Origin: Gyrodactylus bullatarudis
Taxonomy: Eukaryota > Platyhelminthes > Monogenea > Gyrodactylidea > Gyrodactylidae
Assembly (NCBI GenBank): GCA_012064415.1
Contig: SSNU01000038.1
Span: 347,630-411,629 of the forward strand
Direction of reading: 5' to 3'
Length of the DNA stretch: 64,000 nucleotides
Made by a program: the position numbers and the translations under genes. Shown here one piece after another: positions 1-64,000 of this stretch (its first letter is position 1; each line of letters begins with the position of its first letter). The notes under the pieces were generated by a model. The model did no database searches and was not told the origin of the DNA. It saw nothing but the letters and a program-made list of their open reading frames with translations.

Positions 1-1779
1 ATTTTTAGAAAAATTCATTTTCTTTGAATTTGTAGCACGACTTTGACAAATGATAAAAATGAGATTATTGCGTATTCCAAAGTTGACATTACCTTGTTCA
101 GGATTAAATTCCTAACTAAAGAGAAATAAAGCTTTCCTTTAGAATTTTTAGGTTTTGAACATTTTGAAGTCAGAGATGAATATTTATCATTCATTTTCGA
201 AACTTTTCAACTTTAAGTCAATTTTGTGTCCCAATTTCGACGCAGTAGAACTGCAAGTATCCAAAGCGGAAATAAAACTAATGACTCATTAGAACTCATT
301 TGGGAAAATAATTTTGATCTGAATTTGAATTTATTGAACATTAGAGCTTTCTTGTCTAGTGAACATTAGTCTAATAAACGGGGACTAACCCATAATTATA
401 ATCCAAAATAAATAAATAATAATGACACTGTCGTCGGGTAGACTTTGGAATCAAAAGAATTCAAAAAGAAATCATAATTAGTGTGGGTTAAAGATTATGA
501 AAAAAATTTAATTTCATATGAAACTAATTTTTATTTCAAACTGACGGTAGGAATTAATCTAAAGAAAAAAATAATATTTTCGTTCTAGATCCTTAGGGAA
601 TATATCTCACAGGTTCGTCGTATTTGGTGATGGATTAGCCCATGTTGATGAATGTTACAGCTTAAAAATCGATCCAACCGTGACTAGTACAAAAGTTATA
701 TGCTTATTTCTAACTGCTCTGTGAGTTACTAGCCAATGAGTTAGTTAACCTTTGTAAGCGTTCGTTAATCCAAAGAAAAATTCAACCGGAAGGAAATCTT
801 TTGAAATGGAAAATAAATCTTTATTTTGTGGATGATCCGAGATCAGTTCAAATTGAAAAAATATTTAGTTTTTTGTAAAAATAGTAAATTATTATCTTCA
901 TGCCAACTAGGTTTAGATTTCAGGGGTCAGAAATGTAGATCTTCAATTGAATTCTAAAAAAAAACAAAATTAAAAAATGAAAACATTCTCCTCCCTCAAG
1001 AATTTCTTTTGTTTTTCTGATAAGTTTTTTTTGGAAAAGAACAAATTGACCTGGATAAAAATACACTCGATAAGGAATAAATCATTAGAATAGATAAAAG
1101 AACATGTTTCCTTACGAAAACTGTAATACGATAATTTCGACAGCTTCCACTTATTATAATAAGGATAACTATTCTAACAGGAGAAGTCTTGATTTTGTAG
1201 AAAAATGTGCTTTCATTATTGCCATATTAAGCCGATAAAACGTGTCGATTCATCAAACATTTTTATTATCAAAGAATCTATCGTTGTTAAAAATATTCTT
1301 TACATATTTTTCTAGCTAAAGTATTCTTTCTGATAGTTAATTGGAAAGATTATATGAGATTTTTTACCAAATTAGATGGAAATTTCTTGAAATCTGAATT
1401 ATAAGGTACACTAATATCAGAAACCTATTTTTCTTAACCAGAAGCACGGGCCTCAACTCAATCACGAAAAAAAAATCTGAAGACATTATCTGAGAAATAA
1501 AAAAATAAAAGGTAAGCAGAGAAAACGATTACCAACTATTGATCAGACAATGGATTTAATCCTTCGAAATCGATGTAAATTATGAGCTTTACGGTTGAAG
1601 AAATAGGGGCATTTTTGAAATTCGTAAAACGGCCAAAAAAATTTTTTTCTGTTAGAAATAAGTTCTTAAGTATATTTAAAATTTTAAATGTACAAAAATA
1701 TGGCAATAATAAAATCTGGTTATATAAGAATATACACATAACTTTGAAAAAAGTGAAAATGTAGGTTTTATATATAGTC
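1..1779. other. No gene recognised
   Basis: AT-rich sequence without a convincing coding exon. Short open frames near 1536-1781 and 1582-1764 overlap on opposite strands and resemble nothing I know. The only structured item I see is a dispersed-repeat end at about 866-925, listed separately. Confidence 0.5.
866..925. repeat. Dispersed-repeat terminus, copy 1 (family B)
   Basis: This 60-bp stretch closely resembles the outer end of the foldback element at 14187-14250 and a stretch at 40075-40116. All three share a poly-T/GTAAAAA run, then an ATCTTCAT core, then AGGTTTAG. The alignment is by eye. It is probably the end of a degraded non-autonomous element. Confidence 0.55.
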
Positions 1780-2490
1780 AATATAAAATTTTGATTGTAG
1801 AAATAGGCTGAAAAGTATTTCGATTCGTCATCTGGTTAGTGAAAGGGAGAATAAAGGAGAGATTTTGAATAGTCAAGTTTAGATCTAATATGAGCCATAA
1901 CTGATTTAAGATCAGTAAGGTTCTGACAATCAGATAAGTCAAAATTAGCAGAGAAACAATTAAAGCAAGATAATAGAACATTGAAATCATAAGATATGTT
2001 TCTTAAATTATATTTTTTAATAGAAATAGAAGAAGATTCAGAAAATTTCTTAATAATAAAAGCAAATCTTCGGACCCAAAGTCGATTCAGACTGGATATA
2101 GCTATAAGAGCGTTGTAAGAGTCTATATTGGGATATAAAGAATGTAAAAAATTACACTGAATGCGTTTTGCATTTATCTCTATTTATATAGAGCCCTATT
2201 GTCTCAAGGGAATCTTTAAGAAGTGAAAAGTTGTTATTTATTTTATTATTGTCTGAGACATTATTAACTTTAAATCGTCAGTATATTTTAAGAGGACACC
2301 CTCAATGTCCTCAGGGAGCTGAATATCAGCGAAACAAAGATTAAAAAGAAGTGGGCCAATAGTAGAACCCTGGGGGACGCCAGAGTTTATTTATACTAAA
2401 TTACTAGTGGTAGAGTTGAAGGCAACATATTGCATTCTTATGGAAAAAAATACAAGTTTATGATACCAGGATTGATATTTAATAACATGA
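1780..2490 (-). mobile_element. LINE reverse-transcriptase remnant
   Basis: Read on the minus strand, the interval encodes recognisable non-LTR reverse-transcriptase blocks: a VPQGSTIGPLLFNL block near 2340-2385, then a YTDD catalytic box (YADD-like, Ala to Thr) about 30 codons later. The sequence between 2390 and 2490 fits the preceding RT region with one stop codon. Downstream, towards 1780, further LINE-like open sequence is broken by stops. It belongs to the same broad class as the better-preserved LINE at 14.4-17.5 kb but is clearly a different, older copy. It is dead: stops and frameshifts are frequent and no endonuclease domain is visible. Confidence 0.75.
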
Positions 2491-2639
2491 GTTTATTTTT
2501 TTTAAATCAAATATCGGTCAGATTCAATGTTTTTCAGAATTTTTTCATTTCAATTACTTATTTCATCATCGCATTCGAGAAATTAACTTTTCTCTGACTA
2601 TCCAGCATTTTTCTGATCCTAAATTAGCGCCAGAATTTT

Positions 2640-3145
2640 GAATTTAACCCTTCATGTACCATTGTTCCACTAGTGGAACACAACACTTTCTTGAGCGATA
2701 ATTTTAACTAAAGATACTTAAAATACTTTGTTCATCACTCATAAGGAAGGAAATTTATAAAGCTACAAAAATAAGTACAATCTATAAAAATAGCTTTTCC
2801 CTGATGCCAACCAGAGTTACTCAAAGAAGGAGGATTTTTTGAAGATGTGGTCAAATATTTAAAACGTTTTTTTGAAGGACTATTTTCTGAGGCCTTATTA
2901 AAAAATAAAACAACTTGCGTAAAACCATGGCCGTAGAATTTAAATATGCAATCGTCTGCTCGATATCTCTTACAGTTTAGCAGATAACTGGTTTTAGAGC
3001 CAAAAAATTCCTAATTTCACCTCTATCATCTTTTAAGTGTTAAGTTGGCTTTGAAAAAGGAAAATAAATCTAGTATCAACGAAATAATTTTGGAAAAGTT
3101 ATGTGATGAAAAAAAATAATTCGGAACATGAAGGATCAAATTGAA
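2640..3145. mobile_element. MITE-like element with terminal inverted repeats (family A)
   Basis: The left end (2641-2657) and the right end (about 3127-3144) are imperfect inverted repeats of about 17 bp (AATTTAACCCTTCATGT against its near complement). Inside the left end sits a perfect 16-bp palindrome at 2664-2679. No coding sequence is present. A second, partial copy lies in a Nipped-B intron from about 39531, sharing the left end and an internal segment (2915-3010 against 39570-39650). A non-autonomous DNA transposon is the simplest reading. Confidence 0.6.
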
Positions 3146-4253
3146 AAAGATCAAGAAATTGAAATTCGACTTTTACATAATCATGTTCGAAAAAATAAAA
3201 ATTAAGCCTAATTTCTTGAAATTCTTCAGATGGTACATGGTACCATCAGGATGTCATAATATAGATTTAAAAAATTAACAGGATCATGTTCAGATTCTTG
3301 ATGAAGAAACAGAAATTAATGTAAAAATTATAAATCAAAATCTTTGTATTGATGCAACCTTAATGTTTATGATGAAATGGCTTTCGGAATAAATTGATTT
3401 TTTATGTTTCACCAATAAATCTCTACTTTTAAAAATTCTATCTGCATAATTCGACAGTTTGCTAACTTTCTAAAAACTCTTATCATCATTAATAATTACA
3501 ATTGATCGTATTCTTATCCGAAATATATAAGGTAAACTGGCTACAAGTGGTTGATGGGAATACGCTTGATCTAGCTAAGGGAAAATATTTCCAAGATGAA
3601 ACATTTTTCATGATATTTACTGACTATGTTGTTTTTTGAATGAAATGTCAATGGAAAAATGAATATTCATAACTTTATTATCTCGCCTCGATGATTTTAA
3701 TCTATAAGTATACTTATCAACAATATCTTGAACAGTAGTTTGTATCTATTTTTTCACAGGGATATTTTTTAAAAGACAAACTTTAGTTAGCCTACAAATT
3801 TTTGGACCAGTCTATATAGCTAAACCAATATGATCTAGACTCTCTCTGATAGGCTGTTTCTTTGATTCAGTATGAGAATTTTTTGGAAATCAAAAGAAAT
3901 CACAGCACAGATATGTGGGTGAAGGAGAAATTCTTCATCAACAGGTATAAACCTAATTTGTGTGTTCAAAAGAACTATTCGTTTAATCTTCAACTACCGT
4001 GGCCTATGTGAGCTTTTTCACCTTTTTCTCTTCACTGTTGCTATTTATTGAAGAGTTTTTGGTGTTTTTTCAGCTTACATTATATTTCTATTTCCACTCA
4101 TGACTCTTATATTCTTTAACATTTACTATTTCTTTCAAAATTTGTAAATTATTATTTTTCATTCAAACTTTAACTTTTATCATTTTCAAAGAGAGACCAC
4201 TGATGATCCTTTGAGAAATGCGCATTTGGTTTTAAATATATCTTCTTATATAA
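3146..4253. other. No gene recognised
   Basis: AT-rich sequence; I see no exon, RNA gene or clear repeat in it. Confidence 0.45.
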
Positions 4254-5225
4254 TTCCTAAACCAGGATTAGAAATTGATAAGACCTGGCGAAATATATAT
4301 TTCTCTTATAAAATTATTTTTATAAAATAACCAATGATGAATATCTCCATGTGTCATTCGGACGTATATGTAAGTATACGTGAATACGTATTTAACTAAT
4401 AACTTATTTATAACTCCTGGCTAGGTCACTCTTTTAGATTTATAGATGGAGTATTTATTCTGAGAATGAAATATACAAAAATTGCGAGATTTTGAAAATT
4501 AGTTTGATGATAAATCTGCTCGATCTGGGATTGACATAAATAAAAAGGCGCACATGTTTTGTACCTGTGGACTCCTATGTGGTGACCTATGTCTATATTA
4601 AATTTGACAGACAGGCAGTTTAGTTTTTTTTTGTCAATCCATCACTGATACTGTAAATAATCTTCTTCATAATCCCTAGTTCCGGATCCAACAAATGAAA
4701 ATTAAGAAACCAATTTTCTAGTCTATTTCATTTATCTACTAGATAATATCTAGTGCCATAAATAAACTCAAGCGATTGGAATGTGTATCAATGCTCAAAT
4801 TTTCTCGCTTTATCTTAAAAATTCTTAATTAACTAATTTTGCAAAATTCCTATTTATAAAATGATTTGATTGAAAATTTTCCTAAAATTCGTTTCCCCCA
4901 TTGTCCCTGAATCTGAGAACGGTAACAGGAGAACAGATCTGAAATCAGCATCAACAATTAATCTAGAATTTTACTTTTTTGAAAGCCCTTGAAAATTTTT
5001 TCCATGACCAATAGTTGCGCACTGAATCTTTTACTTTACTTCCTCTTTTTGTGTAGTAGAAGAAAGGCTTTGTTTCTTTTGCTTCCACTAATCGCAGACT
5101 GAGAATGATTACTAGCTTCTAGACTCAACTTGAATTCCTCAGAATTTGAACAAGAATAAATTAGACGGGATTTTCATAATAAACTTAAACATAAAATTAA
5201 GGTAAAATTGATTGGAATTTAAATA

Positions 5226-5995
5226 AGCTTCGGAAAATTACTGTAGCTGGAAAATAACTGGAAATTTTTCTAATTATTCTTTCCAGTAATAGTAAATTTT
5301 AAACAAATTAATATGTATTGTAATAAATTCTGTTTGTAAAATTAATATACACTTTTGAAAATCTGAGAAGACTTTTGAGGTTCTCAGAGAAGCCTTATCG
5401 AAAACGAGATAGTTCATGAAAATAATGATAAAGATCTCAGAATTTGTTACCTATCAAAATTTTGGGAGTCATGAGGAATTGTCTTTAATTTGGTGGAGAA
5501 AACATCATGAATATTTGCCTCTTTTGCGTCATTTTGCAAAATCAATATTCTCTATTTATGTGAGCAAATTTTTAGTGTTTGGAAGAAATTTGTGAATGAT
5601 TAATAATCATTGATTATAGAAGAAGATTATTTAATGAGACAATTCAATCTCTGATGATGCTTAATTCATCTTTCGAATTCTTTAGAAAGGATTTGAGAGT
5701 TGAATTTGCAGAAAATGAACCATTCTATAGAGTGCTTAAGCACTGCTTATTGAGTATTCTACACTAAGGACAACATCACGTACGCGATGAATAAATAATT
5801 GAAAAAACAGTATCTAAATTTTATGATTACTTGTTGGATCACTTACAAATTTTATCATATTATTTATAGAAAACTGTAAATTTCAAAATCACGCAATTTT
5901 GTTAAAATATTACTGAAAATAACTGAAAATTAAAATAATAAAATATTTAAATTACAGTATTAAAAGATTTTCAGCTACAGTAATTTTCCGAAGTT
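5226..5995. mobile_element. Nested MITE with perfect 22-bp terminal inverted repeats
   Basis: A 22-bp sequence at 5228-5249 (CTTCGGAAAATTACTGTAGC plus TG) occurs as its exact reverse complement at 5972-5993. The flanking bases also match imperfectly, with TTTAAAT-type sequence outside and AAAATAACTG inside each arm. No coding sequence lies between the arms. It is nested inside the larger 4254-8405 inverted-repeat interval. Confidence 0.7.
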
Positions 5996-7126
5996 TAAAT
6001 TTAAAAGCAACTTTATTCATAAAAACATTAACTTCCTTGGAATTAAGTCAAAAAATTTAGTGCAGACCCTATTTTTCAGTTCATCTTTAAATTCTACATG
6101 AACGATTATTTCACCAAACTAAGATGATATGTGATAGAAATAACCCATTGGGACTTTATGGGCTTATATATGATTGATTTTCACAAAACTAGGGATTCCT
6201 TTTCATTTCATTGATGTTAAAAAGCCCATAGTCTCTTTGTCATTGAGAAAAATTACTGCAAAACAAGAGGGAGCAAATGTTCTATAGACTAGCCATTTGA
6301 TTTTCATTTCATTCTAAAAATTTGTTTGAAAATTGAATTATATATTGGTGAAAAATAAATAATACTTACTTTATTCAACCTATATGTTTCTGTAAATTCT
6401 AAAAGAGGAATTTGCATATGCTCAGAAATTAAATATAAATATCAAGTCGGTGTAATAGTCTGATGAGATCCGGTGATATATAAGCTTAATCACTAAATAT
6501 TCACTCGACTTCTAATTCCTCAGGAAGATATCTTCATCATCAGAAAATATTTTAGAAGAAGCTCAGCATTATTTTCTACAAAATTTATTTTTTTTTTAAA
6601 TCGTAGTTTTAGGCAGTGTGGTGATATTTTTTTAGCATCAGTAATTAAACAAGAAAGCTGAAAATCGAATTCTTAATGAAAAAATTGAGTGTATGTAAGC
6701 TTTAGGTTCTTTTTTCACACACAATTCCATGACTTCCTAGGTAACAAGTGGAAGCATATTGAATAGAGTATGCTACTTGTAGATAAAAAATGTAGGTCTT
6801 ATCAACCATGAAGAGCATTACTAAAATTTAAAAGCATAGCATGTGATCACTAAAAGTGGCCTTCAAAATTAATTAAAGTCTATCATGGGTATCTTTGATC
6901 AACATTGGCCAGGAATCTTAGGCGTCGATTAGTATCTGATCCAGTTCGTCTTTGTGATTAAAAATTGTCAATCTCATCTTGAAAAAAGTCTTCTCTGATT
7001 GGCTGAATCAAGGTAGTGAAAATTCTATTTGAAAACCAATGGATTCCATTAATTTTTGTACTCCACAAATGAAAAGTGAGAATATTGAGATGTTAATTTG
7101 TATTTTATAAAATTTTTTCTATCTAT

Positions 7127-7396
7127 CTAATAAAGACTACGTACAAGATCTTTCGGTGTTCTATATCCAATCTTTGGCTTATCATCAATCTTTGTAGACG
7201 TTCCTGAACTGGAATCTCTAACAATCCTATTGGAGTTTGTCGAGTCTGTATCAATGATAAGGGGCTGTTTCCCAGATTTCAACTGTATAGAAAATGTAGA
7301 CAAAAACTGATTTACTTTTTCCCCTCTATCGAAGCGATAATCATCTTCCATGTCTTCAGCAAATACACGCAAGGCTTCCTTATCATCTAGATTCAT
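7127..7396 (-). CDS. Hypothetical hydrophilic protein, 89 aa
   Basis: An ATG-initiated open frame that is less AT-rich than its surroundings. The product is acidic in its first third, rich in Ser/Thr/Asp in the middle, and ends with a basic Tyr-rich tail (GYRTPKDLVRSLY). I do not recognise a domain. It lies inside the inverted-repeat-bounded interval 4254-8405, so it could be an element-encoded open frame or an isolated exon of a larger gene. Composition is the only argument that it is real. Confidence 0.25.
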   Translation of the reverse strand: MNLDDKEALRVFAEDMEDDYRFDRGEKVNQFLSTFSIQLKSGKQPLIIDTDSTNSNRIVRDSSSGTSTKIDDKPKIGYRTPKDLVRSLY

Positions 7397-9004
7397 TCCT
7401 TCACCCTTTTGATAGGTATAAATGCATCAGAATTTGTTGAAATGAGAAAATATGTTTTTGGAAAACATATGGAATTTGATGAGAGACAGATTCGTATCAC
7501 AATCTTTCTTACCATCTCATTGGAAAAATTTTAGCCAATCACATCATTGAACGATTTTGTTTGTGTGTTTGGAGTCACGTGCCTGATCCTTGTGGAAATG
7601 AACTATCGTGATGGTTAATGAAAATTAGGAGTTTACGTATTGCATATTTAAAATTCACCTGTTTTTCTTAGGTTTTATTTGACTCATCATATGAAGCAAT
7701 CAATAGGAAAAATTTCTAGTTTTGATTTCGAACCCATCTTTAACTAGTAAATTGAAAAAATCATTGTGAGCTCATTGATAAGGATTGATTAATGGTTAAA
7801 GTGTTGGATATAATAATCACAAATTTTCGAGTTCTCAGTTTGTATCGATGGTTTTTTGTCTGTGATGCGTAGACCGAACAATGTTTTTACCACCAAACTA
7901 TAAAATGACTACATTAACGATAGATGTGGTATTAGTCCACTCAAAAATAGATGGAATTTTTCCGAAATTTCACATTTTGAACCATGCCTTATTGAAAATT
8001 ATTCTTCACCAACACCTTTGTGGTTCCAAGATTCTCAGGAAAATTAGAGTTGATATTGATTAATTCTGATTAAGGATTTTGTAAGAAAAATAGTCTGTAA
8101 AGTCAATATCGCACTAGAAATTGCACAATAAATTTCTATTTTTAAGAATTTCTCAGCCAATATATGAATTTTGTTTTAGTTAAGGCTGTTAGACGTGAAA
8201 ATGAAGAAAATGGTTCTTCCCAGCAGGAAGTTGAGAGGGGTATGGAATTTTAAAATGTTTATTATGTATTAAATATTCACGTATACTTACATATACGTCC
8301 GAAATTCCCATAGAGTTATTCATCATTGTCAGTATAAAAAAAGAATTTTTTTATTAGAGAAATATATATTTCGCCAGGTCTTATCAATCTCTAATCCTGG
8401 TTCAATTAAACGATTATAAATATTAGTTCAATGAAATTTATGTTAATGAAATTGTAAAATTCTTGAAACACTTCCAATTGATGAAAAACCAAAAAACTTC
8501 TCTATTATTAGATGTAGAAAAGAAAAATTAAAAATCAATTGGGCCAAGGCAACTGCAAATCATGTAAATGGTTCTTTTGGATGCATAAGTTAGGATCTTC
8601 GTTCATGATTAGAAACTTCTCCCGGATTTTGAGGTCTATAAGTTTGTCGTTTGGGCATTTGAATAAAATTTTGAAATTTTCTTCACTTGCTTATGTTTAT
8701 TCAGATCATGAACTCCATATTTTTTCGATCAGTTATTTTGAAAATTTTATCATTTCCGATAAATTCTTTACCGAAATACTCCTACCTACTCAAGAGTAAG
8801 TCAGTGTAATTTCAGAAAAGGTTTTATTATTTAGTACATTTTTCAAATTCTCTGACGGGAATGTAGTGCCGAAAATCTAAGATAATTTGCTTTGTATCAG
8901 TGGAAATATTCATTTCTTAGAGGATTTCAAAGACGGGTGAATATTGGATAATAAAGCTTTTATCTCAACAGTTCTCACTAGACACTCATCGACTTGATCT
9001 TCAA

Positions 9005-10032
9005 TCAAAATAGGGGTAAATATGGTAAAAAATCAATAGGTGTCAGATGAAGTATAATAGGTGATATTAGAGGAATATCCAAAAACGATGGGAATATGAT
9101 CACTATTATTATCTGGGGTAGAGAAGTATTCTTATACAATGGGATATACCAATATATATGGTCAAATAAAATAGGTTTAATCTGTATTAATACCTGTTTT
9201 GTACCCATTCTTCTAAGCTCCAAATTTTTTACACAAGTAGATGAAGATTAGATAATATATATTAGGCCTGGTACGAAAAAAATTTCGAATTTTATTAAGA
9301 GAGGGAATCTAATTCTTCGTTGGAAATCATTCATTTTGTTATATAGTTTATAGGGTCTTCGAGATCACTTAACCTGTGACAAAGTTGATCTGAGGTTTTG
9401 ATACTAGTTTTCAACTTTAAAATCAATATCTACTCATAAGTATTTATGGATTTCAGGATTGAGAAAAAGGGAAAAATTAAAAACGTTTTTTTATTTCTGA
9501 AATGTTGATGGATAAAAAAAACTAAAGTGTATTTTGTATGAAATTTAAGAGTTATTCTTCCTCAGATTGAATTCAATATGGGATTCTTTATGTGACATTT
9601 AAAATTATCTATCCTATTTCTAGCTCAATATTTTGACTCAGACTTTGGTCCTTAATCAAAAGCTTCGCGGGCTTCAGATAATAGAATAGCTAAAATTACT
9701 AACTTTGTCATTAGAGAAAGAGTTGATTCGTTTAAAGATGATTTAGTCTTCACTATCTTGAATCTTGTATTTCTACGATATCTGATAAATCGATTGAGGT
9801 TCTTTGCAAGTAAAACCTTATGGAATTTAGTTAAAGAAAAAAAAAGAATTCACGTAAATTTCAGTTAGATTGCCATTTCGAATTGACTCATTGAGATTGG
9901 AAAAATAGGCACAAAACAGGTATTAATACATATTAAACCTTTGATTTACCTATCATATTTGACCATTTATTGGTATATTGTTATATCCCATTCTACGCAC
10001 CCGACCTATTTTTTTTGTATTTACCCCAACAA
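9005..10032. repeat. Imperfect inverted repeat, ~1 kb foldback element
   Basis: The left arm (about 9005-9205) and the right arm (about 9909-10032) are inverted copies with indels. Both contain a block running from ACAAAACAGGTATTAATACA through ATTAAACC to TTGACCAT and TGGTATAT. The outer ends share a GGGGTAAATA motif. There is no coding sequence; short open frames on both strands here are by-products of the symmetry. Confidence 0.6.
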
Positions 10033-10551
10033 AATAATGATGAATCCACAGTAGATGATTTACTCATGGTTGAAGTAGTTTTTACTTTTTTGTCATTTCT
10101 ATACATACAGAAATTAATATCCTTTTTTGAGCTCTTTTTTTACAAAAAGTCTAAAGTTCAAAGACCAAAGATAATATGAAATATATTGAATATTGTGAAA
10201 AGAGGTGATTAAAAGAGTTTTTTTCAGTATCAAGATTAAATAAAAAAGCACCGTAAAATTATAATTATCGACAGTTTCCACATTTTCGAGAGATTTTGAA
10301 TTATCGAAATTTCATTGATTTTCAATTAGTGGAAACGATTAAAAAATCGAAATTCCGCTTCCAAACGCTAATGCTATTTATTATGCATAAGATGAGATTC
10401 ATTTGAATTGATTTTCTTGTTTTTTTGATTTTCTTCCTGAAAAAACTCTTTTTATCAACCTCTTTTTATTATTTGGATATTCGTAAATTAATTTTTGTTT
10501 AAAAGAATCCACATATATAATATGTTACACTATTTTTAAATTAATCAATAC

Positions 10552-10815
10552 ATGTAAAAGTCCCGTAAAGTGAGAAAAGATGAAATAAAATCCCAGCGTT
10601 CCCCTGTTATATAGGGCAAATTTAGCTCTACTCTCATTCGTTAAATGCATTTGAAGCTCCAATCAGAATCGAGGAAAGCTCATGGGAAAACTTACAAATT
10701 ATTTTTCATCATGAATTAGCAGCAGATCAATTTAATAGAACACAATGATTAATTTTCAATTTTAAATAGACAGACATATAGATCTTATTTTTCTCTATAT
10801 TCTGGTATAATTTTT
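10552..10815. repeat. Dispersed repeat, copy 1 (family C)
   Basis: About 260 bp related in direct orientation to 49718-49980, inside an integrin beta intron. Shared blocks include GTAAAAGTCC-GTAAAGTGAGAA, AATCAGAATCGAGGAAAG (49,8xx: AATGAGAATCGAGGAAAG) and CATGGGA/CGTGGGA. Identity is moderate by eye, which indicates old copies of one element. Confidence 0.6.
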
Positions 10816-12366
10816 TTCTTAAATTACGCCAAACAAACTTACATGATATAGTATACATACAATTATGTCTGACAAAATTCTTATCAAAAGAAGAAACGAA
10901 ATCATGAAAAGTTCATGTCCATTAAATAATAATTTTCTCCCAAAGTTTCTAGATATTTATAAAGCATGAAAAAGAAAAGGATAATTTTTGACATAAAGTG
11001 CACAGCTCGTACTGTATTAAATGTGATGAAAAAAGTCATTGACCTGTATTCTAAGTGTGAAATTCAATGGGCAACATGAGTAGGATTCCAAAAAATCTTT
11101 AGAAAATAGCTTTGAAATTTTCAGCTTGAAAGTGGGAATTTAGCTTGAAGTTCTCTTTCATTTGTAGGAAAAATTACATTTCTATCATTCATAAATATTC
11201 TGTAATATAAATATCCATTATGGTTTGTATTTCTAAAATAAGAATTATCATTAAACGCCAAAATGTTCACTACACCTTGTTTATTCTGATACGCATACAT
11301 ATTTTGAACTTTAGAGTCTAAACTAAGATACATTTTGGATAAATACTGTGTTAAATGAGATAGATATAAGCAGTGCATAACAGCAGACCATAAAAGTAAA
11401 TACCCCTGAAATTGTTATGGATTTCTAGTTAATAATGAACTGAACTTATTGAGGAAATTTCACCAAGTCATTAAAACGACTTTAGATAGAATTCTTTATT
11501 GTTTTTTTAATTATGAAGCAATTTGATCTTACTTAGACAATTTGTGACTGAAATGTAATGCATAATTAGTAAGAAAAATTAAGAAACTTATAAGTAGGGA
11601 GGTCAAAAGGCTATTTCTGCTATTTTTAGTTAATAAGCAATAAAATTTGATTAAATGAAGTTTAAAATGATGTTATGCTTTTGTTTCTGTTTAAGTTTCT
11701 GAATTAGTTTTGCTAATTTTTTTTGCTATTCATGATCCTTTGCGATGCCGTTCATAGTAAGTTACTATTAGTAACGAAGAAAATTTTTGATTGAAGTTGT
11801 ATATTATTGGATAATTAATCTTAAACTAATCAGAGTATTTCATATTCATCTTAGATTTTATTGGTCTGAGGTTTGGCACTCTATTAAAATGAGTATATGA
11901 GTGTTCAAAATCCTGCTTTCAAAAAGATGGTTTAATAACAGCTATTATAGTTTAAGTCAATAAATAAACCAATTTTCTATTGAAACTTGTCTCGAAAAAT
12001 TCAAACATAATATTTTTTTCCAATTCACGATTAATAATAATTTATCTGAATTACTAAGAGAGATCACAATGGACTCATTTACATGTTATCGATGAAATGA
12101 AAGCATTCTCTAATTTAAACCCAATTCGCCGCCTTATTTTCAATGAATTTTACTACTCTGTCAATAGAATCTAAAATTTCTAATTCGTAAGGGTGTTAAA
12201 GACATTTTTACCTTGCTTTTACAAGATTTTTCAAATGTTTAAGAAATCGAAAAGGCTAAAAACACACCTTCCGATCCTCAACACTAACCGAATAAATTCA
12301 ATGGAAAAGATTATTTATTGATGTCGATTGGTTATCTTAAACTTTTCATCATTCAAATCTGAAAAA
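10816..12366. other. Mostly empty; one weak open frame
   Basis: Apart from the weak open frame at 11121-11378, I see nothing here that I can support as a gene or as a structured repeat. Confidence 0.4.
11121..11378 (-). CDS. Hypothetical open frame or exon, 85 aa
   Basis: An ATG-initiated frame rich in Asn and Tyr with no recognised domain. A possible splice acceptor (TTTAACACAG) lies just inside it at about 11350, so it could be the last exon of an unseen gene. The evidence is composition only, and it may be chance. Confidence 0.15.
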   Translation of the reverse strand: MHCLYLSHLTQYLSKMYLSLDSKVQNMYAYQNKQGVVNILAFNDNSYFRNTNHNGYLYYRIFMNDRNVIFPTNERELQAKFPLSS

Positions 12367-12792
12367 TCAGAGCTTCTGCCTTCTAAACGTACGCTTTGCC
12401 AGGACTCCTTTACTCCGATATTCCACAATCATCTTGGAGTCAATAATCCTTCGAATAATCTCCACAAACGGTTGGTAATCTTGGCGTATGAATAGACTCT
12501 GTATTTCACCCAACCTATTCTGGTTATCGTACAAGGAAAGCATTGTTGTTCCCTTGTACTCATTGAAGGAAGTGAAATCGTTAATTTCCTCAAGGCTAAA
12601 GTCGTACTCCACTCTCGTGAAGGAGGTCATCTCACAATAGTGATATTTATCCTCCGATATCTTCTCAATTGTAACAATAGGCTTGAGTCTTTTCAAGATC
12701 AACTCATATATCCATGAGAGCTCGTAGATGGGCAAAATTGTATCGTAATCTTCATCTTGGTCCAGGATCCAAGTGCCAATGAATTTTTCCAT
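12367..12792 (-). CDS. Fatty-acid-binding protein-like (intracellular lipid-binding protein)
   Basis: 141 aa, uninterrupted. The start is the ATG at 12792, giving MEKFIGTWILDQDEDYD, which matches the beginning of intracellular lipid-binding proteins (F-G-T-W, then a D/N-rich turn). The C-terminal strand pattern (DSKMIVEYRSKGVLAKRTF) matches the family's final two beta strands. In many members the carboxylate of the fatty acid is held by an Arg-x-Tyr triad. Here the Arg is present (KRTF) but the Tyr position is Phe. Length is close to the usual ~130-140 aa. The family normally acts as a cytosolic carrier of fatty acids or retinoids. Family genes usually contain introns and this one has none, unlike most genes in the window. 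Family assignment is fairly firm; the ligand is unknown. Confidence 0.72.
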   Translation of the reverse strand: MEKFIGTWILDQDEDYDTILPIYELSWIYELILKRLKPIVTIEKISEDKYHYCEMTSFTRVEYDFSLEEINDFTSFNEYKGTTMLSLYDNQNRLGEIQSLFIRQDYQPFVEIIRRIIDSKMIVEYRSKGVLAKRTFRRQKL

Positions 12793-13547
12793 TCTAACAG
12801 ATTTCAAATTTGTGTTTATAAATATTTCAATCGAATTTTTTTTTCAGAAATGATAAAGGACACGGTTGACACTTGATCTAGTGCAAAACTCTAATGTGTA
12901 TGAAAATCTTTTGGTTGTGGTTTTTACATCGTTTTCTGTTCACGTCTTCAAATCATGCATATTGAAATTGAAAAAAAATTGTGATAAATAATACATTATC
13001 CAATAATCTTGTAATTTTATGATTTTCAATAAATGAATGAATGTATGGCAGAGTTTAACGATCATTGATCTGACAATTGAACAGTTTGTCAACATATTTT
13101 GTAATATCTACAACACATGAACAATACGAGAATGTACAAGATATTTACAAATTCTCTTATCGAGACAATTCATCTGTCCAGTCAGCGACTGAGTGACTTT
13201 AAAGAAGAAATAAATAATTTCCAAATATCAACTCTACTCATGATCATGAGTGAATGAATGATAGCGCAAATATGTGCAATATTGAATGAACTATTTGAGG
13301 GAATCCAACTAAACATTGATTGAGGGATTGCAAAAGTAATGATGATTAGGCCTTCATAAAGTCTACAGGTTTTAAAACCGCCAAACTCAAAAAGACTCGA
13401 TAGCCAACCAGGGTTCATAGTTATCAAATCATAAACACTCAAAATATTACATGATTTTATCAATTGGGCTTCATCAAAGACCGCTTGTTACGATGAAAGG
13501 AAAATTCTTAAATCTGATTGGTAATTCATGATTTCGAACCAAGTAAA
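12793..13547. other. No gene recognised
   Basis: Contains a minus-strand open frame without ATG (13182-13463) with hydrophobic stretches but no family resemblance I can name. Nothing else is seen. Confidence 0.4.
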
Positions 13548-14230
13548 GCTAGTTGACATGAAGATGAGAATTTCCTATTTTTACAAAAACCCAATATTTT
13601 TTTCCAGAAAATCAGGAAAAAATTCATATTTTGGGTTCCACTATGAAATGAGCTGATTAGTTTCTAATACAAAAAAAATTTCCGAAAAAATGTTATCTAA
13701 CCAAAATTGAGCCGTTTTTTGGATCTCGGAAATGTTACAAATTTCCACTTTATCAACTTTCAAATCCAAAATTTTTATCGATTTCAAAGATTTGAAGCAG
13801 TTAAATATTGATATTTAGGATCAAAATAAGACGAAGATTTTGAATTTGCCTGCAGGAATTCACAGAAATTTGTCATTACGGTAGGAAATCGAACCATTTG
13901 AATTTTTCGATCATCACGAGGGAAAATGATCCAGAATATAATCCAAATCGTCTTATTTTGATCCTAAATATCAATATTTAACTGCTTCAAATCTTTGAAA
14001 TCGATAAAAATTTTGGATTTGAAAGTTGATAAAGTGGAAATTTGTAACATTTCCGAGATCCAAAAAACGGCTCAATTTTGGTTAGATAACATTTTTTCGG
14101 AAATTTTTTTTGTATTAGAAACTAATCAGCTCATTTCATAGTGGAACCCAAAATATGAATTTTTTCCTGATTTTCTGGAAAAAAATATTGGGTTTTTTGT
14201 AAAAATAGGAAATTCTCATCTTCATGTCAA
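13548..14230. repeat. Foldback element with ~283-bp near-identical inverted arms (family B)
   Basis: The arms at about 13548-13834 and 13948-14230 are reverse complements with very few differences by eye, separated by a ~113-bp loop. A single strand could form a long hairpin. The outer end resembles sequences at 866-925 and 40075-40116, so this is one copy of a dispersed family. High arm identity implies recent insertion or ongoing homogenisation. It lies ~150 bp upstream of the first LINE open frame. Open frames inside it are mirror artefacts. Confidence 0.85.
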
Positions 14231-14380
14231 TTAGGTTTAGTTCTTCAGGGAGGATTCGGCACAGATTGACTATAACGTTGTTCGCATGCCATCTGACTTC
14301 TTCTTGTATTGATCTATTTTTAGAAAAAGAAGAGGAAGAAAAAAAATTTTTGAATCTACCCAACACAGGTACCGCGAACT

Positions 14381-15194
14381 TTGAATGTCTCGCCTAAAGA
14401 TGGACTTATCACTATTCCAATTTCATATTTTGAAGACAAACTGCAAGTCGCTGCTCATAAACAGGATCAATCTACCTTCAACAATCAAAGAATCTCTTAT
14501 GCCCAAATCGCCAATAATACTATTCTATCCAGAACCAGAAATTTCACTGGTGTTTCCCAAGCAAATCCAATCCCTCCGAAAAAGTACAGCCTGATCATCC
14601 ATGTAATCAATAAACCAGGTTTCAACATCAACATCATTTCCAAATATTTGCAAAAACTCTTTCCTAAACGGAAACTTTTAATTACTTTCCACAACGCCAA
14701 CTCAAACTCTGACAATCAGTATTAAAAAATCTCATCAAATAGTCATATTCCTAATCAAATCTTTAGTCTCATTTATGAATGAATTTGCTCCGAAGGGGAT
14801 AATAATCATACCCTCTATACCGGCTGACAAACGAAAACCACCAAAAGCAGGTATAACTCAACCTCAATGTGAAAACCCTACTTCTAATACTGTTGCCTTA
14901 AATGATCAAAACTCTTCTACGTTCCAATTGACCAATCCAATTTCCACCTCCTCAAATATCCAAAAGACTCAATCCACCTCTTCTACTATTAAAGCTAACT
15001 CCAACCCACCAGCATCTATCAATCCAAAAATTGATTCAATCATTAAACCCTCAAACATTCCACCCACATCGTCATTCACTTTCCTTCTCCCATCATCTAG
15101 TACCAGCAATAATAAATTTACTACTACAAACCAACAATCCAAGAGACCACGAGTGTCTCTACCTAACATAAATGCGAAAAGTAACGCTCAGTGA
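14381..15194 (+). pseudogene. LINE ORF1-like region, broken
   Basis: The first piece (14381-14725, 114 aa) includes a hydrophobic-basic segment (YSLIIHVINKPG...YLQKLFPKRK) typical in style of ORF1 nucleic-acid-binding proteins. The second piece (14775-15194, 139 aa) is in another frame and is dominated by Ser, Thr, Asn and Pro. A stop and frameshift separate them. No zinc knuckle is visible. Assignment rests on position upstream of the endonuclease. Confidence 0.6.
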
Positions 15195-15197
15195 TCA

Positions 15198-15812
15198 GTG
15201 ATCATAAGGAGGAGCTGTTTTTTCCTTCCGCCTCTGCAAAACTTTTCCACAAGGGAAAAATCTAATCAAGTCAATCTCACCATTATTCTATGGAACATCA
15301 GATCTATTTTAACATCCATGTACTATCTCAAACAGCTCGCAACGAAATATAAACCCAGCCTTATCCTTATTAGTGAATCATGGCTCAAACCGTGTCTTAA
15401 ATCTGATGACATCAATATCTCAAGCTATAATATTGTGCGTGCCGATCGCACTTTCTCTAAGGGAGGAGGCGTGTTAGCATACATATCAACTGATTTCACT
15501 TTTAACCTTGTCTCAGCTACTGACCGACCAGAAATTTTAATATTCAATATTTTCGAATCCAAACTCAATTTCAATGCCTCTATAATACTCATTTACAACC
15601 CTCCACCGGCAAGTCGCATATCTGAACTTAACATAGTCAATTGCATTCAATCACACTCGAATCAACTCCTCACCAATATTATCCTCTGTGGTGATCTTAA
15701 TAAGCCAGAGTACTGCCCAAACATGATTGATTTCGATTCTCCTATTTTTGATTATGCCTCCTCAACTAACCTCTTCCAAAAAGCTGCCCCTCGAGAAAAT
15801 CTGCGTATTTAG
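15198..15812 (+). pseudogene. LINE apurinic/apyrimidinic-like endonuclease domain
   Basis: 204 codons with the ordered hallmarks of LINE endonucleases: LWNIRSI (metal-binding Asn), ISESWL (catalytic Glu), RADR...GGGVLAYI, IYNPPP, and LCGDLN (catalytic Asp/Asn). The frame then shifts after ENLRI; the expected continuation (AYLDLIFTNLTGLNSL) is present in a different frame from about 15800. The domain nicks target DNA to prime reverse transcription in active LINEs. This copy cannot make the joined product. Confidence 0.85.
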
Positions 15813-16326
15813 ACCTCATCTTCACTAACCTGACTGGATTAAACTCACTCTCTGAAATACCTGCCTCTAATCTTCTCATTGGGCCCACAAAACAATCGGT
15901 ATCAATCCCAATCGCTACACCTGATTACATCTTTCTCTCATTTTAGACAACTTTATCTCTCACTCGACGAATATTTATTCAATGATGGTTTCAATACCAA
16001 TTTCTTCCATCTCCTAATAATTAGAGCTGCAAGAGTCTCCAAAAATTCTACTAATGCCTCTCCCCATATCTCTCAACTCCTATTTGAAAGCTCAATAAAG
16101 GACGATCTTAAAACCCAACCCTCAAAAGCCTTGAAAAAACTAATCGGCCCTTTCATACAATATCATCCCACATGAATGGACATGTGTCAAAATAACGCTT
16201 CTACCAAAGACTTTCAACCCACAAACTGAATCTGATTACAGACCCATATCGAATCTCCCAATCTTCCTTGGCCTCGTTGATTCAATATGCAACCTTCTGT
16301 TAACTCAACATATAAAAATTAACACC

Positions 16327-17154
16327 ATGGACCCTGCTCAACATGGGTTTATCAAAAACAGAAGTACCTCAACCAACCTTGTGTCTTTTTTTAACAAAAT
16401 TGACGAACTGAGATACAGAAGGATCCAATCTGTTGCCATTTTCCTTGATATCGCCAAAGCTTTTGACAAGCTTCCTTTCAATATCATACAAGACGCCCTC
16501 ATAACCTCCGACATCAATCCGTTTGTAATAAATTGGATATCTAATTTCCTCTCCTCAAGAACCCAGAAGGTACACTTTAACGGGCAAATCTCTCACTCTG
16601 TAAATATTTCCTCTGGTGTCCCCCAGGGCTCAGTCATTGGTCCCCTGCTATTTAATTTAGTTTTCGCAAGCGTCAAGCCTTCCTCACCTAATATCTTCTA
16701 CTATAAGTATGCAGATGACCTTAAAATCCTTATTCCAAATTTCTCTAACGACATTATTCGCCAAGAACTTACTCACCTTGAAATATCATTGGCACGAATT
16801 GGCCTTAAAATCAACTCCGCCAAAACTAAATTTATGATCATGAAGACTGCAAAGCCCATAGTGGAACTAGACCCTAACTTCTCTCACCTCATTGTTAATA
16901 AAATCAAAGACCTCGGACTTATGTATGACCATAAAATCTCAATAAGGCCTCATGTGAATGAACTCTTGAAATCTTTAAGATACTCAACATATCTAATTAC
17001 AAGATTCATCACTAGTTCTGAACTCAAAATCAAGGTTTACAAAAGTTTCATACTCTCAAAATTTGACTATGCAGCTGCCCTTATTCTTGGTTTAACCATT
17101 GAATCAACAAGAAAGATCGAGAGAATACAATATAGATTCCTCACCTCATGCTAA
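16327..17154 (+). pseudogene. LINE reverse transcriptase, 5'- and 3'-interrupted
   Basis: 275 codons containing HGFIKNRSTSTNL, FLDIAKAFDKL (first catalytic Asp), SGVPQGSVIGPLLFNLVF, and KYADDLKIL (catalytic Asp pair). Sequence between 15813 and 16326 encodes the missing N-terminal RT part in shifted frames. After 17154 the C-terminal part resumes in the 17185-17451 frame. The RT catalytic residues are intact, but frameshifts on both sides make this a pseudogene. Confidence 0.9.
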
Positions 17155-17511
17155 GGCCCAATTAGCTACAGACATTACCTTAATTTGTCAATGTACCCTA
17201 TCTGGCTCAGAAGGGTCTCCAGCTCTCTCATACTCTATAACTCATTTAAAGAACAAGACGACAACATCTCTCCTCATAACACCAGAAACCAAAGAAAATA
17301 CTCGATTCTCCTCGGAAACATCCTCTGTCTCCAGGCTAGATTCAAACTTTCATTAGATTCCATTCCTTCTACAACCGTCAAATCCACCTGTGCATTTCTC
17401 CAGAGATTTATCCCGGAGGGCGAAGACCTCTTCAGAAACTATTTTTCTTAATTGTACATACTTATTTATATTTTATTATCAGTTTAATAAACAAACATTT
17501 CTATTCCAAAA

Positions 17512-18023
17512 ATAGAGAAGAGTGCAGTATTTCTTTAAAAAATAAGGATTACCCAGTCTAACACTGTTTTTGTTTAAACACTATAAAATTTCGACAGTAT
17601 GTATCAAATTTTGAGAATATTCGAATTTCTGATATATTTTTGCTCAAAAATCTAGCTCGGATTAAAATTCTAAAAAAACAGAATTAATCTGCAAAAAATT
17701 CTTTAGAACTCGTTGCCACAAACTTTTGAGCTAACTCATCTGGTTGAGAAGCTATGCTTACAAAAAAATATGACTTAGAATCAAAAAGATTCCAAAAATT
17801 ACGCAAGTAGTAATACTACTTAGTAGTATCGTGTTTTTTTACTTTTTACCTGTTATACTCAACGCTATTATATGAATATCATTCAATAGAGAATTAAAAA
17901 CTAAACGAAGATGCTCTATCTCGAGTTTATGACATGTGAAAAAAATTACAATTAATACTAATGTATAAATAGAGATTGTAGAGATAAATAAGAGAAGGCA
18001 ACTAGATAGATGAAGATAAATAA
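17512..18023. other. No gene recognised
   Basis: AT-rich spacer between the LINE and the end of COQ5; it probably includes the COQ5 3'UTR. Nothing else is seen. Confidence 0.45.
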
Positions 18024-18851
18024 CTACTTAATTCTTTTCATGCCAAAATGAACAGCTGAAATTCCATGGTTAAAGTTTACATGATAAGTATGTCGGAAAC
18101 CAGCTTGGTTGATCATCTCTTCGAAATCTTCTTGGTTTGGGAAACGACGAATACTTTCCACAAGGTACTGATATGATTTCCAATCATTGGCAAACAAATG
18201 ACCTAAAACGGGTATCACATTAAAGGAGTAAGCATCGTAGACTTCTCTCAAAATGAGATTCTCCACATGACTAAATTCCAGGCAGTAAAATCTTCCATTA
18301 TTCTTTAGCACTCGAAATGCTTCTGATAGGACCTTATCAATGTTGGTACAATTTCTGATTCCAAAAGATATTGTGTAAACATCAAATGAATTATCCTCAA
18401 AAGGGAGTTCTTCAGCATTGCCAACCTTCCAGTTAACTGGTTGGAGAAATTAAGGAAAAAACTCACTAATCTTATCATAAAAGTTTTTTTGTGATTTTTC
18501 CCGGCCGTATTTAATCATTGATTCATTTATATCACAGACAGTAATGATTCCTTGGTCTTCTTCATGATCAACTGGAAGCCGGTCAAGAATACGAAAAGCT
18601 ATATCTCCCGTACCTCCAGCTACATCAAGATATTTCAAATCCATTTTTGGATTGATCATATCGATCAGAGAATTCTTCCAGTACCTATGCACCCTCAGGC
18701 TCATCAAATCGTTCATTTTGTCATAATTATTTGCGACATTATGAAAGATTGAGTTGACTTTCTCTTGTTTCTCAGAGGCTTCAATGTTCTGAAAGCCAAA
18801 GGAGACTTTTGAGAAGCTCCTTCTAAGAGAACTAGATATAATTTTATTCAT
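18024..18851 (-). CDS. COQ5: COQ5, mitochondrial 2-methoxy-polyprenyl-benzoquinol C-methyltransferase
   Basis: 265 aa in two exons (18851-18467, 18436-18024) joined across a 30-nt intron. It catalyses the C-methylation step of ubiquinone synthesis using S-adenosylmethionine, on the matrix side of the mitochondrial inner membrane. Start: the ATG at 18851 gives a Ser/Arg-rich amphipathic presequence ([15 protein letters not shown]). SAM-binding motif I is LDVAGGTGD at residues 75-83. The UbiE-family blocks [28 protein letters not shown] and [16 protein letters not shown] follow. Without removal of the 30-nt intron the frame meets TAA at 18450-18452. The intron has a perfect GTGAGT donor and CAG acceptor, and its removal restores family alignment, so I treat this as a functional gene. 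Confidence 0.92.
18437..18466 (-). other. COQ5: 30-nt intron in COQ5
   Basis: On the minus strand it reads GTGAGT...CCAACCAG, 30 nt, with a C/T-rich middle and an in-frame TAA. Splicing gives ...[17 protein letters not shown], as expected for the family. Retention truncates the enzyme after residue 133 or so, losing the C-terminal half. Confidence 0.85.
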
Positions 18852-19158
18852 CAGGTTCGAAAAATGTTGTTGGCAAAACAACTAATTAAACTTTATTTTT
18901 TGTTAGTTTGAGTAACGGAAAAATTTTTGAATTTAAAATGAAAAATGAATAATAATAATGTGTAGGTTTTTTAGTAAATGTGCTGTCATATAGTTTAGAA
19001 TAACTCAAATCTTGCTATTTCTCGAAAATAAAAGAATAGCTTCATTTTATATTATTGAGTTTAATGAATATTTTGGTTATATCATAAAAAGAAAAAAAAA
19101 TAATTGCCATGCTTTAGCATATTAAAATGATTGTCTTTGAGGCTTATTAATGTCACAT

Positions 19159-21303
19159 TCAATTTTCTTTGTATTTTGAGTATAGGTAGTAAACTAATCG
19201 TAATGTTGCTTTCAAATCATGCTTCAACAAATCATTAGCTCTCCATAAACTGTAGCCTTCAGTTTCCTCCATGAGACGAAGAACAAGTTGCAAATTGGCC
19301 TGCTTTTGTTCATTGTTAACAGGAGCGATGAAATACGAATGAATTGGAACAAAATAATTACGTAATAGACCCATCAAAAGTATGAAATAAACCCCATCTT
19401 CCATCTAAGAAAATTTGAATGATAAATTTTTAAACAACTTTGGATTTAATTAATATAATCTCACTTCTGTATCTAAATTTTTGATAGACAAGTTGAGCTT
19501 GACCAGGTGAGAATTGACAAACTCAATCAAAATATTCTGGAAAGCAACCAATTTTTCAGCAACGGCACAGTCCACTAGAGCACTAATTGCATCCCGTTCC
19601 TGGCATTCTTTCAAAATATACCAAGATTATTATACTTTAGTTTTTGTATTTGAATAGAATTTGAGATTAAAATTTTAATTTAAATAATGATATCATACGA
19701 TATCGAATAAATAATCTGAGTCATAATTTCATTCAATAATTAAATCAAATTTGTAAAATAATATTTACGTCCAACAACATACTACTTTTTATTGATTTAA
19801 AATACAATAAATGCAAGACTTAATACACATAAGATTTAAGCGGTCAAACTTAATCCAAGGAACGCAAAAGAAAGCAGAGAGAAAAAGAATATATTTCTTC
19901 AAGCCTTTTGAGATTCAACCTCCAAAAAAGAAATTAGAGCTTGATACATTTCTAAAGAGACAGTGTAATGATGATGATTAATAACATACACGGGTCACGA
20001 ACTTTTATTGGACCAACCAGATTGAAGCAGACTAAAATTCAGAGAAAAATCCCTTTTGAATTAAGCTAAATAACTTTAAGATCAGGAATAACAAGAACTC
20101 ATACTATACATTAGTGGAAAGAGTGATAAATTTAGCATCAGGTTTGCTCCAAAAACCTGAACATATTTTAATTGATCTATTTAACCAAAAATAGTTGCTA
20201 ATTTTGCAAAAAAATTTCACTATTTTTCAAGTTTACTCGCAGTTTTAAATGATTATCGAGCTTCAAAACGATTTTAAAATAGGCCTAACATGTGTTTAAT
20301 TTTCCGCTCTTTTGAATGGTATAAATTTGATATAAATAAACCTGTTTTCCTCTTCTAAAATTAGACTTATGTGATGCCTGTTTTTGCAAATTTCGCTTTT
20401 TCACATTTTCCCAATTTATACCCAGATAGGAAAATTCTGAGCACAGATTCGGAATCAGCATTCTGGAATCTAGAATTAAATAACAGTAGAATTTGCTCTA
20501 AAATAAACTTTACATAAGAAGCAAAATTTGCATCGATTAAACTTACCAGCGTTTTCATCAAAATCTGTAACTGGCTCAGCAATGCGCCTGTGTTGGAGGA
20601 TACCATTCATCTTTCTGACTATGATGACAGTGAGGTGGACACCTGAGGGCAATTTACCCTTGTTGCAAAATTTGTTGTACATTGCAACGAGTAGACGTAG
20701 TATTGCAACTAAATCTTTTGAGTGAATCAGTGTAGCATTCCACATGACACCCTGGTCAGGAGACAAACCGAGGCTTTGGTTGATTATATCAACAACCTGA
20801 ATGATTCGCTGACGTTGGCCTATTTCCGTCTGAATAATTTCAGGTTGATTAATTTCAGTTTTGGTAAAATTTTCAATGAGCATCTGAAATATTTGACCGT
20901 CGTACATGTCTTCTGCGAGATCTCGAATGATGATTCGTTCATGCTGAAGTTCTTCATTAATCCAATCGATGAGGTTTTCGGTTAATTCCATAACTAAGGG
21001 ATGCTCTTTAGAATATGGTTCAATCATGGACCTTTCCTCGCCTTCTGCTAAGTTGTACCAGGATGGGTCATGCTCATCAGTGACTGGATGAAGAGGGTCT
21101 TGCATAGCCTGTTTAGCTTCCGCTACCAACTGTTCAGCTTCAGCTCGCTTCTTCCTTAATTTTGCAAGGGTTCCAAGTTTACTAAAGAGACTATTCTCCT
21201 GATTGCCAGATGTAGAATGCTGATTTTGACTAGCGTTCAAAGCGGGGGCGTTGTTGATCATGGTCGGATGTCGACGATGGATACTGGGACTTGCAGAAAA
21301 CAT
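19159..21303 (-). CDS. parvin: Parvin (actopaxin/affixin), focal-adhesion adaptor
   Basis: 381 aa in three coding exons: 21303-20547, 19607-19465, 19404-19159; introns of 939 and 60 nt. Parvins bind integrin-linked kinase, paxillin and F-actin in the ILK-PINCH-parvin complex at integrin adhesions. An N-terminal helical segment rich in Lys/Glu/Ala (about 40-70) precedes CH1 (about 103-211). CH2 (about 258-381) contains ERDAISALVD, FVNSHLVKLNL, EDGVYFILLMGLL and the terminal DLKATLRLVYYLYSKYKEN, all characteristic of the parvin end. The CH2 middle exon was found from reading frame and homology. Its start codon follows only 89 nt after the ClpP stop and sits 7 nt after a strong splice acceptor. 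The window also encodes an integrin beta subunit, its functional partner. Confidence 0.92.
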
Positions 21304-21310
21304 TTTATTC

Positions 21311-21330
21311 CTAAAAAGAAATATATTTGA
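21311..21330 (-). promoter_or_regulatory. Splice acceptor immediately 5' of parvin ATG
   Basis: On the minus strand the sequence TATATTTCTTTTTAG lies directly before GAATAAA-ATG. This is a strong 3' splice site seven bases upstream of the start codon. With the ClpP stop only 89 nt upstream, the joined 5' exon must either start upstream of or inside ClpP, or be a trans-spliced leader. Confidence 0.6.
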
Positions 21331-21392
21331 GATTGTTATGAGATGAAAAATAAACTATAAATTGAAAGAGTTTCGATTGATACAAAAAAGGT

Positions 21393-22043
21393 TCATGTAT
21401 TTTGCTTTTCTAAAACCTTGTCAATAATGCCAAAATCAACTGCTTCTTTTGCGGAGAGAAAGGAGTCTCTGTCGAACCATTTATCAATGACTTTTTCATT
21501 TTGTCCAGTATGCTTAATGTAAATGTCTTTCAAAGTCTTTTTCATTTTGATAATCTCATCTGCTTGAATGGAAATGTCTGTTGCTGGACCGTATGCACTA
21601 CCTGAAGGCTGGTGAATCATTATTCGTGAATGTGGCAAGGCATAACGATAGCCGGGAGCGCCAGCGCATAATAGTAATGAGCCCATTGAACTTGCCTGAC
21701 CAACACACCATGTAGCAACTGGAGGATTTATGTATTGGATTGTATCATAAATTGCAAGACCTGAGGTAACAACTCCCCCCGGACTATTTATATAAATATG
21801 AATGGGAGATTTTTTGTCTTCTGATTGCAGATAAAGAAGTTGTGCGATAGTTACACTGGCGATATCATCATTTATTCCACCCATAAGACATATTATTCTT
21901 TCTCTAAGTAATCTTGAATAAATATCATAAGCACGTTCTGAAGACCCATTTTTATCTAGTACTATTGGGATGAGGGAAAAATTCCGTATTAAAGGCTGGA
22001 TTCTGACAGATGCAAGGAAAGATTTTCCAATTTTGTTAAACAT
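21393..22043 (-). CDS. CLPP: ClpP, mitochondrial ATP-dependent protease proteolytic subunit
   Basis: 216 aa, single exon. ClpP is the serine peptidase ring that works with ClpX to degrade matrix proteins. The chosen start is the ATG at 22043, which gives a basic, hydrophobic presequence ([20 protein letters not shown]). The open frame upstream of it has no ATG. The catalytic triad is visible: Ser119 in GQASSMG, His144 in MIHQPSG, and Asp193 in DRDSFLS, with spacing identical to bacterial ClpP. Other family blocks are [14 protein letters not shown] and YINSPGG. A short out-of-frame ATG precedes the start. It is the second gene of a co-oriented minus-strand run ARMH3, ClpP, parvin, COQ5. Confidence 0.96.
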
Positions 22044-22328
22044 TTTATAATAACGCCAAAATAACACATGGTTAAACAAATCACATGTTTGTTGAAGTTT
22101 TTGTTTAAATACTTCCACAACCTCCCAGATTACATATTTGAAAATATTATTTTCAAAATAAAAGGGTTAAAAAATATTTTTTCAATTACAACGTATTACA
22201 AAATGATATTTTGAAAATATTTCATGTACTGCGATGCATTATTATACATCAAGTTGATTCAAAAAGAGCCACATTCATAATTGTAATAAATATATATTAA
22301 ATTTTGATTAAAAATCACAATGAACTTG

Positions 22329-25300
22329 TTAAATATCTGTAAATTGCATTTGAATCTCAGTACTAAATCTTACATAATCTCCACGTATTTTTTCCCTTAT
22401 TGATTCAACAAATAATTCATGTTTTTGATGGATATCCTCTGGATTTATTTGATCAACTTTTTCCAAATCTTCATAGACTCTAAGATTAAGTGACTCATAA
22501 TTATCCTGGATAATTGAGAGAACCTGTTGTTCCGTGAGCGAGGCAATATTTTGAGCTTTTGTAAAGTTGTCAATCTTCATCAAAAAGTGTTTTGCTACTG
22601 CCCTCATGTTTCCCATGTTATTGATCAATGTCATGGCTGCGGTCTTGTAGTCGCTAGACTGTGTATGACTTAGAGCTGTACATAAAATTAATTATTAATT
22701 GATGATGATTACCAAAATTGTAAATCTTTTCGATTGATTTCTCCATGCGAATAAGCTCATAGTTGAAATAATCATACTGCTCAGGAGATTTGAGCAATTC
22801 CGAAGAGTAGAGGATGAATATATTGAATATTTTCATGATGGTACTTAGTAAGTTGAATATTCTCGTCTTGTTAGAATTGGGATCTGGAAGTTCAGTGAGA
22901 TATTTTGCTGTATTCAAAAGACCTGTTAAGAAGTGTTAAGAGAAACCCTACTTATCCACAAAACTTTCCAATCATATTCAATGTGTATTTCGATTTCTTT
23001 CTGATAGACAAGAAGGCCATGGATTGTTTGAAGGCAATTTCTAGTAGTATGCATTAGTATAAAAACTCACTCGTAAATGTAGAATGGAAAGTTTCTCATT
23101 AGATTATTTTGAGTAAACTCAATGACCAAGTCTATAGACAAATTAAATTAGTTCAACAGAGCAATTTACCAAGAATGAATATTACCGCGGGAAGATTTCT
23201 GGTTGTTGTCTCTGGGGAATTTCTATGACGAGTCTTCTACAGAATTTAAACTTGCAAGGCAAAACTTACGATCCGATGAATGATCACATCAAAGAGGGTA
23301 TGCGTATCATGAATTAGGGCGAGAATTTTCTGATTCTAAATGCATGTTTATAATAATCATAAAACTCACATTAATAAAGGTTCGTATAAGATCGAACGAG
23401 AACTCGGTTAGCAGGAGGAGTTCTAGTGGAAGAAATCAAAATTTCAGATATGATAGAGAATACTATTCTGATCTCGAAATAAAAAGAATTTGTATAAAGA
23501 GGTTACACCTTTGAGAAACACACCATCTGATTCAGAATAGAATTCTCTAAAAATTACATTTCTAAATTGTTCTTTTATCTTTGAAAACTTTTCCGCTACA
23601 TGAGTTCAAAATTTAGAATTTAGGAAATAAAACAGGTCAATTTTCTGCCAGATAATTTCACTTTAGAGTTGTGGCAAATAGCTCAATTGATACGGAATCT
23701 CTCAAAATCTATCGATATAGTAAAAGTCTTAGGATGAAATAATTTTGTAAATAATTGTAATTGATTAAAATTACCCTTAACATCTGATATGATAATAGAG
23801 GTGTACTCAAGGAAATCAGCCAGTACATTATGGAGGTTTGTATCTTCATCCTCGTCCTCAAGTGATGAGTCTGGCGAAAGGGAGTTGGTAGTCTTTCTAT
23901 TGATAAGAGAACTATTATTATTGTTGTTGAGGGACATTATTTCAAAGTCTTCAATGGGATTGGACATTGAGGTTCTCGTCGATTCGTTACTTTCCTCCTC
24001 AAGGTCTGCTGATTGGCCATTGATAAAATTCTTAGTTGTCGGATTATTCTTGTGGGAGTAGAGCAGAATGTTGTGGGCATTATTTGGATTAATCACAATC
24101 AATTCGTGTAGGAATAATATTAGACTCTCATAAGAGAGTGACGTGAAATGTTGAGAAATGTCTAGGGCTGGTTTTGAGGAAAACTGGAAAATAACAATAC
24201 AAAAATTAGAAATAAAATGCTTATAGTTGATGATGAAAAAGGAGGTAGCAATAAAATTTGGATGGCTGCAAAATTTTGGTGTTAAAATAGGAAATATCAA
24301 ATTAGTTTTGACATTTAATTTAACATTTAGTACGAAAAATTTTTTCAAATTTTATCCTATAGTTGTTTAATTTCTGAATCAGTATTCATACAAAAACATA
24401 TCATATTAAAGGGCAGAAAATTTGCTACAATCCCTAGCCTGGCCACTTTGAGCTTAGACCTATGAATTCCGAGATATTTTCAATGATAGTTAAAATTTTT
24501 CGAAAAAACTAATTTTAGTCAGTACCTTACTTATGGCTCAGAAAAAATTCCTTTCAATATTAGATAGTAAAGTAGTTGAAATTTATTTGGGTGCTTTTAA
24601 AATTTCAAAAAAGTCTCTAATATATTTTTGGCATGATTGTGTTTTATTTCCTAGATCTAGCAAGTTTTTTTGGACAAAAATTTCGAAAATTAATGCACTC
24701 ACTATTGAGGAAATCGAAGAGATAAATCCAGTGGATGTGGCAGTCTTTTGGCGATACATTCTAATTAATCTTAGAAAAATTTACAAACTCACAAATTAGC
24801 CTGGGATAAAGAATATGATATTGTAAAGGATAGTCCGTTAAGGATGAGCTCATCATTTAGCTGAGATAAATATTCAGCCAAATGATTCTTCTGGCCATCC
24901 TTTTGATGTTTGAGAAGGATTCCAAATATTTGACAGGAATATTTGCCATACTGGAGGCGTTGACTTAAATGAGAGTTAATCTCATTTAATGAATCAATAA
25001 AGCTGGGCATTTCAAGGAGAGCGAATGATATAGAATTATCTTCCATTTTAGGATAAAGAGAAACAATAAGAGTGAAACTATTCAACACCAAAGTTTTGAG
25101 TAAAGGAGACTTTGTTTGGTTAACAATGTAATTGAAACTATCAACAAGGCTGTTGGCAAAAAACTTTATACTACAATCACTCTCCTTATTGAGGAGAAAA
25201 ACGAGTACATCTTGTTTCAACTTCATGCTTAAACATAGAAGAATACAGTCCATAGTCTGGATGGAATTGGCAATTTTCGAGTAAACAGAATCTGTCAGAT

Positions 25301-25583
25301 AATTTAAGCATTGAGCAAAAAGACGTTGTATTTGCGGTCGAATCATTTCAATAGTATCAATACTAGTCTTATCAAAAAGATTTTTAAGAGCTTTGATGTT
25401 AGGCTAGCAAATGAGGGTTATGAATTAGAATTACTTTGAGGAGAAAGAATTCATCCCAAAAATTCGATTTTCCCTGTGTTACATCTTGTCCCTGGAGTGA
25501 TAAATTACCAATGAAATTCTTACAAAAAAGAACTTTTCGTATATACCAACGATTAACTCTTTCCTTTTTACTTCGTTAGCCAT
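22329..25583 (-). CDS. ARMH3: ARMH3 (C10orf76-type armadillo-like helical protein)
   Basis: 695 aa over twelve exons: 25583-25524, 25491-25435, 25403-24793, 24760-24703, 24183-23775, 23422-23370, 23335-23270, 23236-23170, 23131-23071, 23040-22952, 22922-22713, 22675-22329. All junctions keep frame, and total length is almost that of the vertebrate protein (~689 aa). Vertebrate ARMH3 is a Golgi helical-repeat protein that binds PI4KB and GBF1. Diagnostic matches: IYEKFF...FWDEFFLLK near the N-terminus, CLQTIHGLLVYQ and YDYFNYELIRM in the C-terminal DUF1741-type domain, then LTEQQVLSIIQDNYESLNLRVYEDLE. An acidic Asn/Ser-rich insert lies mid-protein. Nine of eleven introns are only 29-38 nt; the other two are 352 and 519 nt. 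Individual exon edges are inferred from frame, GT-AG and homology; the smallest exons carry the most risk. Confidence 0.85.
23438..23746. repeat. Dispersed repeat inside ARMH3 intron 5 (family D)
   Basis: About 309 bp matching 49268-49577 (integrin beta intron) in direct orientation over its whole length, with roughly 80-85% identity judged by eye. It occupies almost all of the 352-nt intron 23423-23774. Confidence 0.8.
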
Positions 25584-25726
25584 ACCAGGCCAGATAATTT
25601 AGATGACAACTCCTAAGTTTTGTCTTTGCTAATTACTGAAACAAAATTAAGGGATCATCAGGATGATTGTTTAAAAAAATCTTTATTCAAAATTTGTTAT
25701 TTCAAAAAAATTATTCACCATCAAGT
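25584..25726. promoter_or_regulatory. Divergent ARMH3/CTF18 promoter region
   Basis: Only 143 bp separate the ARMH3 ATG (minus, 25583) from the CTF18 ATG (plus, 25727). Both 5'UTRs and the core promoter must fit here unless upstream exons exist. No TATA box is obvious. A four-codon upstream open frame (ATG ATT GTT TAA, 25663-25674) precedes the CTF18 start. Confidence 0.6.
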
Positions 25727-28687
25727 ATGGATTACGATGATTTTGAGGATCTTATCCAACTTGAAGAGGCTCTCATAATTGAAGAAAAAGAAAATCAGTT
25801 AGAGGAATCTCTGTTTAGTTTGAAGGAAAGCCAGGATTCAAAGTCTACCCAGAGACCAATAAATGAAAATAAGATCAATTCAAGAAAAAGAGAGGCTAGT
25901 CCCCCGATCAAAATCGAGGAAATCAAGAAGATAAAGACTTTTGATGCAAATGTTAAATTCCTCTATGAAAATATGCCATCTGTAGGTGAATTTATCACAT
26001 TCCGTAATGAGATTGGCAAAAAGTTTTATTTGAGCTTACATGATTCTGTTATCGATAGTAAATCATTTGAATTCAAATTTACCACTAGTGATACATTTTA
26101 TGAGATAATGGATCAGGCAATCCATTACCTAGCGTCAAAAGAATCATTTAATGAGCTTGTCTCCCACGAAAATTATGATGAAAATGCCACCTTGTGGTTG
26201 AACAAATACAAGCCCAAGAGTTATCTTGATTTATTGAGTAACGAGACAACGAATCGTCTGTTTCTCCGCTGGATAAAAGCATGGGATTATTATGTCTACA
26301 ATCGTAAACCAAAGAAACCAACAAGTACGCCTAATCAGAGCAATGAGACAAATCAGAAATATCGAAAATTTGGCATCAATGAAAATCTTATTCAAGAAAT
26401 TGATGAGCACGATAAAAGGCCTCGTTTCAAAATGATTCTATTACATGGTTCACCGGGCCTGGGTAAAACTACTCTGGCTCATCTTATAGCAAACATTGCT
26501 GGTTATAATGCAATCGAAATAAATGCCAGTGACGACAGATCCCCGGCAGTCCTCAGGGAAAAGTTGGAAGCTGTTTTGAATACAAACACGAGCTTGAAAA
26601 CAAGTAACGATTCCTATAAGCCATCTTGTCTTATTATTGATGAAATTGACGGGGCGGTTGCCGCTTCAATTGATCTACTTATCGATGCCTCTCGGACGCC
26701 CATAAATTCTCAGAAAAAGTGAGTCAACTTTGAAAAAAAAGAATTTCTGAATTTTATCTCATCAAATCATCATCGGATCAGGTCGAAAAATGCTAGATTA
26801 GCAATACGCAGACCCGTCATATGCATTTGCAACGACTTGTATGCAAAGAGTATGCGGTCCTTTCGCAGTCCAAATGTTCCCTGTTTCATTCTAAAATGTT
26901 CAGAGCCATCTGTTAGCAGGTTGACTGATCGACTTATGGAAATTATCGAAGCTGAAATAACTCTACCCCGAATGAAGAAGGCCTTTGATAAAACCTTGCT
27001 TCATAAACTAATTGATATCTGTGAGAGAGATGTTAGATCCTGTATTAATGCTCTCCAGTATATGAGCACTCACAAAATTGAGTCTGCCACTGATGTAAAG
27101 TCATTAGACCTGGATGCCATTTTGAAAGTATCTGGAACCTATAAAGACAAGAATACCAATTTATTTGGGACATGGCAACAGGTCTTCACCATTCCATCCA
27201 ATCCAGGGAACAAGGACTCACAGAATTTATCAAAGTATGTATTTCCCTTTGATACTGATATACAATATGCTATTATATATAAGAATGCATCTATATATTA
27301 TTTTGTTCCAGGAGAGTCTCCGATGTTGTGGAATCTTTCTTCTCTGTAGGAGAACCAAATCTTTTTATTGGAGGCATCTTTGAGAATTATCTCTTTGCAA
27401 GGGCCAAAGATGCCAGTATGATTGTCGCTAATGAAGCGTGTAGAATGATTGAAAACTTTGATAAACTCCAGACTATGATTAGCTGCATGCAAGACTATTC
27501 CTTCTTCAAATACACTTCAATAATTCCAGCCTGGTTCAATCTCTCCTTAGCTACCTACAATGGAATTATCCGAATGAAATCCTTTGACAAAAAAGATTCT
27601 GAAGAGCCGAAAAAGTATCAAAATCAATCGATTAACGTGGGCCTCAAATGGCCAACTGCAGAATTGGATGCCAGCAACAAGCAACACAAGATTGAGCAAA
27701 TTGTGGAAAATTGTCTCGCCAACCAGTGGACAAACACCAACCGAATTTCCCATAGTGACTCAGTCAGGTAACTGCTCTCTTTGTCATCGTAACGTATCAT
27801 TTGATAATTTTTATCAAACTTACTACTAGAATGCTATCAAAGAGGGAATTTATCCTGGACACGGCCCCTTCCTTAATAGAAATGATCTCTTCAAAGACTA
27901 AGAAACTTCGCCCTGTCAATTCTCAACTATACTCTAAACAAGAGAAAGAAACCTTGGCTGAAACAGTAGATCTCATGTTATGTTTAGGTCTAGCCTGGAA
28001 ACTACAGGCTAACCCAGATTCTGAAAGTTCAGAACTCGTATACCAATTGGATCCGTGAGTTGTCCTCTCTTATTGCTAACAACTCTTTAGACCCATTGAC
28101 AGTTCAGTTCTCTTTGATTTGGATAATCCTGACGAGAAGACATCATCATTAAAGGAAATTAATGCATCTGTCCAGAAACTCATTTCTCACGAAATGCACC
28201 TAGAACTGATGAGACGAAGCGAAAGAGATCAGGAAACCAATCCCAATATGAACGCTAGTTTTGACCAGTCTCGATATGAACTGGTTGTTGTTAAAAGTGA
28301 GGAGCTGGAAAAGAAAGATGAGGAAAATGACTCTAAAGCCAAGGTAAGGATACTAGTCAGTTAAACCAAGTTTGTAAAGAAGATGACCAGTTTTTAAATT
28401 ATTACTAGACGTCTTTTGTCTCATTAGTTACATTTCTTTTCCAGCCAAAAAAAGACTTTTTCGGTCGAATAATTGAAAAGAAGAAGCCTCTTATCAAGGA
28501 AGTCGATGTCAGAGGTGAGCATATCAAAAAAGAAAATTTAGTCCACTTTTTTCAAATTCTATCTTTAGGACGTATGACGCCTTCTCAAAAGTGGGAACTC
28601 ATAAACAGGGATGTTTGGTTTAAATTCAAGGAAGGCTTTTCAAATGCTGTAAAATTGCCAGTTTCTAGACAACGTTTGGAGTTGTGA
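25727..28687 (+). CDS. CHTF18: CTF18, alternative clamp-loader large subunit
   Basis: 855 aa in seven exons: 25727-26718, 26782-27234, 27312-27767, 27830-28054, 28091-28343, 28445-28514, 28569-28687; introns 63, 77, 62, 36, 101 and 54 nt. CTF18 replaces RFC1 in the Ctf18-RFC complex, which loads PCNA and supports sister-chromatid cohesion and replication checkpoint signalling. The AAA+ module shows Walker A (HGSPGLGKTT, about residue 240) and Walker B (IIDEIDG, about 303), followed by RPVICICNDLYA and RDVRSCINALQYM. The C-terminus has KLRPVNSQLYS, KKDFFGRI and VWFKFKEGFSNAV, typical of CTF18. I start at ATG 25727 (MDYDDFEDL); the open frame upstream lacks an in-frame ATG. It is functionally linked to Nipped-B downstream, since both support cohesion. 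Confidence 0.93.
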
Positions 28688-28747
28688 TATAAAAGAAATT
28701 GATTAATTATAATTAAAAATATATTTTGTACATATGAAAATTTTCTT

Positions 28748-29011
28748 TCATCTTCCTTCAAATACACTAACTGAAAATAGAAAATATTAATAATAGAAAA
28801 TCGATGAGAAACTTTTCCCTTACTCCTATTAGATCGTACTTTGTAGAGAATTCTGTGACCGCAATCACGACAGCGAATGAATTCACCAGCCTTTAGCTCA
28901 TTGACAACTCTACATTCTAAGGGAAAATATAGATTAATATATACCTCCACAGTTATAAGATACCGGTTCGTTTGCAGCGTCTCGTGAAGTGTTTGCGTCT
29001 CCAGCAGTCAT
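28748..29011 (-). CDS. POLR2K: RNA polymerase I/II/III shared subunit ABC10-alpha (RPB12/POLR2K)
   Basis: 60 aa in three exons: 29011-28945, 28916-28824, 28770-28748. This is the small zinc-binding subunit common to all three nuclear RNA polymerases. The zinc ribbon is visible as NCGEC ... RCRDCG, i.e. two CxxC pairs. The first pair is created only when a 28-nt intron between its two cysteines is removed. The end (NRISVFEGR) matches the conserved R-x-x-V-F-x-x-R tail and needs the 53-nt second intron. Its length matches the family (~58 aa). It converges with CTF18, whose stop is 60 bp away, and diverges from Nipped-B. Confidence 0.9.
28917..28944 (-). other. POLR2K: 28-nt intron in POLR2K
   Basis: On the minus strand it reads GTATAT...TTTTCCCTTAG, exactly 28 nt. 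It splits a Glu codon inside the first zinc-binding CxxC. Removal is required to form C-G-E-C in register. This is the shortest intron I can support in the window. Confidence 0.85.
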
Positions 29012-29438
29012 TGGTACCGAATTATTAATGAGTCCTTGTATTATAAGGCTTGTAAAATTATCAAATTGGATTGTTATTTAAACAAGTTGTATGAACATTT
29101 CAAGTTTGTTTTAAGGAGTAGAGAATAAAAAACATAAACTTGTGATGAAAGAGCCTTCTAAAAGAAACCAAACTTTTAGTTTTAATGAGAAAAATAATTA
29201 GAACGTAATTCTTTAGTGGTTTAGAGATAAATATTTGTTTTAATATTCACAAACTTCCCACAACATTTAACTGTTAATTTAAAAATGTTATGAATTTTTC
29301 ACATATTTTTCTTGCTAGATAAATATATTCCTTTGAAAGTCATCTTAAATGAAATGTTAAACCTGTTAGTTACGCTCTTATTAGCTCTACTACTTCTAAT
29401 AATTACTTAATTTTATCAAATTACATTATTCTCAGGAT
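29012..29438. promoter_or_regulatory. Divergent POLR2K/Nipped-B upstream region with 5' splice acceptor
   Basis: 427 bp separate the two start codons. A splice acceptor (TTACATTATTCTCAG, ending 29435) lies three bases before the Nipped-B ATG at 29439. Nipped-B therefore either has a 5'UTR intron within this interval or receives a trans-spliced leader. No TATA box is evident. Confidence 0.5.
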
Positions 29439-32400
29439 ATGTATGAGGACATTGGACGAATCCCAATTATATCAATCAGCGGATACAAAAATGTCTCAGA
29501 ATATTTTAGTGACCTTCCATTACCCCAAAGTTATCCAACTTCCCGGAAGTTAACTGATTCTAAATTGCCTGCCAGTCCTATCGAATTGAAAGACTCGTCA
29601 CTTTCCGTAGATTTGATTAAAGCTTTAACATCGACAAATCCAACACCTCGGCTTAACTCTTGGTGAGTTCACCAGAATTTCACGATTTTCTTTCATCCTT
29701 CATTATAAAATTACTTTTAGCCAAAGTTCACACAGTAATCGGAATTTATCTGATGATGCTTTGCCAAAAGGATTCAGGGAATTATATCAGAAAGATCCTA
29801 CATCTTTTCATGCAAACAGCACGTTCGAGTTTCTTTTCGATAACAAAAACACACTACGACCTGAGAATAGTTTGAATATTTCTCAACTGGATGATTCTCT
29901 AAACATAAATGAATCTTTTGAAGAAAAGGACAAAATTTACAATGTTGTATGCACACAGCCTCTTAAAATATCCATCAAGAAATCACAATTGACCAATAAC
30001 CAAGAATCTGTTCATGGTAAAGTTAAAAAGAAACGAAAATCCAAGGCTGTAAGTATTTCCAATGACTAAAATAATATTATTGAATCAGTATTAGTTTTAT
30101 TTATTATCAAGATTTATTATAATTATAAAATGTCAAACTAAATTTTTAAAATTCAGTTGAGAATTAAAGGTTGTCATAAATATTTCAGGATATTAAAACG
30201 GCACTAAGACCTCCAGGAAACTCAGATGTTAACATTAAAGAACAGAATGATGTTAGCTTATTCAACCAACGATTAAACCCAGATAACTCAGAACTCAAAA
30301 TGAAAGAGCAAAACGACCTTGGATTATTTAATCAACAGTTAGTCTCAGAAATCAGATCAGATCTTCCATCCTTGTTAGTGCCCGAGACAACAAAAATTAA
30401 TCAGAAAACTACAAACAACAATAATAATAATCCATTGGATACTAGCTTAAATAAAATACTTAGTGGACCAATCTTTCTACCTAGAAACATGTCTCAAGGG
30501 CAACAGTCAGAAAAAGAAAATTTCCGTAGTATCTTTGATGAAGAACCAATGAATGAACAATTTTCCGGCTCCACATCAGAGCACCATTCAACTGGATTAA
30601 TTCACAGTGATACTCAGTCAGTGGGAATTTTGCCTAGCATAGAGGACCATATATCAGGGAAATCTCCAGCTTCTTTTCATTCAAATTATTCCTTGAATAC
30701 AAACGGAGTAACAACTCCTGCCCCTCCTAATAGTAATTCGATAAATCCATCGAATAATCAACTTTCTTGCTATCCAGATACTTTGGCCAATTCTACAATT
30801 CCTTCCATTTCAACAGAATTACCTATGCATTCAGTAACATTTAACTCGGATCATAAGGAACCTTCCAATGTTCCAACTGGTTTATCAGCTTATCTCCCTC
30901 CTGGTACAACACAAGTATCAGCTTATTCCCCTTCCAATTCAAGTTCTTCACAAAATAATTCCGGATCCAATAGTGATAAAGATCCTGATGATAGTAAGTT
31001 TAATTTAAAACTTTAATTCAATGAATGATTTGCGTATTTTCATTCAAAATTACTATTTTCTTTGTTTTCCAGCTAACCATTCACAAAAACCGAAAAGTCG
31101 TAGTGTCAATGAAAGTGATAACCAAGAAGAAATTTTGGAAGATTTCCCTAAAGATTTTCCCCAAACATTTTCCGATACATCCTCTAATACAGAAAATGAT
31201 TGTTCTCCTAAAAAACGTGGACGACCCATTAAAAACAATGGAAAAAAGGGCAAATCTAAAGGAAAATCTCGGACCAACAACAACAAAGATCTGGGGAATA
31301 AAAACAAATCAAAGCAAAATGCAGAAAAGAAAGGTGGTACGTTGATCACATTCTATTATTACAACACTCTCTACTACGACTAATCTGAATTAAATTTTTC
31401 TTCTTGATTTAAAATTAATTCAAGTCTTTTTTCAAGGGAGAAAACGTCGTAGTGAATTAGAGGATTTGATGACTTGGCAGATCAAGGATACAACAAACAA
31501 GCATGAAAACGACAATGACAGTTCCTTTGTCAAGGATATTGTGGAGAGAGTCAAAATCCGTCGACAAAAACAACAAAATCCTTCCCATAGTCCCAGTGTC
31601 CAATCAACTCGAGAAGAAGGCAAGAGTAAATATCAAAAGAGTACAAAAATCTACTCAGACGACTCGAGCCAGGACCTCTCTGACAATTCAAGCAGTTGCA
31701 TTCCTTCCAGAAAAAATGTAAGCCTCAAAATAAAAGTTTTTAATTTACCCCAAGAATAATCTGATGTCTTAATTTCAATTTCATAAAAATAGAAATCATC
31801 AAACTCCTTCAAGGGAATTAAAAGCTCCTTTCCAACTATTGGACTACAAAGTAGTTGTAGTCTCTCCTCATCCTCTGATTTATCCCAAAGCCATACAGAC
31901 AAAAAGTGTGCCAAGTCTTTCAAAAAATCCCTCACTTCCAAATATTCAGATAAAAATTCAAATTGTGAGTCTCTCTCCTGTAATTTTTGCTGAGAAAGGT
32001 CTCTTTAACCCTATTGAGACGTTAAGAAAACCAATCGAGAAAAAGACTCTTGACGATTCTAATAGGGGTTCCTATTCAGTAGAGATTCTTTTGCTCCCAT
32101 CTAAGAAAGTAGATTTTCTATTGAATTTCCCATCTACTCATGAGTAGATGAAAAAACCAAATTTTACTAATCTTGGTTATTTTATCCAAGTTTAGATATC
32201 TCTTTGAGACTTTTCGGTATTTTTGAGATTTGTTTAGCATGAATTATTATAATAATTATACAATTTGCGACTCTAAAAAATCGCCCTATATAGGGCGAAC
32301 CTTACGAAAGGGTAAACAAATTATAGAGAAAAATGCTTTCAACTCATCTCATTAAAAGGGGATAAGATTAAGTGATCATGAAGTTGGGAATCTATGATTT

Positions 32401-35400
32401 TTTTGCCTAGTTTTACTATTCGAAGAAAAAACTTGGTAATTTTCCAAATTTCGATCTGACGCCAAATTCTTACTTTTTTGAACTTTTTGAGCTTGTGGGA
32501 TCAAGATTAGAGAAGAAAATTGATTATGTTAAATCTGTTCTAATGCTTAACCTCATCATCATTTGGGAGTTCATTCCTTGATCATCTTCACTACTTGAAA
32601 TACTATGAAAATTCGATGATTTTAAATCCCTCCAAAATCGTGACTTTTTTGTCTTATTTTAGTGATGACAAGCTTCTCTTAACCACACTTCCACTTTCAA
32701 TTGAATCAATAGTTTCAGCTCAAAGTTCGATTCCTTGATGAAAAATTGAGATTTTCGTAGAAATCATAGATTCCCAACTTCATATCAACCAACTTTACAT
32801 CACAACTATGATTATAATAAATGAGTTAAACTGTAACATAATCATTATTTTTATTTTTTTTCAAGGTACTAAAAGTTTACATAATAAAGCCATATTAAGC
32901 AAGATATTCGTTAATGTTTTTCATCTTTTCATTTGATTTTCATTAGTTTTCAAAAAGAATTTTCTCCTTTTACATGTTCAATAATTTTTCAATTTTCCCC
33001 ATCCAGATATGAAAAGTAAAGCTCATAAAAAGTCAGATACAAAACCAGTCTTATCCTCAGAATTATCAGATTTCTCACAAAACAATTCCCCCTCTCGGCT
33101 CAACTCGAATAAGCCCAAAATTTACAAAAGTACCAGCTCCCTTAGCAGTCATGATGAAGCCTTGACAAAATTTTTGAACTGCAAAAAAGATAAGAAGAGA
33201 TGTCATACTCCAGATACACTACCCTTTACTCAATCAGATTCTGAGTTAGACATTGATCTATGTGAGCCTTGAAAATATTACTTGTACTAATTACTCTTAA
33301 AAATTAACATAAATAAGACCTCTCTCCTTTCTTTCAACCTTGCATTTAAACTCATTTGATGAGACTAATTATCTTTTTTCCAGTTTCAAAATCCCCCACA
33401 AAGACTGAGAAGAAGAGTAACAGTAATAGCAAAAAAAAGAAGAAGAAGCGTTCTCTTATTTATTCAAATTCATCCTCCAGCTCAAATGATGAAATAAGCA
33501 ATAATTATAAATCTCCCCCTTTGTGTCATACAAAAGAGAAAAATACCCCTCAGTGTAGCTCAAAGAAATCAAAAGCAAAGTCACATAATCCTAATCACAG
33601 TGGCAACAGCCTAAACAACAATCTAACTCGAAATAGTAGCATGGAAAGTATCCATGATTATAGTAATAGGTTTTCCACAAGTACCTCGGAAGCAGAAAAG
33701 CGCCGTAAATGCAAAGAGTTATCTGCTACAGCCTCAACTCTTTCCTCTTTTCATGATCTTCTCCAGGATATCCTGAAGAGGGTTGAAGATATTGATCTCA
33801 TTGAGTTATCTCAGAAACTCTCCATTATTGATACAAAGAATGAGAGGGTTGTGAAAAAACACAATTCTGACGATGATCTTGATTCAGACTTGGAAAAAGA
33901 TTCTGCATATAAACTTCCCAAATGTACAAATATCCTTCCGGAAGAAATCAACCTTCTTGAAATTCAGACTCGACAAATTCGTGTAGCACCTGGTTCTATC
34001 AGTAGCATACCAACTGGCTGGCTTGTTCGTTTCCTAACACTTTTAATGCTTCATATGAGAAGTGCAGCCTTGGCTCCACCAAGATTCCCCTCATCAGTAA
34101 GTCTTGTACCTATATGAAACAAGTTTCATTTTCCTATTTTGTGGTTAGCTTTGAAAATGGCTTTCTTCTTCTTTATCAAGCATGTTGTCAAGGAAGTCCA
34201 TAAAGCCATGAAGAAATCATCTCGTCATTCTGAAATGGACAATCCGTGGATCAACGCCTTTTGGTCACATTCGCAAACTAGTTCCATGATGACAGGCATA
34301 TCAAGTGCTGTGATTGCTCTCAATATTATCGATGCCCCTGATATACCAAGATCGTATCTTATTGAAGATCTTATCGAGACGATTGCTGTTCTATCGCATA
34401 AAGTCCTATTAAACGTTTTATTCTTATCACCAAACAGTGCCCTTGACTTTTCATCAAGTTCACAGAATAGTAAAAACACCCATCATTTGGTTACGTTTCT
34501 TGGAAAATCCCTTGCAAGTATCATGACTGGCATGTCATCCTTGATACGTCTGCAATCAGGCAAGTTTGCTGATAATATTGTCTTCCGACTCACGGAACTT
34601 GGCCTGGCTGTTCCAATTCACTTTATCACTTATCCAAATTCTGCCTTTGCAAAATACTCGATGAATAATTCTCCAAACAAGTCTTCTATGCCTTGGCAGA
34701 CATCTCTCAACTCAGCTTCTATATCCCTCATTGGATCGGTTAGTATAGAGGAATATACACTAAAATATATCATCCTCATTTCTAATTTTTTTTCCATTAG
34801 ATTTACGCCCAATACGAGGGTCACAGAAAACTGATTTCTGAAGAGATATTCTCAACAATTCTACCGTCATATCATTCTATCTCGATGAAAAATCAATCAG
34901 AATCTATTGTTAGTTCTAAAAAGACTGCAAAAAACTACTGGTAAGCTCCTGAATATTCTCTTTTCATCAAAGTTTTTATATATATCTTTCAACAGCCTCC
35001 TCATTGCCAATCAACCCAAGTTCATTTACATGCACCCTCTAACAAGCCTATTAATGTCAATTATTCAGTCACTCATTCAAGCGCCAAGCAATTATTCAGC
35101 ATTTCACTGGTTCAGTGGACAACAAATGACTGTCTGTATATGCCAATCGTGTCAAGCTTCCAACAGCTCCCTTCTCAATCAGTCCAGAGCCACAGATAAG
35201 GCAACTACCACTACAACAATGAGCAACAGCAGTCTATGCTCAAGCATTGCAGGTAAAAGGACCAATCAAGGCTCTCATATTCCCAACCTGTGTTATCCTC
35301 CTTCCGAAGCAGACTTATCCAAGATTAATAAAGAGGAATCTTCGATCGTCAATAGTTTCCAACAGACAACTCTCAAACATGCCTCTTACCTGCTCTTTAG

Positions 35401-38400
35401 CCTTCTAAAAAAGTTGACCACTAACAATGAGTCTGATGCAAAAGCCCTTCTCGATGTTGTGATGAATGATCTATTTAGCATTATGGAGAAGGCTAGCCTG
35501 GAATGGCCAGTTAGTCATACCTTGATATGTGCCTTAGGGACATCTCTCATCCAACTCATGGTCAATTTGGGCGGAAGTCGAGAAAAATCTGGCAATGAGA
35601 ACATCTCCTCTTCTCGTTTGTTATGCCTCGAGACCTTGGGAATTTTAGTGAATCACTTTATGGAATTGAAGCAAAACTCTAAGGACGTAACCTCCACCAC
35701 TTGCCAGAATAATGTCCAGCTTATCAATTCTCTCATATCCACATGTTCCTATTTAACTAGTCCACTTAACGAATTAGATAACAACTACTCAGAGACAAGG
35801 AATAAGGAAATTTACCCTCAATTATTATCCCTAAGGATGGAACATTCCGATGGCCTAAACTTTTTCTCACGGCGTTATCATGTCGCTTCTCTCCTATCAG
35901 AAATCAATCGTAATAATCCGGAATTATTAGTCCTCTTAGCTGGTAGTCAGGACTTAAATAATTCCCAAGAAAATCCAGTTTTATTCACTCTCAAAAGACA
36001 ACTCATCGGAGAGATAAATTCAACTCATCATTCTGTAACTGGAATTCTTCCATGGTACTCTGGCAAGAGAATCTTACCCATCCCAGCTGGTCATTCTTCA
36101 ATCAATAATTTGAATATTGGCGCAAGTCCAATAACAAATGCATCTTATGACAGTCTCGAGTCTGGGCACCGTTTCATTTGCCTTAATAGTAATCAGAGTA
36201 AAGGAAATAATGCAAATTTATTTTATTGTGTACATACTGGATTCGGTCTGAGCTCCGCTAGTCGTCAACATGCAACCTATAACGCTCTCCAGGGGGCTGA
36301 GAATCTTTTACGCCTACGTCCCTTTGTTCCATCTGCTAATATTCTCTATAGTTATATCTGCAAGGCATTATCTGACAGTTCTGTTCAAATACGCTCCAAA
36401 GCCCTAAAGATTATGAGTTCTCTCATTGAAATTCAGCCGAAAATATTGTTGAATCAAAATCCCTTTGATGATTCATCCAATTCGAAAGAAGTGGATCTCA
36501 ACAAGATTATCAAGAATCGTTTAATGGACCAGAGTATTTGTGTTAGGGAAGCGACTGTTGATCTTTTAAGTCGATTGATCATCTTCAAGATTAAAGAGAA
36601 TGATAAAGAATTCACACCCATCCTGAACGAGTATCTACCCCTCCTATCGAATAGGGTCCTTGACAAAGGTCTCTCTGTGAGAAAGAGGGCCATCAAATGT
36701 TTCAGGGAAATAATTCTCCATCATCATGACACGTTTATGACAAATTCCTCATTTCATTCCAAACTCTCCATAAATAATGAACAAATCTACGATATATGTG
36801 CCAAATTAATCCGACGTCTCAACGACGAGGAGGTTATCAAAAAGACTGTTATTGAAATATTCCACTGTCTTTGGTTCACACCCTCTTCTATCCAGATCAA
36901 GAATAGTTCTCCTAACTCGAAGTTTACTTCAAAATCTCAGCTTACCCTGTTTAAAATCCAATCACTAAGCAAGACGATTCTGGCGTTGAAATCCTCAAGT
37001 TCAGATTTAATCACTGAATTATTCAAAAATCTCATGGACACTGGAGCAATTGTGAACGGACAAAATCATTTCATTTGCTCTTGTCAGGAAATTATCGAAG
37101 AAATTCTACGTCTTCTAGAAGAATACATGACACAAGCTGAAGGCAATGATCGTTTGAAGTTGGAGAAGAAAAATCAAATTGGCGGCTTCCTTTCAATTCT
37201 AAATTACATCTTCTCCTTGGATCTATCCCAGAATGTTATAACAACATTCTCTCTGGCTGGCCTGCCAATCTATCGCTATTTAACAAGACTATTTCATATC
37301 ATTCTTTTTGGTATTGATAGAGACACTCAGCACTCCACACAGATCCACCAACCAGATGAACCAACGAGACCGATTATTGAATCTAACAACGTCTATGCCA
37401 TTCACAATCTCATATGTGCCACAAATCATGCTATACAACAGTGGAAGGTTGTCCTAATCTCTTTCTTGTCATTACAGGCAGAACAAATGGAGAATCTTTC
37501 GAATCCCTCGAGTATTTCCCTAGCCAAAAAGAAGAAGAAAAATTATCAATTCAAGTTTGATCTTCTCGACACTCTCATCCTTCCAATAACAATTGAAAAA
37601 ATTGACCGATTCCAAGAGGAACTTGTCCGTCTAGCTCAGTGCCAAGGACGTCTCGTTGTTGACGCTGCCCTCCAGTGTCTCGGTTCAATGCTCTCTTGTG
37701 AAGTGTTGCTGAAGCCTTTGGAATTCTTTTGTCCAAAAGTATCATCATCTAATGCAGCTGGTAAGAATGGAAAGACAGATAAGAAGGACAAAATACATCA
37801 TTTATCTTCGTCGGATGAATCTTCCACGAATGAATCATCCTCAAGTGGTATGGCAGCAGAAAAAGAAGTTATAAACCATCAAGTTAACTATGTTATTGAT
37901 CGAGAGATGATCATGTCCTTTTCAAGTTCCACCCGGCTCACCATTTGCTTTGCACAATTCTTCACTCTTCTCGTCGATTTAGCAAATGAACTCAACAATC
38001 CAAATGATCTTCCCGTCAGTAAAATTGTTGCTCGAGAACACTCTCTTATGCAACGCTATAGGCCATCCTTAATGAGAGCCTTGTATATTGTCGGGCTGAC
38101 TGGAAAACATGTCACATTGGAGACTATAAAGAATTCAGCTGAACGTCTTTTGGATAATCAAGGTGAAATTATGACAAAATACTTTACGCAGGAACGTGCT
38201 CAACACAAGGTGAAAACCCTTAAGAAGATGATCAACTGTCTTTCAACTCCCCTATTCAACTATAAGATAAATTTGGCAACCAAAGGAAAGCCCTATGATC
38301 CCTTGAGAGATCAGGTTTACATAGTATTAATGTACTTTATTCGAAGGGCCCTTCAAATGGATCCCTTGATTAATCAGGGCTCAAAGAAGAGACCTAACTG

Positions 38401-41400
38401 TAAGTTTTACACTTTTTCTCGGCTCAATTGAAATTCCCAGTTACTCATGTCTACATTATTCTCTAGGTGATATTGATCTGGATGTTGGCAAGAAAGGCAT
38501 AAGTGGTCTCACTCTGCTCACTCATCGTTATCACTGGCTTATTCTGGAATCTTCCATTAAGCAAGTCTTTATCGATATCCTTAGTCGCAGGGACTTTTCC
38601 AAAGAGATTCGAGTTGACCTTCAAATCTACGTGATAGATGCACTTAATCAGTATCTCAATGAATATGAGAATCAGAAATACATTCAAAGTCAATCTCAGA
38701 ACTCCAGTAATGGAAAACTCCTCTCTGATGCTCAAATTTCTTGTTATTCCGTTGGAAATTCCTACAACTCTGTTGTTAATGATGAGTCTATTAAACAGAT
38801 GCATGATTGTGAATCTGCCCATGCCAATTCGATTGCTCAAATCTTTCATCCTCCCATCATAAATAACACAATCTGTGTCCATAGCACCAGCTTGAGGAAT
38901 TCATCCCTCAATTTCCTAGCGACCATCTTCAAATACGGTCTCATTCCCCCTTCACAATCCTTGAGCTCGATCATATGTCTTTCCGCTGATCCTGATAATC
39001 AAATTTCCACCAAAGCCTCTCAGTTGTTGAATCAAATTGAAGAAAGATTTCCTGGCCATTCAGTGGTAAGTTAATAGGTCATTCCATTCAAGCTTAGACC
39101 AATTACTATTCCCTCTTCGCCTTCAGCTCAGAGCAATGACAGGTGTTCGATCCACCTTTCAGTTATACAAGAATATTTATGATGGACCAAAGTTGACAAA
39201 TGAGAAATCCCTCAATATCATTGTTACAAATGGTTTTGTTAGGGGAGCCAATTTCACAAACACCATCTCAACAGAGGATACAAACTCAGATGTTAAGAAA
39301 AACAAAGAGTCAAGCGCCAAAACTTCTGCCTCTTCCTCTAGTACAATTCGTTCCACTAATGCTCAGAGTCAACAGTCCAACATTGCAATTTCTGTGAATC
39401 AAATCATCTATTCTGTTATTAAAAATAACCGGCAAGCTCGTCGCTCATTTCTAGCAAATCTTGTTGGACTATTCTCCATTGAATCAATTGTAAGTTTTAC
39501 TTCTGCCATAAATTGACCAAAATATAGAATTTAACCCTTCATGTCCCATTGTTCCACTAGTAACTTTCCATCGTAAAACAGAATAGCAGTAGATTTCAAA
39601 AATGCAATCTATGCCTGATCTCGGTATCTCTTATAACCAGAGACTCAAAAAATGTATTGAAATGCGCTTATGTATTAGCCAACTATTTCCTCTGTTCTGA
39701 ATACCATTTAGAACCAAACATTTTTTCTATTAGGGGGTTCAATCCACATTTTTTGAGGCATAAAAAAAGATTTTATTGTTTTACAATTTTCTAACCTCAG
39801 AAATAACCGTGAAGATGTAAAAAAAACTAAGATACTTGTGTGCATAATCAAAACCTTAAACCAATCAGATTTCTTCTCAACTTTAATCCATCAATTCTAA
39901 CCAATGATTTCCAATATTTATATAATAAATGTTGAAAAAGTGGTCATTTGTTGCATTTTTGAAATTCAAAAAATGGTCAGATTGAAGAAATTTTTTTTAT
40001 TTCCACAACTTATTGGCTTATTTTATGAAGGAATTCGAAAAATAAACTTTCCGAAGTAAAATATTGAGTTTTTAGTAAAAAAAGTAAATTCTCATCTTCA
40101 TCTCAATTAGGTTTAGCTAATTATTTCTTATAATCTCTTACTTTGCAGTCTACCTCAAATCAGTTAACTATTGAAGAGCTCGTCTTTCTCTCCGATCAAT
40201 TAGCCCACCTTTCTTATAGTACTTGGGACGAAGTATTATTTGTTAATCATTACACTGAAATAAGGGCAAGTCTCATGGCTTCAGCTTTTGTCAAGAACTT
40301 CAACGACTGTCTAGCCAATGGACTTCAGACTATTTCAATTCAAAAGGGGAAAAATAAGAAGCCTGAGGAATTGGCCCAGAAACTTGTCTCACTCGTTGAC
40401 AAGGCCGATGATGAACTTGGGGCCTTTATGAAGAAACGTCAAGATAAAAAGAACAAAAATGGTCAGTTGATTATTACCTCCCATCCTATCATCTAAACTT
40501 TTAATCTAACTTTTTCCATCTAGAATCTGTCTCCTGGGATGTCTGGCCTGATTTTTCAGATGAAAAAGACTCTTTTGATAGGCCTAATGAGTTAAACTTG
40601 TCCAAAATACTCTTGGTTAACCTAGAATCCCAAAATATACCAAATCTCCTCAACCTATGGACAACACAATCAGTCATTGCTATCCTATTGATTTTTGTCA
40701 AGTCCTTCTTAAAAGCAGCATACAGCATCACTGATTTGTAAGTTTGCAATAATCCAAGTTGAAATCATCAAGAATTTTGAAAATTATCCCCCATACTCCC
40801 AATAGAAAACAAAAGACATACTCACCAACGGACAATGTTAAACAATGGGATAAACCAGCAATACTCAACTCTCCTGAAAAGTATTCCAGCTACCTATCTC
40901 AGGGTCTAATTTACCTCCCAAAGGCGATTAGTGTCTGTCAGCATCTGGCCAAGCAGTCTGCAGTTACATCTCCCCTACAATCTTCACCTTTGTTAAGTCA
41001 GAGAGAAGTCCGTTGTCTCACTCGCCTTTGGCTTATAGTTAAGCATTTAAATATAAAAACTACTTCCCAATCAGTCGAGGAGAATTCCACCATGATGATT
41101 ACTGATGCTACCCCTTCTGGAGATTCTTCCTCGAAACATCTCGATGAAAGAAAGAAAGGTTAGCGTTTGATTCTTTTTTCACACTTTTTTAATTTTCTCC
41201 ACAGATTTTGACTGTTCCTTTTTATTCGTTGCAGAAACCAAGGAAGAGATCATCAAACAAGAGAAGAGTTTACCTCCTGACGTGAAAACTGGTAAGAAGC
41301 GACATCGTGAATCTCTTGACAACAACCAAAACTACAAAGTACACGAGGAAAAAGGGGCCAAACATTCCTATTCTAAACAGAAGCCCGAAACTGAACCAGA

Positions 41401-41584
41401 AAGACACATGAAAAAGGCAAAGAACCAGGATTCCGTGAAGCCAGAAAAAGTTCGACATCCAAAGAATAAGACTCTACGTCGTAAGGTCTCGGAAAGTGAA
41501 CAGGAATCCTCTTCTGACTTGACTCCCACAACTGCCTCTTCTGGGAAAGAGGACCTCTCCTCCCTCTCCTCGGATAATGAATAA
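29439..41584 (+). CDS. Nipped-B: Nipped-B / NIPBL (SCC2) cohesin loader
   Basis: About 3122 aa over seventeen exons: 29439-29662, 29721-30048, 30189-30993, 31073-31336, 31437-31717, 31793-31964, 33007-33261, 33384-34096, 34181-34738, 34801-34940, 34996-38399, 38467-39065, 39127-39489, 40149-40461, 40524-40737, 40773-41158, 41235-41584. With MAU2 it loads cohesin onto chromatin. The N-terminus (IPIISISGYKN...LPLPQSYP) matches the conserved MAU2-binding start. The next ~900 residues are low-complexity Ser/Asn/Lys-rich. A long HEAT-repeat region then contains LMDQSICVREATVDLL, LDKGLSVRKRAIK, LIRRLNDEE and CLWFTPSS. The C-terminus is a charged Lys/Ser tail. It is longer than fly Nipped-B and similar to human NIPBL. 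The least certain junctions are exon 8/9 (34097-34180) and the 35-nt intron 40738-40772. Confidence 0.9.
32282..32297. repeat. Perfect 16-bp palindrome
   Basis: CGCCCTATATAGGGCG, its own reverse complement, in the 1042-nt Nipped-B intron. Function is unknown; it could be part of a repeat end. Confidence 0.5.
32378..32783. mobile_element. MITE with perfect 23-bp terminal inverted repeats in Nipped-B intron 6
   Basis: The sequence at 32378-32400 (ATGAAGTTGGGAATCTATGA plus TTT) recurs as its exact reverse complement at 32761-32783. The element is 406 bp, non-coding, and inserted in the intron 31965-33006. It explains much of that intron's unusual length. Confidence 0.8.
39531..40116. repeat. 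Composite repeat in Nipped-B intron 13 (families A and B)
   Basis: The 659-nt intron 39490-40148 begins with a partial copy of the 2640-3145 MITE (left end AATTTAACCCTTCATGT and an internal segment). It ends (40075-40116) with the terminus of the foldback family seen at 866-925 and 14187-14250. Neighbouring introns are about 60 nt, so the length here comes from insertions. Confidence 0.6.
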
Positions 41585-42959
41585 CTTGATTGCATTTATT
41601 GATTTATTCGAAACAGCACCCCACTCTCCTACATTCTTCTCCTAGAACCATCTATCAATATTGCATATTTTATAACCAAAGTTGAAAAGAAAAGATCTTT
41701 CCTACACATAATATACATCACAAGCTGGCCAAAAGTGTTATGGCTTTTTATTTATATTAATTTTCGTTTTTGACAATTATTTTTTACCATTTTGAGTTGT
41801 ATTCATTAATTGCTATTATCATTATGGTTATACGGTACTTGATTGAATTATGCTACTATATAAATACACACACTTTGTATGCATCATAATCAACCCTCCT
41901 CCTCTCCATTGTTCACAACCCGAATCTGACTACTAGTTGAATTTTCATTTACACCGTGTTTATTATTTGCATCGTTTTTTTTTCTTATTTTATTTCATTA
42001 TTCGGTCAAGATTATCATTATATATATATTAAAAAGTATCTGCCTCGTTAAAGTGGAAATGGATAGAAAATATACCTGTTATATAATGTTACTTTATATA
42101 TTTTATATATGAATATGAAAACAAGTGTAATTTTTTTCAATGTAGTCTGATAATAATTTATTAACAAGATCATCTCTTAATTTGTTTGTTTTTATTTTAT
42201 TTGTAAAACTGTAAAGATAAATATGCCCTATTTTTTACTCCAGACTCACACATTTTTTGTGCAGAAATAAAGATGGAAATGCATTGTTTGTAAAAAAGTT
42301 TATTTCGCCTCGTCCCTCAGACCAAGAAAAGAAACCACTCAATCTAATCTTCCCAAGAGATCCTCAGTGATGAAGGCAGACCGAAGGAGAGACCCCCTTA
42401 TTACACACAGTCTCCTCATTGGTCATATTCCAATTGAAAATATTATCACTCTGTATCATTAAATTATTTCGTAATTTTAGAGAGAAATAAATCGAATTGT
42501 GAATACTACTGTATTATAATTAGAAATGAGTTTTTTCAATGATCCGCTTATCCACCTACGTGTAACATGTATGTATTAATTTATTTACAATTTAAATATT
42601 GAAAAATACAATTCCATATCCATTTTTTATCTCAGCCTTCTTTTTCCTACACATAGACATTCTTGAATTGTTATATACAGATTGTCTTTCCCCTAAAATT
42701 GTTTCAGTCTCAGAATTGATATGCTAAGCATTTTCAGAGTTGGTTGCAATTCTTCAAATCTGATTTACAATTCTTTCTTCTTTCCAGTCTAAAAAATTTT
42801 AGTTTAGTAAAATGATACAACAATAATTTAGTTAAATTTTTAAGTAAAAAATTATAATTGTAAAGTAAGTCTGTGAATTTCTAGATCAAAATATTTTAAT
42901 AAATAAAAAAATTAAAATTGATTCAATATTTTCTCCCTTCACAGTAGGAAATTTGATAA
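41585..42959. other. 3'UTR and intergenic sequence between convergent genes
   Basis: The distance from the Nipped-B stop to the stop of the minus-strand membrane protein is 1375 bp. An AATAAA at 42266-42271 is a plausible Nipped-B polyadenylation signal, and a TTTATT at 42580-42585 is one for the opposite gene. No coding exon is seen. Confidence 0.45.
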
Positions 42960-43901
42960 TTATTTAGTTTTTTTCTTGCTGGCCGACTTTTTGCTCTCAT
43001 ATACAATACGAGCCAGATCTGGAAATGTTGATAGAACATAGGTACCGAGAACCAAAGTAAAATCATCCACTATCCAAAGGTTTAGAAGCCATTGGTCGAC
43101 ACCATTTGATGTCCAAAACTTTGCGTTCATGTCAATGTTAAAAGAGTTGACCAAAATTGGGAGTATGGAAAGCCAGTTTAGAATACTCTGGTACTCTTGG
43201 GTTATCAGGTTGGAAAACTTTTTCAGCGTTTCTTGCATTATAAGGGGAAGACTCAGTAATAGACCAATCTATAGAATGAGTAAAAAGTTAACCTTACAAG
43301 AACTACAAATAATCCCATGATGAAATTGATCAGGGGTATTTCGACAAAAGAGCCTTTCTCTTCGTACAGTTGATAGTCTTTGTGGAAAACTCGAAACTCA
43401 CTAGGGATCATTAAGAGTCCACGTAAAATCAGAGCGACCAAGTGGATAGATGTTCCTATCCAAGACCATCCATTTTCCATGTACGACAAATTACCACTCA
43501 TTATTCTCCAGTAGATTGAACCAGAACATATCAATTTCAGACACGATTTAAGACTAATAAAATCTCGATATTTCCAGTTGATTCCTGTTGTACTGGAGGA
43601 AATAACAAATGTTAGCCCTAGTAGAATGTTAGTGAATCCTGTGATAAAAAGCATAAACTTGAGGATATTCTTGGGAAGGTGGCCTTTAATACTCGTCAAA
43701 AGGGCTATTCCCATCTAATAAAGATTAAATATCAAAGCAAAAGCAAATTACCAAGCCATAAATGTAGTAAATATTGATTGGGGGATTATCTTCACGATTT
43801 GATCTCTCAGCAAATAGCATGATCAAACAGAAAAATCGGAGGAGACTCACTCTTGCAAAAAGCCAATGTGAGCCTATCATTAAATGATTCTTGGTAATCA
43901 T
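42960..43901 (-). CDS. Uncharacterised multi-pass membrane protein with C-terminal KKxx
   Basis: 291 aa over three exons: 43901-43752, 43714-43298, 43268-42960, joined across introns of 37 and 29 nt. I do not recognise the family. Several hydrophobic segments can be seen: LLRFFCLIMLFA, an ILKFMLFITGFTNILLGLTF region, IHLVALILRGLLMI, INFIMGLFVVLIGLLLSLPL, and ILNWLSILPILV. The last four residues, KKTK, fit the dilysine KKxx signal that retrieves membrane proteins to the ER. ER or early secretory location is therefore an inference. A 45-nt GT...AG stretch within exon 1 keeps frame and could be an alternative intron. The gene is divergent from integrin beta, with 122 bp between starts. Confidence 0.7.
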
Positions 43902-44023
43902 ATTTAAGAGTTATTTTAATAATACTATTAAGTTAATATTATTAACTTTTTTCATAATTGATTATGATTTAAACAAGTGTTTTTGCAACTACTTCCATAG
44001 ATTAGGCAAAGATTTGAATAATA
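43902..44023. promoter_or_regulatory. Divergent membrane-protein/integrin beta promoter region
   Basis: 122 bp between two opposite start codons. A splice-acceptor-like sequence (GCAACTACTTCCATAG, ending 44000) lies 23 bp before the integrin ATG. If it is used, the integrin leader exon has almost no room in this interval, which favours a distant 5' exon or trans-splicing. Confidence 0.5.
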
Positions 44024-47000
44024 ATGGGGGCTAAGCAAGCAATTGTCCTTGGAATACTATTAACCCTTGTTTTCACCGAAGATACATGTCATTTAGCTAG
44101 TAATTGTGAGCAATGCATGAGCAAGGGTGCATCATGTTCCTGGTGTATTGATGAAAACTTTGATGATACCAGAATCGGGGCTGGATATCGCTGTGCAAAT
44201 AATGCCACATTACTAGAGAGAGGATGTTCTGTCGATGGTATTACCACAACATTCTCCAAAATAGAAAAGGGTAGGTATTCATTGGTTTATTCTGCTTTTT
44301 AGAAACGAATCACCAAGATGCAATTCTTCAACTTAAGCCCTATGAAACACAAATTAAACTTCGTCCAGGAGCAGAATTAATCAAAGATTTCGTATTTGAA
44401 TCCATTAAGGATTATCCAGTTGACTTGTATTTTCTCGTAGATTTGAGTTATACTATGCGAGATGACCTGGATACAGTCTCTGGGTTAACCCAAGACATTG
44501 TTCGTGAAATGAAATCAGTCACTAAAGATCTTCATATGGGCTTTGGAGCTTTCGTCGATAAACCTGTTTATCCCTTTGTTATGCCCTCCCAGTCAGAGTT
44601 GGAGAATCCCTGCCTGAACGTTCACGATAACAATGACATGAAGTGTGATCCCACATTTCTCTATAAACACATCCTCGACATAACCGATAATTATGAGAGT
44701 TTCCAACAGGCCACTAAGAATATCCGAGTAATTGCAATTTGATTATCTTCATATTTATCATTTATATGTTGAAATTGATAGATTTATTCATTCTCATTTA
44801 TGTTTTATTCTAGCCATCTGGAAATCTTGATAGTCCTGAAGGAGGTCTAGATGCTCTCCTTCAAGTGGCTTATTGTGAAGAAAGAATTAAATGGAGAAAG
44901 AATGCTCGAAAAATCGTTGTCTTTGCATCTGATGGCGGCTTCCACTTGGCTGGCGATGGTAAATTAGCTGGACTTATTAAACCTCCACCCAAAACTTGTC
45001 AACTGACAAAGAAACAAGACCCTGTTAACCTTAATGAGGAATATTGGGGATGGTACACGGCCAATGAAACTGACTATCCCAGTGTTGGCGAGGTAATTAT
45101 CTCTCATTTAATTTTAAATTTCATTCATTCTTTTATTACTACTAAATATTTTTTATCAATGAAATTTAAATTTACTCTCTTTTGACCTTATTTTTTTAAA
45201 TGACTCTCACCACTCTATTACCTTACTATTTTACTCATTAAATGGGAACTAAAAAGTATTTACAACTATATTTTTTAATATATTACAGCTATAGTAGTAA
45301 AACTTGAAATTTTTGATAAACAATTCCCAATCAAAATACTATATTAATATTTATTACATGAATAATCATGTACTTTAGGAATTATTGATTCCTCATTCAT
45401 ATTATTGAATCAATTCTTAAAAATATACATCATTTTGTGAATAAAATTCAATCAGGTAATACTCCTGCATATACTATGCACACCTTCTACGCGTAAATTC
45501 ATGTACACAATCTGTATACACCTGTGATTACTATAATAGTATATATATGCTAGCAGGTATAGACAAAATTTCCTTACCAAAAAGGATGCTGATTCATCAC
45601 CTTACCTTAAAGGATTATTCATTCATAATAATCTCTCCCTTACAAAATTGTTGGGAATCATTTTTTTGTTGGATTCTTACATGAATTTCCCACCTAGAGG
45701 CATATTTAGAATATGGTGTTTACATGTCTCATTTCTACTATTATTTTTTCATTGGAAAAAAGATTTAATAAAACTCAGTCTAGCAAAAAACCATTTATCA
45801 CTCTTAGTTTTTTCCTCTATTTTCACCAGGTTTGAATAATGAGATTCCTAAGTTTTTTTTTTGCAAAAATATTCGTATTTGTGTTTTATCGAATTTTACC
45901 TCTCGAAAAAGTTTATCCTTGGTGTCATTACAATCCCAAAGTATCATTTTTTGACTTAAAATATTTCCGACATTTTAATTCCAAAAGATAGCTTTAAGAT
46001 GATCACATTTTCTTCTTATTTCTTTGATCTCTTTGACTGGGTTTTCTCAACACGTTGATTTAAAATTATCACATTGTTTCAGAAACGAGTCATCTTTAAA
46101 CTGTCATAACTTATCGATAAATTATTGTAGCTAAAGCTATAAGTCATAGTTCACTAGAAAGAGACCCACTAAGAGTTTTCCCAAATTTTTTAGACCAGAT
46201 TTTCAAACTTGTCTAAAAACTCTTTTAGGTCGCCCATGTCCTGACTGAACATGCAATTTCAGTCATTTTTGCCACAACAACACAATTTGAGCCACTCTAT
46301 ACCAAGTTGGCCGAATTCTTGCCCAATGCTGGCGTCGGGACTTTGGAAGATCAATCAAAGAATATTGTAAAACTCTTGCGGGAAAACTACCAAAAGATTG
46401 CCAACAAAGCAGAACTATTGATTACATCTGATACTGGATTATCAGTGAGTAATACTTACCAAGTATTTATAACTTGTAATACTTGAGCAAATGTTTCATA
46501 ATTACGATATATCTGGTAAACTTTATTCATTGATAAAATTAAGAGACGAAAAGAATTTGTACAATTTGTAAAGCAAAATCTAGGATATATATGTAATGAG
46601 AATCGGTTAACGAAAAGGATTCCCACAGGTCTTCTCAGCATATATTAGTATTAAATTTTTAGATAATTCTTATCTGAACATTTGCTTTTTTGCTTAAAAC
46701 TTGACAGCTGAAGTGAAAAGGCGAAAATTCAAAAACTGCTTCATCTGAATCGATAATTTTGACTGATTCTTTTCATTCGTGACTTTGATAAACAAGAATT
46801 AATATTTTGAAATATTCACTAACATTTTCAAATACATCCGACAATTCACATAAAATCATGATTGGAAAAGCAGAAAAAAGGATATATTGAAACCAATGTG
46901 AATCTGTTAGATCAAACTTAGAAAATGCCATTTATGAAATTTAAACTTGAAATTTTTAATTCTCTGATACCCCAAATTCCCAAAAATCTCCAACATATCA

Positions 47001-50000
47001 CCAAATAAATTGGATTTTTTTGCTAGAATATGCAGTTCTGATTAAAAATACCTTACGAAGCTATTTCTATTTAAAATTGCATTTAAATGGCTCAAAATTT
47101 AGATTTTAATCGATTGTAGTAGAAATATTCATTGAAAATAGTTGGCGCTAATACAAAAATCGACATTTTCAATTGGGGTATCCAAGCAAAATTTAAAATA
47201 CATGGTTTAATAGGAACTTTTTTACGTTGAAAAATTCTCTTTTATTTTCCCTGAACAATGTTCTATGCTTTAATCAAAAATTGATGTTTTAACCATGGAA
47301 AACACATGGGAAAAAAGGCTTAGTTTTTCGATAATCTTCAAGATGAGATCAAGACTTGGAAAATTTGGCCTACTCTTTGAGTAGTAGTACTCTTTTATGT
47401 ATGGATTAATACTTGCTTAATTTCATTTCAGGTCAAAGTTCTCACAAAATGTCAAGGAGACAATGACTTTGTTGAGAAGAGCACTTGTCCGGAACATCCA
47501 GTAGGCGGAAGAATCGAATACCAAGTCAAGATTATAACAGAAGAATGCTTCGAGGGAACCAAAGAAATAAAGATGAAACTTTTGGGTTTTGATGATGAGT
47601 CAACAATCCAGGTCGAATCAGCATGTAAATGTGATGTCTGCACTGAGAAAAAGTGGCCAGATAAACCAGAGCCATTTAGCGAAAGGTGTCAGAGTCAGGG
47701 TTATCTTCAATGCGGCAGTTGTAAATGTCACAATGGTTTCACCGGTGACTTTTGTGAATGCTCCAAGGAAAATTCTGTTGAAGACATGACTGAAAAGTGT
47801 ACAGCTCAAGGTGACTCAGACGTAAGTTGAAATTGATATTACACTCTTGAAAGACTGTCTCTGAAGAATCTTGAAGTTTTGAAAATATACATTTTCTTCT
47901 ACTTCAATTTGACGTTATTAATTATTCATTCGAAAGACAAGAGCCAATTATTGATTAGAGAAGAGACTTTTTATGTCTGTTTTTATATATTCTTTCTACA
48001 CTTTTCATTTCTGATTTATTATCGATTGTACTTTAAGTTAAAATAAACATTTGGCAGTAAAATCCAAGAAATAATTGTTGATCTACTCTTACACTTTTAC
48101 AAATTAGGCAAAATGTGGAGAAAGCCATACACAATAGAATTTCTCTGATTCCTGTGAAAATACACTGGTGATTGTACAACCAAAACTCCAAGCCCTAAGA
48201 TGATTAGTACACAATCATCTTTATTGATTAATAATCAATTGTACCTGGCGGCATCTGTGATAAGGAGGTTGAAATTTTCTCGCTTAATCTCGTATTCATT
48301 AACTGTCTCTTGAACATATTGAATAACACTGGTCATTGACATGGAATGATTCAATCGAATAGACTTGAGAAGAAAACTATTTCCAGGCTCAATCAAGATT
48401 CCGCCTAGAATATTCAGGTATTTTGACCCCGCGATTTCAGACTCGTCAGCAATAAGGAAAGTATTTTGATCCCGAAGTTTAGACTTGATCATTTGTTTTT
48501 TCTCCTCATAGATGTCGCCCATCATTTTGCGATAAGTTTCGTGTGAGAGTAATTTGAAATTAAAAGTTTCATTGAAAAATTCTTTGAATATCTGATTGTT
48601 TAGGATCCAAGCGGGAAGACCAAGTTTCAAAATCATTTCAATGAGAGCTCTGTGTTTTTGATAATCTTCCACTTCTATTTCCTTTTGTACTTTAAATTCA
48701 GGCTTTGATCTTACATGTCTTTTAGAAGATCTGTGTTGATCTACATCAAATTGACGATTGCAGGAGACTGAACATTGACAACTTTTACACCATAATTTGC
48801 CGTCGATTGTTGTCTTGAATTCAACCGGATACATTTTTTCATATTTCAAGCAATTTGATAGCAAGAGGAACGTCTTGGCATGACTAATTGAGATATTTGA
48901 ATTTCCCATGCCACACATACAATGATGAATAAATGTGGTGCATTCTGATCGGTTTGAATATTTTTAGACAATCAAATTAAAAAATTTCACCTTGTTCTAT
49001 ATACAATGACAAGGAATTGATGTCTCATCCTATTGTATATTATTAATAATACGAATAGATTATACCTCTTAAAAATAATACTTTATAGAAAAAATAATAC
49101 ATTATAAGATGTTATAACTCCGGACCCTGGGGTCCAGAAGAAAATCTGAATAGCTTAACTTGATTTTCAGAGCCGAGAAAAGCTCTGGTTAAAATATGAT
49201 TTTTAAGACTTTTTGAGGCCCTAATTGATTATGCAGGAAAGGGTAACAAAACTTTTTATCCAACTTGAAAATTTCAGATATGATAGAGAAATCTATTCTG
49301 ATCTTAAAATAAAAAGAATTTGTATGAAACAGTAACACACCATCTGATTCGGAATAGACTTTTCTACAAATTGCATTTCGGAATTATTCCTCATTCTTTC
49401 AAAACTTTTCCGCTAATTGAGTTCAAAAATTCGAATTTAGGAAATAAACCAAAAATTCAACTCTGAGGCTTATTTTCTGCCAGATAATCTCACGTTAGAA
49501 TTGTGATAAATAGCTCAATTGATGCGAAATCTCTCAGAATGTATCGATATAGTAAAATTCTTACGATGGAATAATTTACCTTCAAAAATTTTTCAATGGA
49601 AAATTAATTTTCAGGTTTTTTTATTTTTTAATTTTTTCACTCATTGAATACACATAATTTGTAAGATATTCATTCACAAAAATAATTTTTTTTAAATAAT
49701 TCTATTAAGAGATATAGGTAAAAGTCCTGTAAAGTGAGAAGAGTTAAATTAAAAGGGGAGAGATCCTCGTATATATTGGGCTAATTTAGGTTGAATATTA
49801 TTGGTCGATTGCATGGACCAATGAGAATCGAGGAAAGTTCGTGGGAGAATATCACGTTATTTTTCACCCTGATTCAATCTAAGCTATTAAACTAAATAAG
49901 AAATGAGAATTATTTATTTTAAATTTATACAAACGAACTGATCTCATCTTCCTCTATAAGCTCATGTAATTTTTATCAATGAAAAATAATGAATAAGAAA

Positions 50001-52771
50001 AATTTTTATTTGATAGAATCTTGAGTTAAAAATTATACTATTAGAAAGCTGATAAAAAAACTTATCAATTTTACAAATTTTCATTAACCTGTGATTTATT
50101 GCTGGTGCTCAAAAGCATTTAAAAAAAGTGTTGGTTTTTTGAAATTAAAAATAAAATGCCAATTCTCAATCTCACAGACACAGCATGATTCATTCATACA
50201 CAACATGTCTGTATTTAAAAAAGGTTTTAGAAATTTAATGAATTTAGTTTATGTAAAATGGTAAATAACTTTAAATTTTGTTACAAATGTGGATTAATTT
50301 TTGTAGCTAATTTTATTTTATCCCAAGACATTTACTATTTCGATAGTTTGAGAGTTCCCGCTTCAATTGAGCTATTTACCACAGCTCTCACATGAGCATT
50401 GTCTATCATGTTTGAAATTTTAATTTGTTTTAGTATTTAGTTGTCTGAGAAACTTTTACTTTATATACATTATAGATCTGCAGTGGACGTGGCCGTTGCA
50501 TATGTGGCTCATGTAAATGTAACCAAGAACGTTACTACGATCAATTTTGTCAATGCGACAAGCAGGGCTGTAAACGAGCCAGTGACAACAATCAAGTATG
50601 CGGTGGTCCCAGCCGAGGAACCTGCGAATGCAATGGTAAATGCAAATGCAAAGAGGGCTATACTGGGGAGGCTTGCGACTGCCTTACGACTGAAAATTCA
50701 TGTTTTCCAAATTCCATTTTCAATCCTGATCCAAATGTAGGTCTTACCAAATTATTTTCATAGATTTTTTTTCATTTGCAATCTTAACTTTCACCCTTTT
50801 TCTAGGCTAAATGCTCCGGCAACGGTATTTGTGATTGTGGTCTATGCTTTTGTAAGCAAGGCTATACGGGACAGTTTTGTGAAGAGATCCAAGGCGGAGA
50901 ATCAGCCCTTTGTAATGATCAGGAAGTAGAATCCTGCGTTACCTGCCTACACGACGAATCAATGGATTATGATTTTGAAGCAGACAAGAAACTCCAATTA
51001 ACTAATAGAGATGATCAAAGGTAAGTTATTCCTTTTAATATTGATCTCTGATTGGTCGAGAGAATATTCCTAGTCAAAAATAGGATTATAAAAAACTAGT
51101 CTGTATGCCAGAAGAAGGTTTTAAAATCATTTCCTTTGCTATCTAGCGAAATAACTAGGGGACCCCATTGTATTGTATGAATTAAACAATTACCAAGGAA
51201 TACAAGTACATTTACTTGTTTTTATGCAAATACAAGAACAAGATACATTATTACACGCTTTCATTGGATAGTTTAGAAATTAGTCATCAATAGTTGTTCA
51301 AAAATATGACCTAATAAGTGGGCTTTTTAGCGCTAAAAGAAAATTGGAAATGTAGAATCCTCTAAGGCTGTATGAATCATGTTGTTGTGTTTAAATACTG
51401 ATACTTGCTTCAATCAATACATTAGGGGTCCCTAGAAATAAAACGTGTTATTATATCATGTAAAAGTGAAAAATATTCATAGCTCATTGCTTTCTCATAT
51501 TGATTAGCTTCTCGCCCACCTCGTCGGGTACACCCTTATCAGATAGTATTAGTGCCAAATGTCAAGCAAGGTGCAATTCAACACGCATTGATCTGAACAA
51601 TGTCCTCCTTTCGGATGAGATTGTCCAAAATGATGGTTCCAACTTGTGCATTGTCTACACCAAAGATAACTGTCGCCTCTTCTTCACCTATCGATACTCA
51701 GATGTTATCCTACAACAGAGAAAAGTAATCAACATTCTAATAATGCTTAAATATACAATAGAGAAATACAAAATATTCTCAACCATAATAAATAATCAGA
51801 ATTTGTAGGATTGGTATTTCTATAAGAAAGATCAAAAAATGTTGGAAACGTAAATTTCATCCATTATCGTATCAAGTATTTTGGTCCGTATTGAGAAAGT
51901 ATCATTCTCAAATGAGATTCTTACTAAAATTTTCATTCAAATTGACAAAATGGGATAAAAACAAAACTCTCTCGCACAGGATTGGCTTAATCAGGAATCT
52001 GATAGATTTAGGGAAATTCTACCTAACAACTCAGTTGGCAATATGTCTCAAAATATATCAAAATTCCACTTAAAGTTTCGAGTTTAATTAATAGTTATAG
52101 GACATTCTTAAAAGACTCAACTCTGTGAAAGAGATAGGTAAATCATTCTTAACAAATGAATCTGCAAATGAATAAATTTTCAACTTTAAATTATCCTGAC
52201 TATTGAGCAACCCCATCTATTGGCCCTTAGAGGGGAGCCTGAGTTATCTATGCTCTATCAATTGGAGAAAATTCTCCATTAGCCTCAACAGAATCTACAT
52301 GTGTAAAAAATGTAGATAGTCAGAAATTGCCAACATTTTCATACTAAAAAGTAGAATTTATTCGTATCCTTAACAATTTTCTAAAGTGTATGTATAAGTT
52401 ATTTATTATAATTTTGATGAGATAAATGCAACTTATAAGGTCAATTATCTTTCCAAATTCAACTTCCTCCATTATCATTATAACCTTTCCAATCATTTTT
52501 CTTTCAGGTCACTTTGAAGTTGACCAAAAAGAAGGAATGTACCAATACAACAGAGATTCTCTACATAATCCTTGGCGTCATTTTGGCCATTGTCCTTGGT
52601 GGTCTTTTATTACTACTCATCTACAAACTGGTTATCACTATTGATGATAGAAAGTCATACGCTCAAGTTGTCAAGGAACTTGAGAATACACGCTGGGAAA
52701 TGACTGTCAATCCAACCTACAGTTCTCCACATACGGAAGTGGAAAATCCTCTTTATGGAGGCGGCCATTAA
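44024..52771 (+). CDS. Integrin beta subunit
   Basis: 837 aa over nine exons: 44024-44270, 44303-44727, 44814-45092, 46229-46444, 47432-47821, 50476-50736, 50806-51020, 51508-51724, 52508-52771; the first intron is 32 nt, the longest 2654 nt. A type I membrane receptor subunit that pairs with an alpha chain to bind matrix. Signal peptide about 1-23; Cys-rich PSI domain (NCEQCMSKGASCSWC). The beta-I domain has the MIDAS at 129-133 as DLSYT, where DxSxS is usual. NLDSPEGGLDAL and ASDGGFHLAGDGKLAG follow, then Cys-rich I-EGF repeats (CSGRGRCICGSCKC, CSGNGICDCGLC). The transmembrane helix is at about 767-791. The cytoplasmic tail carries two talin/kindlin-type motifs, NPTY (818-821) and NPLY (830-833). 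Length is typical. Confidence 0.95.
48235..48918 (-). pseudogene. Truncated hAT-like transposase, antisense in an integrin beta intron
   Basis: 227 codons from an ATG. A C2H2-type zinc finger is visible (LWCKSCQC...QHRSSKRH: C-x2-C then H-x5-H), as found at the start of hAT and CGGBP1-like proteins. A block with FLIADESEI...YLNILGGILI then resembles the first DDE region of hAT transposases, ending LLITDAARYN. The conserved second half and C-terminal dimerisation region are absent. An in-frame donor (AG|GTACAA) at the end leaves a small possibility of a spliced, domesticated gene. It lies inside the 2654-nt intron 47822-50475 on the opposite strand to integrin. Confidence 0.6.
49268..49577. 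repeat. Dispersed repeat, family D copy 2
   Basis: Matches 23438-23746 in direct orientation over about 310 bp. A shorter, inverted, degraded piece of the same sequence lies at 50341-50423. Copy 2 and that piece could be the two arms of one ~1.15-kb element in this integrin intron. Confidence 0.75.
49718..49980. repeat. Dispersed repeat, family C copy 2
   Basis: Related in direct orientation to 10552-10815. It sits between the two family D pieces (49268-49577 and 50341-50423), so it may be internal sequence of that larger element. Confidence 0.55.
50341..50423. repeat. Inverted partial copy of family D
   Basis: Reverse complement of the 49268-49577 repeat with a large internal deletion: it retains the GAGAG...CAATTGAGCTATTTA block and the terminal TTGAAATTTTAA. 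Confidence 0.55.
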
Positions 52772-53481
52772 CTACTCTCATATTAACCATGTCATTTCAA
52801 CTACAATGCAGTTTTCTCGGGTTGCCAGTTGAAATAATTTGTAAAACAAATATAATGTGAACAACATGATAAGCGCGATAAATAGTTTTTTGGATTCTTG
52901 ACATTTTTTGACAAATTCTGTTTACAAAAGACAATCTTTAGGTTATTCAAAAAAAATAACCCAAAAATCATTGAATGAACTATTGTAGTGTTATTCATTC
53001 AAATTAATTTACTTTAAGATGTAGTTTTTCGGGAGTTTATCCTGTCAAATTGATCATTTTGGAAGCCTTCATCTTTTACCTCCTTTCATCGATGTCTACA
53101 CTACTCTGTTATATGCCAATTTATCACATGGATTTTATTTTTTATATATATCCCAAACCTTCTTCAAAGCTAAAACATTATTAAAACTTACACACAACAA
53201 CGCCCCACTGAGTTAGTAAGAGAAAGAAACCATGTTACCTATTCAACTTTTATAATTATAACTATGCAGTCTTGAAATTTCTATTGTATTATGAGAAACG
53301 CCTAAATTTGTTTTATTTTGTTTTTTTTCTTTAAATTATATTGCAAAATGATGATACTCTATAGATATTTAATATTGAACTGAATGGAAATAAAATTAAT
53401 TTTGTTTGATAGTCATTCTTTTTCTAACTAATCTCTGATAACTTTAATGATGATTTCAATTTACTTTCTTCATCCACTTAG
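52772..53481. other. Integrin beta 3'UTR and spacer
   Basis: No coding exon that I can support. An AATAAA lies near 53390. A splice acceptor (TTACTTTCTTCATCCACTTAG) ends at 53481, directly before the GatC coding exon. Confidence 0.45.
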
Positions 53482-53907
53482 AGATTAGGACCATTATTGG
53501 AAGTAAAGTTTTGTCGAAACTACCGGTTCCTGCTTCCTCCAACTAACTGGCCTCCAAAACCAAAGTATGTACCGCGTAGCATCAAAATTGACAATGAGGT
53601 GAAAAGTAAATTGGAAAAAGCCTCAATGATCAGTTTGGAGGATAAAAATCTCTTGAGGATGGTTGAAAGGAATCTCTCAATAGCACTTTCAATAAGCCAT
53701 GCTGATAAAGAGAGGACTCGAGATATTCAGCCTCTTCATCACCTGCTTCAAGAAAAATACGAAGATATTAACTGTGATTTCCCTCACATGTTTCGCGAAG
53801 ATGAGGATTTTAATAAAAATACAACTCTTCGTGCAAAATGTCTAATTAAGATGAGTGAAAGTGTAAGAGAAGGCTTTTATGTTGTACCCAATGCAGAGGA
53901 GAAATAA
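53482..53907 (+). CDS. GATC: GatC, mitochondrial glutamyl-tRNA(Gln) amidotransferase subunit C (5' end missing)
   Basis: 141 codons from a strong splice acceptor to the stop; the 5' exon with the start codon is not identified. GatC stabilises the GatCAB complex that converts Glu-tRNA(Gln) to Gln-tRNA(Gln) in mitochondria. Family features in order: a helix KIDNEVKSKLEKASMISLED, an ISHAD segment, the PLHHLLQEKYED block (in relatives V-E-P-x-x-x-V-L-E), and a C-terminal VREGFYVVPNAEE (relatives: Y-F-V-A-P-P). An in-frame TAG abuts the acceptor, so the exon cannot extend upstream. The first in-frame ATG would delete about 40 residues. The assignment is from distant similarity, moderately firm. 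Confidence 0.68.
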   Translation, partial: RLGPLLEVKFCRNYRFLLPPTNWPPKPKYVPRSIKIDNEVKSKLEKASMISLEDKNLLRMVERNLSIALSISHADKERTRDIQPLHHLLQEKYEDINCDFPHMFREDEDFNKNTTLRAKCLIKMSESVREGFYVVPNAEEK

Positions 53908-54185
53908 AATACTTTTGAACAAAAAAAACGTTAATCATTGGTTAAATTAAATTCGAAACAATATAATTCTAGGTTTGAAGGTGATACCGAGTCTATATTA
54001 CGGACCTGAGTTATTAAAATCTGTGCTAAAATTTTTAGCGTCTAAAAATTATTTTCAAAACTTTGTACTCTGTATTAATTGAACAAGAATGGTATTGGAA
54101 AAAATATCTTTTGTTAAAGTAAGAGGAATAAATTGCGAAGATACAAGTTCTTATTTAATGATTTCCATCTCCTAAGTAGTAAACT

Positions 54186-57100
54186 ATGAGTAAGTTGTCT
54201 GAATAAGTATGATTTTCAGTGTCTAATCCCGAATCTTGGAAAATTTCTTCCGACGATCGTATTAAACACGATGCTCAGTTTGCTTTTCTACGCCCAGTCA
54301 ATGGCTTCGTTACTGGAGAACAAGCTAAACCTGTCTTTCTGAAATCTGGTTTAAGCCAAGAAATTCTATGTAAAATTTGGCAGTTAGCAGACTATAACTC
54401 TGATGGTAAAATGTCTAAACAAGAATTCTCCATAGGCCTATTTCTTGTTCAAAAAGCTCTTCAAGGATTTCCACTTCCAGATAATTTACCTCCGAATCTT
54501 TTGAAGAATCCTGATGATGATTTCGGAGAACATATTTTTGATTCCAGCTCCATCATGAACACCCATGAAAATGATCAGAATTGGGTTATTCCACCGGCTA
54601 AGATGCCAAAATACAAACTTCAGTTCAACGAACACGATAGAGCTAGAAAGAATTATCTAACAGGACTCGAAGCTCGTGCAATAATGGTGAAAACAGGTCT
54701 TCCCCAATCAGTTCTTGCTCATATTTGGAATTTGTCTGATTTGAATAATGACGGTTGCCTAAGCTCTAATGAATTCTGTATTGCTTCTTTCTTGATTGAA
54801 CAGGCCTTATCAGGCAGAAAGTTACCACAGGTACTTCCACCATCCATGTTGCAGTTCCAAAATTCTCCTACAAACAAGATTCAATCATTTGTTGGATCAT
54901 TCGAAGAAAAAAGAATGGAAAATTTCCAAAATGGACAGGCTGAACTTGAACGTCGTCAGCGAGAATTTCGAGAACAACAGGAAAGAGAAGAGGAAGAGAA
55001 ACGACTAAAACAAAAAGCTGAACAAGAACGAATGGAGAAAGCTCAACAGGAAGCAGAACGTATTCGTCTTGCCGAGGAAGCGAAAAAGCTTGAAATTCAA
55101 CGCCAGGCATTATTGGAAATCGATAAAAAACGAAGAGAAGCTCACGACGCCAGAGTGGAAGCATACAAAAAGTTAATGTACGAAAAGGCTTTAGAAAATG
55201 AAAACTCCTATGTTGAAAAACTCAAGATACAACACGCTCAAATCCTCAACTCAATTCAGTTTGCACAGGATCAGCGAGCTAGTCTTTTGAAAACTGCAAC
55301 AGAACAATTACATCGCCTTAAAGAATTGGATGACTTTCATACCAAGATCCAAGTAGAGCACAACGATTTCAGAGACCTCTTTGGCCAAATGCGCTTGAAA
55401 AGAAATCAATATGAGGAAGATATCAGAGGTCTAAGTGAGAAGTTGACAACTGTAATTGCCGAAAGGTCTGCCATACAACGAGAAATGACTCGGATCAAGG
55501 AATCCAATCCAATGGGCCTCGTGAATAACTCTCATCTTGTTGAGCAGAAAAAAACTCTCCTTAATGATTTACAACTGAAGAAGGCTAATATTGAATTTCT
55601 TCAAAGCTCTTCCAAAAATTTCACTTCTGAATTAACTAATATCGGGACTGAGCTAGCAAATCGTCGCAATAAGGCCAAAGAACTCGAGACAAAAGCCAGG
55701 GAACTTTACGAGGCTTGTCAGAATACAAAAAGTAATCTAATGTCACAGTGTCCTAAGAATATTTCAGAAAAATCGGTTGTAAATCCTGAATTTACCCAGT
55801 CCAATGGAGACTCCCTATTCAACTGGACTGAAATAAAACCGCAATCTAATCAAAGTGAAGCATCCGATTTATTTGCTGTCTCCTTTCCTAACAATTCTGC
55901 CAATAACCAGATGACTAGTAACGCTTTTGAACTTGACCCATTCTCTGATTCAACTCTAAAATCGACTTCTGACAAGCCTAAACATGAAAATCCTAAAGAA
56001 GAAATTTATTATAGAGCCATCTATGACTTTGATGCTATTCGCAGTGATGAAATTTCCTTCAGAATTGGAGATCGTATTCGTCTTGTTAATAAGGAGCCTG
56101 GCAATGGATGGCTCACTGGAGAGTTGATCTCAACTGGATTTCCTCAATCAACTACTACTGGGTTCTTTCCAGAGACTTATGCTGCGCGTGAGGATAAAAA
56201 TGAAGTTTTACCATTTTCCAGTATAACTGGTACAAGTCCAATTTCGTTCGGTCCTGCTGTAGTCTCAGGTAAAAGTGACAAGAAAATGATTGACCCTTTC
56301 GATCCATTTGCAATGCACTCAACAGCAAGAGCCCCTCCCCTATCCTCAAACCCAACCAACATTGATAATTTGAATGATCCCTTTGCTCAGTTCAATTCGG
56401 ATCCCTTCTCTCCCATTCCGAATTCCAGGGATCAGCCCATTCTCGCTATTACAAATGGTTTCGATGCTTTCTCACCCTTTGAGACCAACGCCAACCCATT
56501 ATTTGATTCAGGAACAATGGTTTTTGAGTGTAAGGCCCTCTTCCCCTATGAATCAAGTGTAAACGGAGATTTAAGCTTCAGTCCTGATGAAATTATCTGC
56601 GTGACCAAAGTTCAAAATCAAGACTGGTACACTGGCTATATAAAGAATCAGCCATCACGCCAAGGAATGTTCCCCATGAATTATGTGCAAAAGATATCTG
56701 TGAGTTTTCTTGTTTATTTGCACATCATGTCTCAAAAATGTTCCTTCATTAAGTCATCCATGTTTGAAAATCCTGAATACCACTCGATTTGACACTACTT
56801 TAAACCTAAACATGTCCGAAATTAACTCTATCGATACCTATCTTGTTTCAAACCAACTTTTTCCAATGATTTTAAAACGTTTTTTCATGATTCCTTGTTG
56901 AAAGTACATCCAAAAAACTATTCAATTTTGCTATCATGCTAAATTTTTGCTAGCCAGACACGAGAATGATATTTGAGTTTCTTCAGAAAGGAGTAGAATT
57001 CTTAAATCCATGATTCTTTTTGATCGAAATTATTAGACTTAACAATGTTCTAAGATGATAAAATTTATTTCTATAGTAGCTGAATAGCTAATTCAGAACA

Positions 57101-60086
57101 AGGTGTATTTATTATGCATGAAATCAATAAGTAGACCCATCAAGAGTCTCTTGATAAAGGGGAAAAATTCTACCTTAGATCTTCAATATCTTCAAGTTGT
57201 TTTGCAATCAGATCGAATGAAATTTATAAGATATCCCTTTTGACATTAACTGAGCGTTCGTAACAATTGATTTCCAAATAAATCCTCTCATCAGCGTAAT
57301 TTCAGTTTAATTACTCACCAGTAGATGGGAATTTAAATATAAATCAGACCCTGTTTGTGTGAAAGAAAACATTTGAATAAAATTTCGTCCTAAATATTTT
57401 TTTTAATCATCCCATTTTAAGTAATTCTTTTTTTAGCTTAAATAATTGCCTTTTTTGGTTGCCCATTATAATTATTGATTTTTCCTTTAATAAAATAGGT
57501 TGATTCCACATCTGAAGGGAAGGATGAAGAGTTCTTTGATACCTTCCAATCCATCCCCACTGCATCAAGTATTCCATTTAAGATGGAAAATTCCCAGGAT
57601 ACATTTAGTGAGAAAGACATTCCTGAAAATGAGATTACAGTCATCCCATCAAACAGACCTGAAATAGCAACAGTTATTGCTGAATACACTGCCAAGGAAA
57701 GCAACCAGCTATCTCTTAAGCCGGGTCAATTTGTTCAGATTAAAAGACGCTCTGCCAAGGGTTGGTGGGAAGGCGAAATACAACAGAGAGGTCAACAAAG
57801 ACGCATCGGATGGTTCCCTGCCGATTATGTAAGGATTAACTCACCAGTTGTCAAAAAAGCTGATGACGTCATCAATAAGCCGTTAGCCCTTTTACCAAAG
57901 ACAGATATAGGCGTATCAGAAGAGAGGAGAAGCTCACTGTCTTCTGGAAAAACAGCACCAGCCAGACCTCCTCCACCAGCTGAATCTTCATCAAATTATT
58001 CTAGTCCAGCCTCAGAACCTCTTGGCTCATCCAAATCTTTGAATAAGGGTAAGTTAAGTAACTTTTTAAAATCATTCTTAAATATTACATCGTTTTTCAC
58101 AATTCTATACTAATTTTTCCCTCAAAATAAGCAAGCCCTTGAAAACTTTTTAAATCCAAAACGAGGAATTTTTTCATGACTCGTATCTTTTGCCTATAAT
58201 ATGGTTTGTAGTAATAAAAGAAGGGGTTTTTTATTCACCAAATGCACATTTCTTTATGGTTCATCAGTAGTGATGTTACCGTACAAACCCTGAATCAGTA
58301 CAAAGTTAGTATAAAGCCTGAAATTCAGTGTTTGTACTAACTTTGTACTAGAATAATACATCATGTATACTTTTTATCATATTTGTATATGACATGGTGT
58401 ATAAAGCTTATACGATTCAAAGTATTCTATACTATACATTGAGATAGGATATATGATTGCCTTGAATTAATTTCTCATTTAAAGGGGGAGGGGATTCACA
58501 CTCAGTCCTCGTTTAGGATTGACAAAGTCATATACAATGATGAATATTCTGTATAAGTCTTAGGTTTTCATTTTAAAATTCATTCAAATTATATTTGAAC
58601 AGAAATATAACAAGATGGATAATAATAAGGTTCGATTCTCGGAGAAGGTGTAAGACTTACTGAATATTCCTAACTTAAGTATTATATATTCTCGCTTTTT
58701 CTTTGAATGTGTGTAATATAAGTTTCTTTCTGAGTTATGAGATACGACTAGAGCTACTGTAGAAAAAAATTAATCACTTGTCAGTCGTCAAATAAATCAG
58801 TTTAAACAATTCAAATTGGGACTGCTGTTTGACCAGTATTTGAATTTTCGAAAAGATATCTTGCCACCAGATTAAAAGATCCCTCAAACAAAAAACATTC
58901 CTTAAATTTAGATCGCATTGGGATCTAACCAAGGATTCATATAATGGTAAGAACCTAAGACTTATACAGAATATTCATCATTGTATATGACTTTGTCAAT
59001 CCTAAACGAGGACTGAGTGTGAATCCCCTCCCCCTTTAAATGAGAAATTAATTCAAGGCAATCATATATCCTATCTCAATGTATAGTATAGAATACTTTG
59101 AATCGTATAAGCTTTATACACCATGTCATATACAAATATGATAAAAAGTATACATGATGTATTATTCTATAAAGCCTGAAATTCAGTGTTTGTACTAACT
59201 TTGCACTGATTCAGGTTTTGTACTAGTAAATCTAGAGATTTACTGATTCAGGGTTTGTACGGTAACAGTGACACATAAATAATGATAAAAATTTAAAATA
59301 GATTGAAAATAACAATTCACAAATATCGAAAGATTTATATTAAAATTTGAAAAAGAATATAATGTAAGCTGAAAAGAACACCAAATCCCTTCAATAAAAA
59401 GCTCACATTAAATAGCCTATCTTTGAAGCTTTAGCCGATAGTGTTCAGGCGATTACATATTTGAATTCTACAGGTATGATTACCCAAAAATGCTTAACTT
59501 ACTTTTTATCTATGATCCTAGGGATTAGGTTTTCAAAAAGTAACGTTTTAAACTAGATGGGTATTTTTTGAAATAAAACAAACTTTGACGAATGTTAGAG
59601 CTGAGATCTTTACCTATTCCTAGGGATGCATAGATTTCCTATCGAATGGGTGGCAAACAAATTATTTTCTAATCATTGTTCGGAGAAAATAAAGTTTTTA
59701 CTCTATCGATATAATCTAAAGATAATTGCAAATCTTTGTATTAACCTAATTTAATTCTAGTCCTAGCGAAATTCAATATTTCTTGAATCTTTACAGATGG
59801 ACTATTCAAAGCCTTGTACAGCTACAAAGCAAATTACGAAGATGAGTTAACTTTTGAGGAAGGTGAAATCATTCAGGTCCTCTCAAAAGAGGAGCCAGAA
59901 TGGTGGCGCGGGCGTATCGAGTCCAATGGACGGGAAGGTCTCTTTCCCGTGAATTATGTCAAGCCAATCGTGGCAGTCAAGTCGAAGAGTTCGATTAAGG
60001 AATCCCCCTCGTCAGTTAAACTCAAGAGTGAAAGCGTCAACTCTCTCAACACTGATGACACAGGCCTTGCGAGAAATTGTAATTGA
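54186..60086 (+). CDS. Dap160: Intersectin / Dap160, endocytic scaffold (short, four-SH3 form)
   Basis: 1107 aa over four exons: 54186-54189, 54220-56699, 57499-58048, 59797-60086. It scaffolds dynamin, AP2, epsin and Cdc42/N-WASP regulators at clathrin-coated pits. Two EH domains (about 12-105 and 125-215) carry EF-hand-like loops DYNSDGKMSKQEF and DLNNDGCLSSNEF. A Glu/Arg/Gln-rich coiled coil spans about 235-510. Five DPF motifs (AP2-binding style) flank four SH3 domains at about 597-655, 769-826, 884-945 and 1013-1072. There is no DH-PH-C2 extension, as in fly Dap160 and unlike long intersectins. The first coding exon is only ATGA, followed by a 30-nt intron. The open frame of exon 2 has no ATG of its own at the N-terminus, so this tiny exon is required. 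Confidence 0.93.
54190..54219 (+). other. Dap160: 30-nt intron after a 4-nt coding exon in intersectin
   Basis: GTAAGTTGTCTGAATAAGTA...TTTTCAG, 30 nt, between ATGA and TGTCTAAT. Splicing yields MMSNPESW. Retention gives a six-residue peptide and stop (ATG AGT AAG TTG TCT GAA TAA). Confidence 0.82.
58271..59270. mobile_element. Foldback element, ~1 kb, in intersectin intron 3
   Basis: Left arm 58271-58566 and right arm 58952-59270 are reverse complements. The inner ~217 bp of each arm appear identical by eye, while the outer 70-100 bp differ by small rearrangements. The loop is 385 bp and non-coding. The outermost matching sequence is GTTACCGTACAAACCCTGAA. The element accounts for over half of the 1748-nt intron 58049-59796. 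Confidence 0.88.
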
Positions 60087-62724
60087 TCATTTTCAATTTT
60101 AATTCTCTTCTTGGTTTTTATTCTAACTTGAAGATTAATTTTTCATCCAATCAAAATAAAGCAAATCGAATAGATAATTTCATTGGCTGTAACCGGAAAA
60201 AAATCTATGGATGAATCCGTAAAATTTTAACTTCATTTATTCCAGATATTTTTTTACTCCGGCTATATCTTGAGTACTAAAGACTGGGTCCCTATTGAAA
60301 CGTTGAAAAGTTAAAAATCAAATTCACTTTCTAATATAATTGATAGCTAAAAGAAAGGGTAGATTAAACATTTTTGGGTTCTTGTAAGTCTTTCATGTTC
60401 ATTGTAGCTTTTGGAACTTTTGACTCTGACATATTGTATTTTGATGAGTTTAGAGAAAATGAGACTTTTGTATATCAGAACATAGAAAATTTGCATTTTG
60501 ATTTTCTAAAATGTGTTTTTCTCAGTTTAAACATCAATTTTTGATTTAGACACGGAAATTGGTCGGGGAAAATAAATTTTTGTATTACCCTAAACCTTTG
60601 AAATTCATTGGATAATTTTATAATTCCAGAATTGATTTTATTCACAAAGACTAATCTTTCTTATTGTGAAGGGACCCACTCTAATGAGCATATATTTCTT
60701 AGTACTTCTCCTGTCTCTATTAATTAAAGTTATCCAGAAAGTTACCAATTTTCGATCAATATAAAAGCAAAAATCTTTTAATAAATTCAGACTCAATAAC
60801 TCTTGAGTCTTCTATAGATGCAATGTTTACTTTAGTAATAATAATAATAATAATAAAATTCACCATGAGACTCTCTGAGTTTGCTAGCTTTCTCTCCTTA
60901 AATCCTTTCTCAAACACCTTTTCATAGTCAACTCTACGTTATCAAGTGAGTGAGTCATATTTAATTTTTGGTCTTTCTCCCTCTCAACTTACACACTCCA
61001 GCGATAAGTATTTCTATCCCTTGTTTGCTTATTTCCCCTTACATCTATCTAATTCAAATAATAACCACATATTTTGTCTGTGGTGACATAACATAATAAT
61101 AATACCTTACTAAATAACAGAGTCTTGAACATCCTCTTAATTGCCCATGTATTTCATATTCACCCCTAATCAATTTCATAAAATCCCAATTAATAATAGC
61201 TACGATTCTATCCTCGATATGGAGACATTTTAATATTCGAGTTGAGGTTAAAATGTGCCTCTTGAATCGACTTCCAGGATATCTCGAGATTTTCCCATAT
61301 TTCATCGAATGAATAGTTTAAATTTTCGTTTGGTTCTAAACTCATAAGGAAGGTTAGAGAAAACTAGCGTATATTTGAGTGATAAACGTTATATTTTGCT
61401 GGGTCTCTTCAGACTCTACCCCGGTAACATTTAAATACTATTACAATGCAAAATATTCCCTGGCTTCCATTGGACCATTTCGTGATTGTATTTTAGACCT
61501 CACTAGGGGAGGGGGTAAAGAAAGGGAGTTGTAAATATTCTTGATGAATTCTTCGTCAATATCATCGTTCCATTTGTTTTCTTTTACCAAAATGACCAAT
61601 CAGAAGATAGTAGTATGTTTCTACTTTAGAATTTCTAGCAGTCTAAAGGTTAACATCGTTTTGTTTTATTTATCCTTACAAGTGTTCATATAAGATGCAC
61701 TATTAAAACTTTTTATTCATCATTCTCAATGAAATAACTACGAAAAATTATTCCATCTGATTATTTACTCATAACGACATTTTATTTTCTTTCTGCAATC
61801 TCTCCCCAACTCCTTGCATCAATCAATTGCAATTGAACCATCCACAATGTCAATTCAACAATCAATGCTGATCGACCCTAAACTAATGAAGGATTCAAAA
61901 GTATAAAATGGATAAATCGATCTATTAAAAAGAAATCCTGACTTAACTTCATTTGATATATATATTATTACAATTATTATTTAGAAAAAATTCATCTAAT
62001 GCCACCAAGGAGACGAGATTTTCTGTTTTTTTCGTTTGTACATAACAATTTAGTCTTTTTCCCATGTTCATTCTACATTGCAAAAAGTGGTCTTCTCTAC
62101 GATTTCGATTCATCTTTCCCTACTCACTTGGCACGAGTAGAACAGCCATTTGCATTGAGATGCTTTCCTTATTAAAATTGCACTATTCACATACTCTAGC
62201 CATGTATATTATGTAACAAAATTACACAACTGAACTCAACATGCAGGGAAATTACCTTCATCTCGATCAGAGTGACCCTTTCAAGATAACTGGCCCAACC
62301 AACAGATAAAGTGAGTCGTTTTATTCTCAAAAATATTTCTATTCTTTAAACTAGCAGAGTAGGAATAGGTTTGCTCAAATCGATATTCACCATTTATAAG
62401 ACATCGAGAGTTACATGTTCCAGTCAAAAGTTCTTCATTGAAAAAGAATAAATTAGAGTCTTCATGTATTGCATCATGCACTAGATAAGAAGAGTTACGG
62501 ACACATCTTTCTCTATTTTTTTGTATCGATTTAAAAAAAGTTCTTCTAGCTATGGCTTTAAAGTTGAACTACTAATTCTAAATCAATATTGATTTTATTA
62601 TTTATTCTAAATGTTCTAAATCTCCTATCTACTCTAAAGTATAAACGAGAATTTTTCCATATACTTTATTCACATTTTATTACATCTAGAAACGCATCAG
62701 CATGTATATTAGTGATAGTAATAT
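60087..62724. other. No gene recognised
   Basis: AT-rich intergenic sequence downstream of intersectin. It includes a short (TAA)n microsatellite at about 60834-60856. Minus-strand open frames at 61054-61305 and 62281-62481 have no recognisable features. Confidence 0.45.
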
Positions 62725-63621
62725 GGGTTAATTCCAAAAATCACCCCAAAAGAAATGATAGGCCCAAATTTTTCTAAAAGAAGCTACTTAAAAATAATTT
62801 TATTCAACACTAAATTTCATTTCAGCCCTTGATTTTTTACGCCTTTTATACAATGAGTGTGGTCATCCAAGTTTGATAGACATTGATTTGGAGATATTTT
62901 CATGCCAGTCTTTTAATAGTAATTAACTTGATTTCTTGTAAAACCAGTTCTTCGCATAATTTCAGCAATTGATAATCCATCACGAATAAGTTTATGAACA
63001 GTCATTCTGTTATCGTAGCTAGTCATGATGAGTCTTTAGATGAAATGAAATCACCCAAATTTTACAAAAACAAATTGATTAATAATTAATTTAATGAATA
63101 GTCAGAATACTGGATCTTAATAGACTCCATATATTGAACGAATACACGTCATGAAATCTCATTCAGTGTTAAAAAGCTGAGAAAAAGTAAAAAGCGTAAC
63201 ACATTGTTTAACCGTAAATATTTGACACCTCTGAAATAAATAGTGAAGCATATTTTAGAAAGGATTGACTCGCTAAAATAACAATGAATAGTTGGGTATA
63301 CAGAGTTGAGAAAAAAATTGATGATAAATTAAAATCTGAAAAACTTTGAAACGCAATATCTTTGCAAGGAAAAGTCAATTTGCAGTGAAAGCTACACAGA
63401 TGGAAAGATCAGAAAAAGCTCTATTCAAATATGTAAAAATTAAAAATTATTGAAAAAATAGGTAATAACACTACTTTCAAGTAGCTTCATAAAAATGAGA
63501 TATATTTTCGGAAGAGATTGCAAAGTGTTTGATTTTCCACACGCAAGTCTCAGGTACAACTGTTATTGATTTGAGGAAGCGTCGGAATTTTCATTGGGCT
63601 CATTTTTTTTGGAATTAACCC
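62725..63621. mobile_element. Tc1/mariner-like element remnant
   Basis: The ends are inverted repeats: GGGTTAATTCCAAAAA at 62725-62740 and its complement (TTTTTTGGAATTAACCC) ending at 63621, with further imperfect matches inside (GGCCCA / TGGGCT). A short minus-strand frame within it encodes a helix-turn-helix like that of Tc1/mariner transposases. The ~900-bp length fits a deleted or decayed member of the superfamily. No catalytic DDE/D region is recognisable. Confidence 0.65.
62913..63026 (-). pseudogene. Transposase N-terminal helix-turn-helix fragment, 37 aa
   Basis: An ATG-initiated frame too short for ordinary gene calling. The segment RMTVHKLIRDGLSIAEIMRR followed by TGFTRNQVNYY has the I/L-x-x-G-x-S-x-x-x-I-A pattern of the first DNA-binding helix-turn-helix in Tc1/mariner and related transposases. 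It ends at a stop where the second helix-turn-helix would begin. Confidence 0.6.
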
Positions 63622-64000
63622 TAGTATTTATCTATATAAAAGTGTAATAAAATAAACAAACTCCCATAATCGGCAAATTATCAAAATTCGTCACAACATA
63701 TACATCATATATTCTTAACACACCTCTTGGTGCACCATGTATGTACCTAGTGCTGTCAATCATCTGTTTGGTTTTTTGGGGGGATTGAAATTAGACTTAA
63801 GTTGAGCTAGAAAAATCAATCAATATTTCTACCTATTTTAATTTTGATCTGATAATTACATTTTCTATCGTAAAATTAAAATATTTCAAAATTTAAAGCT
63901 CTCTCCAATGAGCCTTAAATCAAAAATGTATGACATCACATTTTTAACTTGACCCATTTCCAGATGTCGTAGAAGGTTTATTCGAATAGATATGTGTAAA
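63622..64000. other. No gene recognised
   Basis: Nothing supportable in the last 379 bases. Confidence 0.45.

What the first reader, a model, noticed from the sequence alone, without database searches (positions are those of the whole stretch)
22329..25583. ARMH3 gene built with nine introns of only 29-38 nt
Seen: joining exons at GT-AG sites of 32, 31, 32, 34, 33, 38, 30, 29 and 37 nt restores one 695-codon frame matching the ARMH3 family from start to end; phases agree at every junction. Known: most animal spliceosomes need introns above about 40-50 nt. Inference: this genome has a splicing machinery or intron-recognition mode that tolerates introns near or below the usual minimum. Several contain TTAAT or TACTAAT close to the acceptor, leaving almost no branch-point to 3' site spacing.
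Basis: partly seen in the sequence, partly recalled or inferred. Interest (0 to 1): 0.9.

Follow-up and report, generated by a model that had tools for sequence, protein, structure and literature searches.

The report
Ordinary flatworm micro-introns in ARMH3
A gene of a parasitic flatworm is cut by very short introns, which are real as far as sequence can show, already known as a feature of flatworm genomes, and do not call for an unusual splicing machinery.

Summary
The nine introns of 29-38 nt are at the stated places on the minus strand, and their removal helps restore a 695-codon ARMH3 protein. The third short intron has a rival acceptor (23 nt).

COX1 of the same assembly is closest to Gyrodactylus (85 %), a monogenean flatworm. 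Short introns near 36 bp are published for tapeworms and Gyrodactylus salaris (PMC5036155), near 37 bp for a trematode (PMC6530080), with a 27 bp median for a dicyemid (PMC6543705). In six interrupted chaperonin genes of this genome I found twelve more introns: three of 30-33 nt, seven of 54-69, two of 109 and 118. Two of these genes align without gaps to solved orthologues at their junctions.

U1, U2, U6, U12, U2AF65 and the SF1 helix-hairpin domain are present. A branch-point anomaly could not be shown. Verdict: real, but already known for this group; no transcript was seen.

The parts
22329..25583 (-). ARMH3-family gene, 12 coding exons, 11 introns, 695 codons plus stop
   Evidence: model; PF08427, 152.5 bits; alignment to P0001-P0003
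25492..25523 (-). intron 1, 32 nt, phase 0
   Evidence: (3 of 3 homologues)
25404..25434 (-). intron 2, 31 nt, phase 0
   Evidence: (3 of 3)
24761..24792 (-). intron 3, 32 nt, phase 2; a rival acceptor gives 23 nt (24792-24770)
   Evidence: 32 nt with P0001 and P0002, 23 nt with P0003
   Evidence: long introns of 672-708 nt here, donor 24702 in 2 of 3, acceptor 24184 in 0 of 3
   Evidence: donor 23774 in 3 of 3, acceptor 23423 in 1 of 3 (the other two 23547)
23336..23369 (-). intron 6, 34 nt, phase 0
   Evidence: exact with P0003; P0001 and P0002 use the same acceptor with another donor (173 nt)
23237..23269 (-). intron 7, 33 nt, phase 0
   Evidence: (3 of 3)
23132..23169 (-). intron 8, 38 nt, phase 1
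   Evidence: (3 of 3)
23041..23070 (-). intron 9, 30 nt, phase 2
   Evidence: (3 of 3)
22923..22951 (-). intron 10, 29 nt, phase 1
   Evidence: (3 of 3)
22676..22712 (-). intron 11, 37 nt, phase 1
   Evidence: (2 of 2 homologues that reach it)

Best explanation
This is the ARMH3 gene of a Gyrodactylus-like monogenean flatworm, and its nine tiny introns belong to the short-intron class ('peak-1' or micro-introns, near 36 nt) known from flatworm genomes. They are most likely removed by the ordinary U2-type spliceosome through intron definition: U1 pairs with the donor (GTRAGT exactly in 4 of the 12 short introns examined, variants of it in most others), and U2AF and U2 act on the AT-rich 3' half and the TAG or CAG acceptor within one short span. 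Shown: the sequence of the introns, the restored frame, the same class in other genes, and the presence of core machinery genes. Inferred: that they are spliced at all, that the U2-type spliceosome does it, and intron definition; no transcript was seen.
For: COX1 nearest Gyrodactylus, then other gyrodactylids and flatworms. Gene model and homology. Twelve introns in six chaperonin genes: 33 and 58; 31, 30 and 109; 63, 54 and 59; 60 and 68; 69; 118 nt; one GT-AG choice fits each junction, two in one case. The spliced CCT6 and CCT4 proteins align to orthologues of known structure without a gap at the 31, 30, 109, 33 and 58 nt junctions. U1 x2, U2 x3, U12 x1, U6 x2, U2AF65 (467 bits, 502-aa open frame), SF1-HH (96 bits). 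Published: bimodal short introns at about 36 and 73 bp in tapeworms and G. salaris (PMC5036155, passages read); trematode micro-introns peaking at 37 bp, and micro-introns in other flatworms (PMC6530080, passages and section 9 read).
Against: No RNA data. Intron 3 has a rival acceptor. On ARMH3 alone AT-rich fake pairs score nearly as well, and slightly better with P0003. My sample has only 12 introns under 40 nt, 9 of them from this gene, and the chaperonin genes were chosen because they were visibly interrupted (six of nine; the other three matched in one frame without stops). An ab initio intron count over 234 kb failed to separate real from fake splice pairs, so I give no genome-wide distribution. 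The published weakening of the pyrimidine tract was not seen: the pyrimidine fraction before the acceptor is 0.66 in both short and middle-sized introns.
Confidence: 0.94

Rival explanations
1. The genome has a modified spliceosome or a U2AF-independent recognition mode (for example SPF45-like, as for a subset of human short introns) that permits introns of about 30 nt.
For: Introns this short leave little room for a classical branch site plus pyrimidine tract (inference); a subset of human short introns depends on SPF45 and not on U2AF (PMC8363638: title and start of abstract in the listing, two reference-list passages).
Against: U2AF65, SF1-HH, U1, U2 and U6 are present, two of three U2 loci hold the GTGTAGTA stretch; short and middle-sized introns have the same pyrimidine fraction. 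Presence does not show use. SPF45 and SF3B1 were not searched.
Confidence: 0.07
2. The short introns are minor (U12-type) introns.
For: A U12 snRNA gene is present.
Against: None of the 12 short donors begins with GTATCC (U12 consensus recalled). AT-AC introns were not looked for.
Confidence: 0.01
3. The segments are not introns: the frame is broken by sequencing or assembly errors, or the gene is a pseudogene.
For: An AT-rich sequence offers many GT..AG pairs; TT-AG scores almost as well on this gene and slightly better with one homologue.
Against: The insertions are 29-38 nt blocks that come out at GT and AG, not single-base shifts; blocks of the same kind interrupt highly conserved chaperonin genes and come out at GT-AG to the residue.
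Confidence: 0.01

Closest known systems
Short 'peak-1' introns of tapeworms and Gyrodactylus salaris (Nat Commun 2016, PMC5036155; passages read)
   Same: Length class near 36 bp next to a second class of middle-sized short introns; same genus as the nearest COX1 match; AT-rich introns
   Different: Here the second class lies at 54-69 nt in seven introns, against about 73 bp in print; the sample is too small to call this a difference
Trematode and other flatworm micro-introns (BMC Genomics 2019, PMC6530080; passages and one section read)
   Same: Peak at 37 bp; several micro-introns adjacent in one gene
   Different: The paper reports weaker pyrimidine tracts and splice sites closer to consensus; I could see neither in 12 introns
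Dicyemid introns (Front Genet 2019, PMC6543705; GBE 2019, PMC6736024; passages read)
   Same: Very short animal introns (median 27 bp in Dicyema sp., mean 38.2 bp in D. japonicum)
   Different: Another animal group, with a still lower median

Membership tests
Flatworm micro-introns (peak-1) | Length in the short peak (near 36 nt) | tested here: met
   Nine of eleven ARMH3 introns 29-38 nt; 3 of 12 chaperonin introns 30-33 nt
Flatworm micro-introns (peak-1) | Host is a flatworm | tested here: met
   COX1 best match Gyrodactylus albolacustris 85 %, next three 80-81 % (gyrodactylids by recall); 120 of 8000 matches were listed, many of them unnamed, and the named ones I recognise are flatworms
Flatworm micro-introns (peak-1) | GT-AG ends | tested here: inconclusive
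   12 of 12 short introns, but GT-AG was imposed by the search. Seven fake pairs of the same base composition score lower, AT-rich fake pairs nearly as high or slightly higher
Flatworm micro-introns (peak-1) | Micro-introns adjacent to each other in the same gene | tested here: met
   Introns 1-3 and 6-11 of ARMH3
Flatworm micro-introns (peak-1) | Reduced pyrimidine tract, splice sites closer to consensus | tested here: inconclusive
   Pyrimidine fraction 0.66 in short (n=12) and middle-sized (n=7) introns; donors mixed
Flatworm micro-introns (peak-1) | Removed from mRNA | not testable with these tools
   No transcript data were at hand
ARMH3 family | ARMH3_C domain over its Pfam cut-off | tested here: met
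   PF08427 152.5 bits, cut-off 27, profile 3-218 of 231
ARMH3 family | Homology over the full length | tested here: met
U12-type introns | GTATCC donor | tested here: not met
   0 of 12 short donors (consensus recalled)

The most novel reading that the evidence does not exclude
Gyrodactylid introns of 29-33 nt lie below the published flatworm peak and are recognised without a separate branch site and pyrimidine tract, through a U2AF-independent or fused 3' site recognition that has replaced the classical order of steps for this class.
Probability: 0.06. Interest if true: 0.6.

Novelty: already known. Interest (0 to 1): 0.14.

Why it matters
It matters mainly for annotation: a default minimum intron length that is too high hides such introns, a point already made in print for the Clonorchis annotation (PMC6530080). 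How a normal animal spliceosome handles introns of about 30 nt is still a fair biochemical question, and flatworms are a good place to study it, but this gene adds one example to a known class.

Tried and rejected
An ab initio codon-usage gene finder with an almost length-neutral intron state, over 18 sequences (233,985 bases), did not work. In the first run the real splice pair scored 1903 against 1831-1883 for four fake pairs. After self-training it degenerated, with three of four fake pairs scoring higher than the real one (12232, 12937 and 11990 against 9990; the fourth 9173). I therefore give no genome-wide length distribution.

Kinesin matches show gaps from 38 nt to about 6 kb between neighbouring exon hits, and some genes in one frame; I used them only as a rough look, since ends of profile matches are not splice sites. 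The myosin search and the ribosomal RNA search did not complete. A dicyemid or orthonectid origin was considered first and dropped after the COX1 match. The species was not determined: 77.3 Mb in 471 contigs fits none of the Gyrodactylus assemblies tabulated in PMC12677651 (84.35, 67.38, and 87.62/91.13 Mb; passages read). Two papers on flatworm introns that I looked up by DOI from memory are not held, so the G. salaris statement rests on PMC5036155.

Full report
What the window is. The window is part of contig C385 of a 77.3 Mb assembly in 471 contigs. A 14,926-bp contig of the assembly holds a mitochondrial COX1; its best match is Gyrodactylus albolacustris at 85 % identity over the whole query, followed by three further gyrodactylids (by recall) at 80-81 %, and then by monogeneans, flukes and tapeworms among the 120 of 8000 matches listed. 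The host is thus a monogenean flatworm close to or in Gyrodactylus. The species was not determined.

The gene. On the minus strand, from an ATG at 25583 to a stop ending at 22329, removal of eleven GT-AG introns leaves 2088 nt, 695 codons and a stop. The other two, 24702-24184 (519 nt) and 23774-23423 (352 nt), are not in its list although its 695 codons require them: 3255 - 2088 - 296 = 871 = 519 + 352. The protein matches ARMH3_C with 152.5 bits and aligns to three homologues, one of them named armadillo-like helical domain-containing protein 3 of Daktulosphaira vitifoliae.

Are the short introns real? I aligned the unspliced DNA to the three homologues with a program that charges every intron the same, whatever its length. 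P0001 chose 8 of the 9 short introns exactly, P0002 7 (it ends before the last), P0003 8. The exceptions: intron 6 (34 nt) was replaced by a 173-nt one with the same acceptor in P0001 and P0002, and intron 3 was 23 instead of 32 nt in P0003. The middle of the gene is poorly conserved. There the three alignments differ: the first long intron came out as 678, 672 and 708 nt, never with my acceptor 24184; the second as 228, 228 and 352 nt. Forbidding introns below 40 nt costs 157, 111 and 92 score units; with no introns at all the scores are 127, 137 and 120, and P0001 against the other strand gives 53. Seven fake splice pairs of the same base composition as GT-AG (one strong and one weak base in each dinucleotide) reach at most 435, 351 and 313 against 527, 426 and 370. 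Five pairs that use AT-only dinucleotides reach at most 502 (TT-AG), 403 (TT-AA) and 373 (TT-AG; also 371 for TA-AA), the last two above the real pair. In so AT-rich a gene this test alone is moderate evidence.

Independent genes. One search shows nine genes with chaperonin (Cpn60/TCP1) matches. Three match in one frame without stops; I fetched the other six, which were visibly interrupted. In these I could see both sides of twelve internal introns. Between the exon peptides that I set, each junction allowed one GT-AG choice, in one case two. Lengths: 33 and 58 (CCT4); 31, 30 and 109 (CCT6); 63, 54 and 59; 60 and 68; 69; 118. The names CCT4 and CCT6 come from the matches; the other subunits I recognised only from memory. 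I did not look for introns at the 5' ends of these genes. The spliced CCT6 and CCT4 proteins align to orthologues of known structure (zeta and delta subunits; mammalian by recall) without a gap at any of their five junctions. That places the 30, 31 and 33 nt introns to the residue, in genes of very high conservation, and makes errors or pseudogenes an unlikely account. Taken with ARMH3, 12 of 23 introns are below 40 nt, 7 are 54-69, 2 are 109 and 118 and 2 are 352 and 519. This is a chosen sample, not a genome-wide distribution; my attempt at the latter failed.

Machinery. The assembly has two U1 matches, three U2, one U12 and two U6, all over their Rfam cut-offs. Both U1 loci carry the ACTTACC stretch, and two of the three U2 loci the GTGTAGTA stretch (that these are the canonical forms is recalled). 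A U2AF65 match of 467 bits (cut-off 310, profile 22-510 of 510) lies in an open frame of 502 aa, with RRM domains in Pfam; the SF1 helix-hairpin domain matches with 96 bits (cut-off 29.3, profile 36-111 of 114). SF3B1 and SPF45 were not searched.

Branch point. Sites of the form YTAAY are in 7 of 12 short introns against a mean of 3.66 in shuffles (P 0.033); CTRAY 3 against 1.19 (P 0.106); YTRAY 7 against 4.45 (P 0.105); YTNAY 10 against 9.39 (P 0.495). In the seven middle-sized introns YTAAY is in 2, fewer than the 4.31 of the shuffles. These are several uncorrected tests on one small set, and sites nearer than 4 nt to the end were not counted. One intron has its only YTAAY site 4 nt from the end; five have one at 11-21 nt. 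The pyrimidine fraction before the acceptor is the same, 0.66, in the short and the middle-sized introns.

What is known. Tapeworms and Gyrodactylus salaris have bimodal short introns with peaks near 36 and 73 bp (PMC5036155; passages read). Opisthorchis felineus has peaks at 37 and 90 bp besides one at 3000, and micro-introns are seen also in other flukes, Echinococcus multilocularis and the free-living Macrostomum lignano; in O. felineus they cluster in genes (PMC6530080; passages and section 9 read). The two papers differ on flukes: PMC5036155 gives only the first short peak there. Dicyemids go further down, with a median of 27 bp in Dicyema sp. (PMC6543705, passages read) and a mean of 38.2 bp in D. 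japonicum (PMC6736024, passages read). The premise that animal spliceosomes need more than 40-50 nt is thus not general.

Verdict. I rate interest low. The remaining open point, how the spliceosome fits a 29-33 nt intron, is a general question about this known class and not opened by this gene.

Noticed in passing
window 25583 (-) and 25667-26722 (+): The ARMH3 gene and an AAA-ATPase open frame on the other strand (CTF18-like by recall) lie head to head; if its first ATG is the start, the two starts are about 150 bp apart, so they may share a promoter region.
   Followed up: no
window 21393-22166 (-): A ClpP protease match in a single open frame just downstream of ARMH3 (260.6 bits).
   Followed up: no
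window 16144-17154 (+): Reverse transcriptase open frame (RVT_1, 102 bits), probably of a retroelement.
   Followed up: no
window 54213-56792 (+): An 859-aa open frame with EH and SH3 domains (intersectin-like by recall).
   Followed up: no
L040 (G000:C252:369199-369356): A U12 snRNA match over its cut-off, so this compact genome keeps at least part of the minor spliceosome.
   Followed up: partly
G000:C404, C468, C443 and L036 (G000:C344:30782-32164): Three chaperonin matches and the U2AF65 match run in one uninterrupted frame, next to interrupted relatives in the same genome; intron density differs strongly between genes.
   Followed up: no
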